Positions 1 through 64,000 of a stretch of 64,000 bases of DNA are shown here, piece by piece (position 1 is the first letter of the stretch; every line of letters starts with the position of its first letter). Under the pieces are notes generated by a model. That model was not told the DNA's origin, searched no databases, and was given only the letters and a program-made list of their open reading frames with translations. The DNA comes from Bradyrhizobium prioriisuperbiae (GTDB taxonomy: Bacteria; Pseudomonadota; Alphaproteobacteria; Rhizobiales; Xanthobacteraceae). The stretch is from contig NZ_CP135921.1 of the NCBI RefSeq assembly GCF_032397745.1, forward strand, positions 5,320,501-5,384,500, in the 5' to 3' direction. A program made the translations under genes and the position numbers.

Positions 1-153
1 GGCTGGAGCGATGCCCTGCGCGAGGCGATCGCTGGTTGCGATCATGACGATCCAGCGCTGCGCGTTGCCAGGGTCGCGCAGGCGCGGCAATTCGACTGGG
101 ACCGCAGCGCCGGCCTTGTTCTCGCCGCGTATCGTCAATTGATTCCCGGCTGA
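1..153 (+). CDS. Glycosyltransferase, C-terminal end (partial)
   Basis: The window opens inside a reading frame that ends at a TGA at 151-153; 50 residues are visible. The end reads ...ARQFDWDRSAGLVLAAYRQL, which resembles the last helix of GT4 (group 1) glycosyltransferases, where a phrase like FSWERTA..YL is usual. The start and the catalytic half lie outside the window, so donor and acceptor cannot be judged. It precedes the LptF-type permease by 48 bases in the same direction, so the two may be co-transcribed. The family call is from the tail only and is tentative. Confidence 0.5.
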   Translation, partial: GWSDALREAIAGCDHDDPALRVARVAQARQFDWDRSAGLVLAAYRQLIPG

Positions 154-201
154 GGCATCAATACAGTAGCCATCTCGGTCGTTGGCCGGAAAGGACGTCT
201 T

Positions 202-1371
202 TTGCGGATCAGCTCGATCGACGGCTATGTCGTCAAGATGACCTTGATGTCGTTCCTGATCGTCCTGATCTCGCTCACCGGCGTGATCTGGATCACGCAG
301 GCACTGCGTAATATCGACCTGATGACCGGCCAGGGGCAGACCATCCTGGTGTTCTTAGGGATCTCGGGCCTGATCATTCCGCTGCTCGTCTCCATCATCG
401 CCCCGATCGCGCTGCTGGTGGCGGTCATGTATGCGCTGAACCGGCTGGCGACCGATTCCGAGATCATCGTGATCAGTGCGGCGGGGATGCCCCCGGTGCG
501 GTTCCTGCGGCCGTTTCTGCAGGCGACCGTGATCGTCTGCGTCCTGGTGGCGACCATTACGCTCTACGTTGCGCCCGAATGTTTGCGCATGCTGCGGCGA
601 TGGAACGCCCAGCTCGGCGCCGACGTGCTCGCGAACGTGATCCAGCCCGGGCAATTCATCAAGCTGGGGCAGCTGACCCTGCGCATCCAGGAGCGGCGGC
701 CGGGCGGCGTGCTGGTCGGATTGTTCATCGACGACAAGCGCGACCCCGCGCAGCGGGTCAACATCGTCGCGGACACCGGCACGGTGATCAAGAATGAGCG
801 TGGCTCCTTCATCATTCTGCAGGATGGCAATCTGCAGCGGTTCGAGGCCGGCAAGCGCGATCCCGCGCTGGTCGCCTTCAAAAGCTATGCATTCGACATG
901 TCGCAGTTTGCGGGCGCGGCACAGAACGTCACCTACAACGTCACCGAGCGGCTGACGCCCGATCTGTTTTCGCCGCCGCCGGACGATCCGCTCTACGTCA
1001 AATCCCCCGGCGAATTCCGTGCGGAGTTTCACAATCGCATTTTCGCGCCGCTCTATCCGGTGATCTTCGCGCTGATGGCGTTTGCGTTTCTGGGCATGCC
1101 GCGCACGACGCGGCAAAGCCGGAATTTTGCGATATCGAGTCTCTTGGTGGGAATTCTGGTGGTGCGGGTCGCGGGCTTTGCCTGCTCGACGATCGCGGTG
1201 AAGACGCCCGCTGCCATCCTGGTCCAGTACGGGATGCTGATGGTCGTTGGCAGCCTTTGCGTCTGGAGCATTCTGCGCAGTGTCATGATCGAGGCGCCTG
1301 CGGGCCTGATCGAGGCGATTAACAATCTCAGCCGGCGGCTGGTGCCGGCACGGATGCGCGGGTCTGCTTGA
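202..1371 (+). CDS. lptF: LptF/LptG-family permease (LptF type)
   Basis: A 389-residue inner-membrane protein with the LptF/LptG layout: an N-terminal membrane block (about residues 10-120), a periplasmic beta-rich domain (about 130-270, with VIKNERGSFIILQDGNLQR) and a C-terminal block of three membrane segments (about 285-375). In the known system LptF and LptG pair with the LptB ATPase to extract lipopolysaccharide from the inner membrane and hand it to LptC/LptA. The start is a TTG with a good ribosome site (AAGGACG) six bases upstream; the next in-frame ATG would cut into the first membrane segment. No lptG follows; the next gene is convergent. A paralogue with another role (for example, export of another lipid) cannot be excluded. 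Confidence 0.85.
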   Translation: MRISSIDGYVVKMTLMSFLIVLISLTGVIWITQALRNIDLMTGQGQTILVFLGISGLIIPLLVSIIAPIALLVAVMYALNRLATDSEIIVISAAGMPPVRFLRPFLQATVIVCVLVATITLYVAPECLRMLRRWNAQLGADVLANVIQPGQFIKLGQLTLRIQERRPGGVLVGLFIDDKRDPAQRVNIVADTGTVIKNERGSFIILQDGNLQRFEAGKRDPALVAFKSYAFDMSQFAGAAQNVTYNVTERLTPDLFSPPPDDPLYVKSPGEFRAEFHNRIFAPLYPVIFALMAFAFLGMPRTTRQSRNFAISSLLVGILVVRVAGFACSTIAVKTPAAILVQYGMLMVVGSLCVWSILRSVMIEAPAGLIEAINNLSRRLVPARMRGSA

Positions 1372-1444
1372 AAACAATTCAGAGATTCCGCGATGTCTTC
1401 AGGTGGATACGATGGCGTGCGGGCGTGGCGCAAGCAGTTGCTTG

Positions 1445-3004
1445 TCACCAGCGGCATTCCGGCAAGATCCCGACCTCGCCGCGGTTTTGGCTGAGCTTGT
1501 AGGCAAAGAAGCCGCGGCGGCCGGTCGTGCCCACCGGCGTCGTGAACTGTCCAAGGTATTCGACGCTCCCATAGAACGGCTGCACGCGATCCCGGTCCGG
1601 ACAGGATGTCACGAACAGGATTGGCTCCGTCGCTTGTGGCGTCAGCGGGTGGACGACGTCGAATTGCGGGCTGTCGCTCGTTCCCCATGACAGGATGTTT
1701 TGCGGCCTGCCGCGCCAGTAGTAGCGCAGCGCTGCGATATCGCCGCGATAATCGTTGGCGATAGTCGGCGTACCGGTTTCTTCGGCGAGTTGCCCGACGC
1801 GCTCCGCGTACGCGCGCCATCCCAGGGTGCGATTGTAGGGATTGGGGGTCTTCAGGAAGGGAAGCGCAATGCGTGTCGCCATGCTGTCCATCGCGAGCAG
1901 GGCGGTCTGCAGCACGATGCCAAGAGCGAGGCTTCCATAGAGCAATCCGCGACGGCCGATGCGCAGCAGCAGCGCCGCTGTCAGGATCAGCCCTGAGGTC
2001 GCCGAGACCGACGCCCAATTCGGATAGGCGTGGACGCCGATGGCGATGAGGGTGATGAGCACGACCGGCACGATGAAGAACGCGATCATCAGTCGATCCT
2101 GGGTAATCAGCTCGCGCGAGCGCCATTTCACGGTCGCGAAGATCATCACGCCGAAGACGATGGGGCCGAATACGCCGAACTGCGCGCCGAAAAATTCGAG
2201 CATGCGCCCGATGCTTGGGCGAAATTCCTCGCCGAGCACCAAGTCTCCGGTGTGTCGGAACGTCATGAACGAATTGCCAATGTTCCAGATGATGTTGGGC
2301 AACACCACGATCGTGCCGACCAGCAGGCCGGCCCAGACATGGGGCTCCCTGAAGATCTCCCGGGCGCGGCGGTTGGCGAGGGCGGCGAGCAGCATGCCGG
2401 GTATGAAATAGATCATGGCGTATTTCGACAGCAGGCCGAGTCCGATCGACAGGCCGAGCACCACCGCCCAGCGCTTGCGTGGCGCGACCAGGAGGTAGGC
2501 ATAGGCGAGTAGCGCCATTGTCCAGAAGAACAGCAGCGGCACGTCTGTTGAAATAATACGCGACGAAAATGTGATGCCGGTGGTCAGCGCCGTGAGCAGG
2601 CTGGCCCAGAACCCGGTGCGCTCGTCATAGAGCACGCGCGCGGTGAAATAGACGGCGAGGCTGGTCGCACAATGGAACAGCGGCGCCGGCGCGCGGATGC
2701 ACCATTCCGCGTCGCCGCAGACCTGCCGGGTTGCCGCCAGCAGCCAGGCCAGCAATGGCGGCTTGGAATAATAGCCGAACGCCAGGTCTTGGCCCCACAT
2801 CCAGTACTGCGCTTCGTCGTAGAACAGGTCGACGACGGAGAACCTCAGCCCGACGAGGCGTGTGATCGTGAGGCCGACGAGAAGGACCGCCAGCAGCGCC
2901 AACGACGAGAAGGGGGCCGGACCAGCCTCGCGCCGCGATGCAATCGAGGCGTTCGGCTGTCTGTCGTGCAATTGGTCGTCGGCTGATGGTGCGGTCGATG
3001 CCAT
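1445..3004 (-). CDS. GT39-type membrane glycosyltransferase (ArnT/PMT-like)
   Basis: 519 residues with a hydrophilic N-terminus of about 30 residues, then many membrane segments. After the first one comes LFYDEAQYWMWGQDLAFGYY followed by SKPPLLAW, the DE-containing first external loop of GT-C fold enzymes that take sugars from polyprenyl-phosphate carriers. The soluble end (about 400-519) has GDIAALRYYWRGRPQNI, typical of the ArnT-like periplasmic region. The role is probably transfer of a sugar to lipid A, core or a protein on the periplasmic side; the substrate is unknown. It is convergent with lptF (73 bases apart) and lies 17 bases downstream of a second GT39 gene in the same direction, with which it probably forms an operon. 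Confidence 0.82.
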   Translation of the reverse strand: MASTAPSADDQLHDRQPNASIASRREAGPAPFSSLALLAVLLVGLTITRLVGLRFSVVDLFYDEAQYWMWGQDLAFGYYSKPPLLAWLLAATRQVCGDAEWCIRAPAPLFHCATSLAVYFTARVLYDERTGFWASLLTALTTGITFSSRIISTDVPLLFFWTMALLAYAYLLVAPRKRWAVVLGLSIGLGLLSKYAMIYFIPGMLLAALANRRAREIFREPHVWAGLLVGTIVVLPNIIWNIGNSFMTFRHTGDLVLGEEFRPSIGRMLEFFGAQFGVFGPIVFGVMIFATVKWRSRELITQDRLMIAFFIVPVVLITLIAIGVHAYPNWASVSATSGLILTAALLLRIGRRGLLYGSLALGIVLQTALLAMDSMATRIALPFLKTPNPYNRTLGWRAYAERVGQLAEETGTPTIANDYRGDIAALRYYWRGRPQNILSWGTSDSPQFDVVHPLTPQATEPILFVTSCPDRDRVQPFYGSVEYLGQFTTPVGTTGRRGFFAYKLSQNRGEVGILPECRW

Positions 3005-3021
3005 ATGGTCTTTTTCGACAG

Positions 3022-4524
3022 TCAGGATGACGGCTTGCAGCCCTGCGGCGGAACGAAGCGGTAGAGGTAGGTGTAGCTCTTGGCTTTGTAGGTGCGCCGC
3101 AGCGGCAGTGTGAGGCTTTTCTGGTCGGACATCCCTGCCGCGTCAGGCAGGACCCGTGCCATGCGCTCGACGATCTCCGGAACCGTGTCGATCACGATGG
3201 CGCCGCGAGCCCGCAACGCGGATGCGTCGAACCATGGCGCGCCGGCGATATCCCGGTAGTTCAGCGCCGTCACGTTTGGCCCGGTTTCGATGCCGACCCC
3301 ATAGGCCGCCTGCCGGCCCCCCAGCACGTAGGCCGGCCCGCAGGCGTAGGTCCTGGTCCAGTCGGCGAGGATCGCATGGGCGGCGGCGGGCGTCGGCTCC
3401 TGCAGGCCACTGTGGCTTGCGAACACCGTGTACAGCACCATGATGACAAGCCCGGCCGTGAGATATGTCGCGTCGATCGTCGTGGTCACCTGCCGTTCGA
3501 ACCATGCGCGGCAGCCCTCCTTCCATGCGATCAGGGGGGCGAGCGCGGGCACCGCCATCATGGCGTAGGGTGCATCGAATCGCCAGACATAGTTGAGCCC
3601 GGCGATCAGCACCAGCAACAGCAGCATGATCTGCATGGTTGCGTTCATCACCAGCAGAAAGCGATATTCGTCGGACCAGGCGGTAAGCTCGCCGCGCCGC
3701 AGGGCGAGAACGCCCTTCCAGAGTCCGGCGAGGACGATCGCGACACCCGGCGCAAAACAGATGAGATAGCCGAGTGCGTATTCGTACAGCCTGTTGATCT
3801 TGTCGCCAGAGGTGCTTGCGAGATCGAAGTGTTCGACGCCCCATGCGACAGCGCCGCGATTGCGGATTGCAGCGAAGGCATGAGGGGCGACCAGCATCAG
3901 GCCGACGATGCCGGCCAGATAGAAGCCCGGCCGCTTCAAGACGGTCCGGAATGCGGGAACGGCGAGCATGGCCACGCCCAAGCCGACGAACAGCACGGCA
4001 GCATTGTATTTGGTGAGCACGCCGACGGCAGACCAGATGCCGAACGCAATCCAGTGACCGAGGCGATCGGTACGGCCGGCACAAAGGCAATGGAATACGA
4101 TCGCTGGCCATGACGTCAGCTGCAGGATATCGGCGTTGAGCGCGAACGAGAGCGGTGCGAATACAGTGTACAGTGAGGTGCCGAACAGCACCGTGAACAG
4201 CGCAGCGTTGCCCGGTGCCGTCACCATCAGCAGTATTGCATAGAGGTAGGCCAGCCCCACCGTCAGCAGGAGCTGACCCGCCAGGATCATCGCGGCGGCC
4301 GATGGGCCGGCCAGCCAGTCCACCGCGCCGCCGATCCAGCTCATCATCGGTGGGTGCGCCGGTGTGACCGGCGGAAAATGCCGCCCCCAGGCGATCAACT
4401 CGCGGACGTCGTACAGCGGTGTGGGGAAGACGGTGATAGCCAGCGCCACCGGGAGCACCAGCGCCAGGGCGAGGCTCGCAAGGGCCTTCGACGGGAATGC
4501 CGTTGCGGCAGGTTCAATCGACAT
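3022..4524 (-). CDS. GT39-type membrane glycosyltransferase, variant acidic motif
   Basis: 500 residues from the ATG at 4524. A longer frame reaches 4599, but its extra 25 residues (Arg/Cys-rich) do not look native and the hydrophobic N-terminus ALASLALALVLPVALA follows directly after MSIEPAATAFPSK. About ten membrane segments and a soluble C-terminal region. In the first external loop the usual adjacent DE is replaced by YDVRELIAWG, followed by PAHPPMMSW, so the second acidic residue is spaced differently from the neighbour at 1445-3004. The same altered layout (D-V-x-E) occurs in the divergent gene at 4978-6528, so these two look like paralogues. Donor and acceptor are unknown. Confidence 0.78.
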   Translation of the reverse strand: MSIEPAATAFPSKALASLALALVLPVALAITVFPTPLYDVRELIAWGRHFPPVTPAHPPMMSWIGGAVDWLAGPSAAAMILAGQLLLTVGLAYLYAILLMVTAPGNAALFTVLFGTSLYTVFAPLSFALNADILQLTSWPAIVFHCLCAGRTDRLGHWIAFGIWSAVGVLTKYNAAVLFVGLGVAMLAVPAFRTVLKRPGFYLAGIVGLMLVAPHAFAAIRNRGAVAWGVEHFDLASTSGDKINRLYEYALGYLICFAPGVAIVLAGLWKGVLALRRGELTAWSDEYRFLLVMNATMQIMLLLLVLIAGLNYVWRFDAPYAMMAVPALAPLIAWKEGCRAWFERQVTTTIDATYLTAGLVIMVLYTVFASHSGLQEPTPAAAHAILADWTRTYACGPAYVLGGRQAAYGVGIETGPNVTALNYRDIAGAPWFDASALRARGAIVIDTVPEIVERMARVLPDAAGMSDQKSLTLPLRRTYKAKSYTYLYRFVPPQGCKPSS

Positions 4525-4977
4525 CAAACAAGCTTTCGCAGCGCGCGGCTGCCATCCGCTACAAAAAAAGAGCAGGAGACGAGAAGGGCGATCCTGCAAT
4601 CAGGACATGCGCGAACAATCATGGTCGAGCATTCGACAGCACACGGAAAATCGCCGTCATCGGGATATGCTCCGGCTGAAAATAGCTTGTCCACAGGACA
4701 CAATAAAGGGCTCTGTCGTGCCCGTCCCGTGGGCTTGGCGGATGGTCGCGATTGACCGCACGGTGGCGTAGCGGCTAGTCTTTCCCCATTGTTGATTGAT
4801 TGGCATGGTTCGCAGCGGCGCGTGGTGGAGCGCAGTCTGGGTGCGATGACCGGGTTGTCCGGTCGCATTTCGGTGGGCTAGTCCGCGGCAGGCCGTGCGC
4901 GATCCCTTAGATTGGACGTTTCAAGCGATGATTGCCGCGAGGGAACGGGCCGGGCGTCGCGCCACTCGTGTTTGCCG
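4525..4977. other. Divergent intergenic region between two GT39 genes
   Basis: About 450 bases between the start of the leftward GT39 operon and the start of the rightward GT39 gene. It must hold both promoters. It contains an AT-richer segment around 4670-4710 (TTGTCCACAGGACACAATAA), which includes a short inverted repeat TGTCC-ACA-GGACA. No -35/-10 pair with good spacing stood out, no coding frame here looks real, and no terminator was seen. Confidence 0.4.
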
Positions 4978-6528
4978 ATGACGGCCTCATCCATGATGCG
5001 GCCTGTCGTTTCCGTCCCGGCCGGGTCCTGGCGGCGGCCTTTCGATGCGTGGCTTGACGGTATCGAGGACGGCTGGGCGATTCCCGCGCTCCTCTCGGTG
5101 TTCGTCGCCTTGTGGATGGCGATCCTCCAACTGGCCTATCTGAGCGGTGACCTGCATCCGGACGTGATCGAGGCCTGGACCCTTGGTCAATCGCCGGCCT
5201 GGGGCGGCATCAAGCATCCTCCCTTGATGGGCTGGATTGCCCGCGCCTGGACCACGGTCTTTCCGGTAGCGGATTGGTCGTTCCATCTGCTGGCGATGAC
5301 CAACGCGGCGATCGGGCTCTGGGCAATCGATCTGATCGTGCGCCGGTTCGTGCGTGGCGACACGCGCGGGCTGATCGTGCTGCTCTTGTTGCTGTTGCCA
5401 GTCTATCAGTTCCAGGCCCAGCGCTTCAATGCCAACGCCATGCTGCTGGCGCTCTGGCCGTTGACGATCTATTGCTTTCTCCGCTCGTTCGAGATGCGGC
5501 AGTTCCGCTGGGCGCTGGCAGCCGGTATTGCCGGCGCGCTTGCCATGCTGGGAAAATATTATTCGGTATTCCTGATTTTAGGATTTGTAATCGGGGCCGT
5601 CTGCCATCCGCAGCGGCGGGCCTATTTTGCGTCCATGGCGCCGTGGATTTCAGCGATTGCCGGCGTCGCGCTGCTCGCCCCGCATGCGCATTGGCATGCC
5701 ATATCGGGAATCAGTCCATTCGACTATGCGCTCGCGGCGCACGGTGGCCAGGCGATGTGGGCTTCCGTGAAATCCGCCGGAGGTTTTTGGCTGGGGGTTG
5801 CGGCAACGCTGGCGCTGCCGCTTCTGGTTTGGGCAGCACTTGCGAGGTCGAAGCGTGAAGCCTACATGGCGGACCTGCGGAAGCTGGATCCGGGATTGCT
5901 GTTGCTGCTGTCGATCGCGGTTGCAACCATTATCGTGCCTCCCTTGGTCACGATCATGCTGAAAAGCTCGATTACGTCGACATGGGCCGCGCAGGGGCTG
6001 TTTCTGTTTGTCGTGGTGGCCGTCTGTGCGGCGAAGTTTTCCGTCGACCGGATCGACATCGACAGGCTGGCGGCCGTCATTCTGCTCGCAACCTGCGTCG
6101 CGCTCGTTTGCGCGCCCATTCACGCGTTCTACCGCAACACTCATCCGTTCAAGGAGGGCCGCAATTATTACAAGCTGGCCTCGCATGAGTTGATGCGGCA
6201 ATGGCGCAAGGTTTCGACAACCCCGCTTGCAGCCGCCAGCGGCGACAAGCTCGCCATGGCGCTGAGCTTCTACAGTCCCGATCATCCCCTGTTCGTCGTC
6301 CCGTACGACGCCAAATACGAGTGGCAAGTTCCAGCGCAGGAGGTCCTTCGCAAGGGCTGGGCCACCATCTGTCTTCCGGACGAGGCGACCTGCCTGGTCT
6401 GGTCGAAGATGGTTGCGGGTCTTGCCGCCGGCGCGGTGCTCATGGACTTTGACGTCCAGCCGAGGCTGTGGGGCCGACCGGGGGTGTCCACGCGGATTTC
6501 GGCCGTGATGGTGCCGCCGCAGCGGTGA
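4978..6528 (+). CDS. GT39-type membrane glycosyltransferase, variant acidic motif
   Basis: 516 residues from the ATG at 4978; a TTG at 4912 and an ATG at 4993 are alternatives, and no strong ribosome site decides between them. The first membrane segment is followed by LHPDVIEAWTLGQ and KHPPLMGWIARAW, the GT-C external loop with D-V-I-E in place of adjacent DE. There are about ten to twelve membrane segments, then a periplasmic tail (about 400-516) with LAMALSFYSPDHPLFVV. Like its neighbour it is predicted to use a lipid-linked sugar on the outer face of the inner membrane. It lies upstream of the regulator of the polysaccharide locus but is separated from it by a promoter region. Confidence 0.78.
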   Translation: MTASSMMRPVVSVPAGSWRRPFDAWLDGIEDGWAIPALLSVFVALWMAILQLAYLSGDLHPDVIEAWTLGQSPAWGGIKHPPLMGWIARAWTTVFPVADWSFHLLAMTNAAIGLWAIDLIVRRFVRGDTRGLIVLLLLLLPVYQFQAQRFNANAMLLALWPLTIYCFLRSFEMRQFRWALAAGIAGALAMLGKYYSVFLILGFVIGAVCHPQRRAYFASMAPWISAIAGVALLAPHAHWHAISGISPFDYALAAHGGQAMWASVKSAGGFWLGVAATLALPLLVWAALARSKREAYMADLRKLDPGLLLLLSIAVATIIVPPLVTIMLKSSITSTWAAQGLFLFVVVAVCAAKFSVDRIDIDRLAAVILLATCVALVCAPIHAFYRNTHPFKEGRNYYKLASHELMRQWRKVSTTPLAAASGDKLAMALSFYSPDHPLFVVPYDAKYEWQVPAQEVLRKGWATICLPDEATCLVWSKMVAGLAAGAVLMDFDVQPRLWGRPGVSTRISAVMVPPQR

Positions 6529-6602
6529 GGGTACCCGGCACTTCCTAGCGTCACCGCGTGGGCTGGGCCTCAAAAATGGTGCCATGACAATATGTTACAA
6601 TT

Positions 6603-6644
6603 GTTCATGGCCTGAACGCCGCCCTTGACGTTCACGAGTTGAAC
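6603..6644. promoter_or_regulatory. Two palindromic operators GTTCA-N5-TGAAC
   Basis: GTTCATGGCCTGAAC (6603-6617) and GTTCACGAGTTGAAC (6630-6644) have identical half-sites and identical spacing, 27 bases centre to centre. The second copy fills the spacer between the predicted -35 and -10. A larger imperfect inverted repeat (GCCATGACAAT at 6581-6591 against ATTGTTCATGGC at 6600-6611) overlaps the first copy. This is the layout of an operator pair; the winged-helix protein encoded just downstream is the obvious candidate to bind it. Confidence 0.6.
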
Positions 6645-6653
6645 ACGCTATGA
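6625..6653 (+). promoter_or_regulatory. Predicted sigma-70-type promoter of the regulator gene
   Basis: TTGACG at 6625-6630 and CTATGA at 6648-6653 are separated by exactly 17 bases. The -10 lies 27 bases ahead of the ATG at 6681, and a ribosome site AAGGGA follows at 6669-6674. TTGACG is a common alphaproteobacterial -35; the -10 is only a fair match, so activity may depend on regulation. Confidence 0.6.
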
Positions 6654-6680
6654 CCGGCGCCGGACCTCAAGGGACTGACG

Positions 6681-7334
6681 ATGGAACGTCTGCTGGAAAC
6701 CGAGCATGAGAACGAGCATATCGTTCTCGGCCTGCTGAATTCCGTCGAACATGACGGCGAGCGGTCGCAGCGCCATATCGCGGCCGAGCTTGGCATCGCG
6801 CTCGGTCTTGTCAACGCTTACCTCAAGCGCTGCATCAAGAAGGGCCTGGTCAAGGTCCACGATGCCCCGGCGCGCCGGTATGCTTACTACCTGACCCCGC
6901 AAGGCTTTGCGGAAAAATCCCGGCTCACGGTGCAGTACCTGTCGGATTCGTTCTCGTTCTTCCGCCTCGCCAAGAGCGATTGCGCGCGGGTGTTCGACGC
7001 GGCCAAGACGCGGGGCTTCAGCCGCCTGGTGCTGGCCGGCCAATCCGATCTCACCGAAATCGCCATTCTCTGCGCGGTCGAGGCGGCGGTGACGATCGTG
7101 GCCGTGGTCGATCCGCGCGGCGAGGGGGCGCGATTCATGGGCGTCGACCTTCGCAACTCCTACGCCGAGGTGACGGCGCCGTTCGATGCCGTGGTGGTGA
7201 CCGACGTCAGCCGTGCGAGCCAGTCCTACGATTCAGCAGTTGCGGTCTGCGGGCCCGAGCGGGTGCTGGCACCGGAGCTGCTGCGGTTGCGCGTGCCGGC
7301 CAATGCGGGAACGGCGACGGGGAGCGCGGCATGA
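6681..7334 (+). CDS. Winged-helix regulator with C-terminal Rossmann-like domain
   Basis: 217 residues. Residues 5-75 form a winged helix-turn-helix: SQRHIAAELGIALGLVNAYL is the recognition unit and RRYAYYLTPQGFAEKS the wing, as in MarR-like regulators found in polysaccharide loci. Residues about 100-205 (RGFSRLVLAGQSDLTEIAIL, then VTIVAVVDPRG and FDAVVVTDVS) look like a small alpha/beta Rossmann domain similar to the N-terminal part of PglD-type proteins; binding of a nucleotide sugar or related ligand is inference. The stop overlaps the start of the NusG-like gene (ATGA), so the two are translationally coupled. A promoter with two palindromes precedes it, suggesting autoregulation. Confidence 0.8.
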   Translation: MERLLETEHENEHIVLGLLNSVEHDGERSQRHIAAELGIALGLVNAYLKRCIKKGLVKVHDAPARRYAYYLTPQGFAEKSRLTVQYLSDSFSFFRLAKSDCARVFDAAKTRGFSRLVLAGQSDLTEIAILCAVEAAVTIVAVVDPRGEGARFMGVDLRNSYAEVTAPFDAVVVTDVSRASQSYDSAVAVCGPERVLAPELLRLRVPANAGTATGSAA

Positions 7335-7840
7335 GCGAGAGCGCGCGCTGGTATGTGGTGCAGACGCAGGTCAATGGTGAGGCCAGGGCCGCGCAGAATC
7401 TGATCCGCCAGGGCTTCGAGATTTACCTGCCACGCTATCTGAAGCGCCGGCGGCATGCCCGCAAGGTGGATGTCACCGCCAAGCCGCTGTTTCCGCGCTA
7501 CCTGTTCGTGGCCATCGACGTGGCGACGCAGCGCTGGCGCGCCGTCCAGTCGACCTTCGGCGTCTCGCACCTCGTCAGCAGCGGCGACGATCCGGCGAGC
7601 GTGCCTGAAGGCGTGGTGCGCGCGCTGAAGTCGCGCGAGGACACCAGGGGCTTCATCCAGGTGGATACGAAGCCGGCTTTCGCGCCGGGCGACAAGGTGC
7701 GGGTGTTGGCCGGGGCGTTCATGGACAATGCCGGCCTGTTCAACGGCCTGGCCGACCACGACCGGGTTGCAATCTTGCTCGACATGCTCGGCCGCAAGGT
7801 CCGCGTGCTGCTCGACGCAGATATGGTCGCCGCCGCGTAA
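7331..7840 (+). CDS. NusG/RfaH-like transcription elongation factor
   Basis: 169 residues from the ATG at 7331. The N-terminal NGN domain has WYVVQTQVNGEARAAQNL and KPLFPRYLFVAID, and a KOW-type C-terminal domain starts at about 115 (FAPGDKVRVLAGAFMDNAGL). Length and sequence fit the specialised NusG paralogues (RfaH, UpxY, TaA, LoaP classes) that load onto RNA polymerase at a leader element and suppress termination in long polysaccharide operons. The housekeeping NusG would sit with secE/rplK, which are absent here. It is the second gene of a two-gene regulatory unit, followed by a hairpin and an ops-like sequence and then by some 17 kb of polysaccharide genes in the same direction. Confidence 0.88.
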   Translation: MSESARWYVVQTQVNGEARAAQNLIRQGFEIYLPRYLKRRRHARKVDVTAKPLFPRYLFVAIDVATQRWRAVQSTFGVSHLVSSGDDPASVPEGVVRALKSREDTRGFIQVDTKPAFAPGDKVRVLAGAFMDNAGLFNGLADHDRVAILLDMLGRKVRVLLDADMVAAA

Positions 7841-7851
7841 GCGGCTTCATC

Positions 7852-7874
7852 GCGCGCCACGATGTGTGGCGCGC
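7852..7874 (+). terminator. Hairpin downstream of the NusG-like gene
   Basis: GCGCGCCAC (7852-7860), loop GATGT, GTGGCGCGC (7866-7874): a perfect 9-bp GC-rich stem starting 11 bases after the stop codon. It is followed by TTCGTCTCC rather than a clean T tract, so it may be a weak terminator or pause, which would suit a site overcome by the antiterminator encoded just upstream. Confidence 0.5.
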
Positions 7875-7928
7875 TTCGTCTCCGCTCCGACCAGGGAGCA
7901 AGCCGTGTGACGAGCAAGTCACCCGGAC

Positions 7929-7940
7929 TGCGGTAGCATG
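7929..7940 (+). promoter_or_regulatory. ops/JUMPstart-like element
   Basis: TGCGGTAGCATG matches the E. coli ops core as it occurs in JUMPstart leaders (GGCGGTAGCGTG) at 10 of 12 positions, including the invariant CGGTAG. It lies 88 bases after the NusG-like gene and 89 bases before galE, the position expected for an element that recruits an RfaH-like factor to polymerase transcribing a polysaccharide operon. The match is seen in the sequence; function in this lineage is inference, since ops elements are best known from gammaproteobacteria. Confidence 0.5.
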
Positions 7941-8029
7941 GAAAAAGTTCGAAGCGTCATGAACTCTGTTGCTCGGTGCGCCTCCGGCAAAGGACGTCGC
8001 CTTGTCGCGTTGATAGCAGGAAATCCGAA

Positions 8030-9013
8030 ATGACTGTCCTGGTCACCGGCGGCGCCGGTTATATCGGCAGCCACGTGGTGCATGATCTGATCGACCGTGG
8101 CGAGCGTGTGGTTGTGCTTGACAATCTTGCGACCGGATTTCGCATCGCAGTGCCCGCCGAAGCGCCGCTCGTCGTTGGTGATGTCGGTGATGGCGCGCTC
8201 GTCGCCGACTTGATTGCCGAGCACGGCGTCAGCGCGGTGATGCATTTCGCGGCGTCCACGGTGGTGTCGGAATCCGTTGCCGATCCCGCTGCATATTACC
8301 GCAACAACACGATGGGTTCGCTGGCGCTGTTCGAGGCCGCAGTACGGGGCGGGGTGAAGCATGTCGTGTTCTCCTCCACTGCTGCGGTCTACGGTAATCC
8401 GGTGCAACAGCCGGTTGGCGAAGACGTGCGACCCGCGCCGTTGTCCCCCTATGGCACGTCGAAGCTGATGACCGAGACGATGCTGCGCGAAATCGCCGCC
8501 GCCGCCGGGCTCTCCTATGTGGTTCTGCGTTATTTCAACGTCGCAGGTGCTGATCCGAAGGGCCGCATCGGGCAGTCGAGCAGAATGGCGACACATCTCG
8601 TCAAGGCTGCGGTGCAGGCGGCGCTCGGATTGCGTGATCATCTCGATATGTTCGGCACCGATTATCCCACGCCGGATGGCACCTGCGTGCGCGACTATAT
8701 CCATGTCAGCGATCTGTCAGCGGCCCATCTTGCGGCGCTCACGTATTTGCGCGGCGGCCGCGAGAGCGTGACCCTGAATTGCGGCTATGGCCGCGGCTAT
8801 TCGGTTCGCGAGGTGATTGCGGCGGTGAAGCGCGTGTCCGGGGTGGACTTCCACGTCGCCGAGCGGCCGCGTCGACCGGGCGATCCTGCCGCTATCGTTG
8901 CCGACGCGCGCGCGATGCAGCGCGAATTGTCCTGGACTGCGGCCCATGATGACATCGACACCATCGTCTCCCATGCGCTGGCATGGGAGCGGCAGTTAAT
9001 GATGCAGGCATGA
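8030..9013 (+). CDS. galE: UDP-glucose 4-epimerase
   Basis: 327 residues from the ATG at 8030, with ribosome site AGCAGGA upstream; an upstream TTG-initiated extension is not supported. The NAD-binding motif GGAGYIGSH lies at 7-15, the catalytic SST at 115-117 and YGTSK (Tyr141, Lys145) complete the extended-SDR triad. It ends with the family phrase RRPGDPAAIVADA. It interconverts UDP-glucose and UDP-galactose in the cytoplasm, supplying the glycosyltransferases downstream. As first structural gene after the ops-like element, it opens the polysaccharide operon. Confidence 0.9.
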   Translation: MTVLVTGGAGYIGSHVVHDLIDRGERVVVLDNLATGFRIAVPAEAPLVVGDVGDGALVADLIAEHGVSAVMHFAASTVVSESVADPAAYYRNNTMGSLALFEAAVRGGVKHVVFSSTAAVYGNPVQQPVGEDVRPAPLSPYGTSKLMTETMLREIAAAAGLSYVVLRYFNVAGADPKGRIGQSSRMATHLVKAAVQAALGLRDHLDMFGTDYPTPDGTCVRDYIHVSDLSAAHLAALTYLRGGRESVTLNCGYGRGYSVREVIAAVKRVSGVDFHVAERPRRPGDPAAIVADARAMQRELSWTAAHDDIDTIVSHALAWERQLMMQA

Positions 9014-9179
9014 CAATGCCCATTCGGTGTCAAGCGTGCTGCTCGCGACCAACGACGGCCGGAACATGTTTGTTGTTCCGAAACGCCTGAAAATGACAAG
9101 CCTTGTAGATACGGCTCGCGATTCAACAGAGGCGCGGAATGGAATGCGCGTGCTTCCATCGGGCCCATACAATTCGGCG

Positions 9180-11105
9180 ATGGCAAAGCACAATTTTCAT
9201 CCAAACTATCGGCCCGACATCGACGGGCTGCGGGCGTTGGCCGTGCTCGCTGTCGTCGTATTCCACGCTTTCCCCGGTAAGTTGCGTGGTGGCTTTGTTG
9301 GCGTTGACGTATTTTTCGTGATTTCCGGTTTCTTGATCTCGACCATCATTTTCAAGAGCCTGGAACGCGGGAATTTCAGTTTTCTGGAATTCTACGTGCA
9401 TCGGGTTCGTAGAATTTTCCCGGCGCTTCTCGTTGTTCTGGCGGCGATGTGTGTTTTGGGCTGGCTATTCTTGCTGCCTGAAGAATACGAAATGCTGGGC
9501 AGGCACGTGGCGGCGGCTGCCGGCTTCGTTGAGAATTTTGTTTTGTGGAAGGAAGCCGGCTACTTCAATCCGGTGTCGGAACTGAAGCCGCTTACGCACC
9601 TGTGGTCGCTTGCGGTTGAAGAGCAGTTTTATCTTGCCTATCCGCTTTTGATCTGGATCGGCTGGCGATCGCGCTTCGGTATCCTGCCCGTTGTGAGCGC
9701 GCTCACTGCATTGTCGTTTTGTTTGAACATCGTCGAAATCGGCAGAGATCCTGTCGCGACGTTCTTTCTTCCCCACACTCGGCTATGGGAGCTGCTGTCT
9801 GGATCAATACTGGCCTACATCACCGCTTCTCGATCTGTCTCCGCTCGACCGACGATGGATGGTGCGATGTCTGTCGTGGGAGGATTGCTGCTCGTCGTAT
9901 CTGCGATAGTTATCGATCAAGACGACCGTTTTCCGGGCTGGCTCGCCCTGCTGCCGGTTGTTGGGGCGGTCTTGATCATTCGGGCTGGACCGGATGCCTG
10001 GCTCAACCGAAATATCCTGGCTCACCGCCTGATGATCTTTGTCGGCGTGATCAGTTATCCCCTTTACCTCTGGCACTGGCCTCTGCTTTCGTTCGCGCGC
10101 ATCGTGTATGGAGAAACGCCTTCTCCCCTGATCAGGATCATTCTGGTCTCGATCAGCTTTCTGCTCGCCTGGCTGACTTACAGCCTTATCGAGAGGCAGT
10201 TTCGTTTCGGTCGAAGCGCGATGTTGAAGGCCGCATTGCTCACGGGGCTGATGGTGGCTGTGGGGGCTTGCGGCCTGAGCCTGTGGCGATTCGACAACCG
10301 GGAGACGACGGCGAATCTCACTTCGGATTTTGATCATCGAAGGTTCTTCGGTTATATCAGCACGCACTTCGACGAGTGCGGCCCGCAAAAACTTCGCGAA
10401 GCAGCCGTTCGCTTTGAGGGAGTGAGACGTTGTGCTCAAACCAGAGCGGCGGAGAGGCGGACAGTCGCTATCGTCGGCGATAGTCACGCGGAGCATCTTT
10501 TCATAGGCGTTGCCGAAGAACTCGGCGCCTCGCAGAACGTCGTCTACTATCAATATCCTTGCGAGCCGTTCTTTGCCCAAAATGAAGATGCGCAATGCGG
10601 AGCGATGACGGAAGCGATTGAATATGTTGCGTCGAATCCGCTCATTCGCACCGTCGTCATTGCGGGCTATTGGGTCGGCCGATTTCAGCTCAAAGGGAAA
10701 ACTGACGCGGAATCGGCGGCGTTCTTCGAGCAGGGACTGGAGTCGACGTTCAAGAAGCTCTCGAACAAGGAAGTCTATATCGCGCTCGACGTGCCGAGTT
10801 TTCCATTTGATTCCAGAGGGTGCGTTTCGCGTCCAAATCCTCTCGGTTTGCATCGTTCGGAGCGTTGCGAGATGCCGCGAGCCGGCCATGAAGAAGCGAC
10901 AAAGATGTACCGTACTGCTTTGAAGCGGGTTGCCGGCAGGTTCCCCTCGGTGAGGGTTCTGGATCTTGCCAAGTATCTTTGCAACGACCAAACTTGCTCC
11001 ATGCGCAGAGGCGGCCTGCTGATGTACCGAGATGGAAGCCATCTTTCGGTCGAGGGATCAAAGTATGTCGGTGCGGAAATAGCGCGGGCCATCACGGAGC
11101 CCTGA
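9180..11105 (+). CDS. OafA-type membrane O-acyltransferase with SGNH domain
   Basis: 641 residues from the ATG at 9180; the open frame extends to 9027, but the family N-terminus YRPDIDGLRALAVLAVVVFH begins right after this Met. Residues 10-400 are the ten-segment acyltransferase-3 domain (PDIDGLRA, VGVDVFFVISGFLIS, LWSLAVEEQFYLAYP). Residues about 420-640 form a periplasmic SGNH domain, with GDSHAEHLF near 430 and DGSHLS near 617 providing the Ser and Asp/His. Such proteins move acyl groups, usually acetyl, across the membrane onto O-antigen or other glycans. The gene is clearly AT-richer than its flanks (26 G/C of 60 at 9301-9360), suggesting separate acquisition. Confidence 0.88.
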   Translation: MAKHNFHPNYRPDIDGLRALAVLAVVVFHAFPGKLRGGFVGVDVFFVISGFLISTIIFKSLERGNFSFLEFYVHRVRRIFPALLVVLAAMCVLGWLFLLPEEYEMLGRHVAAAAGFVENFVLWKEAGYFNPVSELKPLTHLWSLAVEEQFYLAYPLLIWIGWRSRFGILPVVSALTALSFCLNIVEIGRDPVATFFLPHTRLWELLSGSILAYITASRSVSARPTMDGAMSVVGGLLLVVSAIVIDQDDRFPGWLALLPVVGAVLIIRAGPDAWLNRNILAHRLMIFVGVISYPLYLWHWPLLSFARIVYGETPSPLIRIILVSISFLLAWLTYSLIERQFRFGRSAMLKAALLTGLMVAVGACGLSLWRFDNRETTANLTSDFDHRRFFGYISTHFDECGPQKLREAAVRFEGVRRCAQTRAAERRTVAIVGDSHAEHLFIGVAEELGASQNVVYYQYPCEPFFAQNEDAQCGAMTEAIEYVASNPLIRTVVIAGYWVGRFQLKGKTDAESAAFFEQGLESTFKKLSNKEVYIALDVPSFPFDSRGCVSRPNPLGLHRSERCEMPRAGHEEATKMYRTALKRVAGRFPSVRVLDLAKYLCNDQTCSMRRGGLLMYRDGSHLSVEGSKYVGAEIARAITEP

Positions 11106-11244
11106 CGTAATCCGTACATTGCGATCCTTACATTGCGTCTCCCGCAAACAGGGGGCGTCGATGATCTCAGTTTCTCCCGTCCAATCGTTTCGTTGTCGCC
11201 GCATGACCTCGTCGGGCGGCTGATTCCTCGTCGTCAAGGTGAAT

Positions 11245-12078
11245 ATGACTACAAAAATAGCTATCCGAATTATCAAGCCGCACTCCGAACGCAGCTTTGC
11301 TGCGGATGTTGCGAGCATCTGGGCGAACCGTGATCTGTTGCTGGTGCTTGCGCGCCGCGAGATCTCGATTCGTTATCGGCAGACCATAGTCGGACTGCTT
11401 TGGGTGGTCCTGCAGCCGCTGGTGACCACCGCGATCTTCACGACGGTGTTCGTTGTATTCGTGCGCATTCCCACCCAGGGAGAATCTTATCCGCTGTTTG
11501 CCTTTGCGGGTCTTGCGGTCTGGCAATATTTCAATCGTATCGTGATCGACGGCGGCAACAGCCTCGTCACCAATGCCGCGCTGATCACGAAAGTGTCGTT
11601 TCCACGGCTGATCATTCCGATGGTGTCGCCGCTGGCAGCTGCGGTGGATTGCATGATCGCGCTCCTCGCGCTGGTCGTGACGACTCTCTTGATGGGTGCA
11701 CATGTAAGCTGGACGGTGGTATTCGCGCCCGTGGTGGTTTTCGCGGTTGCGTTGTTCGGCTATGCCATCGCGCTCTGGCTTGCCCCATTGAATGCTGTTT
11801 ACCGCGATGTGGGAATTACTCTGCCGTTTGTCATGCAGGTTGCGATGTACATGAGTCCGATCGTCTATCCGTCGTCTCTGGTGCCCGAAAAGATTCGCTG
11901 GCTGTTCTCGCTAAATCCGATCGCAGTGATGGTAGATGCGATGCGCTGGGTGGTGCTCGGCACCAATGCGCCATCGCCGGCCGGACTTGCGGCCTTTGGT
12001 GTCATCACCGCGCTGTTGTTCTGGAGCGGCACGAGAGTGTTTCGACGCATGGAGGGCACTCTTGTCGACCAGATCTGA
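11245..12078 (+). CDS. wzm: ABC-2 type polysaccharide export permease
   Basis: 277 residues from the ATG at 11245 (a GTG at 11239 is possible); AAGG at 11236-11239 is the ribosome site. The sequence has the ABC-2 exporter pattern: an amphipathic start (ANRDLLLVLARREISIRYRQ), TVVGLLW-like opening of the first segment (TIVGLLWVVLQPLVTTAIF), six membrane segments, and PFVMQVAMYMSPIVYPSSLV. It forms the channel for undecaprenyl-linked glycan with the ATPase encoded next. The presence of this pair, and absence of wzx/wzy, means the glycan is finished in the cytoplasm before export. Confidence 0.9.
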   Translation: MTTKIAIRIIKPHSERSFAADVASIWANRDLLLVLARREISIRYRQTIVGLLWVVLQPLVTTAIFTTVFVVFVRIPTQGESYPLFAFAGLAVWQYFNRIVIDGGNSLVTNAALITKVSFPRLIIPMVSPLAAAVDCMIALLALVVTTLLMGAHVSWTVVFAPVVVFAVALFGYAIALWLAPLNAVYRDVGITLPFVMQVAMYMSPIVYPSSLVPEKIRWLFSLNPIAVMVDAMRWVVLGTNAPSPAGLAAFGVITALLFWSGTRVFRRMEGTLVDQI

Positions 12079-12174
12079 TTTCGTGATATCCCGTATGATC
12101 GATGCCATTGCTCGCCCGCACGGTTTTCGGCGTCGCCTGGAGTCGACGGTGAGGGTGGCGCAGGGGCTGCGACG

Positions 12175-13491
12175 ATGACGACGGCGATCGAGGTTCGAGG
12201 TCTCAGCAAGAAATACTTGCGTGGGGTCCATCGTGGTCAAAGGCAATTGCTGTCGCAGGTCATGACGCAGTGGGGCCGGCGCCTGATCGGCCGGCAAGCC
12301 GACATCGGGCACGTGCAACGCGCCGTCGAGCCGTTCTGGGCGCTCAGCGACGTGTCGTTTACCATCGAGCAAGGGCAGGTGGTCGGCATCATCGGACGCA
12401 ATGGATCGGGGAAGAGTACACTGCTCAAGATCATTGCCCAGATCACTTCGCCGACGGCGGGTGAGATTCGTCTGAACGGTCGCACTGGTACGCTGCTGGA
12501 AGTGGGCACCGGCTTTCACCCCGAATTGACCGGCCGCGAGAATGTATTTCTCAATGGCGCTATACTCGGCATGGGTCGTGCGGAGATTTCTCGCAAATTC
12601 GACGAGATCGTCGATTTTTCCGGTGTCGAAGCGTTCATCGATACGCCGGTGAAGCGCTATTCGAGCGGCATGCAAACCCGGCTTGCATTTTCGGTCGCGG
12701 CACATCTGGAGCCGGAAATCCTGATCGTCGACGAGGTGCTTGCCGTCGGCGACGCTGAGTTTCAGAAAAAGTGCCTCGGAAAGATGAACGAGGTTTCCAA
12801 GGTTGGCCGAACCGTATTGTTCGTCTCGCACAACATGAGCGCAGTCGATCAGCTGTGCAATCGCATCATCTGGCTCGAGGCCGGAAAGGTCGTCGAAGAT
12901 TCGACTGATACTTACGGGGTGTCGAGCCGATATCTGTTCGGCGGAAAGGACGGCTCCGTCAAAGGCGAGATTCGCGCACCTGAGGCGCCGGTTCTGGATA
13001 CGGAATTCTTCACATTCCGCTCGTTTCGCGTACGTGACGCCGACGGCAAGACGATTACCGGTCCGGTTCCCGCAAACATCGATGTTTATGTCGATGTGGG
13101 TCTGCATATGAAGAAGCTGCACCGTGCATTGTCGATAGGCTACGCGATTTCCAATGAAGCGGGTGAGACGGTTTATTGGACGATCATGACCGACGCGAAC
13201 GACGATATGGTTGCGGACATGCATGTCGGCGATCTGACGCTGACGACGAAGATACCGCCTCGATTTCTCAATCAAGGCTACTACAGGTTGGACTTCATGG
13301 CGGGCATTCACTATATCGGCTGGCTTGCCGAACCCGGCAAGACCGATCTTGCCGTATTTCTTCAGGTTGAGGGCGGTATGAGTGACTCCGCGTTCTGGCG
13401 TCACCATCGCCCCGGAATCGTTGCTCCCGTATTGCCCTGGAGCGTGGAGAAGGACGTCGAGCGTGCGGCGACAGGGGCGGTTGCCGGTTGA
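12175..13491 (+). CDS. wzt: Polysaccharide ABC transporter ATPase with Wzt C-terminal domain
   Basis: 438 residues. The ATPase half has Walker A GRNGSGKS at 74-81, signature YSSGMQTRLAF near 161, and Walker B EILIVDEV near 182. Residues about 285-435 form the extra beta-rich domain of Wzt proteins that read the chemical group capping the non-reducing end of the O-chain before export. The adjacent methyltransferase fusions could make such a cap. A 96-base gap separates it from wzm. It works with Wzm at the inner membrane. Confidence 0.92.
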   Translation: MTTAIEVRGLSKKYLRGVHRGQRQLLSQVMTQWGRRLIGRQADIGHVQRAVEPFWALSDVSFTIEQGQVVGIIGRNGSGKSTLLKIIAQITSPTAGEIRLNGRTGTLLEVGTGFHPELTGRENVFLNGAILGMGRAEISRKFDEIVDFSGVEAFIDTPVKRYSSGMQTRLAFSVAAHLEPEILIVDEVLAVGDAEFQKKCLGKMNEVSKVGRTVLFVSHNMSAVDQLCNRIIWLEAGKVVEDSTDTYGVSSRYLFGGKDGSVKGEIRAPEAPVLDTEFFTFRSFRVRDADGKTITGPVPANIDVYVDVGLHMKKLHRALSIGYAISNEAGETVYWTIMTDANDDMVADMHVGDLTLTTKIPPRFLNQGYYRLDFMAGIHYIGWLAEPGKTDLAVFLQVEGGMSDSAFWRHHRPGIVAPVLPWSVEKDVERAATGAVAG

Positions 13492-13726
13492 TTATGTCAG
13501 TCGGGGCGCCGCGCTGCTTTTTGCTTTCATGCCGCCCGGACAGCCGCCAGGAGTTTTCACGGGCCTGAATCCGATGGCGCGTGCGTAGTGCGGGCATCAG
13601 TCCAGCGCGACCCGTCATCGACGTCGGCGTCGTGCCCGATGGTGTCTAAAGCGTGTCGGCTGGTGATGCATGGAGTGGTCTTCAGTATGATTTTTGCAAT
13701 TGCCAGACAGGCAAGAGGAGCAGCGG

Positions 13727-15802
13727 ATGAGTGACGGTTCGGCGGCGATCGAGTTTTTTCGCCGCGTCAAACGCGTTGGTGCGCGCGTTTTTCGAAGGTT
13801 CGTCGTGGAGCCGTTGGGGCGTCGTGCGAATGTTGTGGAGACGTTCCCGCTGTCGACGCAAGGCGGGCGCGCTCCAAACTCCGATGCCATCTTTACCGTC
13901 CTGATTCCAACCCTGGACCGCGCGGTCACTCTTGCTCATACGATCAGGACCTGTCTTTCCCAGGACGATCAGAACCTGCGTGTGATCGTAAGCGACAATG
14001 CCTCCAGCGATAATACCGCCGAGGTTGTTGCGTTGTTCTCGGACGCGCGCTTGTCCTATGTCAATCCGGGCCGGCGCCTGGGGATGTCGGAGCATTGGGA
14101 GTTTGCCATCTCTCATGTGGGTGACGGGTACCTCACCGTACTGGGAGATGATGATGGGCTTCTGCCCAATGCGGTGCTCTCGGCGCGCCTGCTGATTGCA
14201 AGATACAATACCAAAGCGCTGACCTGGCAGAAGATCGAATATCACTGGCCCGATCATATCATTGCAGAGTTTCGCGATTGGCTGCAGGTTCCGCTCTCGA
14301 CTGATGTCGTGAAAACGAAAACGCGGGATGCGGTGAAGGATGTCATCGGTTTCCGGGCGTCCTACTCCAGATTGCCCTGCATCTACAATTCGTTCATTTC
14401 CACGGACTTGATCCGGGCTTACCGTACAAAAAACGATTCTGTGTTTTTCAGCGGTCTGGCTCCCGACGTATATTCGGCGTTCGCCATCGCGTCTCAGATC
14501 GAGGAATTCATTTTTTGTCAGAGGCCTCTGTCGATCAATGGTGCCAGCAGCAAGAGCAATGGTACCATTCAGACCGTCGGGGATCGGGAAGACCAGCTCG
14601 CGAAGAGCTTTTGGAAGGACACGAAATTCACGTTCGAGCCGGGGATTCCCGAATCCCATGTCGTTGAATTCTTCATCGTCGATGCCTTCCTGAAGGTCCG
14701 GAGAACGACCGGCTGCTTCAGCTCCGATATCGTAGATAATGAAATGCTGATCCGCTCGGTCGTCGGCTCGACATTCGGCGGATATATTCCAGTGGGTCGA
14801 CGCGAAGAGCGTCTCGGAGCCTTGAAGACCTACGCCGACTCCGTCGGGCTAAGAACGCTGTTCGATGATGTTTGTGATCGCGGGTCTCGAGCCGCGGCTA
14901 CGGCAGGGTTGCCGAAGCCGGGATACCATCATCCGCATTCGATCGTGTTCGACGCTTCGATGTTGGGGGTGAGAGATGTCCATGCGGCGACGCTACGCGC
15001 CGCCGAGGTTCTGGACTTGATGGTCGGGGAAGACGATCTCTTCAAACGTCTCCTGAAAACGCGCCGCCCTGATCTTGCGGTGGCTCTTTTTGCCCGGGCG
15101 AAGGCAGGGGTGCTGCGTCTTCATCTGGGATGCGGGGGCGTCTACCTTGACGGATATGTCAACGTCGATTTCCCTCAATCGGAACACAACGTCATGACGG
15201 TCAAGCCGGATGTGTTTTGTGATCTCACGGAGATAGACCTTCCCGAGCAATCCGTTGAGGAAGTCCGCCTGCATCATGTCTTTGAGCACCTCAATCGTGC
15301 GGTGGCGCTCGCATCCGTGATCAAATGGCATCGCTGGCTTCGCGTCGGAGGAAAGTTGCATGTCGAGACGCCTGATTTCGAGGCGTCGGTGCGAGACTTT
15401 CTCAACGCGGACGATATCCGGACGAAGATGCGCGCTATCCGGCATCTCGAAGGCGACCAGGCCGACGGATGGGCCTATCATGTCGGGCAATGGTTTCCCG
15501 AGCGTTTCGAACGCACGTTCAAGCAGTTTGGCTTCGACCAGACGGAAATTCGCCGGGAGGACTCCGGGCATACTCCGCCATTGCGAAATGTCGTCGCCAT
15601 TGGAACCAAAACAGTCTCCAGGTCTGCAAGGGAGCAGTATGAGGCTGGCTGCGAGTTGTTGAGAGATACCATGGTGGCCGACGAGGAAGCTCCGACGTGG
15701 GAGGTTTGGAAGAAGCAACTCGCTGGTGTTCTCGGGGCCGAGGCGGTGCCGGTCCCAACTCGTTTCCACCCGCAATCACATGATGAGCCGCTGAAGTCAT
15801 GA
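13727..15802 (+). CDS. Bifunctional GT2 glycosyltransferase - SAM methyltransferase fusion
   Basis: 691 residues from the ATG at 13727, which follows a strong AGAGGAG site. Residues about 55-290 are a GT2 glycosyltransferase (FTVLIPTLDRAVTLAHTI, VSDNASSDNT, then GDDDG as metal site). Residues about 455-640 are a class I methyltransferase (LRLHLGCGGVYLDGYVNVD, LHHVFEHL, LRVGGKLHVETPDF). A terminal sugar may thus be added and methylated by one protein, a likely chain-stop for a Wzt-read cap. This is inference from domain logic. It lies 235 bases after wzt; that gap holds TATGAT at 13686-13691 but no clear -35. Confidence 0.82.
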   Translation: MSDGSAAIEFFRRVKRVGARVFRRFVVEPLGRRANVVETFPLSTQGGRAPNSDAIFTVLIPTLDRAVTLAHTIRTCLSQDDQNLRVIVSDNASSDNTAEVVALFSDARLSYVNPGRRLGMSEHWEFAISHVGDGYLTVLGDDDGLLPNAVLSARLLIARYNTKALTWQKIEYHWPDHIIAEFRDWLQVPLSTDVVKTKTRDAVKDVIGFRASYSRLPCIYNSFISTDLIRAYRTKNDSVFFSGLAPDVYSAFAIASQIEEFIFCQRPLSINGASSKSNGTIQTVGDREDQLAKSFWKDTKFTFEPGIPESHVVEFFIVDAFLKVRRTTGCFSSDIVDNEMLIRSVVGSTFGGYIPVGRREERLGALKTYADSVGLRTLFDDVCDRGSRAAATAGLPKPGYHHPHSIVFDASMLGVRDVHAATLRAAEVLDLMVGEDDLFKRLLKTRRPDLAVALFARAKAGVLRLHLGCGGVYLDGYVNVDFPQSEHNVMTVKPDVFCDLTEIDLPEQSVEEVRLHHVFEHLNRAVALASVIKWHRWLRVGGKLHVETPDFEASVRDFLNADDIRTKMRAIRHLEGDQADGWAYHVGQWFPERFERTFKQFGFDQTEIRREDSGHTPPLRNVVAIGTKTVSRSAREQYEAGCELLRDTMVADEEAPTWEVWKKQLAGVLGAEAVPVPTRFHPQSHDEPLKS

Positions 15803-15899
15803 CGGGTGCTGTTTGGAGGGGCGGCTCAGGCCCCCGTCGATACGAGACGCTCCGGCCTGTTGGGACTCTCGTCCGTGGCCGCTGCCGGCAGTGCCTCCC

Positions 15900-16892
15900 A
15901 TGAGCCCGGTGCCCGACGTCAGCGTCGTGTTGTCAGTTCGCAACGGCGGAGCGGATCTGCCGAAAGCTGTTGCGACCATTCTGGAGCAGACCTTCGCCAA
16001 CTTCGAGTTGATTGCCATCGACAATGGGTCGGTGGACCAGACCGCGCAGTTTCTGGACGACATCACCGATCCACGCCTCCGTGTTTACCACCAGGCGGAC
16101 GCCGGACTGGCCAGCGCGCTGAACCGCGGCATTTCGCTGGCGCGGGGCCGTTATGTTGCCCGTCAGGATCATGACGATTGGGCGGACCGAACCAGGCTGG
16201 AGAAACAGGTCCGGTTCCTGGATCGGCATCCGGAGCATGGGCTGGTCGGCACCCGTGCGGAGATCTGGATCGGCGATCACCCCACCGGGCGATTTCACGA
16301 TCATCCAAGCGAAAACGGAGTGTTGCGCTTCGAGCTGCTGTTCAACAATCCGTTCGTGCACAGTTCGGTGATGATGCGGAGGACCGCGCTCGACCAGGTG
16401 GGAGTCTACACCACCGATCCCGCGCGGCAGCCACCGGAAGATTATGAACTGTGGTCGCGCATCGCGCGACGGTTTCGCGTCGCCAATTTGCCCGAACGCC
16501 TGACGATCTATCGTGAAGTTCCGACCAGCATGTCGCGTGCTGGAGCCCATCCGTTCAGGGCGCGCGTGATACGTATTTCGGCCGAAAATCTGGCCATAGC
16601 AACCGGGCGCTCGGCTCCTGAGCAGGTGCATGTCGACGTCGCCACGTTGATGCAGGGGGTACCTGAAGAGTTGTCGCAAGCCGCCGATATCGGGCAGATG
16701 TGCGAAGTCGTGACGGAAGCCGCCTCGAAGGTTTTCGAGGGGCAATTCGCGCGCGAGGATGCCGAACTGGTCGAGATGCGGCTCGAACTGTTGCGCCGGC
16801 GGTTCAGATTTCGGAGCCCTGCTTATCGGGTCGCGCGAGCGGCCGCTCGCCGGGTTTGGGGCGGCATGCGCCGGCTCAGGCTGTTCAATTGA
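15900..16892 (+). CDS. GT2 family glycosyltransferase
   Basis: 330 residues from the ATG at 15900; the open frame begins at 15813, but the GT2 core DVSVVLSVRNGGADLPKAV starts five residues after this Met. The nucleotide and metal motifs are IAIDNGSVDQT and RQDHDDWADR (DHD in the DxD place), with the acceptor-side PPEDYELWSRIARR near 180. The C-terminal 90 residues end in an Arg-rich amphipathic stretch that may dock on the membrane. It acts in the cytoplasm on the lipid-linked glycan; the sugar is unknown. The next gene follows by 11 bases. Confidence 0.85.
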   Translation: MSPVPDVSVVLSVRNGGADLPKAVATILEQTFANFELIAIDNGSVDQTAQFLDDITDPRLRVYHQADAGLASALNRGISLARGRYVARQDHDDWADRTRLEKQVRFLDRHPEHGLVGTRAEIWIGDHPTGRFHDHPSENGVLRFELLFNNPFVHSSVMMRRTALDQVGVYTTDPARQPPEDYELWSRIARRFRVANLPERLTIYREVPTSMSRAGAHPFRARVIRISAENLAIATGRSAPEQVHVDVATLMQGVPEELSQAADIGQMCEVVTEAASKVFEGQFAREDAELVEMRLELLRRRFRFRSPAYRVARAAARRVWGGMRRLRLFN

Positions 16893-16903
16893 CGAGGCCG
16901 AAC

Positions 16904-18184
16904 ATGCGCATTCTTTTCTGCTGCGAAAGTTACTGGCCGAGCCGCGGTGGTGTCCAGGAAGTCATACGCCAGATTGCGGAGCGAATGGCAACCGCTGGAC
17001 ATGAGATTGCCGTGGCTGTGCGGCGGCAGGCGGATCGCACCTCGCAAGTGCTTAACGGTGTGCGGATTCACGAGTTCGACGTCAGCGGCAACCTGGTTAC
17101 CGGAATTCGGGGCGAGGTGGAGCAGTATCGGAATTTCATCAAGAGTTTCGATGGTGATGCTATCCTCATCAAGGCCGCTCAACAGTGGACCTTCGACGCG
17201 CTTTGGCCCGTGCTGGACGACATCAAAGTCCGGAAAGTTTTCGTGCCCTGCGGATTCTCCGGCCTGTTCGAGCCCGCCTACACCGGCTATTTCCAGCAAA
17301 TGCCGGCAATCCTGCGAAAATTCGATCATCTGATTTTTTATGCGGAGCAATATCGCGATATCGATTTTGCCAGGGCTCATGGCATCGATACCTTTTCGAT
17401 CATTCCCAATGGCGCCAGCGAGATCGACTTCGATCGTGTCACCGCCGGCCGGTTGCGCGCAAAATTCGGCATTCCCGATACGGATTTCTTGTTCCTGACC
17501 GTCGGTTCTCCGATCGCGGCAAAGGGCCACAAGGAAGTCGAAGATGCCTTTCTGAGGATGGATCTCGGTGGGCGCGCCGCAACGCTGATCCTCAACGGCA
17601 CCTCGCCGAGCCGCCGTTTGAGCGATCTGCTGCGCCCGCAGACCCTCGCACGAGGCGTTGCCATGTTGCGCCGTGACGGTTGGCTTGGTGTCCGCGCGCG
17701 GCTTTTCCCGGAGCGGGTCACCGTTGCCGCCGCTGCGAACGATACCAAACGCATCCTGCGTCTCGATCTGCCTCGCTCGGACGTGCTTGATGCGTTCATG
17801 GAAGCCGATTTGTTTGTTTTCGCCTCCAAGGTCGAATATTCACCGCTGGTACTGTTCGAGGCGGCGGCGGCCGGGACACCGTTCTTGACGGTGCCGGCCG
17901 GCAATGCGGCTGAAATTGTACGTTGGACCGGTGGAGGCATCTTGTGTCCCGCCGATGTCGACGCCAGAGGTTATGTGCGTGTTTCGCCCGATCTTCTCGC
18001 AGCGGAAATGGAGAAGGCGGTGCGGTCGCCGGACCTGCTGCAGCGATTGGGCGCGGCTGGACACAAGGCCTGGCGCGAGCGGTTTACCTGGCAAGTCATC
18101 GCAAAATCCTATGAAAATGTTTTGCGCGGGGAAACAGTCTTCGCGCCGTTCGCGCCAAGTGGCCGGATCGGGCGCAGCAACTGA
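16904..18184 (+). CDS. GT4 family glycosyltransferase
   Basis: 426 residues from the ATG at 16904 (MRILFCCESYWPSRGGVQE), the usual GT4 opening with the glycine-rich acceptor loop. The C-terminal Rossmann half has FLTVGSPIAAKGHKEVEDAF and FASKVEYSPLVLFEAAAAGTP, the E-x7-E-type region that binds the nucleotide sugar. It is a cytoplasmic retaining transferase. Tight packing with the preceding GT2 gene indicates one transcript. Confidence 0.87.
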   Translation: MRILFCCESYWPSRGGVQEVIRQIAERMATAGHEIAVAVRRQADRTSQVLNGVRIHEFDVSGNLVTGIRGEVEQYRNFIKSFDGDAILIKAAQQWTFDALWPVLDDIKVRKVFVPCGFSGLFEPAYTGYFQQMPAILRKFDHLIFYAEQYRDIDFARAHGIDTFSIIPNGASEIDFDRVTAGRLRAKFGIPDTDFLFLTVGSPIAAKGHKEVEDAFLRMDLGGRAATLILNGTSPSRRLSDLLRPQTLARGVAMLRRDGWLGVRARLFPERVTVAAAANDTKRILRLDLPRSDVLDAFMEADLFVFASKVEYSPLVLFEAAAAGTPFLTVPAGNAAEIVRWTGGGILCPADVDARGYVRVSPDLLAAEMEKAVRSPDLLQRLGAAGHKAWRERFTWQVIAKSYENVLRGETVFAPFAPSGRIGRSN

Positions 18185-18226
18185 TTATTCGGCAGATTGA
18201 CCGTTATCGTGAGAGTATTCAGGCAC

Positions 18227-19165
18227 ATGGCCAAATCTAGCGTCCTTGTCACCGGTGCCAGCGGGTTCATCGGCAATCACCTCGTCGATCGTCTGCTGGC
18301 GGATGATGCGGTCGTGACCGCGCTGGTCCGGCCGGAGAGCTCGCTGCCCGAGCGATGGCGGGGCAGGGTCGACACGATCCAGTGTGATGACTGGAGCGAG
18401 CAGGGCCTGCGGCGGACGCTTGCCTCCTTCGCCTGCGACACGGTGTTTCATCTCGCGGCCTATGGAGTGCGGCCGACTCATCGCGATGTCGACAGCATGA
18501 TCCGGATCAATACCGAATTGCCCGCGACGCTGGTGCGGCTCTGTCAGCTCTGGAATGCCCGGCTGGTGATGTCCGGGACCTTTTCGGAATACATGAAGCC
18601 GGCGTCGAACGAACTGCTGATGGAGCTCTCGCCGCTTGAAGCGCATAAGCTCTACGGCTCCTCCAAAGCTGCGGGAGGCCTCATCGCCAGCGCGGTGGCC
18701 ACGGCGCTCGGCGTCGGCCTGCGCAGCCTTCGGCTGTTCAAGGTTTATGGTGCCGGCGAAGCGTCTCATCGGTTGCTGCCCGCGCTGGTCCATGGATTGA
18801 AGCAACGGCAGCGAGTGCCGATCTCGTCGGGCACGCAGATTCTCGATTTTGTCTATATCGATGACGTGATCGAGGCATTGTTGCGGGCGGACGATCATAT
18901 CCGTGATCATGGTACGGTTGCCACCTGGAACGTTGCCACCGGACAAGGTCATTCGGTTTCCCATTTCGCGCAACTTGTCGCGGATACGATGAACGCAGGC
19001 CATGATCTGCTCGGCTTCGGCGAAATTGCCATGCGCAAGGATGACGAGCCCTGGCTGGTCGGCGATCCCGGGTTGATGCAATCGCAGCTCGGCTGGCATC
19101 CGGGCATCGATCTGGAGACCGGTGTCGCCGCGTCCGTTGCGGCGATCACCGGCCGCGCTGGTTGA
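18227..19165 (+). CDS. NAD-dependent epimerase/dehydratase (extended SDR)
   Basis: 312 residues from the ATG at 18227. The nucleotide motif GASGFIGNHL is at the N-terminus; the active-site region has MSGTFSEYMKP and LYGSSKAAGG (Tyr-x3-Lys). The C-terminal half binds the sugar (LDFVYIDDVIEALLRA). It should convert a nucleotide-linked sugar into a rarer one. The specific reaction (for example reductase of a CDP- or GDP-deoxysugar, or C4 epimerase) cannot be read from these motifs. It overlaps no gene but sits 42 bases from its upstream neighbour in the same operon. Confidence 0.82.
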   Translation: MAKSSVLVTGASGFIGNHLVDRLLADDAVVTALVRPESSLPERWRGRVDTIQCDDWSEQGLRRTLASFACDTVFHLAAYGVRPTHRDVDSMIRINTELPATLVRLCQLWNARLVMSGTFSEYMKPASNELLMELSPLEAHKLYGSSKAAGGLIASAVATALGVGLRSLRLFKVYGAGEASHRLLPALVHGLKQRQRVPISSGTQILDFVYIDDVIEALLRADDHIRDHGTVATWNVATGQGHSVSHFAQLVADTMNAGHDLLGFGEIAMRKDDEPWLVGDPGLMQSQLGWHPGIDLETGVAASVAAITGRAG

Positions 19166-19190
19166 TGATACGGCAGGGCGGCCAATTCGT

Positions 19191-20102
19191 GTGATTACCA
19201 TCGCGATCCAGGGCGGCCTCGGCAACCAGATGTTTCAGTATGCGGCCGCCAAGGCGCTGGCGTGCCGGCATGGCGTCGATCTCGTCATAGATGAGAGCTC
19301 ATTTCGCTCCTACACGTTGCGGAATTTCCTGCTCGATCGCCTTCAGGTGCCGGAGGCCGTGGCAGACCGCGTGATCGATGCGTCGAGTCCGGTCAAGAGT
19401 TTCACGGCGGTGAAGTGGCGAAATCGTGCCAATCGGATTCTGAGCCGCCTTTCGCTACCGGAACTACCGCAGCGGGGAAATACCTATTCGGAGCCGCACT
19501 TCCATTTCGATTCTCGCTTTACGGAGCTTGGCGCGTCGACGTCGCTCTTCGGATATTTCCAGAGCGAGCGCTACTTCATCGAAATCGCCGATATGCTGCG
19601 GGATTGTTTCCAGCCGCGCGATCCGATCGGGCCGCCAGCGCAGGCGATGGCGGATGTGATCGCGCGCAGCGAGATGCCGGTGTCCGTTCACATCCGGCGA
19701 GGTGATTATGTCAAGTCCGCCGAAACCGCCCGCGTCCATGGTTCGCTGAGTGCGCCGTATTACAGGACTGCATTGCAGGTCCTGCAAGGCGCATTGCCGT
19801 CCCCGATGACGGTGTTCGTGTTCTCCGATGATCCGGCGGAAGCGGAAGCGGTGCTCGATTTCGTCCCTCGAGACCAGCTTGTTCACGTCAGTGGCGATCC
19901 GGAGCGACCCTGGGAGGACATGGCGCTGATGTCGCGGTGCCGGCATCACGTCATCGCCAACAGTTCGTTCAGCTGGTGGGGCGCCTGGCTCAATCCGGCC
20001 CCGGAGAAAATCGTCATCGCGCCACGCGAATGGTTTACCCCGGCAGAGTTGCGCCAGCGCAACACCTGTGATCTCTATCCGCCGGGCTGGATATTGCTGT
20101 GA
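19191..20102 (+). CDS. GT11 alpha-1,2-fucosyltransferase-like protein
   Basis: 303 residues with a GTG start at 19191. No in-frame ATG fits, and the family opening ITIAIQGGLGNQMFQYAAAK begins at residue 2. The hallmark HIRRGDYV motif lies near residue 165, followed by FVFSDDPAEAEAVL and ANSSFSWWGAWL, all typical of GT11 enzymes that use GDP-L-fucose. No gmd or fcl for GDP-fucose is in the window, although GDP-mannose could be made by the gene at 28908-30320. Use of another GDP-deoxysugar is possible. Confidence 0.85.
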   Translation: MITIAIQGGLGNQMFQYAAAKALACRHGVDLVIDESSFRSYTLRNFLLDRLQVPEAVADRVIDASSPVKSFTAVKWRNRANRILSRLSLPELPQRGNTYSEPHFHFDSRFTELGASTSLFGYFQSERYFIEIADMLRDCFQPRDPIGPPAQAMADVIARSEMPVSVHIRRGDYVKSAETARVHGSLSAPYYRTALQVLQGALPSPMTVFVFSDDPAEAEAVLDFVPRDQLVHVSGDPERPWEDMALMSRCRHHVIANSSFSWWGAWLNPAPEKIVIAPREWFTPAELRQRNTCDLYPPGWILL

Positions 20103-20148
20103 CGGCATCGGTTTTTGAAATTACCTGATTTGAATCGGAGTTTGGATC

Positions 20149-20871
20149 ATGTCGCTGGTCGGCGCACGTTCAATCATTAGCGGTCTTCGTCGCCGCGCGC
20201 GTCGCGCAACCGGCGGCTGGGGCGATCCTGTTCGCAACCCCGATGCCTCCGAATTCGAGGTCGATCTCTGGACGCTGTCGGATTTCGTGCTCGACAAGAT
20301 CGTGCCTGTCGTCGGCGTGCGACCTTATCCGTTGAATGAACTGTTGCTGATGACCGCAGCCGCATGCCGGCTGAAGCCATCGGTCGTGTTCGACTGGGGG
20401 ACGCATATCGGTGCCTCCGCCCGCATCTTTCATGAATGCGACAAAGCGTTCAAATTCGGCTTCGAGATCCATTCCATCGATTTGCCGCCCGACGCGAGCC
20501 ACGTCGAGCATCCTGGTCAGGAGCATGGCCGTCTGGTGCGTGGGCTTGCCAACGTTCACCTGCACCGCGGCAATGGTGTCAGGGTCGCGCTCGATGTCTG
20601 GCGCAGGCTTGGCCAGCCGAAACGCCCGCTGTTTTTCGTCGACGGAGATCATGCTTATGAGTCCGTGCGCGATGAACTCGGCGAGATTTTTTCAACCGTT
20701 CCCGACGCCAGTGCGTTGGCCCACGACAGTTTCTTTCAATCCGCCGATGCGAACTATAATGTTGGCCCTGCGCTCGCCATTGATGAGGTCGTGCGCGGCT
20801 TTCCGGGGCGCTTCAAGGTGATCAAGTCCGGCCTTGGATTGCCGGGGATGACCCTGCTGGTGACAGTCTGA
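20149..20871 (+). CDS. Class I SAM-dependent methyltransferase (Methyltransf_24-like)
   Basis: 240 residues. VVFDWGTHIGASARIFHE is the glycine-containing SAM loop and LFFVDGDHAYESVRDELGEI is the acidic metal/substrate motif of the Methyltransf_24 / rhamnosyl O-methyltransferase type. The N-terminal 30 residues are Arg-rich. In this context it likely methylates a sugar of the surface glycan. Third methyltransferase domain of the locus, and the only one that stands alone. Confidence 0.72.
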   Translation: MSLVGARSIISGLRRRARRATGGWGDPVRNPDASEFEVDLWTLSDFVLDKIVPVVGVRPYPLNELLLMTAAACRLKPSVVFDWGTHIGASARIFHECDKAFKFGFEIHSIDLPPDASHVEHPGQEHGRLVRGLANVHLHRGNGVRVALDVWRRLGQPKRPLFFVDGDHAYESVRDELGEIFSTVPDASALAHDSFFQSADANYNVGPALAIDEVVRGFPGRFKVIKSGLGLPGMTLLVTV

Positions 20872-20907
20872 CGACGCGCGGCCAGTCAGCCGGATCTCGG
20901 GCAAAAA

Positions 20908-21789
20908 ATGAAGATGGCGTTGCCGCTCGTCTCGATCATCCTGTCGATGCGTAACAGCGCGGCCACGATCGGCGCCGCGGTGCGCTCGGTCCAGCTGCAG
21001 ACGCTGCGGGATTGGGAGCTGATCGTGATCGATGACGGCTCGTCCGACCGAAGTGCCGAAATCGTCGATGGGTTCGGCGACGCGCGAATCCGGCTGGTGC
21101 GCGAGCCGGTGAGCGCCGGGCTTGCGCCGCGGCTTAATCAGGCCGTAACGCTCAGCCGGGGCGATTTCATCGCGCGGATGGATGCGGATGACATCTGTTT
21201 CCCGGACCGGCTGTCGCGGCAGGTCGAACAGTTGCAGCAGGAGCCGCAGCTCGATGTCGTCGGCTGCGCCGCTGTCGTGTTTACCGATGGCCATGAGTTG
21301 GTCGGCCGGCTGCCGATCGGGGTGACCCATCAGCAGATCACGGCGCGCCCGTGCGACGGCTTTCCGTTCCCGCATCCGACATGGTGTGGGCGCGCCGCCT
21401 GGTTCCGAAACAATCCCTACGATGCGGCGTTGATGAAAGCGGAAGATCAGGATCTGCTGCTGCGGACCTTCCGCACCAGCCGGTTCGGCGGCCTGGAGGA
21501 CGTGCTGCTGGGCTATCGCCAGAACCAGCTCGACCTGAGGAAACTGCTGCCGGGGCGGCGCACTTTCATCGGTTCGCTCTGGCGCTATGGCGCACGCACC
21601 GGCGAGCATTGGCCGGCGCTGGGTGGGATCGTGCTGCATTTCGTCAAGGGCGTGGTCGATGTCATCACCGTCGGCCTCGGCCTCAATCGTCTGGCGCAGC
21701 GACGCCGGCTGCAGCAGGTGCCGCCAGAGGTCGCGGAGCGATGGCAGGAACTGCGGCAGCAGCTTGATCTCGACAAGGCGGCCTCCTGA
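20908..21789 (+). CDS. GT2 family glycosyltransferase
   Basis: 293 residues. The GT2 core is clear: PLVSIILSMRNSAATIGAAV, LIVIDDGSSDRSAEIV and ARMDADDICFPDRL (DAD metal site). Sequence beyond about 200 includes MKAEDQDLLLRT, the catalytic ED region. A probable cytoplasmic inverting transferase of the locus. Its TGA overlaps the ATG of asnB by one base (TGATG), indicating translational coupling. Confidence 0.86.
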   Translation: MKMALPLVSIILSMRNSAATIGAAVRSVQLQTLRDWELIVIDDGSSDRSAEIVDGFGDARIRLVREPVSAGLAPRLNQAVTLSRGDFIARMDADDICFPDRLSRQVEQLQQEPQLDVVGCAAVVFTDGHELVGRLPIGVTHQQITARPCDGFPFPHPTWCGRAAWFRNNPYDAALMKAEDQDLLLRTFRTSRFGGLEDVLLGYRQNQLDLRKLLPGRRTFIGSLWRYGARTGEHWPALGGIVLHFVKGVVDVITVGLGLNRLAQRRRLQQVPPEVAERWQELRQQLDLDKAAS

Positions 21790-23756
21790 TGTGCGGCGTT
21801 GCCGGCTTGATGCGACCGGGCGGTGGCGACGACACTGCGCTGGCGGGCATTGCCTCGCGCATGGCGGATGCGCTTCGTCATCGCGGGCCCGATGCGGGCG
21901 GGGTGTGGACCCGCGCGACCGCGGGCATCGGCTTCGGTCACCGCCGGCTCTCGATCCTCGATCTCACGGAGGCGGGCGCGCAGCCGATGCGCAGCGAATG
22001 CGGTCGCCTTGCCATCACCTTCAATGGCGAGATCTACAATCATCAGCAGATTCGCGCCGAACTCGAGGCCGCAGGCGCGGCGCCGAACTGGCGCGGACAT
22101 TCGGACACCGAAACCCTGCTGTATGCGGTGCGGCAGTGGGGCGTGGCCGCGGCGTTGCGGCGGTTCACCGGCATGTTCGCTTTCGCGCTGTGGGACGAGG
22201 CGACACGGACGCTGACACTCGCCCGCGACCGGTTCGGCGAGAAGCCGCTGTTCTATGGCTGGTGCGGCCGTGACCTGGTGTTCGCGTCGGAATTGAAGGC
22301 ACTGGCCGCGCATCCCGTGTGGGCGCCGTCGCTGGACCGCACCGCGCTGACCGCGTTCATGCGTTATTGCTATGTGCCCGCGCCTGGCACGATCTGGCAG
22401 GGCATTCACAAACTCCCCCCGGCCTCGTTGGTGACATTCCCAGCCGATGCGTCCGTAGGGGCGATGCCTGAGCCGGTGGCCTATTGGTCGCTTCGCGAGC
22501 AGGTGGTCGCGGGGCAGGGCGCGCGGATCGACCATGAGACGCAGGCGATCGATGAGCTGCAGCGGCTGCTGTCGATTGCGGTGAAGCGGCAATGCCTCTC
22601 CGACGTGCCGCTCGGGGCTTTTTTGTCCGGCGGCATCGATTCCTCGGTCGTCGTTGCGCTGATGCAGGCGCAGGCGAGCCAGCCGGTGAAGACTTTCACC
22701 ATTGGCTTTTCCGAGGGCGCGTTCAACGAGGCCGACGACGCCCGCAAGGTGGCGCATCATCTCGGCACCGCGCACACCGAGCTCACGGTGGATGCCAAGA
22801 CCGCGAGAGACGTGATCCCGAAACTACCCGGGATGTATGACGAGCCGTTCGCGGATTCCTCGCAGATCCCGACCCATCTGGTGGCGGCGCTGGCGCGGCA
22901 GCATGTCACTGTGGCGCTGTCCGGCGATGCCGGCGATGAATTGTTCGGCGGCTACAATCGGCATGTCTGGGGCACGCAGCTGAACCGCCGTCTCAGCCGG
23001 CTTCCGGCGCCGCTGCGCCGCGCGTTCGGCACCGTGCTGGGCGCGGTGTCGCCGGAGCCGGTCGGCACGATCGCGCGGTGGATCGAGCCGCTGCTGCCAC
23101 AGCACTTGCAGGTGCGTCGCGCCGGCGATCAGGCAGCCAAGCTCGCCCGCATCGTTAATGCTCCTTCGCTCGATGATATGTACCGGTTGCTGTGTTCCAT
23201 CGACAACGCGCCGGCGCTGACCGTTGTCGGAGGCGAAGAAGCGCCGAACTGGTCCATGCGCGAGATGGACGCGCTGACAACCCCGCTCGATCCGCTCGAC
23301 CGCATGACACTCTCCGACGCATTGAGTTATCTCAGCGACGACATTCTGCAGAAGGTCGATCGGGCCGCGATGGCGGTCAGCCTGGAGACCCGGGTCCCGT
23401 TTCTGGATCGTGACGTCGCGGAATTCGCTGCGCGCGTGCCTCCTCGCATGAAGGTGCGCGACGGCCGCGGCAAATGGCTGGTGCGGCAGGTGCTGTACAG
23501 GCATGTCCCGGCGGCTTTGGTCGACCGGCCGAAGACCGGTTTCAGCATCCCGCTCGACGACTGGCTGCGCGGACCCCTGAAGGCGTGGGCCGGCGATCTC
23601 TTGTCGCCGGAGCGGCTGCGGCGACAGGGGCTGTTCAATCCCCGGCGCGTCGAGCTCATGCTCGGCGAGCATCTGAGTGGTCGACACAACCACGGCTATT
23701 GGCTATGGAACGTGCTGATGGCGCAGGCTTGGCACGATCAATGGTGCGCCGGCTGA
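21789..23756 (+). CDS. asnB: Glutamine-hydrolysing asparagine synthase-like amidotransferase
   Basis: 655 residues. MCGVAGLM places the glutaminase nucleophile Cys2 at the mature N-terminus. Class II amidotransferase motifs follow (RHRGPDAGG, LTFNGEIYNH-like ITFNGEIYNH), then a synthetase domain with the PP-loop FLSGGIDSS near 280 and ALSGDAGDELFGGY. Length matches family members found in polysaccharide clusters, such as those that amidate uronic acids in O-antigens, rather than the short housekeeping enzyme. With the UDP-sugar dehydrogenase at 26558, amidation of a hexuronic acid is the preferred reading; true asparagine synthesis is the alternative. Confidence 0.87.
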   Translation: MCGVAGLMRPGGGDDTALAGIASRMADALRHRGPDAGGVWTRATAGIGFGHRRLSILDLTEAGAQPMRSECGRLAITFNGEIYNHQQIRAELEAAGAAPNWRGHSDTETLLYAVRQWGVAAALRRFTGMFAFALWDEATRTLTLARDRFGEKPLFYGWCGRDLVFASELKALAAHPVWAPSLDRTALTAFMRYCYVPAPGTIWQGIHKLPPASLVTFPADASVGAMPEPVAYWSLREQVVAGQGARIDHETQAIDELQRLLSIAVKRQCLSDVPLGAFLSGGIDSSVVVALMQAQASQPVKTFTIGFSEGAFNEADDARKVAHHLGTAHTELTVDAKTARDVIPKLPGMYDEPFADSSQIPTHLVAALARQHVTVALSGDAGDELFGGYNRHVWGTQLNRRLSRLPAPLRRAFGTVLGAVSPEPVGTIARWIEPLLPQHLQVRRAGDQAAKLARIVNAPSLDDMYRLLCSIDNAPALTVVGGEEAPNWSMREMDALTTPLDPLDRMTLSDALSYLSDDILQKVDRAAMAVSLETRVPFLDRDVAEFAARVPPRMKVRDGRGKWLVRQVLYRHVPAALVDRPKTGFSIPLDDWLRGPLKAWAGDLLSPERLRRQGLFNPRRVELMLGEHLSGRHNHGYWLWNVLMAQAWHDQWCAG

Positions 23757-23793
23757 CCATTCCTCCCGCATCCGCGCGAGACATCACTCCGTC

Positions 23794-25227
23794 ATGACCG
23801 ATCTTTCCAGCCGCAAAGCGGCCATTCTTGCACATTCGGAAACATTCGCCGCCTCTCGCGGTGACTGGCGCGCGCGTGCGCGCTTTTTCCATGACGAAGA
23901 CGAGACCTATCTTCGTTTCCTGATTCCCGAAGGCGCGCGGGTGCTGGATATCGGGTGCGGCACCGGCGACACGCTGGCCGCGCTCAAGCCGTCGTATGGC
24001 GTCGGTGTCGACTTCAGTCCGGCGATGATCGCGCAGGCCCGCGTGCGTCATCCGGAATTGACGTTTCATCTCGGCGACGCGGAAGATCCGGCGACCATCA
24101 CAGCGCTCGAAGGTCCGTTCGATTACATCCTGGTGCTCGACACCATCGGTGCGGTCGACGATTGCCAGACATTTCTGAGCCAGTTGCATCCGCTGTGCAC
24201 GCGGCAGACGCGTCTCGTGATCGGCTACTATTCCCACCTCTGGCATCCGGTGCTCCGGCTGGCGGAGCGCGGCGGACGCCGGATGCCGCATCCGGAGCAG
24301 AACATCCTGTCGCCGGCGGACGTGCGGGCCTTCGCCGGTCTCGCCGACTTCGATCCGGTGAAATCCGAGCGCCGCCTGCTATCGCCGCTGGCCCTGTTCG
24401 GCGTGGGACGTTTCATCAACCGCTTCATCAGCATCCTGCCGGGCTTTCGGGCGCTGTCGCTGCGACACTACGCCGTGTGCCGCTCGCTGCCGGCGGCGGG
24501 ATCGGACGTGAAGTCGGCGACGGTGGTGATCCCGGCCCGCAACGAGCGCGGCAACATCGAGCCCGCGGTGCAGCGGATCCCGCAATTCTGCGACGACATC
24601 GAGATCATCTTTATCGAAGGCCACAGCAAGGACGAGACCTTCGCGGAGATGGAGCGGGTCAAGGCGGCCTATCCGGGCAAAGACATCAAGACCATGGTGC
24701 AGCCCGGCAAGGGCAAGGCCGATGCGGTGTTCACCGCATTCGACGCCGCCCGCGGCGATGTGCTGATGATCCTGGACGCGGACCTGACCATGCCGCCGGA
24801 ACAACTGCCGAAATTCTGGGACGCGGTGCAGTCGGGCAAGGGCGAGTTCATCAACGGCTCGCGGCTGGTCTATGCCATGGACGATGGCGCCATGCGTTTT
24901 CTCAATCTGATCGCCAACCGCACCTTTTCTTATTTGTTCTCGTGGCTGCTGAACCAGCGCTACACCGATACGCTGTGCGGCACCAAGGTGATGCGGCGCA
25001 GCGACTATCAGCGCCTGAAGGCCGGCAAGGCCTATTTCGGCGACTTCGATCCGTTTGGTGATTTCGACCTGATCTTCGGCGCCTCCAAACTCAACCTGAA
25101 ATCGATCGACATGCCGATCCGCTATGCGGCGCGCAGTTATGGCGAGACCCAGATCTCGCGCTTCAGGCACGGCTGGATGCTGCTGAAGATGGTGGTGTTC
25201 GCGTTTTTCAGGATCAAGGCGCAGTAG
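23794..25227 (+). CDS. Bifunctional SAM methyltransferase - GT2 fusion
   Basis: 477 residues. Residues about 40-190 are a class I methyltransferase (GARVLDIGCGTGDTLAAL, YILVLDTIGAVDD). Residues about 230-460 are a GT2 domain of the dolichyl-phosphate-mannose synthase type (ATVVIPARNERGNIEPAVQR, LMILDADLTMPPEQLP, INGSRLVYAMDD). The order of domains is opposite to the fusion at 13727-15802. The C-terminus ends in a hydrophobic stretch (MLLKMVVFAFFRIK). It may make a polyprenyl-phosphate sugar or act on a lipid-linked intermediate. It is the last rightward gene of the operon and faces a convergent gene 18 bases away, with no clear terminator between them. Confidence 0.82.
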   Translation: MTDLSSRKAAILAHSETFAASRGDWRARARFFHDEDETYLRFLIPEGARVLDIGCGTGDTLAALKPSYGVGVDFSPAMIAQARVRHPELTFHLGDAEDPATITALEGPFDYILVLDTIGAVDDCQTFLSQLHPLCTRQTRLVIGYYSHLWHPVLRLAERGGRRMPHPEQNILSPADVRAFAGLADFDPVKSERRLLSPLALFGVGRFINRFISILPGFRALSLRHYAVCRSLPAAGSDVKSATVVIPARNERGNIEPAVQRIPQFCDDIEIIFIEGHSKDETFAEMERVKAAYPGKDIKTMVQPGKGKADAVFTAFDAARGDVLMILDADLTMPPEQLPKFWDAVQSGKGEFINGSRLVYAMDDGAMRFLNLIANRTFSYLFSWLLNQRYTDTLCGTKVMRRSDYQRLKAGKAYFGDFDPFGDFDLIFGASKLNLKSIDMPIRYAARSYGETQISRFRHGWMLLKMVVFAFFRIKAQ

Positions 25228-25245
25228 AGCGCCTCACTGCCGGCC

Positions 25246-26208
25246 TCATTGCTCCTGCAGCTCCATCGCCGCCGATCCCTTCGCGGCTTTCTCGGCGCTG
25301 AAGACCCAGACCAGCCCGCCGATCGCCCCGACCGCGAACGACACCGCACCGAACAGGATCGACACCACGAGGCCATCGGCCTGCGGCAGACCCGCATAAC
25401 CGAATGCCACCATCATGGTCGCTTCGCGCACGCCCCAGCCGGCGATCGAGATCGGCAGCATGGTGATCAGCATGATGGGCGGGATCAGCAGGAACACCTG
25501 GGGAAATGTCGCCGGTGCCGCAATCGAGCGCACCACGGCCCAGGCGATCACAACGGCGAGAACGTGGACCGCCAGCGACAGCACGGCGATTTTCGGGCCG
25601 CTCTGGCGACTGAAAATCACCTTGTTGGCGATCACCGCGCAGGCATGAATATGCTTGGTCGGCAGCCACGCGGTCAGCCAGGCCCATGACAGCCGGCCAA
25701 AGGCGAGAAACGCCAACCCCGCGGCCAGCGCGCCGAAATCGATCAGCGACAGCGCGGCGCGGCCGCGGGCATCGCCGATCAGCTGATAACTCCAGGGCAG
25801 GCTGGCGACGATCAGGATGGCCAGTGCCACGAGGCCGATCGCGCGGTCCACCAGCACCGAATAGGTTGCGGCGCGCCAGCCGGCGCCGGTGCGGCTCACC
25901 AGCCACAGCCGCACGGCATCGCCGCCGATCGACGACGGCAGGCTCTGGTTGAAGAATGCCCCGATCATGTTGAAGCGCAGCGCCTGGGCAGCCGAAAGCG
26001 GAGCTCCGCACAGCGCGGTAATTTCCCGCCACCGCAGCGCGCCGAGCAGGATCTGCACCAGCGTCATGGCGATCGCCACCGCGATCCAGCCGAGGTTGAT
26101 CTGGTTCATGCGCGCCAGGATGGCAGACACATTGACCCCGCGCAGCGCGAGATACAGCAGCGCCCCGGACACCAGGATTTTGAGCGCAACGAGCAGGATT
26201 TGGCGCAT
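25246..26208 (-). CDS. Flippase-like membrane protein (UPF0104/LPG-synthase TM family)
   Basis: 320 residues with about eight membrane segments. Family marks: ALRGVNVSAILARM near 25, FFNQSLPSSIGGDAVRLWLV near 95, and PISIAGWGVREATMMVAFGY near 255. Relatives are the membrane part of MprF and stand-alone proteins often found beside glycolipid or hopanoid glycosyltransferases; lipid or lipid-linked sugar translocation is proposed for them. Encoded opposite to both flanking operons, so it has its own promoter in 26209-26557. Confidence 0.8.
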   Translation of the reverse strand: MRQILLVALKILVSGALLYLALRGVNVSAILARMNQINLGWIAVAIAMTLVQILLGALRWREITALCGAPLSAAQALRFNMIGAFFNQSLPSSIGGDAVRLWLVSRTGAGWRAATYSVLVDRAIGLVALAILIVASLPWSYQLIGDARGRAALSLIDFGALAAGLAFLAFGRLSWAWLTAWLPTKHIHACAVIANKVIFSRQSGPKIAVLSLAVHVLAVVIAWAVVRSIAAPATFPQVFLLIPPIMLITMLPISIAGWGVREATMMVAFGYAGLPQADGLVVSILFGAVSFAVGAIGGLVWVFSAEKAAKGSAAMELQEQ

Positions 26209-26557
26209 GATGGGCCGACGGGGCCTTCGGTCAGGAGGAAACAGCCAGAATGCCGAGAAATCTGGCCGATCGGCGGCTGAATTGACGCGATTTGACGCGT
26301 TTCTGCCCGCGCGGCGGTCACTGCCGCGGAACAGGCGCTAGGTATGGCTTTCAAGGGCTTATGGCAAGTGCAAAGCCGGCCTCCCGGGCGTTACGGGGGA
26401 CCAGTTCCGGGGCTTTGGGCGGCCTTCTGGAAGGTTTCTTGTCCCCATCCCGACGCTCCCCCGGCAATGTTCCCGGGCGTCCCTTGCAGCCGCCGCGGGC
26501 TGACGGTTAAAGAGGGCCGGGGCGGCAGGCCCCGGCTTTTGGGAGTCTGGGCAGCGG
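26209..26557. other. Intergenic region between two divergent genes
   Basis: About 350 GC-rich bases. It contains a direct repeat TTGACGCGA/TTTGACGCG at 26282-26299, two copies of CCCGGGCGT (near 26386 and 26473), and ends in the hairpin listed separately. It must carry the promoters of both flanking genes. A 76-codon rightward open frame (26344-26574) exists, but its composition (Pro/Gly/Trp/Arg) and lack of a ribosome site argue against a gene. Confidence 0.45.
26516..26540 (+). terminator. Rho-independent terminator-like hairpin ahead of the UDP-sugar dehydrogenase
   Basis: GCCGGGGC (26516-26523), loop GGCAG, GCCCCGGC (26529-26536), followed by TTTT: a perfect 8-bp stem with a U-tract on the plus strand. 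There is no rightward gene upstream for it to terminate, since the neighbour runs leftward. It ends 17 bases before the GTG at 26558, so it fits a leader attenuator or a structure controlling translation. Confidence 0.6.
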
Positions 26558-27841
26558 GTGGCGCACCAACGTAAGATTGCGGTGATTGGACTGGGTTATG
26601 TCGGCTTGCCGGTCGCGGTGGCTTTCGCCCGTGATTCCCGGCCGGTGATCGGCTTCGACATCGACAAAACGCGGATTGACGAGTTGCGCGACGGGCGCGA
26701 CCGCACGCGCGAGGTGGACGCGGCCGAACTGCGCTGGCCCACGCTGGTGTTCTCGGATGAGGCGGTTCGTCTGTCCGAGGCGGATTTTTTCATCGTCACG
26801 GTTCCCACCCCGATCGACGACGCGCGCAAGCCGGATCTCGGCGCCATGCTGGCGGCGTCGCGAACCGTCGGCGGCGTGCTGAAAAAGGGCGACATCGTCG
26901 TCTACGAATCCACCGTCTATCCCGGGGCCGTCGAAGAGGAGTGCGCGCCGATCCTGGCGAGCGTTTCCGGGTTGCGCGCAGGAATCGATTTCAGCGTCGG
27001 TTATTCGCCCGAGCGCATCAATCCCGGCGACAAGCAGCACCGGTTCGAGACCATCATCAAGGTCGTCTCGGCGCAGGATGCGGCGACGCTCGATATCGTG
27101 GCCGATGTCTATGGATCGGTGGTGACCGCCGGCATTCATCGCGCACCGTCGATCAGGGTCGCGGAAGCCGCCAAGGTGATCGAGAACACCCAGCGCGATC
27201 TCAACATCGCTTTCATGAATGAACTGTCACTGATCTTTCACGCGCTGGACATCGACACCGGCGATGTTCTCGCCGCGGCAAGAACCAAATGGAATTTCCT
27301 GCCGTTTCAGCCAGGACTGGTCGGTGGTCACTGCATAGGCGTCGATCCGTACTATCTGACGCATCGTGCTGAAAAAGCAGGCTATCATCCCGAGGTCATT
27401 CTCGCCGGCCGCCGCATTAACGACAACATGGGCCAGCACGTTGCCCGCGAATGCATTCGAGGCCTTTTGCGGCGGAAGGGAAGCGGCGGGATCGTGACGG
27501 TGCTGGGTTTGACCTTCAAGGAAGACGTTCCGGATACGCGCAACTCCAAGGTCGTCGACATCGTCCGTGAACTGGAATCGTTCGGATTGACGGTGCAATT
27601 GCACGATCCGCAAGCCAACCCGGACGACGCCAAGCATGAATACGGTCTGACGCTGACTGCGTTCGAAACGCTGCGTCCGGCAGAAGCTGTTATCTTTGCC
27701 GTTGCTCACAGCCACTATGTCGCCGGCGGCTGGCCCATGATCCAGGGGCTGCTGGCGGACGGTGAGGGGCTGGTGCTCGATGTGAAGTCGAAGCTCGATC
27801 GGGCTGCGGTGCCGGCCGGCATCGAGCTGTGGCGTTTATAA
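26558..27841 (+). CDS. Nucleotide-sugar 6-dehydrogenase (UDP-HexNAc type, TviB/WbpA-like)
   Basis: 427 residues with a GTG start. RKIAVIGLGYVGLPVAVAFA is the NAD motif. The catalytic Cys259 lies in VGGHCIGVDPYYL, and the C-terminal sugar-binding domain has GLTFKEDVPDTRNSKVVDIV. The wording GGHCIGVDPYYLTHRAEKAG is that of dehydrogenases making UDP-N-acetyl-hexosaminuronic acids rather than plain UDP-glucuronate. It oxidises C6 of the sugar in two NAD-dependent steps. It starts a rightward group of sugar-nucleotide genes and is preceded by a hairpin with U-tract. Confidence 0.88.
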   Translation: MAHQRKIAVIGLGYVGLPVAVAFARDSRPVIGFDIDKTRIDELRDGRDRTREVDAAELRWPTLVFSDEAVRLSEADFFIVTVPTPIDDARKPDLGAMLAASRTVGGVLKKGDIVVYESTVYPGAVEEECAPILASVSGLRAGIDFSVGYSPERINPGDKQHRFETIIKVVSAQDAATLDIVADVYGSVVTAGIHRAPSIRVAEAAKVIENTQRDLNIAFMNELSLIFHALDIDTGDVLAAARTKWNFLPFQPGLVGGHCIGVDPYYLTHRAEKAGYHPEVILAGRRINDNMGQHVARECIRGLLRRKGSGGIVTVLGLTFKEDVPDTRNSKVVDIVRELESFGLTVQLHDPQANPDDAKHEYGLTLTAFETLRPAEAVIFAVAHSHYVAGGWPMIQGLLADGEGLVLDVKSKLDRAAVPAGIELWRL

Positions 27842-27879
27842 GGGCATGTTGACAAGAGCGATGGGCTCGGCAGGTTTGA

Positions 27880-28896
27880 ATGGCTGAACAGGCGATACTG
27901 GTGACCGGCGCGGCGGGCTTCATTGGCTTCCACGTCGCGCAACGATTGTTGCAGGCGGGCAAGACCGTGGTCGGTCTCGACAACCTCAACGACTACTACG
28001 ATCCGTCCCTCAAGGACGCGCGACTCAATGTGCTGCACAACGATCCGCGCTTCCAGTTCGTGAAGATGGATCTTGCGGACGAAGGCGGCATGGACCGGCT
28101 GTTCGCGCAGCACAAGTTTCCGGTGGTGATCCACCTCGGCGCCCAGGCCGGTGTGCGTTACTCGCTGCAAAATCCGCGCGCTTATATCTCGTCGAATCTG
28201 CAGGGCTTCGGCAACGTGCTCGAGGGCTGCCGCCACAATGGCTGCCGGCATCTGTTGTATGCGTCGTCGTCGTCGGTCTATGGCGCCAACACCAAGCAGC
28301 CGTTTTCGGTGCACGACAATGTCGATCATCCGATCAGCCTGTATGCGGCGACCAAGAAATCCAACGAGCTGATGGCGCATTCCTACAGCCATCTGTTCCG
28401 GCTGCCGACCACGGGGCTGCGCTTCTTCACGGTCTACGGGCCGTGGGGACGCCCCGACATGGCGATGTACATCTTTACGAAGGCGATCCTGGAAGGACGC
28501 CCGATCAAGCTGTTCAACCAGGGGCAGATGCAGCGTGATTTTACCTATGTGGACGATATTGCCGAGGCCATCGTCCGCCTGACTGAGCGTCCGCCGCAGC
28601 CCGATCCGTCCTGGTCTGGCGACAAGCCCGATCCGGGTACCAGCACGGCGCCCTGGCGCGTTTACAATATCGGCAACAACAAGCCGGAACAGCTGATGCA
28701 TGTGGTATCGGTTCTGGAGCAGGCGCTCGGGCAAACCGCCCAGAAAGAGCTTCTGCCGATGGAGCCGGGCGACGTGCCATCCACTTTCGCCGACGTCGAC
28801 GATCTGATGCGCGATGTCGGTTTTCGTCCATCGACGTCCATCGAAGACGGCATTGCCAACTTCGTGCGTTGGTATCGTGACTATCACAAGCTTTGA
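27880..28896 (+). CDS. UDP-glucuronate 4-epimerase-type SDR
   Basis: 338 residues. [19 protein letters not shown] and [18 protein letters not shown] are typical of the family that interconverts UDP-glucuronate and UDP-galacturonate (LspL/CapI type). The triad is ASSSSVYG and YAATKKSNE, and [14 protein letters not shown] is diagnostic. It is the second gene of the sugar-nucleotide operon and 38 bases after the dehydrogenase. It supplies an acidic sugar for lipopolysaccharide core or O-chain. Confidence 0.9.
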
Positions 28897-28907
28897 CGGC
28901 GGGATTC

Positions 28908-30320
28908 ATGTCTGATCGTATTATTCCCTTGATCATGTGCGGCGGCGCGGGAACACGGCTGTGGCCAGCCTCGCGCGAGGGACGGCCGAAGCAGTTTCTG
29001 CGGCTGTTCGGCGCGCTGTCGACATTTCAGGAAACGATGAAGCGGGTGTCGGATCCCTCGTTGTTCGCGCGGGTGATCGTCATCACCAACGCGGCCTATC
29101 GCTTCATGGTGCTGGAGCAGCTCGCCGAAATCCGGCTCGAGGCCGACGTGCTGCTGGAGCCGGCGCGCCGTGATTCCGGCTCGGCCATCGCCGCCGGCGC
29201 CGCGTTCGCGCGCACCCGTGATCCCGAGGCCGTGGTGCTCGCGCTGGCCGCCGATCACGTGGTCAAGGACACGCCCGCCTTCGTCGACGCCTGCCGCCGT
29301 GGCCTGGTTGGCGCAAATGCCGGCCGCATCGTCACGTTCGGCGTCGAGCCCGAACATCCCTCGACCGAATACGGCTACATCCGCCCCGGCGAGACCATCT
29401 CGGGCGATATCCGCGCGGTTGCGAAGTTTGTCGAGAAGCCGGACGCGGCGACCGCGGCCGGTTATGTCAGCGACGGTTATCTCTGGAACAGCGGCAACTT
29501 CATGTTCCGCGCCGAGACGCTGCTCGATGAGTACGCCAAGTTCGATGCCGACAGCGTCGAGGCGGTCACATCGGCGGTGAGCAAGGCGGGGCGCGATCTC
29601 GGATTCGTCACCCTCGACAAGGAATCGTTCGAGAAGGCGCGATCCATTTCCATTGACTATGCAGTGATGGAGAAGACCTCGCGGGCCGCGGTGGTGGCGG
29701 TCGCCTGCGGCTGGTCCGATGTCGGCTCCTGGCGCGCTGTCTGGGAATTGTCGCCCAAGGACGACGACGGCAATGTCACACAGGGCCAGGCCGTGTTCGA
29801 AGGCTCGCGCAATTGCAACGTGTCGACCGACAAGACCCTGGTCGCGCTCGAAGGCGTCGAAGACCTGGTCGTGGTCGCTACCCAAGATGCCGTGCTGGTG
29901 TCGCGCCAGAAAGATGCCGGCGGCCTGAAGCGGCTGGTCGGCAGACTGCGGACCATCGCGCCGCAGGTGACGGAAGATCATCCCAAGGTGCATCGTCCCT
30001 GGGGATCGTATCAGTCGCTCGACATCGGCGAGCGCCACCAGGTCAAGCGCATCATCGTCAAGGCGGGCGGGCGGCTGTCGCTGCAGAAGCATCACCATCG
30101 CTCCGAACACTGGATCGTGGTGCGCGGCGCGGCGCTGGTCACGGTGAACGAGATGCAGAAGGTCGTGCACGAAAACGAGTCGATTTACATTCCGATCGGC
30201 GCCACCCACCGGATGGAAAATCCCGGCAAGATTCCACTGGAATTGATCGAGGTGCAGACCGGTAGTTATCTCGGCGAAGACGACATCGTGCGCATCGAGG
30301 ACGACTACAAGCGCTCGTGA
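28908..30320 (+). CDS. manC: Mannose-1-phosphate guanylyltransferase / mannose-6-phosphate isomerase
   Basis: 470 residues from the ATG at 28908 with ribosome site GGCGGGA; an in-frame TTG at 28893 overlaps the previous stop and would add five residues. The N-terminal pyrophosphorylase signature is IMCGGAGTRLWPASREGRPK, with EKPDAATAAGYVSDGYLWNS downstream. The C-terminal cupin carries the type II isomerase/regulatory part (HRPWGSYQSLDIGERHQVKR, LQKHHHRSEHW). It makes GDP-mannose for glycan synthesis, including a possible GDP-fucose branch. Confidence 0.92.
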   Translation: MSDRIIPLIMCGGAGTRLWPASREGRPKQFLRLFGALSTFQETMKRVSDPSLFARVIVITNAAYRFMVLEQLAEIRLEADVLLEPARRDSGSAIAAGAAFARTRDPEAVVLALAADHVVKDTPAFVDACRRGLVGANAGRIVTFGVEPEHPSTEYGYIRPGETISGDIRAVAKFVEKPDAATAAGYVSDGYLWNSGNFMFRAETLLDEYAKFDADSVEAVTSAVSKAGRDLGFVTLDKESFEKARSISIDYAVMEKTSRAAVVAVACGWSDVGSWRAVWELSPKDDDGNVTQGQAVFEGSRNCNVSTDKTLVALEGVEDLVVVATQDAVLVSRQKDAGGLKRLVGRLRTIAPQVTEDHPKVHRPWGSYQSLDIGERHQVKRIIVKAGGRLSLQKHHHRSEHWIVVRGAALVTVNEMQKVVHENESIYIPIGATHRMENPGKIPLELIEVQTGSYLGEDDIVRIEDDYKRS

Positions 30321-30332
30321 GGCGATCGGCTC

Positions 30333-30349
30333 AGGGCCGTTCCGGCCCT
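30333..30349 (+). terminator. Short hairpin downstream of manC
   Basis: AGGGCCG (30333-30339), loop TTC, CGGCCCT (30343-30349) starts 13 bases after the manC stop. There is no T tract, so it may only end transcription with help from Rho or stabilise the 3' end. The rest of the gap to 30540 shows no gene. Confidence 0.35.
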
Positions 30350-30540
30350 CGCCCGGCCTCGGGAATACCTCTGTTTTCATCTCCAGCGATTCGCGGCCGG
30401 GCCGGGGCATCCCTGTAATTCTTTGAATCAAAACGTGTTTAACGGCAGGCGGCGGAGGTTCGCAACCCCGCTGCCGCCGTGCTAGACCATGCCGCGGCGC
30501 ATGTCGGGGTATCGCGCCGGCTTGGAATTCGGGGATTTCG

Positions 30541-31536
30541 ATGAGCTTGAAAAAAGTTGCACCGGGCGCGGCCCTCCGCGTGGGAGTGATCGGTGCGGGC
30601 ATCATGGGCAGCAACCATGCCCGCGTGCTGGCCGGCCTGCCAGGCATCGCGCTGACCGGCATTGTCGATCCGCTGCCTGCGCACCGCCAGCGGGCCACCG
30701 AGATGGTCGGCTGCAAGACGTTCACCGGCCTGGATGAGCTGGTCGCGGCCGGCGTGGATGCGGTCACGGTCGCGGCGCCGACCCATCTGCATCATGAGAT
30801 CTCGCTTGAACTGATCTCGCGTGGCATCCACGTGATGGTCGAGAAGCCGATCGCCTCGACGGTCCAGGAGGGCCGGGACATCGTCAATGCCGCGCAAGAG
30901 GCCGGCGTCACGCTGATGGTCGGCCATGTCGAGCGCTTCAATCCGGCGGTGGCCGCGATCAAGCAGGCGATCAAGGATGAAGACATTCTCTCGATCGCCA
31001 TCACTCGCGTCGGCCCGTTTCCGCCGCGGATGTCGAACGTCGGCGTGGTGATCGATCTCGCCGTGCACGACATCGACCTGATCCGCTGGTTCACCGAATC
31101 CGACATCGTCGACGTGCAGCCGCAGCTTTCCAGCGCCGTCGCCGAACGCGAAGACATCGCGCTGCTGCAGTTCCGCACCGAATCCGGCGTGCTCGCCCAC
31201 ATCAACACCAACTGGCTGACGCCGTTCAAGGCGCGCAGCGTCACGGTGGCGACCCGCGGCAAGTATGTGATGGGCGATCTGTTGACGCGCCAGGTCACCG
31301 AGTGCTTCGGCTTCCAGCCCGACGGCAGCTATTCGATGCGCCATCTGCCGGTCGGCCATGATGAGCCGCTGCGTGCGGAGCTGATCGCGTTTGCTGATGC
31401 CGTGCGTTCCGGCAAGGCGCCGGCGGTGACCGGCGACGAAGGCGTCGCCAGCCTCGAGATCGCCATTCAGTGTCTGGAAACGCCGGCCAAGCCGGCCAAC
31501 ACCGCAGGCAAGCGGCCGCGCCGCGCCGTCGGCTGA
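30541..31536 (+). CDS. Gfo/Idh/MocA oxidoreductase (WlbA-like)
   Basis: 331 residues. RVGVIGAGIMGSNHARVLAG is the NAD motif; MVEKPIASTVQEG contains the conserved EKP; HVERFNPAV and VVIDLAVHDIDLIRWF carry the substrate-side His/Asp residues. The pattern resembles UDP-N-acetylglucosaminuronate 3-dehydrogenases of the Wlb/Wbp pathway. With the 6-dehydrogenase upstream and the aminotransferase next to it, it would make the 3-keto sugar that is then aminated. The role as a 3-dehydrogenase is inference from context. Confidence 0.82.
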   Translation: MSLKKVAPGAALRVGVIGAGIMGSNHARVLAGLPGIALTGIVDPLPAHRQRATEMVGCKTFTGLDELVAAGVDAVTVAAPTHLHHEISLELISRGIHVMVEKPIASTVQEGRDIVNAAQEAGVTLMVGHVERFNPAVAAIKQAIKDEDILSIAITRVGPFPPRMSNVGVVIDLAVHDIDLIRWFTESDIVDVQPQLSSAVAEREDIALLQFRTESGVLAHINTNWLTPFKARSVTVATRGKYVMGDLLTRQVTECFGFQPDGSYSMRHLPVGHDEPLRAELIAFADAVRSGKAPAVTGDEGVASLEIAIQCLETPAKPANTAGKRPRRAVG

Positions 31537-31579
31537 TCGTTCTGCGCCGACCGTCGTCTCCGGTGAACTGCAGGACTGC

Positions 31580-32728
31580 ATGAACCAGCACACGCCCCCT
31601 CAGGCCATCGCCTTTATCGATGTCGTCGCCCAGCGCCGCAGGCTCGGACAAGCGATCGACGATGCGGTGACGCGGGTGCTGACCCACTGCCAGTTCCTCG
31701 GCGGTCCGGAAGTGACGCAATTCGAGGCGGATCTTGCAGCTTTCACCGGCGCCCGCCATGTGGTGACCTGCGCCAGCGGCACCGACGCGTTGCTGATGCT
31801 GCTGATGGCCAAGGGCTTTGGGCCCGGCGATGCGGTGTTCTGCCCGTCGTTCACGTTCTGCGCCACCGGCGAGGCCGTGGCGCTGGTCGGGGCGACGCCG
31901 GTGTTCGTCGATGTCGAGGACAGCACGTTCAATCTCGATCCGGCCTCGCTCGTCCGCGGCATCGCGACGGCCCAAAAACTTGGACTCGTGCCCAAGGCCG
32001 TGATCCCGGTCGACCTGTTTGGACAGAGCGCTGATCACGATGCGATTGCCGCAATCGCGGAGGCCGAGGGGCTGTTCGTGCTGGACGACGCCGCGCAAGG
32101 GTTCGGCGCAAGCTACAAGGGCCGCCGTCTCGGCACCTTCGGCCACGCCACCGCGACCAGCTTCTTTCCGGCCAAGCCGCTGGGATGCTACGGCGACGGC
32201 GGGGCGATCCTGACCGACGACACGGAGCTTGCCGAAACGCTGCGCAGCATCCGCGTGCACGGGCAGGGCACCGACAAATACGACAACGTTCGTCTCGGCC
32301 TGACCGCCCGGCTCGACACCATCCAGGCCGCGGTGCTGATCGAAAAGCTGAAAATCTTCCAGGACGAGATCGACGCCCGCAACCGCGTCGCCAAGCGTTA
32401 TTTCGATGCGCTGCATAATATCGTCACCGTGCCGCGTGTCGCCGAGGGCAATGTGTCGGTGTGGGCGCAGTACACCATCCGCCTGCCGCGCGGCGAACGC
32501 GACGGCTTTGCCACCGAGCTGAAGGCGCGGGGCGTGCCGACTGCCATCTATTATCCGAAGTCGCTGCACCAGCAGACCGCCTACAAGCATTATCCGGTGG
32601 CCGAGGGCGGGCTTGCGATCAGCGAACAGCTGTCCGAAGAGGTCATCAGCCTGCCGATGCATGCCTATCTCGATGCGGCGACGCAGGATCGCGTGATCCA
32701 GGCTGTGCGCGACGCGGTCGCAAGCTGA
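31580..32728 (+). CDS. DegT/DnrJ/EryC1/StrS aminotransferase (WbpE/WlbC-like)
   Basis: 382 residues of a fold I PLP enzyme. CASGTDALLMLLMAKGFGPG, VPVDLFGQSADHDAI and DDAAQGFGASYKGRRLG are sugar-aminotransferase marks, and Lys199 in FFPAKPLGCYGDGG should bind PLP. It probably aminates a 3-keto nucleotide sugar using glutamate. No acetyltransferase of the WbpD/WlbB type is adjacent, so the amino sugar may stay free or be acylated by an enzyme encoded elsewhere. It lies 43 bases after the oxidoreductase. Confidence 0.87.
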   Translation: MNQHTPPQAIAFIDVVAQRRRLGQAIDDAVTRVLTHCQFLGGPEVTQFEADLAAFTGARHVVTCASGTDALLMLLMAKGFGPGDAVFCPSFTFCATGEAVALVGATPVFVDVEDSTFNLDPASLVRGIATAQKLGLVPKAVIPVDLFGQSADHDAIAAIAEAEGLFVLDDAAQGFGASYKGRRLGTFGHATATSFFPAKPLGCYGDGGAILTDDTELAETLRSIRVHGQGTDKYDNVRLGLTARLDTIQAAVLIEKLKIFQDEIDARNRVAKRYFDALHNIVTVPRVAEGNVSVWAQYTIRLPRGERDGFATELKARGVPTAIYYPKSLHQQTAYKHYPVAEGGLAISEQLSEEVISLPMHAYLDAATQDRVIQAVRDAVAS

Positions 32729-32760
32729 TTTCGGCGTTTTGCGCCGTCTCCCCATGGGTT

Positions 32761-32791
32761 AGGGTCTGATTCAATCGTTGAATCAGACCCT
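32761..32791. terminator. Perfect 14-bp inverted repeat between aminotransferase and murJ
   Basis: AGGGTCTGATTCAA (32761-32774), loop TCG, TTGAATCAGACCCT (32778-32791): a perfect stem, 32 bases after the aminotransferase stop and 22 bases before murJ. TTCTCC follows on the plus strand. It can act as a terminator in either direction. Its lower GC content and perfect symmetry also fit a dispersed palindromic repeat. Confidence 0.6.
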
Positions 32792-32813
32792 TCTCCTATC
32801 CAGTTAGCATCCG

Positions 32814-34340
32814 ATGCTCAGGCGTATTTTCACCGTCGGCGGATATACGCTGCTCTCGCGGCTGACCGGTTTCGCGCGCGACATCATGCTTGCGGCGATC
32901 CTCGGCGCGGGGCCGATGGCGGACGCGTTCCTGGTCGCGCTGCGGCTGCCGAATGCCTTCCGGGCGATCTTTGCCGAAGGCGCGTTCAACACGGCATTCG
33001 TCCCCGCCTACGCTCACGTCCACGGCGAACGGGGCGAAGCATCCGCCAAGCTGTTCGCGGACCGCATCTTCACCCTGCTATTCATCTCGCAGGTGGTGCT
33101 GCTGATCGTTGCGTGGCTGTTCATGCCGCAGGCGATCTCGATCCTGGCGCCGGGTTTCAGCGACGATCCGACGCAGCGTCAGCTCGCCATCGAACTGACC
33201 CGTATCACCTTTCCCTATCTGCTGCTGATCACCCTGGTGACGCTGTATGGCGGCATGCTGAACGTCATGCATCGTTTCGCCAGCGCAGCCGCCGCGCCGA
33301 TTTTCCTCAACCTTGCCATGATGGCGACACTGGCACTGGCGGCTTTCTTTCCCAGCGCCGGCCATGCCGCGGCCTGGGGCGTGCTGATCTCCGGTTTCCT
33401 GCAGTATTTTCTGCTTGCGGCGGATACCGCGCGTCACGGCGGCTTGCCGAAATTTGCGCCCCTGAAGCTCGACGACGATGTCCGTGGATTCTTTCGCACC
33501 ATCGGGCCCGCCACACTCGGCTCGATGGGAACACAAGTCGCTGTGTTTGCCGATACGGTCATCGCAACGTTCCTTCCGGCGGGCGCCTTGGCGGCGCTCT
33601 ACTACGCCGAGCGGCTCTACCAGCTTCCGATCGGTGTGATCGGGATCGCGATCGGCACCGTGCTGCTGCCGGAAATGTCGCGGCGCCTGACCTCAAGCGA
33701 TCACGCCGGCGCCATGGCCTCGCAGCGCCGCGCGTTCGAGTTGACGCTGCTGTTTTCGGTGCCGTTCATTGCGGCATTCCTGACGGTGCCCGACATCATC
33801 ATGCGGGCGATGTTCGCTCGCGGCGCTTTTACCAAGGCGGACGCGGCGGCGGCCGGCGCCACGCTTGCCGCCTACGCCGTCGGGTTGATTCCATTCGTGT
33901 TGATCCGCAGTGCAGTATCCACCTTCTACGCGCGCAAGGACACGGCGACGCCCGTTAAAGCGTCGCTGATCGGCCTTGCGGTCAATGTTCTGCTCAAGAT
34001 CGCGCTGGTCGGCGGGCTGGCACAGGTCGGGCTGGCGCTGGCCACAGCGATCGGCGCCTGGGTCAATTTGCTGCTGGTGATCGGGTTCGCGGTCCGGGCC
34101 AAGTATCTGGAGTTCGATCGGGCGTTCCGGCTGTCGCTGCTGAAGTTCGCCACGGCCGGCGTGCTGCTGGCGGCCGTGTTCTGGCTGACCGGCCGATTCG
34201 CGCCGCTGTTATTGGCGGGCATTGCGACGTTCCGCGATGAATTGACGCTGGGGCTCTTGATGGTTGTCGGAACAGGGGTTTATGGCGCCGCGGTATGGCT
34301 GCTATTCGGCCGCCGCTGGGTCACTTCTTTGGTGCGCTGA
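32814..34340 (+). CDS. murJ: Lipid II flippase MurJ
   Basis: 508 residues with about 14 membrane segments. The opening RRIFTVGGYTLLSRLTGFAR and ADAFLVALRLPNAFRAIFAE with GAFNTAFVPAY are MurJ/MviN hallmarks, and ALYYAERLYQLPIGVIGIAI lies mid-protein. MurJ moves lipid II across the inner membrane for peptidoglycan synthesis, and is usually essential. It is separated from the sugar genes by the inverted repeat, so it probably has its own expression. Confidence 0.95.
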   Translation: MLRRIFTVGGYTLLSRLTGFARDIMLAAILGAGPMADAFLVALRLPNAFRAIFAEGAFNTAFVPAYAHVHGERGEASAKLFADRIFTLLFISQVVLLIVAWLFMPQAISILAPGFSDDPTQRQLAIELTRITFPYLLLITLVTLYGGMLNVMHRFASAAAAPIFLNLAMMATLALAAFFPSAGHAAAWGVLISGFLQYFLLAADTARHGGLPKFAPLKLDDDVRGFFRTIGPATLGSMGTQVAVFADTVIATFLPAGALAALYYAERLYQLPIGVIGIAIGTVLLPEMSRRLTSSDHAGAMASQRRAFELTLLFSVPFIAAFLTVPDIIMRAMFARGAFTKADAAAAGATLAAYAVGLIPFVLIRSAVSTFYARKDTATPVKASLIGLAVNVLLKIALVGGLAQVGLALATAIGAWVNLLLVIGFAVRAKYLEFDRAFRLSLLKFATAGVLLAAVFWLTGRFAPLLLAGIATFRDELTLGLLMVVGTGVYGAAVWLLFGRRWVTSLVR

Positions 34341-34412
34341 GGGGGTTTGCGCTGGGGCGCGATCCGCTGCAATATAGAATGGTTCTAGTTCTGAAGTGCC
34401 CCCGGAGATCCA

Positions 34413-36707
34413 ATGGCTCCCATCAAGTTCGGCGTCGGTCATAGCGTCCGCCGCAAGGAAGACGACGCTCTCATTCGCGGCAAGGGCCGCTACACCGCCG
34501 ATCACGCCCCCTCCAGCCTGCTGCATGCCCTGGTGCTGCGTTCGCCGCACGCCCATGCCAAATTCAAGCTCGACGCGTCGAAGGCGCGCAACCTGCCGGG
34601 CGTCGCCGCCATCCTGACGGCAGACGACACCGCCGCTCTCGGCGATCTTCCCTGCCTGTTCAACCTGCCGGACGAGCCGTTCACCGCACCGTCATATCCG
34701 ATCCTGGCCAAGGACCACGTGCGTCATGTCGGCGACGCCATCGCCTTTGTGGTGGCCGAGACCCTGGATCAGGCACGCGATGCGCTCGAGGCTGTCAGCG
34801 TCGAATGGCAGGCACTGCCTTCAGCCATCGGCGCCATCCAGGCGCTGAAGAAGGACGCGCCGCAGATCTGGCCCGACAAGCCCGGCAACGTGCTGTTCGA
34901 CACATCGATCGGCGACAGGAAAGCCGTCGAGGCGGCGTTCGCGAAGGCGCATGCGGTGGCGGAGATCGCGATCGTCAATCCGCGCATCGTCACCAACTAC
35001 ATGGAAACCCGCGGTGTCATCTGTGAGTACGACGCGAAAGCCGATCATCTGACGCTGACCATCGGCAGCCAGGGCAGCCATCGTCTGCGCGATATCCTCT
35101 GCCAGAACATTCTCAACATCCCGGTCGAGAAGATGCGGGTGATCTGCCCGGATGTCGGCGGCGGCTTCGGCACCAAGCTGTTTCCCTACCGCGAATATGC
35201 ACTGGCCGCGCTCGCCGCGCGCAAGCTGCGCAAGACGGTGAAGTGGGTGGCCGAGCGTGCCGATCATTTTGTCGGCGACGCCCAGGGCCGCGACAACATC
35301 ACCACCGCGAAAATGGCGCTTGCGGAGGACGGCAAGTTCCTCGGCATGGATGTCGATCTCGTCTCCGACATGGGCGCGTATCTGTCGACCTTCGGGCCTT
35401 ACATCCCGCATGGCGGTGCCGGCATGCTGCCCGGTCTTTACGACATCCAGGCGTTCTACTGCCGCGTCCGCACCGTGTTCACCAACACCGTGCCGGTCGA
35501 TGCCTATCGCGGCGCCGGCCGTCCCGAGGCGGCTTATGTGGTGGAGCGGCTGGTCGATGCGGCTGCGCGCAAGCTCGGCATGACGCCCGATGCCATCCGC
35601 CGCAAGAATTTCATTCCGCCGCGCGCGATGCCCTACACAACCGCGACCGGCAAGGTTTATGACTCCGGTGATTTCGTCGCGCACATGAAGCGTGCGATGG
35701 AGGTGGCCGACTGGAAGGAGTTTCCCAAGCGCGCCAAGGCGGCGAAAAAGCAGGGGCTGGTGCGCGGCATCGGGCTCGGCACTTATGTCGAAGTCTGCGG
35801 CACCATGGGCGAGGAGACCGCGGAAGTGCGGCTCGATCCCAACGGCGACGTGACAGTCTTGATCGGCACCCAGTCGAGCGGGCAGGGGCATGCGACCGCC
35901 TATGCGCAGCTGGTCGCTGAGCAGTTCGGCCTGTCGCCGGAGCGCGTGCACATGATTCAAGGCGACACCGACCTGGTCGCGACGGGGCTCGGCACCGGCG
36001 GCTCCAGCTCGATTCCGTCGGGCGGCGTCAGCGTTGAGCGAGCCACCCGCAAGCTCGGCACCAGCCTGAAGGAGCTGGCGTCCGAAGTGCTGGAAACCGG
36101 CGCTGGCGATCTCGAGATCATCGACGGCACCATCCGCATCGCCGGCACCGACCGCACTGTGTCGTTCGCGGACCTTGCCAAGGGCGCCGATCCCAAGAAG
36201 CTGACCGCCAGCGAGAAGTTCTCGAGCGCCGACGGCACCTTCCCGAACGGCACGCATGTGGTGGAGGTCGAGATCGACCCGGCCACCGGCGTCATCCGGA
36301 TCGTCAACTATGTGATCGTCGACGATTTCGGTGTGACGCTCAATCCGCTGATGCTGGCGGGCCAGGTGCATGGCGGCACCATGCAGGGCATCGGCCAGGC
36401 GCTGATGGAGCAGACGGTCTACGACGCCAAGGACGGCCAGCTCGTCACCGGCACGTTCATGGACTATGCGCTGCCGCGCGCCGCCGATGGTCCCGCGATC
36501 CAGTTCGAAACCCACAACGTGCCCTGCACCACCAATCCGCTCGGCGTGAAGGGCGCGGGCGAGGCGGGCGCGATCGGCTCCTGCCCGGCGGTGATGAATG
36601 CCATCGTCGAAGGCCTGTGGCGGGAGTATCAGATCGACCACATCGATATGCCGGCGACGCCGGAACGGGTGTGGGTCACCATCCAGCGCCATCACAAGCC
36701 GTCATGA
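34413..36707 (+). CDS. Xanthine dehydrogenase-family molybdopterin-binding subunit (CoxL-like, form II)
   Basis: 764 residues, the normal length of a large subunit. N-terminal aldehyde-oxidase-type a/b-hammerhead (VGHSVRRKEDDALIRGKGRY), the Moco-binding loops DVGGGFGTKLFPYREY and GQGHATAYAQ, the active-site loop AYRGAGR at 364-370, and the catalytic Glu717 in KGAGEAGAIG. The loop is AYRGAGR, not the AYRCSFR of true CO dehydrogenase, so CO oxidation is not supported; an aldehyde or N-heterocycle substrate is more likely. No FAD or 2Fe-2S subunit gene lies on either side; instead c-type cytochrome genes follow. No signal peptide is visible. Confidence 0.88.
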   Translation: MAPIKFGVGHSVRRKEDDALIRGKGRYTADHAPSSLLHALVLRSPHAHAKFKLDASKARNLPGVAAILTADDTAALGDLPCLFNLPDEPFTAPSYPILAKDHVRHVGDAIAFVVAETLDQARDALEAVSVEWQALPSAIGAIQALKKDAPQIWPDKPGNVLFDTSIGDRKAVEAAFAKAHAVAEIAIVNPRIVTNYMETRGVICEYDAKADHLTLTIGSQGSHRLRDILCQNILNIPVEKMRVICPDVGGGFGTKLFPYREYALAALAARKLRKTVKWVAERADHFVGDAQGRDNITTAKMALAEDGKFLGMDVDLVSDMGAYLSTFGPYIPHGGAGMLPGLYDIQAFYCRVRTVFTNTVPVDAYRGAGRPEAAYVVERLVDAAARKLGMTPDAIRRKNFIPPRAMPYTTATGKVYDSGDFVAHMKRAMEVADWKEFPKRAKAAKKQGLVRGIGLGTYVEVCGTMGEETAEVRLDPNGDVTVLIGTQSSGQGHATAYAQLVAEQFGLSPERVHMIQGDTDLVATGLGTGGSSSIPSGGVSVERATRKLGTSLKELASEVLETGAGDLEIIDGTIRIAGTDRTVSFADLAKGADPKKLTASEKFSSADGTFPNGTHVVEVEIDPATGVIRIVNYVIVDDFGVTLNPLMLAGQVHGGTMQGIGQALMEQTVYDAKDGQLVTGTFMDYALPRAADGPAIQFETHNVPCTTNPLGVKGAGEAGAIGSCPAVMNAIVEGLWREYQIDHIDMPATPERVWVTIQRHHKPS

Positions 36708-36827
36708 TCGAGATGGCATGTGCGGAATAACTTGCGGCCGGCGGTGTTCAATTGGATTGGACGATCGCCGGCTTGATTTCTCGAAGCCTTATTTCAATGC
36801 GGGTGCGCCCGCGAGGGGGAATGACAG

Positions 36828-37265
36828 ATGATGCGTGCATTGGTTGTCGCCGGAGCCCTGGTTCTGGGAATCTCGGTGGTTGCGGCCCAGACCCAGGATC
36901 CGATCGCGGCCCGCAAGGCCCTGATGAAGGACACCGGCAAGCAGGCGGGCGGCGGCGCGGCCATGGTGCGGGGTGAAGCACCGTTCGACCTTGCCAAGGC
37001 CAAGGCGATCTTCGTCGCCGTGCAGAAGCAGGCGGCGGAAGCCCCCGCGCTTTTCCCGGACAATTCGAAGACGGGCGGCGAGACCGCGGCATTGCCGGCG
37101 ATCTGGGAGAAAAAAGCGGATTTTGACGCACGTTTCGTGAAACTTGGTGAAGACGCCAAGGCGGCGCAAGCGAGTGTCACCGATCTCGAAACCTTCAAGG
37201 TGGCATTTGCGGGTGTCGGCAAGAACTGCGGCGGTTGCCACGAGCTTTATCGCCTGAAGAAATAA
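36828..37265 (+). CDS. Cytochrome c' family protein
   Basis: 145 residues with a signal peptide (MMRALVVAGALVLGISVVAA, cleavage likely near AQT) and one heme motif at the extreme C-terminus, CGGCH (Cys134, Cys137, His138), as in class II cytochromes c. The mature part is predicted four-helical (KAKAIFVAVQKQAAEAPALF). It is exported to the periplasm; family members carry electrons or bind NO/CO. It lies 120 bases after the CoxL-like gene and ends at a strong terminator, so the two may share a transcript. Confidence 0.87.
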   Translation: MMRALVVAGALVLGISVVAAQTQDPIAARKALMKDTGKQAGGGAAMVRGEAPFDLAKAKAIFVAVQKQAAEAPALFPDNSKTGGETAALPAIWEKKADFDARFVKLGEDAKAAQASVTDLETFKVAFAGVGKNCGGCHELYRLKK

Positions 37266-37288
37266 CCGGCGCCGCGTTGCCGGCGTCA

Positions 37289-37321
37289 AGAGGGCGGGAC
37301 CGTGTTACGGTTCCGCCCTCT
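37289..37321 (+). terminator. Rho-independent terminator after the cytochrome c' gene
   Basis: AGAGGGCGGGACCGT (37289-37303), loop GTT, ACGGTTCCGCCCTCT (37307-37321): a 15-bp stem with a single G-U pair, followed by GTCATTTG. It starts 23 bases after the cytochrome stop codon. The tail is only partly T-rich. Confidence 0.7.
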
Positions 37322-37501
37322 GTCATTTGAATGGTCCGCCGGGCCAATGGCGTTATGTCGCGGCGGCGGCTGTCGCGAAAACAATTTTTGGATTGCTGGA
37401 ATACATGGTCTGATCGCTCAGTCTAACAGAGATGCGCAGCTGTCCGGCCCACGTCGGGGCAGCGTCCCCATCGATTTCTGACTTATTCCACGGACTGACG
37501 C

Positions 37502-38428
37502 ATGTTTCGCAAATTCGTTCTCCTCGCCTTGGTCGTTGTTGCCGCAGGGCTCGGCGTGTTCTGGTTCATCACCATCCCCGCCGTCATTCCGGCCAGCGCG
37601 TTGCCGGCCCATAAGCCCGATCTCGGCAATGGCGAGACGGCATTCAATGCCGGCGGCTGTTCCTCCTGCCATGCCGTCCCCAATCAGCCGGATCGCCTGC
37701 GGCTCGGTGGTGGGCTTCCGATTCCCTCGCCATTCGGGACGTTCTATGCGCCGAACATCTCGCCTGATCCCAACGATGGCATCGGGCGCTGGAGCGAGGC
37801 GGATTTCGTCACCGCGGTGCTGAAGGGCACGTCGCCGCAGGGCACGCACTATTTTCCGGCGTTTCCCTACGGCTCCTACCAGCACGCCCGGGTGGATGAC
37901 GTGCGCGACCTGTTCGCCTATCTCAAGACCTTGCCGGCGCTCAGTGGCAGGATCAGGGATCACGACGTGCCGTTTCCGTTCAACATCCGGCGCAATCTCG
38001 GCGGCTGGAAGTTTCTGTTCCTCGACGGCAAGCCGTTCGTGCCCGATCCGGCGAAATCCGAGCAGTGGAATCGCGGCGCCTATCTGGTGAACTCTTTCGG
38101 CCACTGCGCGGAGTGCCACAGCCCGCGCAATGCGCTCGGCGGCATCATCACGGCGCAGCGCTTCGCCGGCGGTCCCAATCCGGAAGGCAAGGGCTGGGTG
38201 CCGAACATCACGCAGAAGGGTCTGTCGGAGTGGAGCGAGAAGGCGATCGCCTATTTCCTCGAGACCGGCGATACGCCCGACGGCGATTCGGTGGGCAGCA
38301 CCATGACGCGGGTGATCCGCAATACGTCGCAGCTGAGCGAAGCGGATCGCACGGCGATGTCGGTGTATCTGAAGTCATTGCCGGCGGTGGAGGGGCCACC
38401 GAGGCCGAAGAGCGCTGAGGCAAAATAG
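37502..38428 (+). CDS. Di-heme cytochrome c, membrane-anchored
   Basis: 308 residues. A single hydrophobic N-terminal segment (VLLALVVVAAGLGVFWFITI) with no obvious cleavage site suggests a membrane anchor. Two heme motifs: CSSCH (Cys53-His57) and CAECH (Cys202-His206), each followed by a domain with its own distal Met candidates. Similar to cytochrome c subunits of membrane-bound alcohol/aldehyde dehydrogenases, which pass electrons to the respiratory chain. It is downstream of the CoxL-like and cytochrome c' genes but beyond a terminator, so it has its own promoter in the 236-base gap. Confidence 0.86.
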   Translation: MFRKFVLLALVVVAAGLGVFWFITIPAVIPASALPAHKPDLGNGETAFNAGGCSSCHAVPNQPDRLRLGGGLPIPSPFGTFYAPNISPDPNDGIGRWSEADFVTAVLKGTSPQGTHYFPAFPYGSYQHARVDDVRDLFAYLKTLPALSGRIRDHDVPFPFNIRRNLGGWKFLFLDGKPFVPDPAKSEQWNRGAYLVNSFGHCAECHSPRNALGGIITAQRFAGGPNPEGKGWVPNITQKGLSEWSEKAIAYFLETGDTPDGDSVGSTMTRVIRNTSQLSEADRTAMSVYLKSLPAVEGPPRPKSAEAK

Positions 38429-38486
38429 ACGTTGCGCCGCCGGCGCGAGGAGAAGCGATACGGCTTGCGGCATATGAACAAGGAAA

Positions 38487-38514
38487 AACCTCCGGCGGGG
38501 CATCGCCGGAGGTT
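38487..38514 (-). terminator. Rho-independent terminator of the porin gene
   Basis: On the minus strand AACCTCCGGCG, loop ATGCCC, CGCCGGAGGTT then TTTCC: a perfect 11-bp stem with a U-tract, 44 bases after the porin stop. The U-tract orientation fits the leftward porin gene. It may also stop the rightward cytochrome transcript. Confidence 0.75.
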
Positions 38515-38557
38515 CCTGGAGGTTTACTAAGAAGATCTCCTTTCGTGTTGTTGACGA

Positions 38558-40051
38558 TCAGAAGCTGCGCAGGATCTGAACCGCGCCGTTGTAGGCGTTC
38601 TGATCCTTGATGGTGAACGGGTAGTTGGCGCCATAACCCGGAACGTTCGAGGAGACGAACGTGCCGCTGTAGTTCTGGTCGAGGTGGGTGTAGATGAACT
38701 CAGCCGACAGCGTCAGGTTCTGAACCGGGGTCCAGGCCGTCCGGGTGCCGATCTGGGCAACCGCCAGCTTCGAGGTGCCGAAGCCCGGAGGAGGCGCAAC
38801 ACCGCCCAGGATCGCCGTCGTCAGCGCAAGGTCACCCGAGCCGTACGAGATCGTGCTGTACGAACCGAACACCGAGGTTCGCCATGCCGGGGTCCAGTAG
38901 TGCTCATAGTAGGCGCTCACGTCCCACGCATTGCTCTTGCTGATGCTGGTGCCGTTGGCCGCGCTGGTGCCGCTGTAGACGCCGTCGAGAATGTAGCCAA
39001 ACCCGATGGTGCCGCCATTGGCGATCGCGAAACGACCCGCACCCGCGCTATCCCAGGTGCCGCCCCAGACGTACTTGGCAGCGCCGTTGGCGAAGGTGGC
39101 TTCAACCTTCAAGCTGTCGCCCACGCCGGTCGGCAGGTTCTTCAGCTCGAAAGCGCCGGTGACTGCGTAGCCCCAGGTCGATTCCGGGTGCCCCGAGTCG
39201 CTGGAGGCGGGGGTGTAGTAAGTGCCGTGGACTTCGTGCGCCGCCGCACCGAAGTGCAGAGAGCCCCAGGCCTGGTCGAGGCGGATGTTGCCGACGATGT
39301 CAGGAACGTGATCGCCGCCCGAAGCGTTGCCCAGGAAGGTGTTCGCCGAGGTGCCGTAGCCCGGGGTGATGCCAGCGGCCAGGAACGGAACGGCGAACGG
39401 CTGCGACGCGTTGATCACGCCGGCAGTGCGGTAGGGCTGAGCGTCTTCGAGCGAAATCGTCGCCGACACACCGTTGCCGAACGAGGCGGTGTAGGCGATC
39501 TGCGGGATGCCGGTGGCATCGTTGGAGCCGGCGAGGAAACCGGACGAGATGTACGGCTTGGCCAGCGCCCACTGCGGATCGAACTGCGAGACGGCCTTAC
39601 CGAAGGTGAAGCCGGCGAACTGGATGAACAGGAAGTCGTTCTCGACGAAGCCGCCCGCGATGTTTTCGCGGCCCTGAGCGAAGTCGAACTGCAGGTTGGC
39701 GTAGGTGCGCAACACGCCGTATTCGGTCGACGTGCGGGTATCCAGGAACAGGTTCAGGCGCTCACGCGTCGAGAAGTAGTTCCGGTTGTATGAACCCGCG
39801 CCGTTGGCGCCGCCCTGCCAGAACGGCACGTCGTAGGTGGTGCCGTTGAACGCAGTGTCCAGGCGCAACGCACCGCCGATGCGGAGGCAGGTGTCGGTGC
39901 CGGGGATATAATAGAAGCCGGCGCCGTAGAGCGAGCAGATCTTGACGTACTCGACCGCTTTGGCCTTGACGGGAAGATCGGCTGCCTGTGCGCCGGACAG
40001 CGCGACGAAACCCGCCGCGGTGCCCAGCATGAGGCTCTTCGTAATATTCAT
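38558..40051 (-). CDS. Outer-membrane porin (Omp2b/RopA-type)
   Basis: 497 residues from the ATG at 40051, which has a GGAGG ribosome site seven bases upstream; an upstream Met at 40114 lacks one. Signal peptide of 23 residues ending SGAQA, mature start ADLPVKAKAVEYVKICSLYG and GFYYIPGTDTCLRIGG, the usual start of Bradyrhizobium-type porins. The remainder alternates in beta-strand fashion and ends in Phe (ILRSF), the outer-membrane insertion signal. Trimeric general porin for small hydrophilic solutes. A terminator follows, a promoter candidate precedes, and the codon choice is that of a highly expressed gene. Confidence 0.93.
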   Translation of the reverse strand: MNITKSLMLGTAAGFVALSGAQAADLPVKAKAVEYVKICSLYGAGFYYIPGTDTCLRIGGALRLDTAFNGTTYDVPFWQGGANGAGSYNRNYFSTRERLNLFLDTRTSTEYGVLRTYANLQFDFAQGRENIAGGFVENDFLFIQFAGFTFGKAVSQFDPQWALAKPYISSGFLAGSNDATGIPQIAYTASFGNGVSATISLEDAQPYRTAGVINASQPFAVPFLAAGITPGYGTSANTFLGNASGGDHVPDIVGNIRLDQAWGSLHFGAAAHEVHGTYYTPASSDSGHPESTWGYAVTGAFELKNLPTGVGDSLKVEATFANGAAKYVWGGTWDSAGAGRFAIANGGTIGFGYILDGVYSGTSAANGTSISKSNAWDVSAYYEHYWTPAWRTSVFGSYSTISYGSGDLALTTAILGGVAPPPGFGTSKLAVAQIGTRTAWTPVQNLTLSAEFIYTHLDQNYSGTFVSSNVPGYGANYPFTIKDQNAYNGAVQILRSF

Positions 40052-40615
40052 TCTAGACCTCCAAGTTTTTGTCTTGTGGGTCCGGTATGTCTGGCGCGGT
40101 CGCGCCGCTAACAATCCGTGCCCGCGAACCCGGCTCAGTGCCCCGCAAACACGCGACGCAACTTCAGCGAAACCACCAGACGGGACGACTTTGAGGGTGC
40201 CCCCCTCCGCCGCACGAAATTGATACGTAATGAAAACAGATAACTCAAATAGGAAACTTAGTTATATAATTTTATGGCGGAACGTGTTGCGGGCGGGCCA
40301 CAGATGCTTCGCCTCGTTTTGACTGTCCGCGGCAAATTAGCCCAACTTTAAAAACGGCTGGAATTTCAGCGCTTTGTGCCCGTTGTTGTGGCTTGTGTTG
40401 GTTATATTTCTAAATTACATTTCGTTCACGAACCCGTGAGATTCGTTACGTTTTCGCAAGGTGGGGAGGGCATTCCCGTCCTGCGGACTATTCCCGCCCC
40501 TCGTCGGGCGGGCAGCGCCGGCACCGAGTCGGCGGGCATGACGGGCCTCACGCAACAATGCGGGATGTTGAATCAATCGACACCCACCTGGATGGCTTGT
40601 GGTGGAGGTGTTGGA
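40052..40615. other. Intergenic region between porin and MarR-type gene
   Basis: 564 bases between divergent genes. 40216-40275 is strongly AT-rich (contains TATATAAT at 40263-40270) and holds the candidate porin promoter. The stretch 40276-40615 has no coding frame I believe; a rightward frame from 40376 reads into the MarR-type gene but its first 80 residues are not family-like and the ATG at 40616 has a much better ribosome site. The promoter of the MarR-type gene must lie here. Confidence 0.45.
40220..40248 (-). promoter_or_regulatory. Candidate porin promoter
   Basis: Read on the minus strand, TTGAGT (40248-40243) and TATCAA (40225-40220) are 17 bases apart, inside the AT-rich block 40216-40275. 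This predicts a leader of roughly 160 bases before the porin ATG, long but not unusual for porin mRNAs that are targets of small RNAs. Confidence 0.45.
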
Positions 40616-41233
40616 ATGTCGATTCGCAGAAATGCGCAGCGGGCCGAGGCCGTTTTTTTCTCGGGGGACAAGAGCGCCGGGCCGGCTTCGTCGAAGGTTT
40701 CTGCCGCGCCGAAACCCTCTGCTTCGCCGAAGTCTTCCAGGGACCGCAGCGTGCCTGCGCCGAGCAAGGACTACACGACCTACCGCGAGATTTTCTGGGA
40801 TCTGATCTCGATCACCAGCAATCTCGAGGACATGCGCCGGCACTGGGCCAAGAAGTTCGGTGTCACGGGTCCGCAGTGGGCGATCATGCTGGCGATCAAC
40901 GACATGGACAAAGGCGGTGGCGTGCCGGTCGGCGAGGTCTCCGCGAAAATCCACGCGGTGTCGACATTCGTCACCACCCAGACCAAGCTGCTCGAGCAGC
41001 GCGGCCTCCTGACGCGCGTGTCGTCCACGGCCGATGCCCGGGTCGTGCTGATGTCGCTGTCGGACCGCGCCCGCAAGGAGATCGCGAGGTATTTCGGGCA
41101 GTGGGGCGATCTGCACAGTTTCATCTTCGCCGATTTCGATGCCGCGGCGCTGCGCGACATCAAGCAGAAGCTCGAATTCCTGAAGCGGCGAACCGATATC
41201 GCCAGTCGCCGTACCGCCGCCGACGATTTCTGA
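40616..41233 (+). CDS. MarR-family transcriptional regulator
   Basis: 205 residues from the ATG at 40616 (ribosome site TGGAGGTG). Residues 1-50 are a Ser/Ala/Pro-rich, probably disordered extension (SAAPKPSASPKSS). Residues 55-190 form the MarR fold: WAIMLAINDMDKGGGVPVGE, ISAKIHAVSTFVTTQTKLLE recognition helix, wing LLTRVSSTADARVVLMSLSD. The ligand is unknown. The divergent porin and the downstream EamA gene are possible targets, but no palindrome was found to support it. Confidence 0.83.
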   Translation: MSIRRNAQRAEAVFFSGDKSAGPASSKVSAAPKPSASPKSSRDRSVPAPSKDYTTYREIFWDLISITSNLEDMRRHWAKKFGVTGPQWAIMLAINDMDKGGGVPVGEVSAKIHAVSTFVTTQTKLLEQRGLLTRVSSTADARVVLMSLSDRARKEIARYFGQWGDLHSFIFADFDAAALRDIKQKLEFLKRRTDIASRRTAADDF

Positions 41234-41358
41234 ATTGATCTGATCGGGGTGATGGCCGCTCCGCGCATGCCACCATGCCGAATGATCGCTTTCCGTGGCC
41301 TCCGTGCCGTGGTCTGGTCTGAATCGCTCGCGCCTCCGCCTGGTCCCTTTATTTCCTG

Positions 41359-42336
41359 ATGCATATCGTCAAAGCCGTCTCGCTCAAGATCGCCTCAACG
41401 CTGATGTTTGCCCTGATGGGCGCCCAGGTGCGCTACCTGGGCGGGGCGTTCCCGGTCGGCGAGGTGGCGTTCTGCCGGGCGCTGTTCGCGCTGATTCCGA
41501 TTCTCCTGGTGTTCGGCTGGCGTGGCGAGCTTCGCGGCGCGCTGCACACCAGCCGGCCGAAGGATCATGTGCTGCGCGGCGCCTTCAGCATTGTCGGAAC
41601 GTTCTGCACATTCGGCGCGCTGGCGCGGCTGCCGCTCGCCGACTACACCGCCATCGCCTTCATTGCACCGCTGATCACGGTGATCTTCGCGGCGCTGTTC
41701 CTGAAAGAGCATGTGCGGGTTTACCGCTGGAGCGCGGTGATCATTGGTTTCGGCGGCGTGATCCTGATGCTGCTGCCGTATCTCGGCAATCATGTCGAAC
41801 TGACATCATCGGTGCTACTCGGGCTTGCCTTCGCGCTCACCAACGCGCTCAGCTCGGGCGGCGCGACCATCCAGATCCGGCGGCTGACCGCGACCGAGAG
41901 CACCGCTTCGATCGTGGTGTTCATGACGCTGCTGGTGATGCTGGTGTCGCTGCTGACGGTCGCGTTCGGCTGGCGCTGGCCAGTGAGCTGGATCGAAATC
42001 GTGGCGCTGGTGGGGGTCGGCATGGCCGGCGGTCTCGGCCAGATCCTTTTCACCGACAGCTATCGTTACGCGCCGGCGTCGTTTCTCGCCCCGTTCGACT
42101 ATACCGCGATGATGTGGGCCTTCTTGTTCGGCTACCTCTTCTTTTCGGAGGTGCCGACGCCGTTCGTGATCGCAGGCGCCGTGATCGTGGCCGGTGCCGG
42201 ACTGTTCGTGATCCTGCGCGAGCGCCAGCTCGGCCTGAAGCGATCGCGCGAATTGCCGGTCGCGCCCTTGGTGGCGGCCTCCGACGACGGGGACGACGAG
42301 GATACGGCGGCCTCGACATACGCCAAGGCCTCCTAG
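41359..42336 (+). CDS. EamA (DMT) family transporter
   Basis: 325 residues, about ten membrane segments in two EamA repeats. The first repeat has LMFALMGAQVRYLGGAFPVG and ADYTAIAFIAPLITVIFAAL with FLKEHVRVYRW; the second has FLAPFDYTAMMWAFLFGYLF. Members export metabolites such as amino acids or take up small solutes; the substrate is not predictable. A hydrophilic tail (DDGDDEDTAAS) ends the protein. The gene begins 125 bases after the MarR-type gene. Confidence 0.85.
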   Translation: MHIVKAVSLKIASTLMFALMGAQVRYLGGAFPVGEVAFCRALFALIPILLVFGWRGELRGALHTSRPKDHVLRGAFSIVGTFCTFGALARLPLADYTAIAFIAPLITVIFAALFLKEHVRVYRWSAVIIGFGGVILMLLPYLGNHVELTSSVLLGLAFALTNALSSGGATIQIRRLTATESTASIVVFMTLLVMLVSLLTVAFGWRWPVSWIEIVALVGVGMAGGLGQILFTDSYRYAPASFLAPFDYTAMMWAFLFGYLFFSEVPTPFVIAGAVIVAGAGLFVILRERQLGLKRSRELPVAPLVAASDDGDDEDTAASTYAKAS

Positions 42337-42389
42337 CAGCGCATCTCGAGGCCACTGACCGCCGACGGCCGGGCTCTCGCCGGTCCTGC

Positions 42390-42626
42390 TCAAAACGCCT
42401 TGAAGGTGATGATGGTGTAGGTGTCCTGGATACCCGGCAGCACCTGCACCTTCTCGTTGATGAAGTGGCCGATATCGATGTCCTTTTCGACGTAGAATTT
42501 GACCAGCAGGTCATAGTCCCCGGCGGTGGAATAGATCTCGGATGCGATTTCGGCCTCGGCCAGGGCGTTGGCCACCACATAGGACTGGCCAAGCTTGCAT
42601 TTGATCTGAACGAAAAACGGGACCAT
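42390..42626 (-). CDS. Stand-alone Lrp/AsnC ligand-binding (RAM) domain protein
   Basis: 78 residues from the ATG at 42626 with ribosome site CGGAG. The entire protein is a RAM domain (FFVQIKCKLGQSYVVANALA, EIYSTAGDYDLLVKFYVE, VLPGIQDTYTIITFKAF). There is no DNA-binding half, so it probably senses an amino acid as an oligomer and may modulate a full-length Lrp protein or an enzyme. Longer leftward frames covering this locus start inside thiD and are not credible. Confidence 0.88.
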   Translation of the reverse strand: MVPFFVQIKCKLGQSYVVANALAEAEIASEIYSTAGDYDLLVKFYVEKDIDIGHFINEKVQVLPGIQDTYTIITFKAF

Positions 42627-42752
42627 ATCTGTATTCTCCGGCGCTAGCCCTGATTTGGGGGCAATAGAGCCAAAACCGCCCGCCATGGCAAGCCGGCTTT
42701 CCGGCCGGGGCCCCGGCCCGGAAATGACGGATTTTGTGGTGAGAATCGACCG

Positions 42753-43562
42753 ATGACGACCCCCATTGCGCTGACCATCGCAGGCTCCGATTCCAGCGGC
42801 GGGGCGGGCATCCAGGCCGACCTGAAGAGCTTCGCCGCCTGCGGGGTCTACGGCGCCTCCGTGATCACCGCGCTGACCGCGCAGAACACCCGCGGCGTCA
42901 CCGCCATTCATGCGGTGCCGGCGGATTTCGTCACGGCGCAGCTCGATGCGGTGTTCAGCGATCTCGATGTCAAAGCGGTCAAGATCGGCATGGTGGCGCA
43001 ACGCGACGTGATCGAAGCGATCGTCGCGGGGCTCGCGCGCTGGTCGGCAAAGCACGTGGTGCTGGATCCGGTGATGATTGCCACATCGGGCGACCGGTTG
43101 CTTCCCACTGAAGCGGTCGATGCATTGCGCAGCCGGCTGATTCCGCGCGCCGGCCTGATCACCCCCAATCTGCCGGAAGCGGCGGCGCTGCTCGACACTG
43201 ATATCGCCACGAGTGACGACGAGATCGAGCGGCAGGGACATCGCCTGCTGGCGCTCGGCTGTCCGGCGGTTCTGATCAAGGGCGGGCATGGCACCGGTGC
43301 GGAAAGCACCGACTACCTGATCGACCGGCAGACCACCATCCGCCTGGCCGCGCCACGCATCGCGACCCAGAACACCCACGGCACCGGCTGCTCTCTCTCC
43401 TCGGCGGTCGCAGCCGGGCTCGCCCAGGGCTATGATCTTGCGACCTCAGTCCGGCGTGCCAAGGACTATATCAGCGCCGCGATCGCAGCCGCCGACCGGC
43501 TCCAGATCGGCCATGGCCACGGGCCGGTGCATCATTTCCATGCGTTCGAGACCAAGCGCTAG
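42753..43562 (+). CDS. thiD: Hydroxymethylpyrimidine/phosphomethylpyrimidine kinase
   Basis: 269 residues. [20 protein letters not shown] is the N-terminal substrate motif; [13 protein letters not shown] and [20 protein letters not shown] (anion hole and catalytic Cys/Asp region) complete the ribokinase-type fold. It phosphorylates HMP and HMP-P in thiamine biosynthesis. It is transcribed alone, divergent from the RAM-domain gene; no TPP riboswitch was recognised in the 126-base gap. Confidence 0.94.
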
Positions 43563-43629
43563 CTCGTCGTTCCTCTTGGTTCGAGCAGCAGCACTAGACC
43601 TGTTGTCTCCAAAAATGTCAGAACGCTGA

Positions 43630-43647
43630 CTGTCGTGTGACTGTCGC
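43630..43647 (+). promoter_or_regulatory. Degenerate PHO-box-like direct repeat ahead of pmtA
   Basis: CTGTCGT (43630-43636), GTGA, CTGTCGC (43641-43647): two 7-base repeats spaced 11 bases start to start, the geometry of a PhoB site. The units match CTGTCAT at 6 and 5 of 7 positions. It lies 67 bases ahead of the pmtA ATG. Weaker than the site ahead of plcP, so it may be coincidental. Confidence 0.35.
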
Positions 43648-43714
43648 AGTCCGTTGCTATCCCGAAATCGCAAACGATGATTTCGCGATTCCTTCAGTTG
43701 GCAGCGGACACGGC

Positions 43715-44374
43715 ATGACATCGACCGACCTCGATAAATCCATCGTGGAAACCGCCTATGCGCGCTGGGCTCCGATCTATGATGCGGTGTGCGGCCCGGT
43801 GATGGTGAAGGGACGTCGCGCCGCCGCGAAGGCTGCGCGCACCGTCGGCGGCAAGATCCTGGAAGTCGGTGTCGGCACCGGACTGTCGTTCGACGACTAC
43901 GACGCGACCACCGAGATCACCGGCATCGATCTCTGCGCGCCGATGCTGGAAAAAGCCCGCGCCAAGATGGCGAGCGGGCGTTATCCGCAGGTCAAGGCAG
44001 TGCATCTGATGGATGCCCACCAGATGAGCTTCGCTGATGCGACGTTCGATTGCGTGGTCGCCCAGTTCGTCATCACCCTCGTCGCCAACCCCGAGCAGGT
44101 GCTGTCGGAGTGCCATCGCGTGGTGAAGCCGGGTGGGCGCATCATTCTCGTCAATCACCTGTATTCCGAGCGCGGGGTCGCCGCCGCCGTCGAGCGCTGG
44201 GCTGCGCAGAAAACCCGCTCGCTCGGTTTGCGGCCGGAGTTTCCGTTTGCCCGGCTGCAGGCCTGGGCCAGCGCGAACAAGGACGCGATCCTGGTCGAGC
44301 GCCGCAAGGTGGCGCCATTCGGTATCTATACACTGGTCTGTTTCGAACGGATGGCGGTGCAGGCGGCTGCCTGA
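43715..44374 (+). CDS. pmtA: Phosphatidylethanolamine N-methyltransferase-type enzyme
   Basis: 219 residues from the ATG at 43715. KSIVETAYARWAPIYDAVCG, ILEVGVGTGLSFDDYDATTE (SAM site) and FVITLVANPEQVLSECHRVV match the bacterial PmtA family that methylates phosphatidylethanolamine to phosphatidylcholine at the inner membrane, using SAM. Phosphatidylcholine is a major lipid in this group of bacteria. The next two genes fit lipid turnover under phosphate limitation, making this a lipid-metabolism cluster. A less specific methyltransferase is the alternative. Confidence 0.78.
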   Translation: MTSTDLDKSIVETAYARWAPIYDAVCGPVMVKGRRAAAKAARTVGGKILEVGVGTGLSFDDYDATTEITGIDLCAPMLEKARAKMASGRYPQVKAVHLMDAHQMSFADATFDCVVAQFVITLVANPEQVLSECHRVVKPGGRIILVNHLYSERGVAAAVERWAAQKTRSLGLRPEFPFARLQAWASANKDAILVERRKVAPFGIYTLVCFERMAVQAAA

Positions 44375-44398
44375 AACGCGTGACGGGTTTTGGGGCGC

Positions 44399-44416
44399 CC
44401 GTCATCGTTATGTCAT
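44399..44416 (+). promoter_or_regulatory. PHO box ahead of plcP
   Basis: CCGTCAT (44399-44405), CGTT, ATGTCAT (44410-44416): two 7-base direct repeats with a 4-base spacer, each 6 of 7 identical to the PhoB half-site CTGTCAT and with its exact 11-base period. A start of transcription about 20-25 bases further on would leave a short leader before the ATG at 44455. This also argues against the in-frame ATG at 44410 being the true start. Confidence 0.6.
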
Positions 44417-44454
44417 CGGAATCTGGTAGCCGCTCGCGCATGGGAAGCGACGTT

Positions 44455-45255
44455 ATGAGCGAAGGTCAGCAAGAGAGACACTTTCGCACATTGTTCATCT
44501 CCGACGTGCATCTCGGCGCGCGGGGATCGCAGGCCGAAAGGCTGCTGGACTTTCTCCGCTACCACGATGCCGACACCATCTATCTGGTCGGCGACATCAT
44601 CGATGGCTGGGCGCTGAAGTCGAACTGGTACTGGCCGCAATCCCATAACGATTTCGTGCAGAAGATGCTGCGCAAGGCCCGCAAGGGCGCCCGCGTCATC
44701 TACGTGCCGGGCAACCACGACGAGTTCCTGCGCTCTTATTACGGCACCCACGCCGGTGACATCGAGGTGGTCGAGCAGACCATCCATGAAGGCGCCGACG
44801 GCAAGCGCTATCTGGTGATCCACGGCGATATCTTCGACCTGGTGGTTCAGAACGCGCGCTGGCTCGCCCATCTCGGCGACAAGGCCTATGACTTCGCGAT
44901 CCAGATGAATCGCCTGGTCAATGCCGGCCGCAAGCTGTTCGGCTTTCCGTACTGGTCGCTGTCGCAGTGGGCCAAACTCAAGGTCAAGAACGCCGTCAAT
45001 TATATCGGCGCTTTCGAGCAGACGCTCGCCGGCGAGGCGCGGCGGCACGGCGCCGACGGCGTGATCTGCGGCCATATCCACTACGCCACCATCCGTGACG
45101 AACACGGCATCCGCTATATGAACTGCGGCGACTGGGTCGAGAGCTGCACCGCGATCGTTGAACACGACGATGGTCGCTTCGAAATCCTGAAATGGACCGG
45201 TCCGCTCACTCAGACCGAACCGGCGACGCGGCCCGTTTCGGCGCAAGCAGCTTGA
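44455..45255 (+). CDS. plcP: PlcP-type metallophosphoesterase (LpxH-like superfamily)
   Basis: 266 residues from the ATG at 44455 (GGAAG eight bases upstream). Calcineurin-like metal motifs: SDVHLG (Asp17, His19), VGDIIDGW (Asp47), PGNHDEF (Asn87, His88), VIHGDIFD and CGHIHYA. Annotation pipelines usually call this COG UDP-2,3-diacylglucosamine hydrolase; in Sinorhizobium the family member PlcP is a phospholipase C that releases diacylglycerol from phosphatidylcholine when phosphate is scarce. The downstream glycosyltransferase overlap (TGATG), the PHO box upstream and pmtA next door all favour PlcP. An LpxH role in lipid A synthesis is the less likely alternative. Confidence 0.75.
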   Translation: MSEGQQERHFRTLFISDVHLGARGSQAERLLDFLRYHDADTIYLVGDIIDGWALKSNWYWPQSHNDFVQKMLRKARKGARVIYVPGNHDEFLRSYYGTHAGDIEVVEQTIHEGADGKRYLVIHGDIFDLVVQNARWLAHLGDKAYDFAIQMNRLVNAGRKLFGFPYWSLSQWAKLKVKNAVNYIGAFEQTLAGEARRHGADGVICGHIHYATIRDEHGIRYMNCGDWVESCTAIVEHDDGRFEILKWTGPLTQTEPATRPVSAQAA

Positions 45256-46304
45256 TGCGTATCCTGATCGCAACCGACGCCTGGCACCCGCAAGTCAACG
45301 GCGTGGTGCGCACGCTGACCATGATGGCGGATGCGGCGCGCAAGCTCGGCGCCGACGTCAGTTTCCTGACGCCGCAATCGTTTCGGACCTTTGCGCTGCC
45401 GAGCTATCCGGACCTGCGGGTCGCGCTGCCCAATCCGATGCAGATCGCCCGCCTGATCGCCGAAGCCAGGCCCGACAATATCCATGTCGCCACCGAAGGG
45501 CCGATCGGGTTCCTGGTCCGGCGTTACTGCCGCAAGCACGGCATTCCCTTCACCACCAGCTTTCACACCCGCTTTCCGGAATACGTCTCGGCGCGGTTTC
45601 CGATCCCGGAATCCTGGGTGTGGGTGGCGCTGCGGCGTTTCCATGCGCGCAGCGGCGCGGTGATGGCGGCGACGCCGGCGCTTGCCGGTGAATTGCGTTC
45701 TCGCGGTTTCCGCAATGTGGCGCTGTGGCCGCGCGGTGTCGATGCCGAGCTGTTTCATCCGCGCGAGGCCGATCTCGGTCTGCCGCGGCCGGTGTTCCTG
45801 TCGGTCGGCCGCGTTGCGGTGGAAAAGAATCTCGAGGCCTTCCTGGCGCTCGATCTGCCCGGCACCAAGGTCGTCGTCGGCGACGGCCCGGCCAAAGCCG
45901 CGCTGCAGAAGCAATATCCGGAAGCGGTCTTTCTGGGCGCCCGCCATGGCGAAGCACTGGCGGAGGCCTACGCGGCCGCCGATGTGTTCGTGTTTCCAAG
46001 CCGGACCGATACGTTCGGGCTGGTGCTGCTGGAAGCGCTGGCCAGCGGCGTGCCGGTCGCGGCCTTTCCGGTGTCGGGGCCGCGCGACGTGATCGGCCAT
46101 GCCCCGGTGGGCGCGCTGGACGAGGATCTGCAGCAGGCTTGTCTCGCGGCAGTGTCGCTGTCGCGGAGCGCGTGCCGGGAGTTCGCGCTGAAGCTGACCT
46201 GGGAAGCCTGCGCCCGCGCCTTCATCGACAATGTGGTGCGGGTGCGCGCCGAACATGAGGGTGAGGCGGCTCTGGTTTCGCCGGGGCCGCATCTCGCGGC
46301 CTGA
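45255..46304 (+). CDS. agt: GT4 glycosyltransferase, probable diacylglycerol glycosyltransferase (Agt-like)
   Basis: 349 residues from the ATG at 45255, overlapping the plcP stop by one base. RILIATDAWHPQVNGVVRTL is the opening of the family of MgtA/Agt-like lipid glycosyltransferases; VNGVVRT holds the acceptor loop, and VFVFPSRTDTFGLVLLEALA holds the sugar-nucleotide E-x7-E site. In Agrobacterium and many marine alphaproteobacteria, agt next to plcP makes glycolipids from the diacylglycerol PlcP releases. The assignment rests on gene order plus family; the sugar donor cannot be read from the sequence. Confidence 0.72.
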   Translation: MRILIATDAWHPQVNGVVRTLTMMADAARKLGADVSFLTPQSFRTFALPSYPDLRVALPNPMQIARLIAEARPDNIHVATEGPIGFLVRRYCRKHGIPFTTSFHTRFPEYVSARFPIPESWVWVALRRFHARSGAVMAATPALAGELRSRGFRNVALWPRGVDAELFHPREADLGLPRPVFLSVGRVAVEKNLEAFLALDLPGTKVVVGDGPAKAALQKQYPEAVFLGARHGEALAEAYAAADVFVFPSRTDTFGLVLLEALASGVPVAAFPVSGPRDVIGHAPVGALDEDLQQACLAAVSLSRSACREFALKLTWEACARAFIDNVVRVRAEHEGEAALVSPGPHLAA

Positions 46305-46330
46305 GCCTTTTGGCAAGTCCATTTTGGCAC

Positions 46331-46372
46331 GTCTGGGCTTCCAGGTCTGGGTTGCAAAGTCTGGGCTACCAA
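46331..46372 (+). repeat. Three 14-base tandem repeats
   Basis: GTCTGGGCTTCCAG, GTCTGGGTTGCAAA and GTCTGGGCTACCAA follow each other without gaps, sharing GTCTGGG and a loosely conserved second half. They lie between agt and the dehydratase gene. A regulatory role is not shown. Confidence 0.6.
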
Positions 46373-46401
46373 GCGCTCGCCATGCGCGATAAAATCCCGC
46401 T

Positions 46402-47382
46402 ATGACTGAGTCCCTTCCCGTGACGCCCGCCGACATCGATGCGGCCGCCCATGTGCTGGCGCCGTTCGCAGTGCGAACGCCGCTGGTTTCATCTCCCGCG
46501 CTCGATGAGCTGACCGGTGGGAAAATCCTGCTGAAGGCCGAGGTGCTGCAGCGGACGGGCTCGTTCAAGTTCCGCGGCGCCTTCAACAAGCTGTCCTCGA
46601 TCCCCGTGGCGTCGCGCGGGGCCGGCGTGGTGGCGTTTTCCTCCGGCAATCATGCTCAGGGCGTCGCCGCCGCGGCGCAGCTGCTCAAGATGCGCGCAAC
46701 CATCGTGATGCCGTCCGATGCGCCGGTGTCGAAACGCGAACGCACCAAGGGCTACGGCGCCGACGTCGTGCTTTATGACCGCCTGCGCGAGGATCGCGAG
46801 GCGATCGCCCGCGAGCTTGCCGCCAGGCAAGGCGCAACCATTGTGCCGCCCTACGACGATCCCAAGGTCATCGCCGGGCAGGGCACCACCGCGCGCGAAT
46901 TCTGCGAGGATCTGGCCGCGCGCGGCAGCACGCCCGACATCGTGGTGGCGCCGGCGTCCGGCGGCGGCCTGATCGCCGGCATTGCAGTTGCGACCAAGGC
47001 GCGGTTTCCCGACGCCACCATCATCACCGCCGAACCGCAGGGTTTCGACGATCATGCCCGCTCGTTCGCCAGTGGTGAACGCGAGCTGCACCGTGCCGAG
47101 GGCAGCACCATCTGCGACGCGCTGATGGCGACGATTCCCGGCGAAATCACCTTCGCCATCAATCAGCGGCTGGTGACGCGCGGCGTCACCGCGTCGGACG
47201 CTGAGGTCGGGATGGCGGTTGCGTTCGTGTTTCGCGAGCTCAAGCTTGTGGTCGAGCCGGGCGGCGCGGTGGCGCTGGCGGCGCTGCTTGCGGGACGGAT
47301 CGATGCCCGCGGCAAGACGGTGGTGATCGTGCTGTCCGGCGGCAATGTCGATGCCGACATGTTTTCGCGGCTGATTGGTTAG
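46402..47382 (+). CDS. Threonine/serine dehydratase family PLP enzyme
   Basis: 326 residues, fold II. GSFKFRGAFNKL carries the PLP lysine, FSSGNHAQGVAAAAQL the phosphate-binding asparagine loop, APASGGGLIAGIA the glycine loop, and VVIVLSGGNVDADMF the C-terminal serine. There is no ACT regulatory domain, so it is a catabolic-type threonine/serine ammonia-lyase, threo-hydroxyaspartate dehydratase or serine racemase rather than the biosynthetic IlvA. Nine bases separate it from the phosphatase gene. Confidence 0.88.
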   Translation: MTESLPVTPADIDAAAHVLAPFAVRTPLVSSPALDELTGGKILLKAEVLQRTGSFKFRGAFNKLSSIPVASRGAGVVAFSSGNHAQGVAAAAQLLKMRATIVMPSDAPVSKRERTKGYGADVVLYDRLREDREAIARELAARQGATIVPPYDDPKVIAGQGTTAREFCEDLAARGSTPDIVVAPASGGGLIAGIAVATKARFPDATIITAEPQGFDDHARSFASGERELHRAEGSTICDALMATIPGEITFAINQRLVTRGVTASDAEVGMAVAFVFRELKLVVEPGGAVALAALLAGRIDARGKTVVIVLSGGNVDADMFSRLIG

Positions 47383-47390
47383 CGCGGGGC

Positions 47391-48191
47391 ATGGGCATGC
47401 AGGACGGGCCTGGTGCGAACGAGCGGGTCCTGCCGTTCGCCGGGATTCATAATTTTCGCGATTATGGCGATTACCCAACCGCCGGCGGTGGGCGGGTGGC
47501 GAAAGGCCGTCTGTACCGGTCCGCGCAGCATCAAGGGGCAAGCCCTGACGATCTGCTGAAGGTCGGCGCGCTCGGTCTTTCGACCGTGGTGGATCTGCGC
47601 GGCGCCCGCGAGCGTGAAGCCGCGCCGTGCCCGCGTCCCGAGGGTTTTGGGGCTCGAGTAATCTTCACCGATGAGGAGACCGCCGGGCTCGCGCCGCATC
47701 TGCAGGCGGCGCGCGAGGTCGACGGCTCTGAGGGCATTCGGGGGGCAATGTGCCGGGGCTATGCCGCGATGCCGTTCCGGCCGTTTCTGGTGCAGGTGAT
47801 GCGCGACTATTTTGCGGCGCTGGCGTCCGACGACGGGCCGGCGCTGGTGCATTGCGCCGCCGGCAAGGATCGCACCGGACTTGCGGTGGCGCTGCTGCAT
47901 TCGCTGCTCGGCGTGCATCGCGACGACATGATGGCCGACTATCTGCTGACCAACGTGGCGGGGCATGTCGAGGCCAGGATCGAGGCCGGTGCCAGCGTCA
48001 TCCGCAGCCAGTACGGGACGACGCTGAGCGACGACGCCATTCGTGCGCTGATGATGGTTGAGCCGAATTATCTAGACGCCGCATTCGCCGGGATTGTCGA
48101 GCGGCACGGCAGTCTCGACGGTTATCTTCGCGACGAACTCGCTGTCGATGCCGAGCGCCGCGATGCGATCAGGACGCAGCTTCTGATCTGA
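47391..48191 (+). CDS. Tyrosine-protein phosphatase (Y_phosphatase3 type)
   Basis: 266 residues from the ATG at 47391 (another at 47397). The P-loop HCAAGKDRTG places Cys155 and Arg161 in the C-x5-R motif. The N-terminus FAGIHNFRDYGDYPTAGGGR and LYRSAQHQG belong to the family of MptpB-like phosphatases that act on phosphotyrosine, phosphoserine or phosphoinositides. The general acid is probably within the 85-110 region. Co-directional with the preceding dehydratase; the physiological substrate is unknown. Confidence 0.87.
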   Translation: MGMQDGPGANERVLPFAGIHNFRDYGDYPTAGGGRVAKGRLYRSAQHQGASPDDLLKVGALGLSTVVDLRGAREREAAPCPRPEGFGARVIFTDEETAGLAPHLQAAREVDGSEGIRGAMCRGYAAMPFRPFLVQVMRDYFAALASDDGPALVHCAAGKDRTGLAVALLHSLLGVHRDDMMADYLLTNVAGHVEARIEAGASVIRSQYGTTLSDDAIRALMMVEPNYLDAAFAGIVERHGSLDGYLRDELAVDAERRDAIRTQLLI

Positions 48192-48252
48192 TCAGTCCCG
48201 CGCCGTCGGGCGGCTGCGGGACATGTCTTCTTGAACTTCAGGAGCTGACGTC

Positions 48253-49191
48253 ATGTGGCAACCCAGCCCTCGTTATCCCGATCCCGCGATTGAAATTCTC
48301 GATCCGCGGTTTGCGAAGTATCATATCGTCCTCTCCGCGGTCGAGCGGCTGACGACGGGGCTGCGCTGGGCGGAGGGGCCGGTCTGGTTCGGCGACGGAC
48401 GTTACCTGCTGTGGAGCGATATTCCCAACAACCGCATGCTGCGCTGGGACGAGGAAACCGGCGTCACCAGCGTGTTTCGCAAGCCGTCCAACTTCGCCAA
48501 CGGCAATACAAGGGATCGCCAGGGCCGGCTGATCACTTGCGAGCACGGCGGGCGGCGGGTGACGCGGACCGAATACGACGGCACGATCACGGTCCTGATC
48601 GATCGTTTCGACGGCAAGCGATTGAACTCGCCGAACGATGTGGTGGTGAAGAGCGACGACAGCATCTGGTTCACCGATCCGCCGTTCGGGATTCTCGGAG
48701 ACTACGAGGGCTACAAGGCCGAACCCGAACTGCCGACCAACGTCTATCGCCTCGATCCGGCCACCGGTCGGGTCAGCGTCGTCGCCGACAGCATAGTTCG
48801 CCCCAACGGCATCTGCTTCTCCCCCGACGAGAGGCGCCTCTATGTGGTCGAGTCCGGCGCCCTGCCTAAGCGTATCCGCGCCTTCGATGTCGGATCCGAC
48901 GGCATTTCGCTGAGCAACGATCGCGTGTTCATCGACGCAGGGCCTAAGGGATCGCCCGACGGTTTTCGCTGCGATGTCGACGGCAATCTGTGGGCCGGCT
49001 GGGGCACCGGAGACGGTCTCGACGGCGTCATGATCTTTGCGCCGGATACCACCCCGATCGGCCGGATCGCGTTGCCCGAGCGCTGCGCCAATCTGTGCTT
49101 CGGCGGCGTCGCGCGCAACCGCCTGTTCATGGCGGCGAGCCAGTCGCTCTACGCGCTCTACGTCAACACACGCGGCGCGCCCGGCGGCTGA
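48253..49191 (+). CDS. SMP-30/gluconolactonase/LRE family protein
   Basis: 312 residues, six-bladed propeller family. LRWAEGPVWFGDGRYLLWSD, FANGNTRDRQGRLITCEHGG, LNSPNDVVVKSDDSIWFTDP and GFRCDVDGNLWAG supply the metal-binding Glu, Asn and Asp residues. It probably hydrolyses a sugar lactone or similar ester. No signal peptide is seen, so cytoplasmic. It is the last rightward gene before two leftward genes, with only 28 bases to the convergent neighbour. Confidence 0.87.
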   Translation: MWQPSPRYPDPAIEILDPRFAKYHIVLSAVERLTTGLRWAEGPVWFGDGRYLLWSDIPNNRMLRWDEETGVTSVFRKPSNFANGNTRDRQGRLITCEHGGRRVTRTEYDGTITVLIDRFDGKRLNSPNDVVVKSDDSIWFTDPPFGILGDYEGYKAEPELPTNVYRLDPATGRVSVVADSIVRPNGICFSPDERRLYVVESGALPKRIRAFDVGSDGISLSNDRVFIDAGPKGSPDGFRCDVDGNLWAGWGTGDGLDGVMIFAPDTTPIGRIALPERCANLCFGGVARNRLFMAASQSLYALYVNTRGAPGG

Positions 49192-49219
49192 TGCCGGTGC
49201 CCTGCAAAGACTCGAAGCG

Positions 49220-50860
49220 TCATTCGAGTGTTATGCGCCAGTTATCCAGGTCAAACAGAGCATCGTCGTCGGGCAGGGGCCCGTAATGGCCGAACTCACT
49301 GTCAGTCGGCGGGACAAAGTTGGTCTGGGAAATGAGATCAATCATGAGGGGAAAACAACGTCGGTCCCTCAGCTCCGGATACACGTTGACGAGGAAATCG
49401 CCGGAGCCGCCTCCGCGGGCCAGATAACGTTCGAAACCTTCGTTCGTCGCTATCGCATTGCCGATGGGACCCGCCATTCTCCGCTGAGTCCCGCTGTGCC
49501 AAACGGCCACGTCGCGACTCGGGTCCGTCGATGCCGAGCGCGTCCACATCAGCTCCAATAGGCCGAGGATTCTTTGGGCATATTGGGGCCCGGAATCCTG
49601 GATTTGCCTGGTCAGCTTGGGGTGGAAGAGGATCTCCAGGCGCCGCAGGACCATGCTCGATTTATAGTCCAGTGTCCTCAATCTGTGCTCGAAGTCGGCG
49701 ATGTCGCGCTGCTGGAGCAGGTCAGGGTTGCCGGCCTTCTCTAGACGCTCTTTTTCGGCGAGGATGGCGCCTGCCTCCGCGTATTGGACCGAAAAACTGG
49801 GCTTGGTCCCCACATTGCGAGCATTCAGAATCTGCTGGGCAAGTGTTTCGGCCTCAAGTTGTCCGTGCTCCAGGCTTTCGCCGATCAGCTTTCCAAGCTG
49901 GTCCCGGATTTGAACCAGCTTGATCGCAAACAGCTTGGTGGGGGCAGTCTCGACCTGCGGCGGAACGGGTACGGCAGTCTCCTGTTCCTCCCTGAACAGC
50001 CCGGCGCGGACGGCAGCGACAAACAGGGACACCGCGTTTTTGGTCGCGAGAATGCGGACGCGGTTGCCGGCGATCTTCTCGATCTTCTCCTTTCGCTCAT
50101 CGGCGAAATCGGAGATGGCGCGGATGGCGATCGCCCTCGGGGGCCTTGCGCGGATCAATGTCGCATCATGGACACCGGCCGACTCCATCTCCATGGCTGC
50201 GATTTTGCGATCTATTCGTTTGCGCACCCACTGCCCGAAGGCGGTGCCTTTGCCGACGGCCGGTCCGCTCGCCAGATTCCTGTCGTCGCCGGCAAGCAGT
50301 CGATTGTCCGGCAGCGACAGGTTTTCGGCGGCGAGTGCCGCGCGGATCTTCGGTGTGATCAGCGCATCGGAATGCGCGGCCATGTCCTGCTGCCATTGGT
50401 CAAAATATGTTTTCCCGGTCCTCCAGAACACCCCAAACCTGTTCAACAGGCGAGGTGAGGTGGTGAATCGATTGCCCGATGTGTCGAGCGTCCATTCCTT
50501 GCCGTCGCCGGTCGATGCCGCGTTCGCAAGGTATTCGTTCACACTGTCCGGGATGAAAATGTCGCCGGGGTTGAGATCGTCGCTCAGCGAGCCGGCTATT
50601 CCGAGCACAACGACGTTGCGTGGATCGAACTCGGTGATCAGCGCGGAGGTGAATGTTGCGGATCTCGTGTTGCCCATCTTGCCCGCGGGCACCACGACGA
50701 TGGACAGATCACGCTGCTGGACTGGCGAGGGAATTTTGCCGACAAAGTATGTCAGCGTCAGGTCTGCAGCCTCATGATCCTCAAAGCCGTCGCCCAGCAC
50801 GTCCATGACGTACCGAAACTCTTCTCCCAAAGCCACATACAGCAGCACATCGACTGACAT
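49220..50860 (-). CDS. Phosphorylase-superfamily (PNP/MTAN) domain protein with unknown C-terminal domain
   Basis: 546 residues. Residues 1-290 are a nucleoside phosphorylase/nucleosidase domain: VVVLGIAGSL at 84-92, the ribose-binding AAMEMESAGV at 221-230, and RAISDFADER with the likely catalytic Asp251. Residues about 300-546 match nothing I recognise; they begin with a helical region (KLVQIRDQLGKLIGESLEHG) and a possible coiled coil (ILAEKERLEKAGN), and end acidic. At twice the size of MTAN enzymes, this resembles PNP domains used as effectors in bacterial immunity, some of which cleave ATP; that is inference. The gene is AT-richer than its flanks (31 G/C of 60 at 49321-49380 against 39 of 60 at 47041-47100), suggesting transfer. 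Confidence 0.75.
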   Translation of the reverse strand: MSVDVLLYVALGEEFRYVMDVLGDGFEDHEAADLTLTYFVGKIPSPVQQRDLSIVVVPAGKMGNTRSATFTSALITEFDPRNVVVLGIAGSLSDDLNPGDIFIPDSVNEYLANAASTGDGKEWTLDTSGNRFTTSPRLLNRFGVFWRTGKTYFDQWQQDMAAHSDALITPKIRAALAAENLSLPDNRLLAGDDRNLASGPAVGKGTAFGQWVRKRIDRKIAAMEMESAGVHDATLIRARPPRAIAIRAISDFADERKEKIEKIAGNRVRILATKNAVSLFVAAVRAGLFREEQETAVPVPPQVETAPTKLFAIKLVQIRDQLGKLIGESLEHGQLEAETLAQQILNARNVGTKPSFSVQYAEAGAILAEKERLEKAGNPDLLQQRDIADFEHRLRTLDYKSSMVLRRLEILFHPKLTRQIQDSGPQYAQRILGLLELMWTRSASTDPSRDVAVWHSGTQRRMAGPIGNAIATNEGFERYLARGGGSGDFLVNVYPELRDRRCFPLMIDLISQTNFVPPTDSEFGHYGPLPDDDALFDLDNWRITLE

Positions 50861-51025
50861 GAGCCGGCTCTCAATGAATCGTCCGAATAAAACTTTACAG
50901 GAATAACTTCACAGCAATCGCTTCGTCCCAGCCCGAGAACTCCGGAGCTTATAGGCACGATCAAATCGTCGGGGCCGATCCCGCAATGTTGCTCCAAAGT
51001 CGAGCGAATGTCATCATCAATGGAG

Positions 51026-52546
51026 CTAGCTGAAGAACGCGATCCGCTCTGCCTGGCTCATGCGGCGGATCGGCGCCAGGGGATCGGACCGGACAACCGG
51101 GTTCGACACCATGCCTAGCGCGATCAGGGCGCTGCCGAGCGAGACCGGCGGTTCGGCTGTGGCCTGCGGTTCAGGGACTGGCGCGTCTGCGACGGCCTCA
51201 GTCGGCTGAACCGGCTGCGGTTCGATGACCGCGACCGGGACAATGGGGGCTTCTGTGCTCGCCGGGGGCGCGTTGGCGATCGTCGCATCGACCGGTGTTT
51301 GACCTGCGATTTCGACCATCGCGGCGAGCGCCAGTTCAGGCGTCAGGTCTTCGGCGACGGCATCGATCGGCTGCACCGCAGGCGAAATTGCGGCCGCTGC
51401 CACGAAGGCCTCTTCCATGCTTGCAAAAGGCGTGTCGGCGGTGGATGCGTCGGCCGGTGGTTCAGCCGGAGGTGTGGCGGCCGTCGCGCCTTCCAGTGCT
51501 GCCAGTTCTGCTTCCGCGCCGCTCGTTTCGGCCAGCCCTGTTTCTGCCAGCCCTGTTTCTGCCAGTCCCGTTTCTGCCAGTCCCGTTTCTGCAACGGCTT
51601 CGACCGGGGCCACCTGAGGTTCGATGGCCGCCGTCGGTGCGACGGGTTCGTCGCTGTCGGCAATCGAGGCGTCTGCGATTGAAGCGCTGGCCGGCGCGTC
51701 TTCAGAAATGGCGGCAGTTGTCGCGTCCGCTGGGGCAGCCGCCAGTGTTTCGGCCAACCCTGTTTCTGCAATGGCTTCGACCGGCTGTGCCATCGCCTCG
51801 ACCGCGGCGACCGGCTCAACGATGTCCTGCGTGCGCGCCACGGGCATGTCGCTGATCGATGCGCTGGCCGGTGGCTCGACCGCGATGGCGGCGGCCTCGG
51901 CCGGCTCGGCTGCTGTGGTGTCGCTGACGTTCGGCGACGACGGCCAGAGGCTGACCACGTTTTCCGCAACCGACGTGGATGCGGGGGTGGGCGCAATGCC
52001 GGTCTCGTCGGCGAGTTCGCTGATTTTCCGCGCGATCAGGTCGAACGATGCCAGCACGGTGGCGGGTGCATCGTGGCCGGCCAGCGCGTCGTGGCTGGCG
52101 CCGATCGCGCGCGCCTGGGTCTCGAGGATATCGCAGATCCGGTTATCGTAGCCGATCTCGCGCAGCCGCCAGGCCACCTCGAGGATGACGCGCAGGCCCT
52201 TGTGCGCCGGCGCCAGCGCGGTGTCGGCATGCAACTCGGTGAGGGCTTTCGACGCGGTGGCCCTGGCCTCGTCAACAGCGCTGCGGATTGCCGCGATGTC
52301 GGCGAGCTGAGCCACGGGCGGAGATGCCGCCTCCTGCTTTTGTGCCGCGACGATCGATTCGACCCGTGCCACAGCTTCCAGCACCATGGCGGTGTCGGCA
52401 TTGCGGTTGCGGCGGGCGTATTCCTTCAGAAACCAGCGCCCCCGCGAGGTCTCCATGAAGGCTTCGCTGATGGCCTGGTAATCCGATTCGGACGGCAGCG
52501 TTCCGCTGGCTGAGATCGGCGAGAGTGCGAAGGCGTCGTTGGCCAT
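51026..52546 (-). CDS. Hypothetical protein with conserved N-terminus and Ala/Glu/Pro-rich repeat region
   Basis: 506 residues. Residues about 15-215 look folded and mostly helical (SDYQAISEAFMETSRGRWFL, VLEAVARVESIVAAQKQE, ILEVAWRLREIGYDNRICDI). Residues about 220-460 are low complexity, rich in Ala, Glu, Pro, Val, and include tandem AETGL units. The last 45 residues (SLGSALIALGMVSNPVVRSD, MSQAERIAFFS) look conserved again. No signal peptide or membrane segment. I do not recognise the family. It resembles proteins with two folded ends joined by a long disordered linker. It is divergent from the MFS gene. Confidence 0.75.
   Translation of the reverse strand: MANDAFALSPISASGTLPSESDYQAISEAFMETSRGRWFLKEYARRNRNADTAMVLEAVARVESIVAAQKQEAASPPVAQLADIAAIRSAVDEARATASKALTELHADTALAPAHKGLRVILEVAWRLREIGYDNRICDILETQARAIGASHDALAGHDAPATVLASFDLIARKISELADETGIAPTPASTSVAENVVSLWPSSPNVSDTTAAEPAEAAAIAVEPPASASISDMPVARTQDIVEPVAAVEAMAQPVEAIAETGLAETLAAAPADATTAAISEDAPASASIADASIADSDEPVAPTAAIEPQVAPVEAVAETGLAETGLAETGLAETGLAETSGAEAELAALEGATAATPPAEPPADASTADTPFASMEEAFVAAAAISPAVQPIDAVAEDLTPELALAAMVEIAGQTPVDATIANAPPASTEAPIVPVAVIEPQPVQPTEAVADAPVPEPQATAEPPVSLGSALIALGMVSNPVVRSDPLAPIRRMSQAERIAFFS
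51525..51584 (-). repeat. 15-base in-frame tandem repeat (AETGL units)
   Basis: Four full copies on the plus strand: GTTTCGGCCAGCCCT, GTTTCTGCCAGCCCT and two identical GTTTCTGCCAGTCCC, then a partial copy GTTTCTGCAACGGCT. Each encodes G-L-A-E-T in the leftward frame, so copy changes keep the frame. A related segment near 51749-51790 (GTTTCGGCCAACCCTGTTTC) shows the region has been duplicated. Confidence 0.85.
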
Positions 52547-52671
52547 GATCCGTCCGGCGCGTTACCCACGCGCTGTAAATAACTGGTCGTTCGTTGATCG
52601 CGCTGTTTCGACGCAAAACCACCCGCGCTACATACGATCACCATGAAAGCCAGCGAATCGCAATTGAATTG

Positions 52672-53883
52672 ATGATTGGAGATTCACAAATTCCCGTTGC
52701 CTCGCCCGACGTTACGAAGCGATTCGCGCTCCGCCTGGCGATCGTCTACGGCGCCGTGTTCGGACTGACCGGAATCAGCCTGCCGTACTTTCCGGTCTGG
52801 CTCAAAGCCGTTGGTGTCGACGTCTGGTGGATCGGGATCATTACCGCGATGCCGGCGCTGACCCGCTTCACGGTGCTGCCGTTCGTCACCGGCTTTGCGG
52901 AGCGGCGCCGCGTCCTGCGGCAGGCCATCGTGGTGCTGGCCGCGCTCACCTCATTCGGCTTTCTCATGGTCGGCCAGTTTCAGCAGCCGCTGCCGATCCT
53001 GCTGTTGTTTGTCCTGACCGCCTGCGTCTGGACCCCGATCATTCCGATGGTCGACGGCTACGCCCTCAAAGGCGTCCGCCAGTACGGATTCGATTACGGT
53101 CCGGTGCGGCTGTGGGGATCGGCGGCCTTTGTGATCGGCGCACTGGCATGCGGCCTGCTCGTCGACATGGTCTCGGCCACCCGGGTGATCTGGGTGATGG
53201 CGGCGATGGCGCTGATCGGCGCGTTGACCAGCCTGCGGCTGCAGCCGCTGGCGGCTGTCCCGGTTTCGGGGCCGCAGCCGCGCGCCGTGATGCTGCTGCG
53301 CAATCCCGGTTTCCTCGCCATCATCTTCACCTCGGCCCTGGTGCAGGGCAGTCACGCCACGCTCTATTCCTTCGCGTCGATCGCTTGGCAGCAGGCGGGG
53401 CTCGGCGGAGTGACCGTGTCGCTGCTGTGGTCGCTCGGCGTGGTCGCCGAGATCGTGGTGTTTGCGATCTCGCCGCGGTTTACCTGGTCGCCGGTGACAC
53501 TGGTGGCGCTCGGCGCCGCCAGCGCCACGCTGCGCTGGGTGCTGACGGCGCAACAGCCGCCGCTGCCGCTGCTGGCGCTGATCCAGATCACGCACGGACT
53601 GACGTTCGGCCTGACCCAGGTCGGCGTCGTCGGCTTATTGCTGCGTCACGTGCCGGCCCAGGTGATGGCCTCGGCGCAGGGCTATCTGGTCGCCGCGACC
53701 GGCATCGCCATGAGCAGCGCGACCATTGCGTCGGGCCCGCTGTATGCGCGTTACGGTGAGGGGGCCTATTATGGGATGTCGGCGATGGCGTTTGTCGGTG
53801 CCGGTCTGATCCTGTTTGCCGGCAAGCGGTACCACCTGTCGGCGGATAGCGTTCAGCCCCAGAGCCCGGCGTCGGGCGGATAG
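52672..53883 (+). CDS. MFS transporter (HcaT/phenylpropionate-like)
   Basis: 403 residues from the ATG at 52672; the open frame reaches 52594 but the added residues are not membrane-like. About twelve membrane segments. VYGAVFGLTGISLPYFPVWL starts the first, and FDYGPVRLWGSAAFVIGALA is the family phrase of the 3-phenylpropionate/nucleoside-type MFS subgroup. The substrate is unknown. The 3' end overlaps the convergent epimerase gene by 31 bases. Confidence 0.84.
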   Translation: MIGDSQIPVASPDVTKRFALRLAIVYGAVFGLTGISLPYFPVWLKAVGVDVWWIGIITAMPALTRFTVLPFVTGFAERRRVLRQAIVVLAALTSFGFLMVGQFQQPLPILLLFVLTACVWTPIIPMVDGYALKGVRQYGFDYGPVRLWGSAAFVIGALACGLLVDMVSATRVIWVMAAMALIGALTSLRLQPLAAVPVSGPQPRAVMLLRNPGFLAIIFTSALVQGSHATLYSFASIAWQQAGLGGVTVSLLWSLGVVAEIVVFAISPRFTWSPVTLVALGAASATLRWVLTAQQPPLPLLALIQITHGLTFGLTQVGVVGLLLRHVPAQVMASAQGYLVAATGIAMSSATIASGPLYARYGEGAYYGMSAMAFVGAGLILFAGKRYHLSADSVQPQSPASGG

Positions 53884-54848
53884 ACCGTCGAACCATCGTA
53901 ATGCAGCCCGCCATCGCGGTCGGCTGACAGCAGTAGCGGTCCGTCGAGATCGACCAGGCGCGCCTGCTGCGCAATCAGCATGGCCGGCGCCATGGCCAGC
54001 GAAGTGGCCACCATGCAGCCGACCATGATGTCGAAGCCGAGCGCGCGGGCCTCGTCGGCCATCGCCAGCGCCTCGGTCAGGCCGCCGGTCTTGTCGAGCT
54101 TGATGTTCACGGCGTCGTAGCGGTCGCGCAGTGCCGCCAGCGAGGCGCGGGCATGGACACTTTCGTCGGCGCAGACCGGGATCGGTCGCTGAATCCGCGC
54201 CAGCGCGTCGTCATGGCCGGCGGGCAGCGGCTGCTCCACCAGGGTGACGCCGACCTGGGCGCAGGCGTTGAGGTTGTGTTCCAGATTGGCTGATGTCCAG
54301 GCCTCGTTGGCGTCGACGATCAGCTCGGAGCGAGGCGCCGCAGTGCGCACCGCCGCGATCCGCGCGCCATCGCCGTCGCCGCCCAATTTGACCTTGAGCA
54401 GCGGCCGGTGCGCGGCGCGTGCCGCCGCCTCCGCCATGGCCTCGGGGGTGCCCAGCGAGAGAGTGTAAGCCGTGGTGCATGGTGCGGGCGCGGGGCGGCC
54501 CAGCAGATCCCAGATCCGCCGGCCGGCTGTTTTGGCTTCCAGATCGAGCATGGCGCAATCCAGCGCGTTGCGGGCTGCGCTCGCCGGCATCGCGGTCTGC
54601 AGGCCTGCCCTGTCGAGCCCGCTGCGCAGCGGCTCCACCATGGCCTCGATGGCGTTGAGCGTGCTCTCAGGTGTTTCCCCATAGCGGGCGTAGGGGGTGC
54701 ATTCGCCGCGGCCGGTGAGGTTGCCCGCGGACACCTTCGCGACCACCACCACCGCCTCGGTCTTGGCGCCGCGGCTGATGGTGAAGCTGCCCGCGATCGG
54801 CCAGCGCTCGATTCGGGCCAGAAGGTTCCGGGGTAGGGTGGAAGTCAT
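53853..54848 (-). CDS. Dipeptide epimerase (L-Ala-D/L-Glu epimerase type)
   Basis: 331 residues, enolase superfamily. The capping N-terminus (FTISRGAKTEAVVVVAKVSA, GRGECTPYARYGETPES) is that of the L-Ala-D/L-Glu epimerases. The barrel has the base pair of lysines in LLKVKLGG and VNIKLDKTGGLTEAL, and metal ligands in LIVDANEAW, EQPLP and ADESV. It recycles murein peptides, fitting peptidoglycan turnover. It overlaps the MFS gene tail; a shared role with the carrier is possible but unproved. Confidence 0.87.
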   Translation of the reverse strand: MTSTLPRNLLARIERWPIAGSFTISRGAKTEAVVVVAKVSAGNLTGRGECTPYARYGETPESTLNAIEAMVEPLRSGLDRAGLQTAMPASAARNALDCAMLDLEAKTAGRRIWDLLGRPAPAPCTTAYTLSLGTPEAMAEAAARAAHRPLLKVKLGGDGDGARIAAVRTAAPRSELIVDANEAWTSANLEHNLNACAQVGVTLVEQPLPAGHDDALARIQRPIPVCADESVHARASLAALRDRYDAVNIKLDKTGGLTEALAMADEARALGFDIMVGCMVATSLAMAPAMLIAQQARLVDLDGPLLLSADRDGGLHYDGSTVYPPDAGLWG

Positions 54849-55105
54849 TCAGAAATCTGGTGATTTTCTTGACGGAATTGTCACATTTGCCCCAGTATGG
54901 CTTTAAATGTGTGGCTGTAAATGCACCGCGCTTGTGGTTTGGGTTGTGGCGCGAAGTCCCCAGTGGGCAGGCGCGCGCGAGTTCGCAACAAAACTCAACA
55001 TGAATCGCCATTTCAAAAGGCCCATTTGAATCCCAAGTTGGCTTATGAAAAAGCGCGCGCTGAGTTCGCGGAACTCGGATTCGGGCATCGGAACAGGACT
55101 TGACG

Positions 55106-56239
55106 GTGGGTGGTGAGCCGACTTTGGAACGCGTCGCCGATGGCGGCAGCGTGGCGTTGCAGGCGTCCGGGCCCTGGACGGCGCAGCATGCCCGCGTGCT
55201 CGAGCGCATGGTGGACGCCGCCGCCAAGCTCGACGGCGCCCAAACCGGCGTGCTGATCGACGTCTCGCAAATCGCCAAGCTCGATACCTTCGGCGCCTGG
55301 CTGATCGAGCGGCTGCGCCGTGGTCTCGCCCAAGGCGGTGTCGAGCCCAGGATCGCGGGCCTGTCGGCGGACTATTCCAGTCTGGTCGACGAAGTGCGGC
55401 GCGTCGGCACTGCCGAGTGGCCGGCGCGGCGGCGGTTTTCCCTGATCGGCATGTTCGACAGAGTCGGGCGCGGCGTGGTGGAGATCGGCGAGTCGCTGAT
55501 CGCGCTGGTCGACATGACCGGCGCGCTGGTGGTCGCGGGCACCCGCGTCGCGCTGCGGCCGAGCAATTTTCGCTTCACCTCGATGGTGCATCACATCGAG
55601 CAGGTCGGCTGGCGCGCGGTGCCGATCGTGACCCTGATCACCTTCCTGATCGGCTGCATCATCGCCCAGCAGGGCTTGTTTCATTTCCGCCAGTTCGGCG
55701 CCGACGTGTTCGTGGTCGACATGCTGGGCGTGCTGGTGCTGCGCGAGATCGGCGTGCTGATCGTCGCCATCATGGTGGCGGGGCGCTCCGGCAGCTCATA
55801 CACCGCCGAGCTCGGATCGATGAAGATGCGCGAGGAGATCGACGCCCTGCGCACGATGGGCTTCGACCCGGTGGAGGTCTTGATCCTGCCGCGCATCCTG
55901 GCGCTGCTGGTGGCGCTGCCGGCGCTGACCTTCATCGGCGCGATGGCCGCGCTTTATGGCGGTGGCCTCGTGGCCTGGCTCTATGGCGGCGTCGATCCCG
56001 ATGCGTTCCTGTTCCGCCTGCGCGAGGCGATCTCGATCGATCACTTCGTGGTCGGCATGATCAAGGCGCCGTTCATGGCGCTGGTGATCGGCATCGTTGC
56101 CAGTGTCGAGGGCCTGCTGGTGCAGGGCAGCGCGGAATCGCTGGGACAGCGCACGACGTCGTCGGTGGTGAAGTCGATCTTCCTGGTCATCGTCATGGAT
56201 GGCGTGTTCGCCATCTTCTTCGCCTCGATCGGGATCTAG
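55106..56239 (+). CDS. mlaE: MlaE-type permease with N-terminal STAS domain
   Basis: 377 residues from the GTG at 55106, seven bases after AGGA; a TTG at 55100 is too close to that site. Residues about 1-110 are a STAS domain (TGVLIDVSQIAKLDTFGAWL), equivalent to MlaB fused to the permease. Residues about 135-375 are the MlaE membrane part (VPIVTLITFLIGCIIAQQGL, GRSGSSYTAELGSMKMREEI, DALRTMGFDPVEVLILPRIL). With the ATPase and MCE protein next to it, it moves phospholipids between inner and outer membrane. Confidence 0.92.
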   Translation: MGGEPTLERVADGGSVALQASGPWTAQHARVLERMVDAAAKLDGAQTGVLIDVSQIAKLDTFGAWLIERLRRGLAQGGVEPRIAGLSADYSSLVDEVRRVGTAEWPARRRFSLIGMFDRVGRGVVEIGESLIALVDMTGALVVAGTRVALRPSNFRFTSMVHHIEQVGWRAVPIVTLITFLIGCIIAQQGLFHFRQFGADVFVVDMLGVLVLREIGVLIVAIMVAGRSGSSYTAELGSMKMREEIDALRTMGFDPVEVLILPRILALLVALPALTFIGAMAALYGGGLVAWLYGGVDPDAFLFRLREAISIDHFVVGMIKAPFMALVIGIVASVEGLLVQGSAESLGQRTTSSVVKSIFLVIVMDGVFAIFFASIGI

Positions 56240-56243
56240 CGCG

Positions 56244-57068
56244 ATGACCCGAGATACTTTGACCCAAGATACTTTGACCCGAGACACGATATTCCGGGAC
56301 CCGACGTCCGAGAGCGCGATCATCTCGGTGCGCGACGTGTCGGTCCGGTTCGGCGCCCGAAAGGTGCTGGATGGCCTCGACCTGGATATTCGCCGCGGCG
56401 AGATCCTCGGCTTTGTCGGCGCTTCGGGGGCCGGCAAGTCGGTGCTGATGCGCACCATCATCGGCCTGGTGCCGAAGCTCAGCGGCCACATCGAGGTGCT
56501 GGGAACGGATATGGATGCGGCTGACAGAACCTCGCGGCGCAGTGTCGAGCGGCGCTGGGGCGTGCTGTTCCAGCATGGCGCGCTGTTCTCGTCACTGTCG
56601 GTGCGGCAGAACATCCAGTTTCCGGTGCGCGAATATCTCAAGCTGTCGGATCGGCTGCTCGACGAAATCACCATGGCCAAGCTTGCCATGGTCGGGCTGA
56701 AGCCGGAGGTGGCGGAACGTTTTCCGTCAGAACTGTCCGGCGGCATGATCAAACGTGTGGCCTTGGCGCGGGCGCTGGCGCTCGATCCGGACATCGTGTT
56801 CCTGGACGAGCCGACCTCGGGCCTCGATCCGATCGGCGCCGGCGAATTCGACGAACTGGTGCGGACCTTGCAGCGGACTTTGGGGTTGACCGTGTTCATG
56901 GTCACCCACGACCTCGACAGCCTGCACACCGCCTGCGACCGCATTGCCGTGCTGGGCGACGGCAAGGTGATCGCGATCGGCACCATGAACGACATGATGG
57001 CTTCGCAGCATCCGTGGCTGCGGGCGTATTTTCACGGTGCGCGCGCACGCGCGCTGACAGCTTCGTAG
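56244..57068 (+). CDS. mlaF: MlaF-type ABC transporter ATPase
   Basis: 274 residues from the ATG at 56244, four bases after mlaE. Walker A GASGAGKSVL, signature ELSGGMIKRVALARAL, Walker B DIVFLDEPTSGLDP, and H-loop VTHDLDS are complete. The N-terminal 20 residues are made of a degenerate 15-base tandem repeat (56246-56290, TRDTL-TQDTL-TRDTI) that is unlikely to be part of the ATPase fold. It drives the MlaE/MlaD lipid transporter. Confidence 0.92.
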   Translation: MTRDTLTQDTLTRDTIFRDPTSESAIISVRDVSVRFGARKVLDGLDLDIRRGEILGFVGASGAGKSVLMRTIIGLVPKLSGHIEVLGTDMDAADRTSRRSVERRWGVLFQHGALFSSLSVRQNIQFPVREYLKLSDRLLDEITMAKLAMVGLKPEVAERFPSELSGGMIKRVALARALALDPDIVFLDEPTSGLDPIGAGEFDELVRTLQRTLGLTVFMVTHDLDSLHTACDRIAVLGDGKVIAIGTMNDMMASQHPWLRAYFHGARARALTAS

Positions 57069-57082
57069 TTGGAGTAGACGAG

Positions 57083-57973
57083 ATGGAGACGCGGGCGAAT
57101 TACGTCCTGATCGGGTTCTTCACGCTGGCGGTGCTCGCCTGCGGGTTCGGATTCGTGATGTGGTTCCAGAGCCTGCATGCGGCCAAGGCGCGCAACCCGC
57201 TGCGGATCGTGTTCGAGGGCTCGGCCTCCGGCCTGCGCACCGGCGCCAGTGTCAACTTCAACGGCATCCGCATCGGCGAGGTGATGTCGGTCAAGATCGA
57301 CGACCCCAAGCGTGTGATCGCGCTGACCTCGGTCGACAAGACGGCGCCGATCCGCCAGGACACCCTGGTCGGCCTGGAATTCCAGGGCCTCACTGGCGTG
57401 GCCGCGATCTCGCTGAAGGGCGGATCGCCGGACGCGCCCGAAGTGCCGCCCGGTGACACCGGCATTCCGACCCTGACCGCCGACCTCAGCGCCACCCAGG
57501 ACGTGATGGAATCGGTGCGCACTTCGGTGCAGAACCTCAATCGGTTGGTCTCCGACAACCAGGCGGTGATCCGCACCTCGCTGCAGAGCATCGAGGCGTT
57601 CGCCTCGACACTGGCGAAGAACTCCGAGCGCATCGACAGCATCATGAGCGGCGTCGATGCCTTCATCGGCGGCAAGGAAGGCGGCGAGCTGGTCGCGGCG
57701 GTGAAGTCGTTCAGGGATCTTGCGGATAACCTCGACAAGCGCACCGCCGACATCACCGCTGGCGTCAACCGCCTGACCGCCTCCGGCGCCAAGGATCTCA
57801 GCGGCCTGATGGCCGAGGGACGCCGCACGCTCGACGACATCAGCCGTGCCGTCAATAATTTCGACAAGAATCCGACCCGCGTGCTGTTCGGCGCCAGCAG
57901 TAGCGATACGCGACCGGATCAGCCGCGTTCCGTGGTGCGGGTGCCGGCGGACGCACGGGCGCGGGCGCGGTAG
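57083..57973 (+). CDS. mlaD: MlaD-family MCE protein
   Basis: 296 residues from the ATG at 57083 (GGAG eight bases upstream). One N-terminal membrane segment (YVLIGFFTLAVLACGFGFVM), an MCE domain at about 40-120 (GSASGLRTGASVNFNGIRIG, LVGLEFQGLTGVAAISLKGG) and a long helical C-terminus (about 160-270). It forms the periplasmic lipid-binding ring of the Mla complex. No mlaC or outer-membrane lipoprotein gene follows; the neighbour is convergent three bases away. Confidence 0.92.
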   Translation: METRANYVLIGFFTLAVLACGFGFVMWFQSLHAAKARNPLRIVFEGSASGLRTGASVNFNGIRIGEVMSVKIDDPKRVIALTSVDKTAPIRQDTLVGLEFQGLTGVAAISLKGGSPDAPEVPPGDTGIPTLTADLSATQDVMESVRTSVQNLNRLVSDNQAVIRTSLQSIEAFASTLAKNSERIDSIMSGVDAFIGGKEGGELVAAVKSFRDLADNLDKRTADITAGVNRLTASGAKDLSGLMAEGRRTLDDISRAVNNFDKNPTRVLFGASSSDTRPDQPRSVVRVPADARARAR

Positions 57974-57976
57974 CAA

Positions 57977-58690
57977 TTAATCCGCGAATCCGATCCGCAC
58001 CCGTCGGTTCTGCCGCCCCTTGTTCTCGATCTTGAGGATTTTGACCCGCCGTGCCTGGCCAGTCGAGGCAAGGTGCGTGCCGCCGCAACCCTGGCGGTCG
58101 AGGTCCGCGATCTCGACAATGCGCACCAGGCCATCGGCCTGTCGTGGCGGTGCCACGGATTTGCTGCGGAACAGGCCCGCCGTGGCATTAGCGTCGTCCC
58201 ATGGCATATGAAAGGCACGCACCGGCAAATCCTGCCGGATCACATCGTTGATGGGGCCGTCGAGTGCGCGCAGCCGGTCATTGTCGGCGCCGGGCAGATC
58301 GAAGTCGAGGCGGAACGTGGCGTCGGCCGAGAGCTGGGCGCCGGTCAGCAACGCGCCGCCGAAATCTCGGAACACGACGCTGTTGGCGACATGGGCGAGG
58401 GTGTGCAACTCGCGCATCAGGTTGCGGAAGGGCGCATCGATCGTCACCAGCACCGTGTCGGCGAGGACCGCGTCGCCATCGAACGCATGCCATAGTCCGC
58501 CGTCGCCCGCGGTGACCTCGCGAACAGCCGCCCGGCCGCCGGTCCAGGCAATTGATGCGATATCCATGAGCTGACCGCCGCCGCCGGGAAAGATCGGCGA
58601 GCCGGCCAACAGCACCATGCCGGGGCGGGCATCGAGCACGCGGCATTCGCGCGCGACGACATCAGGATGCTCCTGGCAATCAAGCTGCAT
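57977..58690 (-). CDS. AlaX-type alanyl-tRNA editing protein
   Basis: 237 residues from the ATG at 58690 (ribosome site AAGGAA). The metal-binding editing motifs are intact: HTLAH (His96, His100) and CGGTH (Cys202, His206). PIFPGGGGQLMDIASI is the usual loop after the first strand. Such free-standing proteins hydrolyse misacylated Ser- or Gly-tRNA(Ala). The frame stays open up to 58792 but the extra residues are not family-like. The 3' end lies three bases from mlaD in convergent orientation. Confidence 0.9.
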   Translation of the reverse strand: MQLDCQEHPDVVARECRVLDARPGMVLLAGSPIFPGGGGQLMDIASIAWTGGRAAVREVTAGDGGLWHAFDGDAVLADTVLVTIDAPFRNLMRELHTLAHVANSVVFRDFGGALLTGAQLSADATFRLDFDLPGADNDRLRALDGPINDVIRQDLPVRAFHMPWDDANATAGLFRSKSVAPPRQADGLVRIVEIADLDRQGCGGTHLASTGQARRVKILKIENKGRQNRRVRIGFAD

Positions 58691-58763
58691 GTTGAGTTCC
58701 TTCCGCGCGCCGTCGTCTGCAGTGTACCGTACGGTCCTGCAACGACAAGCCGGCCACAAAAAA

Positions 58764-58783
58764 GCGGAGGCTTTCGCCTCCGC
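58764..58783 (-). terminator. Rho-independent terminator of the giant coiled-coil gene
   Basis: On the minus strand GCGGAGGC, loop GAAA, GCCTCCGC followed by TTTTTTG: a perfect 8-bp stem with six U residues, 30 bases after the stop codon of the leftward giant gene. A clean terminator that separates it from the AlaX-type gene. Confidence 0.85.
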
Positions 58784-58813
58784 CTTTGTCATTCAATCGC
58801 GATCGATGTTCGA

Positions 58814-61800
58814 TCAGCCCAGCCGACCTGCCGCGTGGGCGAGCAGGGTATAGACCAGTCCGGTTTCCGAGGTGAGATAGCCGCGCAGGGTCTGCGCGCC
58901 GCGTTCGTCCCGCGCCACGTCGTCGAGCAGGCGCTCGAACTCGGTGATGTAGCGGTCGACGGTCTGCTTGAAGCTGCGCTCGGCGCGATACTTGCGGCTT
59001 ACCTCGTCGAAGGCCTTCTGGCCGGCCGGCGTGTAGAGCCGCTTGGTGAACGCCTTGCGCTCGCCGCGCTGATAGCGGTCCCACATTTCGGCTGCAAGAT
59101 CGCGATCCACCAGGCGGGCGATGTCGACCGTCAGGGAGTCCAGCGGATTGCCGTTGCTTGCTGCAGGCCGAGCCGGCTGCGGTGCAGGACGGCTGCGCGG
59201 AGCCTCGGCACCAGTGTCGGCGCGGTTGAGCAGGCCGGAGAGCCAGCCGTCGCCGCTCTGGTCCGCGCTCGGGCTGACCGGGGGGGCTTCGGTGCGGCGG
59301 GGCTGCGCCATCGGCAGCCCGATATCCGGTGGTGGCAGGTTCGATGCGCTGCTGTCGCGGCGCGGCGCGGGCCGTGACGGGACGTCGTTGCCGCGGCTAC
59401 CGGCTGCGGCGGTGGCCATCATCGGCTCCTCGTCACGCTGGTACGACCGGCTGCTGCTGGTGTTGCTGCTGACCACGTCGAGGCCGCGTCCATGACGGGC
59501 GACGATCTTGTTCAGTTCGGCCAGCGCCTCGATCTGGTCGACGATCACCTTGCGCATCTGCGAGGTGGAGTCGGCGGCTTCCTGCGGGATTTCGAGCACG
59601 CCACGGCGCAGCTCTTCGCGTGTTGCCTCCAACTCGCGGTGCATTTCGCCAGCCATCTGCTTCATGCTCTGCACCACGCCGGCGAACTTGTCGGTCGACT
59701 GCTTGAACAGGGCCTCCACATGCGAGGTGTTCTGTTCGTATAGCTCGCTCATCGCCTCCGCCGTATGCCGGCGTTCGTCCTCGGCAGCTTCGCGGACCGC
59801 CTTGAACTGCTGGGTGATGGCGGTGGCGCCGCTGCCGGCGGTGTCGGCCACCACCCGCGCGATGTCGCGTGCCCGGGTCTCGGCCGCCGCCAGCGATTCA
59901 TCAAGAAGACCGGTGAAGCGGCTCAGCCGCTGGTCGAGGTCGGCGGTGCGCAGATCGATGGTGGTCACCAGCGATTCCAGGTCCGCCTTGCGTTCGCTGA
60001 CGGTCTGGGTGGTGCTCTTGTTGCTCTTCTCAACCATGGCCGCGGCATCGGCCAGCAACTGGCCGTGGGCAGCGAACTGACCCGATAGCGAGCCCAGATC
60101 CTCCAGCGCCTTGTTGGTCTTGGTGTTGAAGACGGTCAACTGGTCTTCCAGCGTGTTGGTGGCGACGCCGTTGCGCGAGGTCACGTCGTTCATGGTCGAG
60201 ACGAAGTCCGCGACCCGGGTGACAAGCGCCTGTTCCAGCGAGTTGAGGTTGTCGTGGGCGCCGGTCAGCACCTCCTGCAGCAGGATGTTGCCTTCGCGCA
60301 GCCGTTCGAACAGCGCAACCGTGTCGGTGCGCAGGATCTTGCTGGTTTCCTGCATCTCGGTCACGGCGGCGGCGGCCACCTGGCGCGACTGGTCGATCGC
60401 GTTGCGGGTGGTCAGTTCGATGTCCTTGAGCGACTTGTTGACCGCGCCGGTCGCGATCTCGCTGGCGTTGGTGATGGTGCGGGCGAGATCCGCGCTGTTC
60501 TTGATGAGGTTCTGCGAGAACACGGTTCCCTTGCTCTCGATCGACTTCAGCGCGTCGTCGGTGACGCGGGTGATGTCGATGTTGATCTGGTTGGTGCGGT
60601 CGCCGAGCGCCTGGATCAGCGATCCGCGCGAGGCGTCGACCATCTGCGCCAGGCGATCCGCCTGCTGCTTGACGCCGGTCACGATTTCGTCGGTCTTGCC
60701 GAGCAGCACCGTGCCGAACTGGCCGGTCACGGTAATGACCGAGCGCTCGATCTCGCTGGAGGTCGACTTGACCTTGCTGCTTGCCTCGTTCGATGCGGCG
60801 ACGACGGACGCGCTGGCGTCGCGCGATGCGGTCGCGAGAGCCGCGATCGCCTCCTGGGACACGGCCGTCAGTGCCTTGCTGGTCTCGCGCGACGTGTTGG
60901 TGACCGACGCGCTGGTCTCGCGGGCGGCGGTCGTCAGCTCCGCACTCGTGTCGCGGGCCGCGGTCGTCAGTCCGGCGATGGTCTCACGGGCCGTGCTGAT
61001 CAGCGTGGCTGCCGTCTCGCGAGCGGTGTCGGTCAATCCGGTTGCCGTCTCGCGGGCCGTCGTTGTCAGGACGGTCGCGTTCTCCTGAGACATGTTGGAG
61101 AGGATGTTGCTTGCCGCCTGCGCCGCGGTGGTGAGTTCGGCGCTGGTGTCCCGCGACATGCTGGACAGCGTCGCACTGGCGTTGCTGGCGGCGGCCATGA
61201 CGGCCGCACTGGCCTCGTTCGAGGCGGCGATCACCGAGCCGTGGGCGTCGCGCGAACTGGTCTGCAGCACGTCGGCGGCGGTGGTCGCGACGGAGTTGAT
61301 GGTGCGCTCGATATTGTCCGAAATCGCCTGGATTTGGGCAGCAGCGTCGCTCGATGTGGCGAGCAGCAGGCTCTGCGCCCCACGGGCGCTGGCCATGACC
61401 GAGTCGGCCGTGCTGGTTCCCGCGAACGACACCGAATGCTCGATCTCGTTGGCGAGTGCCTTGATCTGGCCGGTGGCTTCGGACGAAACCGTGAGCAGGG
61501 TGCTCTGCACCTCCCGCGCGCTGTTCATGATCGCAGCCGCGGTGGCGTTGCCGGCGGCCGCCAGGGTCTGTTCGATGTCGGAAGACAGGGTCTTGACGTG
61601 GTTCGCGGTTTCGCTGGAGGCGCTGAGCAGCGTGGTGTGCACTTCGCGGGCGCTGGCCAGCACCGATTCCACCGTGGACGAGCCGGCCGTCGACAACATG
61701 CGCTCGACCTCGGCCGACAGGTTCCTGGTCTGGGTCGCGGTATCAGTCGACATGCTGATCAGCGTGTTCTGAGCTTCACGCACGCTCGCCAGCACCGACT

Positions 61801-64000
61801 CCGTCGTGGTCGCGGTGGCGGAGGCGAGGGCGCGCTCGATGTCGCCGGACAGCGTCCTGGCGCGGGTGGTGGCTTCCTCCGAACCGGTGATCAGCGCGGT
61901 CTGGGCTTCGCGCGAGCTGTTGAACAGCGCGGCCACGGTGGTCGCGCCGGTCGCGGTCAGCGTCTGCTCGGCCTCGGTCACCGCCGCCTTGATCTGGGCG
62001 CCGATATCGCCCGAGACGTTGCTCAGGGATTCGTGGGCGAGGCGTGCGTTGTTCTGGATCGAATCCGCGGTGTTGTTCATCAGCACCACGAGCGAGCGCT
62101 CGGCATCGTCGACGCGGGCGCGGATGCTCTGGGTGAGCTCCTCGGCGCGCGCGACCAGCACGTCGCTGGCCTGGCGGCCGGTGCTCTCGAAGCGGTTCGC
62201 CACGTTCTCGATGCGGGAACCCAGCAGGTTCTCGAACTGGGTGACGCGGGTTTCGATGTCGCTGGCGACGGCGCCGGCGCGGTTTTCCAGGCCGTCATGG
62301 ATCGCCTGGAAGCGCGACGTCACGGTGTCGGTCAGATGCGCGCTGCGACCGTCGATGATCTCGGTCACGGTATTGATGCGCTGGTCGATCGCATCGATCG
62401 CATGGCTGGTGCCCTGCGCGAGCGACGAGGTGAGGGTGGCAATACGGGTATCGAGCGCGCCCACCACCGCGGCCGTGCCGCTCTGCAGCGAGGAGGTGAG
62501 TTCGACGATGCGGGTATCGAGCGCCCCGGCCACCTCGGTGGTGCCGTTGGTGAGCGACGAGGTGAAGTGGGCGATACGCGAATCCAGCAGGTCGACGGCG
62601 TGAGCGGTGCCGTCGGTGAGCACCGTCGACAGCGTCGCCGCCTTGTCATTGAGCGCGTCGATCGCCTGCGCGGCGCCGCCGCTGAGCGTGTTGGTCAGAT
62701 CGTGCAGGCGGGTGTCGATGGTGTCGGTCACCGAGCGGGCGCGATTGTCGAACGAGGTTTCGAGCGACTTCAGCCGGCCGTCGACGGTCTCGTCGAACGA
62801 CCTGATCCGCGTGTCGATGTTGTCATCGAACGCCTTGATGCGGGTGTCAAGCGACACATCGAGGTTGGTGACGCGCGATTCCAGCGTGGTGTGGAACGCG
62901 GCCAGGCGCTGGTCGAGCGCGCCGTGGATGTCGCCGGCGCGGGCGGTCACGCGGTTGTCGAAGGTGTCGACATAGGTCTTCAGGGTGTCGGTGATGTCCT
63001 GGGTGCGCTGGCCCATCCGATCGACGATCTCGCCGCCGAAGGTTTTCACGGTGCGGTCGAACTCGGCGATGTGGCGGGTGATGAGGGCGCCCAGCGTGCC
63101 GCTGTCGCGGGAGAATTTTTCCGCCAGTTCCGAGCCTTGCTCGCGCATCAGTTCGTCGAACGCGATCATCTGCGAGCTGAGATTGTCGTGCGCGGTCTCG
63201 GTCTGGCTGACCACCTTGGCGACCAGGGTGTTGATGGTGCCGTCGAGGGCGTCGTTGGCCTTGTCGCCGCTGTCGAGGATGCGGCTGGAGAGCCGCAGGC
63301 CGGACTCGTCGATCTTGTGCACCAGGTCGTTGCTGCGCAGCTCGAGCTCCAGCAGCAGCGATTCGCTCGAGGTCTTCAGCGAATCGTGCACCAGCTCGGT
63401 GCGATCCGAGATGCTGTCGACGATGTTGGCGGACTGCTCGGCGAACTCGCGGGTGACGCGGTCGATGCGCTCGTTGAGCATGTCGTGGACACGGTCGGCG
63501 AGGTCGACGAATTCCTCGTGCACCGCGCCGGTCTTGAAGTTCAGGCTCGCAGTCAGACGCTCGCTGGCGTCGAGCACCGCGCGGGTGGTCTCGGAGCTTG
63601 CTTCCTCGAGGCGGTCGAGCAGGTCGCCGCCGCGCTCGCCGAGCGCGAGGATCATGGTGTCGCCGGCATTGCCCAGCGCCTGGGTGATGTGCTGTCCGCG
63701 CTCTTCAAGTGCCATGGTGATGGTGCGCGCGACCTCGTCGACGCGGGACGCAATCGCGTCGCTGATCACGGCGATGTCCTGGCGCAGATCGATCTGCACG
63801 CCGGAAATGGCGGCGCGGACCTGTTCAGCCTGGCCGACCAGGTTGTCGCGCTGATGGGCGATGTCCTGCAGCAAGGCGCGGATGCGCACTTCGTTGTCGC
63901 TGTAGGCGCGCTCGAGCGCGGCGACCTCGTTGGCGACCAGGGTTTCGAGTTCGCCGGCGCGCGCGATCGCGCGCTCGACGCCATCGCCCATCGCCGCGAC
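58814..64000 (-). CDS. Giant coiled-coil protein, C-terminal 1,728 residues (partial)
   Basis: The frame runs off the right edge (codons GTC-GCG-GCG precede the Met at 63991), so the true start is outside. From the left of the visible part: about 1,480 residues of Ala/Ser/Thr/Glu-rich helix with no proline breaks, built of 11-, 22- and 44-residue units; a Pro/Arg/Ser-rich linker (about 1,530-1,610); and a compact C-terminal domain of about 110 residues (LDSLTVDIARLVDRDLAAEM, FERLLDDVARDERGAQTLRG). Proteins like this in the group are annotated as kinesin-like or apolipoprotein-like, but true homology to those is doubtful; a structural or polar-organising role is inference. It is transcribed leftward and ends at a strong terminator. 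Confidence 0.85.
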   Translation of the reverse strand, partial: VAAMGDGVERAIARAGELETLVANEVAALERAYSDNEVRIRALLQDIAHQRDNLVGQAEQVRAAISGVQIDLRQDIAVISDAIASRVDEVARTITMALEERGQHITQALGNAGDTMILALGERGGDLLDRLEEASSETTRAVLDASERLTASLNFKTGAVHEEFVDLADRVHDMLNERIDRVTREFAEQSANIVDSISDRTELVHDSLKTSSESLLLELELRSNDLVHKIDESGLRLSSRILDSGDKANDALDGTINTLVAKVVSQTETAHDNLSSQMIAFDELMREQGSELAEKFSRDSGTLGALITRHIAEFDRTVKTFGGEIVDRMGQRTQDITDTLKTYVDTFDNRVTARAGDIHGALDQRLAAFHTTLESRVTNLDVSLDTRIKAFDDNIDTRIRSFDETVDGRLKSLETSFDNRARSVTDTIDTRLHDLTNTLSGGAAQAIDALNDKAATLSTVLTDGTAHAVDLLDSRIAHFTSSLTNGTTEVAGALDTRIVELTSSLQSGTAAVVGALDTRIATLTSSLAQGTSHAIDAIDQRINTVTEIIDGRSAHLTDTVTSRFQAIHDGLENRAGAVASDIETRVTQFENLLGSRIENVANRFESTGRQASDVLVARAEELTQSIRARVDDAERSLVVLMNNTADSIQNNARLAHESLSNVSGDIGAQIKAAVTEAEQTLTATGATTVAALFNSSREAQTALITGSEEATTRARTLSGDIERALASATATTTESVLASVREAQNTLISMSTDTATQTRNLSAEVERMLSTAGSSTVESVLASAREVHTTLLSASSETANHVKTLSSDIEQTLAAAGNATAAAIMNSAREVQSTLLTVSSEATGQIKALANEIEHSVSFAGTSTADSVMASARGAQSLLLATSSDAAAQIQAISDNIERTINSVATTAADVLQTSSRDAHGSVIAASNEASAAVMAAASNASATLSSMSRDTSAELTTAAQAASNILSNMSQENATVLTTTARETATGLTDTARETAATLISTARETIAGLTTAARDTSAELTTAARETSASVTNTSRETSKALTAVSQEAIAALATASRDASASVVAASNEASSKVKSTSSEIERSVITVTGQFGTVLLGKTDEIVTGVKQQADRLAQMVDASRGSLIQALGDRTNQINIDITRVTDDALKSIESKGTVFSQNLIKNSADLARTITNASEIATGAVNKSLKDIELTTRNAIDQSRQVAAAAVTEMQETSKILRTDTVALFERLREGNILLQEVLTGAHDNLNSLEQALVTRVADFVSTMNDVTSRNGVATNTLEDQLTVFNTKTNKALEDLGSLSGQFAAHGQLLADAAAMVEKSNKSTTQTVSERKADLESLVTTIDLRTADLDQRLSRFTGLLDESLAAAETRARDIARVVADTAGSGATAITQQFKAVREAAEDERRHTAEAMSELYEQNTSHVEALFKQSTDKFAGVVQSMKQMAGEMHRELEATREELRRGVLEIPQEAADSTSQMRKVIVDQIEALAELNKIVARHGRGLDVVSSNTSSSRSYQRDEEPMMATAAAGSRGNDVPSRPAPRRDSSASNLPPPDIGLPMAQPRRTEAPPVSPSADQSGDGWLSGLLNRADTGAEAPRSRPAPQPARPAASNGNPLDSLTVDIARLVDRDLAAEMWDRYQRGERKAFTKRLYTPAGQKAFDEVSRKYRAERSFKQTVDRYITEFERLLDDVARDERGAQTLRGYLTSETGLVYTLLAHAAGRLG
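60764..61060 (-). repeat. Nine 33-base (11-residue) coding repeats
   Basis: Nine consecutive units of 11 residues such as TARETATGLTD, TARETAATLIS, AARDTSAELTT, TSRETSKALTA. Hendecads form right-handed or straight coiled coils. Located in the middle of the giant protein. Confidence 0.85.
61280..61939 (-). repeat. Five 132-base (44-residue) coding repeats
   Basis: Five consecutive units starting TVAALFNSSREAQ, TTESVLASVREAQ, TVESVLASAREVH, TAAAIMNSAREVQ and TADSVMASARGAQ, each 44 residues without insertions. 44 equals four hendecads, consistent with the shorter repeat in the same protein. Confidence 0.85.
62387..62650 (-). repeat. Four 66-base (22-residue) coding repeats
   Basis: Four units of 22 residues starting NDKAATLSTVL, DSRIAHFTSSL, DTRIVELTSSL and DTRIATLTSSL, each with a central NGT/SGT/QGT turn-like triplet. 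Related less exact units extend on both sides. Confidence 0.8.

Follow-up and report, generated by a model that had tools for sequence, protein, structure and literature searches.

A candidate RfaH/ops-like pair with a hairpin-ops leader in an alphaproteobacterial polysaccharide locus

Genes and features at the locus

The window, i.e., the whole stretch of DNA analysed here, comprises 64,000 nt of Bradyrhizobium prioriisuperbiae (GCF_032397745.1, NZ_CP135921.1, positions 5,320,501-5,384,500, forward strand). In the part considered here, a regulator gene and a gene for a NusG-family protein precede a run of polysaccharide genes, with a predicted stem-loop and an ops-like core lying in between:

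6681-7334, + strand: P0002, MarR_EPS-like winged-helix regulator (TIGR04176, 64.3 bits; cutoff 88)
7331-7840, + strand: P0001, proposed factor, an RfaH-type member of the NusG family (TIGR01955, 124.4 bits)
7903-7926, + strand: predicted stem-loop, 7903-7911 pairing with 7918-7926 with one mismatch, loop at 7912-7917
7930-7937, + strand: ops core GCGGTAGC, ops positions 2-9, assigned by sequence match and comparison of loci
7939-7940, + strand: TG, ops positions 11-12, the pause point expected by analogy (T in 62/70 and G in 60/70 loci)
8030-30320, + strand: polysaccharide gene run, the proposed target, from galE (8030-9013) to GMP/PMI (28893-30320), with 25228-26557 excepted

The end of P0002 overlaps the start of P0001 by 4 nt. 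Among the NusG-family models, P0001 scored best with that of RfaH (TIGR01955, 124.4 bits), ahead of UpxY (70.4 bits), NusG (64.4 bits) and LoaP (45.2 bits), though it stays under the TIGR01955 cutoff of 144.5 bits, a cutoff reached in none of 385 genomes of the class. The host genome carries three NusG-family genes. The gene run at 8030-30320 includes an acyltransferase, an ABC-transporter ATPase and several glycosyltransferases, and is presumably read as a single transcript; a search of a plasmid collection returned eight records, with matches at galE only. A scan around the site found no consensus promoter or terminator. We noticed a strong 9-bp GC-rich hairpin without a T run at 7852-7874 (7852-7860 with 7866-7874), 11 nt past the P0001 stop; several close relatives (L005 and L008 among them) carry a comparable inverted repeat. 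Possibly, the hairpin is an attenuator or an RNA end that a loaded polymerase has to pass.

The 12 bases TGCGGTAGCATG at 7929-7940 (+) agree with enterobacterial ops (GGCGGTAGCGTG) at 10/12 positions, the mismatches being positions 1 and 10, such that the full 12-base enterobacterial sequence is absent from this site. Its core GCGGTAGC starts at 7930, 89 nt past the P0001 stop. Both the 10/12 agreement and the placement between the RfaH-like gene and galE had been claimed in a sequence-only reading of this DNA, and both are borne out, with the P0001 stop at 7840 and the galE ATG at 8030. Matches of such quality are expected in the window (with up to three mismatches, 108 were found vs 114 expected; 12 of the 108 had two or fewer), so the match by itself proves nothing, and its significance derives from position and conservation, not from the match score. 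Exact GCGGTAGC occurs twice in the window, at 7930 and 57967, and a CACCC arm precedes the copy at 7930 only.

Conservation of the core and the stem-loop

A search of 296 family genomes for relatives of P0001 was positive in 76 at E ≤ 1e-20. The locus set was assembled from 80 of 81 family places and 29 named loci (Bradyrhizobium, Afipia, Methylocystis, Pseudolabrys, Rhodopseudomonas and others), giving 109 loci and, after removal of nine duplicates, 100. A search from 10 nt ahead of the gene's stop to 330 nt past it found exact GCGGTAGC at 70/100 distinct loci (53/80 family loci and 17/20 further named loci), at a median distance of 69 nt after the stop of the RfaH-like gene. The same sequence was found in only 2/100 control windows on the opposite strand of the identical stretch, 0/100 inside the gene, 1/99 per strand upstream and 1/98 at 700-1040 nt downstream. 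Presence of the core varied with identity to P0001: 14/14 loci at 70% or above, 32/33 at 60-70%, 15/19 at 55-60%, 2/8 at 50-55%, 4/10 at 45-50% and 3/16 below 45%. A chance ops match in a GC-rich leader, to which the expected number of such matches in the window lends some credit, is extremely improbable in view of the excess over these control windows, the arm-swap result given below (0/10,000) and the sites away from the gene.

The first search required CGGTAGC only and left the G at ops position 2 free; this G nevertheless preceded CGGTAGC in 70/72 occurrences, the other two having T. Position 1 was T in 62/70 loci and G in 8/70, and position 10 was variable. Among 53 non-redundant loci, in which the exact core was obligatory, columns -10 to -6 carried 1.7-2.0 bits and ops positions 11 and 12 carried 1.3 bits each, whereas the flanks drift (at most 0.29 bit, mostly below 0.2, in columns -60 to -26 and beyond +15). 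By comparison of loci, then, the conserved unit is larger than the 12-base match first noted and comprises a predicted stem-loop together with the ops core.

The 3' arm of the stem-loop in the window contains a near-invariant TCACCC; across loci, the 3' arm is close to TCACCCGGACT, and the 5' arm and loop are variable. We compared the pairing of own and swapped arms in the 53 non-redundant loci, which had been picked by the core alone, with pairing ignored. Own arms paired at a mean of -14.76 kcal/mol vs -11.75 (sd 0.30) for swapped arms, and 0/10,000 permutations were as low. The CCC region was paired with upstream bases in 52/53 loci, with apical loops of 3-12 nt and 4 to 32 nt separating the paired positions of the two arms. 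The last paired base stood directly before the core in 26/53 folds and one base earlier in 6/53, the others being 3-7 bases off. A fold of the complete 195-nt leader was uninformative (z -0.91).

Covariation analysis is consistent with pairing of the arms. In a plain MAFFT alignment (A1), where the signal was weaker, both-side changes occurred in 8/12 pairs (25/500 shuffles reach that), further pair types were not above shuffles (110/500), and covariation was 0.191 vs 0.136 (0/500). Alignment A3 gave both-side changes in 9/12 pairs and covariation of 0.208 vs 0.134 (sd 0.011) when shuffled, and A6, composed of 50 sites outside the training set, gave 8/12 and 0.240 vs 0.135 (sd 0.012); the sites of A3 and A6 were found by or fitted to the model and hence lean towards pairing. 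Structures shifted by 1-3 columns had lower pairing and covariation scores in A1, A3 and A6. Additionally, we observed that the 5' arm GGGTGA contains GGTGA, resembling a ribosome-binding sequence, and that the 3' arm TCACCC presumably resembles the anti-Shine-Dalgarno end of 16S rRNA.

A conserved repeat adjoining a regulator gene could also be an operator. Under that explanation, GGGTGA...TCACCC would be bound by a dimeric DNA-binding protein, either the MarR-like P0002 or a different one, leaving the core incidental; this would suit a 3' arm that is near-invariant beyond pairing needs. We consider it quite improbable: the spacing of the arms is variable (4 to 32 nt), unlike that of a fixed dimer site, the arms covary, core and arm are equally conserved and a fixed distance apart, and sites elsewhere in the genome are tied to the NusG-like gene. 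The stem-loop could, alternatively, be the recognition site itself, bound as RNA by the NusG-like protein in the manner of LoaP, which recognises an RNA hairpin, with the core merely a pause. The conserved, covarying stem-loop with its near-invariant 3' arm would fit such a role; yet the loop and 5' arm vary while the eight core bases hold, and the protein is closer to RfaH than to LoaP (124 vs 45 bits), making this explanation improbable as well. The preferred reading, a hairpin-ops leader in which the core would be the loading site, is taken up below.

Sites away from the gene and spread over the class

A covariance model of the element (R2) was run on the 296 family genomes. At E ≤ 1e-4, a cut set after inspection of the list, sites were present in 65 genomes, i.e., in 64/76 with a P0001 relative vs 1/220 without; at 1e-3 the counts were 66/76 vs 3/220, and any match at 0.1 occurred in 127/296 genomes. 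The co-occurrence of 64/76 vs 1/220 is partly circular because most training sites came from these genomes, and we therefore put weight on non-adjacent sites instead. In 25 genomes, the gene is present but the core does not lie within 330 nt of it (27 such loci, minus those of G170 and G175, which have the core at another locus). Non-adjacent sites were found at 1e-4 in 14/25 of these genomes vs 1/220 genomes without a P0001 relative (Fisher p = 2.9e-15), and in 16/25 at 1e-3; the other 9/25, with the gene but without an adjacent core, had no site at E ≤ 1e-3. In the sole exception among the 220 (G074), the site lies shortly after the gene of a different NusG paralogue. Sites in family genomes without a found paralogue were those of G288 (E = 2.0e-4) and G025 (E = 2.7e-4).

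The exact core was present in 19/20 regions examined, which include four weaker sites (those of G259, G248 and G288 and the second match of the host genome) as well as the second site of G081. Pfam was run on 20 proteins from 16 regions, 18 of them encoded downstream of the element, in the first long frame or up to ~3 kb further on. Of the kinds found in polysaccharide clusters were 17/18 downstream proteins: DegT aminotransferases, asparagine-synthase-type proteins, glycosyltransferases, an acyltransferase, a UDP-glucose dehydrogenase, NDP-sugar epimerase/dehydratases, a TupA-like ATP-grasp protein, PF13440 and a GFO/IDH/MocA oxidoreductase. The eighteenth (L140) is a Band_7 protein, and of the two upstream proteins, one was without a Pfam match and one had a weak PrmA match. 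Overall, these comparisons show that the candidate element tracks RfaH-like genes, and that it is mostly tied to polysaccharide genes, in both cases whether adjacent or elsewhere in the genome.

Two candidates were set aside. The second R2 match of the host genome (G000:C1:8346877-8346910, 23.2 bits) was not counted, as GGGCGGCT replaces the core, and L145 (G288), with an exact core but a poor stem in a genome with a single NusG, was left out as support. Outside the window, the host genome encodes a second, divergent NusG paralogue (G000:C1:8347612-8348022, - strand), 26% identical to P0001, and the coreless 23.2-bit match sits ~0.7 kb downstream of it. Duplications were also observed: in Bradyrhizobium retamae (L092, 4525-4578), a second, altered copy with core GCTGTAGC (28.6 bits) lies ~240 nt after the first, and in G190 (L133, 2550-2630), the ops core is tandem-doubled, with GGCGGTAGCGTTTCGCAA occurring twice after a single stem-loop.

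We surveyed 385 genomes of the class, counting as RfaH-like any gene with at least 86 bits to TIGR01955, a cut placed in the gap from 86.3 to 73.8 bits. Sites at E ≤ 1e-3 were present in 46/87 genomes with an RfaH-like gene vs 6/298 without, and at 1e-5 in 36/87 vs 1/298; 41/87 genomes with an RfaH-like gene had no site at 1e-3. The six genomes with a site and without a found paralogue (G329, G422, G480, G522, G574 and G590) have a single NusG-domain gene in five cases and none found in one, which is 74% complete. We noticed that the site of G329 (L168) is a good hairpin-ops element of 34.3 bits with an exact core, in a genome 99% complete with one NusG-domain gene found; possibly, the factor has been lost or the site has another reader.

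In a survey of 398 genomes of the phylum, a site was present in 11, eight in the class and three in one family outside it. The exact core was present in 35/35 class- and phylum-level loci examined and in 50/50 model-found sites of A6, counts from a model whose scoring favours the core. Ops positions 11 and 12 at the class and phylum level were T in 29/30 and G in 23/30. The arm-swap comparison of the class and phylum sites gave 0/10,000, again for model-found sites that lean towards pairing. Of ten genes downstream of these sites, five were sugar/polysaccharide genes, two were ABC-transporter parts, one was a radical SAM gene and two had no match. As far as sequence can tell, the element occurs across Alphaproteobacteria.

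Known systems and the proposed loading mechanism

The element shares with enterobacterial ops the core GCGGTAGC, mostly TG at positions 11-12 and a presumed polysaccharide-operon leader; also alike are the accompanying NusG-family paralogue of the RfaH kind and, in some genomes, an element away from the gene of the factor. In contrast to the enterobacterial system, position 1 is T or G, position 10 is variable, the conserved arm ahead of the core is a different one, the gene of the factor usually lies directly upstream of the element, and K10 and R73 are not kept. As in the JUMPstart RNA (RF01707), a predicted stem-loop abuts the ops core in what would be the leader of polysaccharide genes, but the stem sequence of the alphaproteobacterial element differs. 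The part of PMC2864571 covered lists JUMPstart for Gammaproteobacteria. The Rfam JUMPstart model scored 60 bits on the E. coli galF-rfbB leader and had no match at the site in the window; on 19 + 16 non-E. coli loci, it matched L052 only, at 22.5 bits (cutoff 35). Rfam on 1.1 kb around the site returned weak matches only, far under cutoffs, and our model R1 reached 12.7 bits (E = 0.37) on the E. coli leader.

Like LoaP, UpxY and TaA, P0001 is a dedicated NusG paralogue whose gene stands within or beside the cluster that it presumably serves; by sequence, it is closer to RfaH than to LoaP or UpxY. The sections of PMC7593976 covered here place RfaH in Alphaproteobacteria, note envelope genes next to clusters CL2-CL8 and, for CL4, an adjacent HTH regulator, call the recruitment of cluster-encoded NusG paralogues unknown, and name no ops site in Alphaproteobacteria. 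Among the listed titles and abstracts, drawn largely from open-access literature, there was no report of ops or JUMPstart in Alphaproteobacteria. On the best reading of the sequence comparison, the element is an alphaproteobacterial variant of the hairpin-ops leader, apparently undescribed in the literature covered.

Among the residues of RfaH that contact ops (K10, H20, R23 and R73; PMC5995543, in the part covered), R23 was kept in 62/76 relatives of P0001 and the H20 position was H or N in 72/76. The K10 position was Q or H in 70/76 and K in 1/76, and the R73 position was R in 6/76. Other RfaH positions were kept (Q24 in 76/76, T72 in 75/76, R16 as K or R in 64/76), and the position of E48, which is named for autoinhibition, was A, R, K or S in 72/76, E in none counted, and K in P0001. 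Of six aligned proteins from genomes without a site at 1e-4, three had Q at the H20 position (vs 0/70 elsewhere) and three had N at the R23 position (vs 3/70 elsewhere), with kinship ignored in both comparisons. We consider it very likely that the site loads the RfaH-like protein via partly remodelled contacts.

The sequence-only reading had suggested an RfaH/ops-like pair in this polysaccharide locus, and had proposed looking for an element kept while its flanks drift in relatives with the NusG-like gene. Such an element is what the comparison found (70/100 loci vs 0-2 per 98-100 control windows), and the suggested pair is further supported by the non-adjacent sites (14/25 vs 1/220) and by P0001 being closest to RfaH. 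We hold it to be highly likely, from these comparisons and by analogy with E. coli RfaH, that the site serves to load the RfaH-like protein whose gene immediately precedes it; the locus is best read as an RfaH/ops pair from Alphaproteobacteria whose hairpin-ops leader resembles JUMPstart.

In E. coli, ops bases G2-C9 of the non-template strand form a hairpin on which RfaH docks, with polymerase paused at U11 and holding a 10-bp hybrid (PMC11001881 and PMC5995543, in the parts covered). The conserved core is exactly G2-C9, the bases that pair in that hairpin. Pausing, a DNA hairpin, docking and antitermination at the site are what we infer from E. coli RfaH. Once polymerase is transcribing the polysaccharide leader, the stem-loop would form in the nascent RNA; P0001 would then dock on the non-template DNA hairpin of the core, remain on the polymerase and exclude NusG/Rho, whereby the long gene run would be completed. 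Given a pause at U11 with a 10-bp hybrid, the hybrid would span G2-U11, and a stem whose pairing extends to the base preceding G2 would lie at the upstream edge of the hybrid, where hairpins of the his-pause type sit. We conjecture that an RNA stem-loop at the edge of the hybrid could prolong the pause or block backtracking. More tentatively, and with somewhat more doubt than belief, we suggest jointly that an RNA hairpin in the exit channel and a non-template DNA hairpin act on the same paused polymerase across Alphaproteobacteria, and that JUMPstart and the present element share a hairpin-ops ancestor predating the split of Alpha- and Gammaproteobacteria; if such an ancestor existed, the RfaH-ops pairing would be ancient and not an enterobacterial invention.

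The element offers a concrete candidate loading site for alphaproteobacterial RfaH-like proteins, along with a large natural set of variants in which protein contacts have changed and eight DNA bases have held. The role of the pre-ops stem-loop, common to JUMPstart, becomes directly testable. Furthermore, the element would predict O-antigen and exopolysaccharide targets for the RfaH-like proteins that rhizobia and related bacteria encode, and many alphaproteobacteria may use their own version of the RfaH gene-cluster switch.
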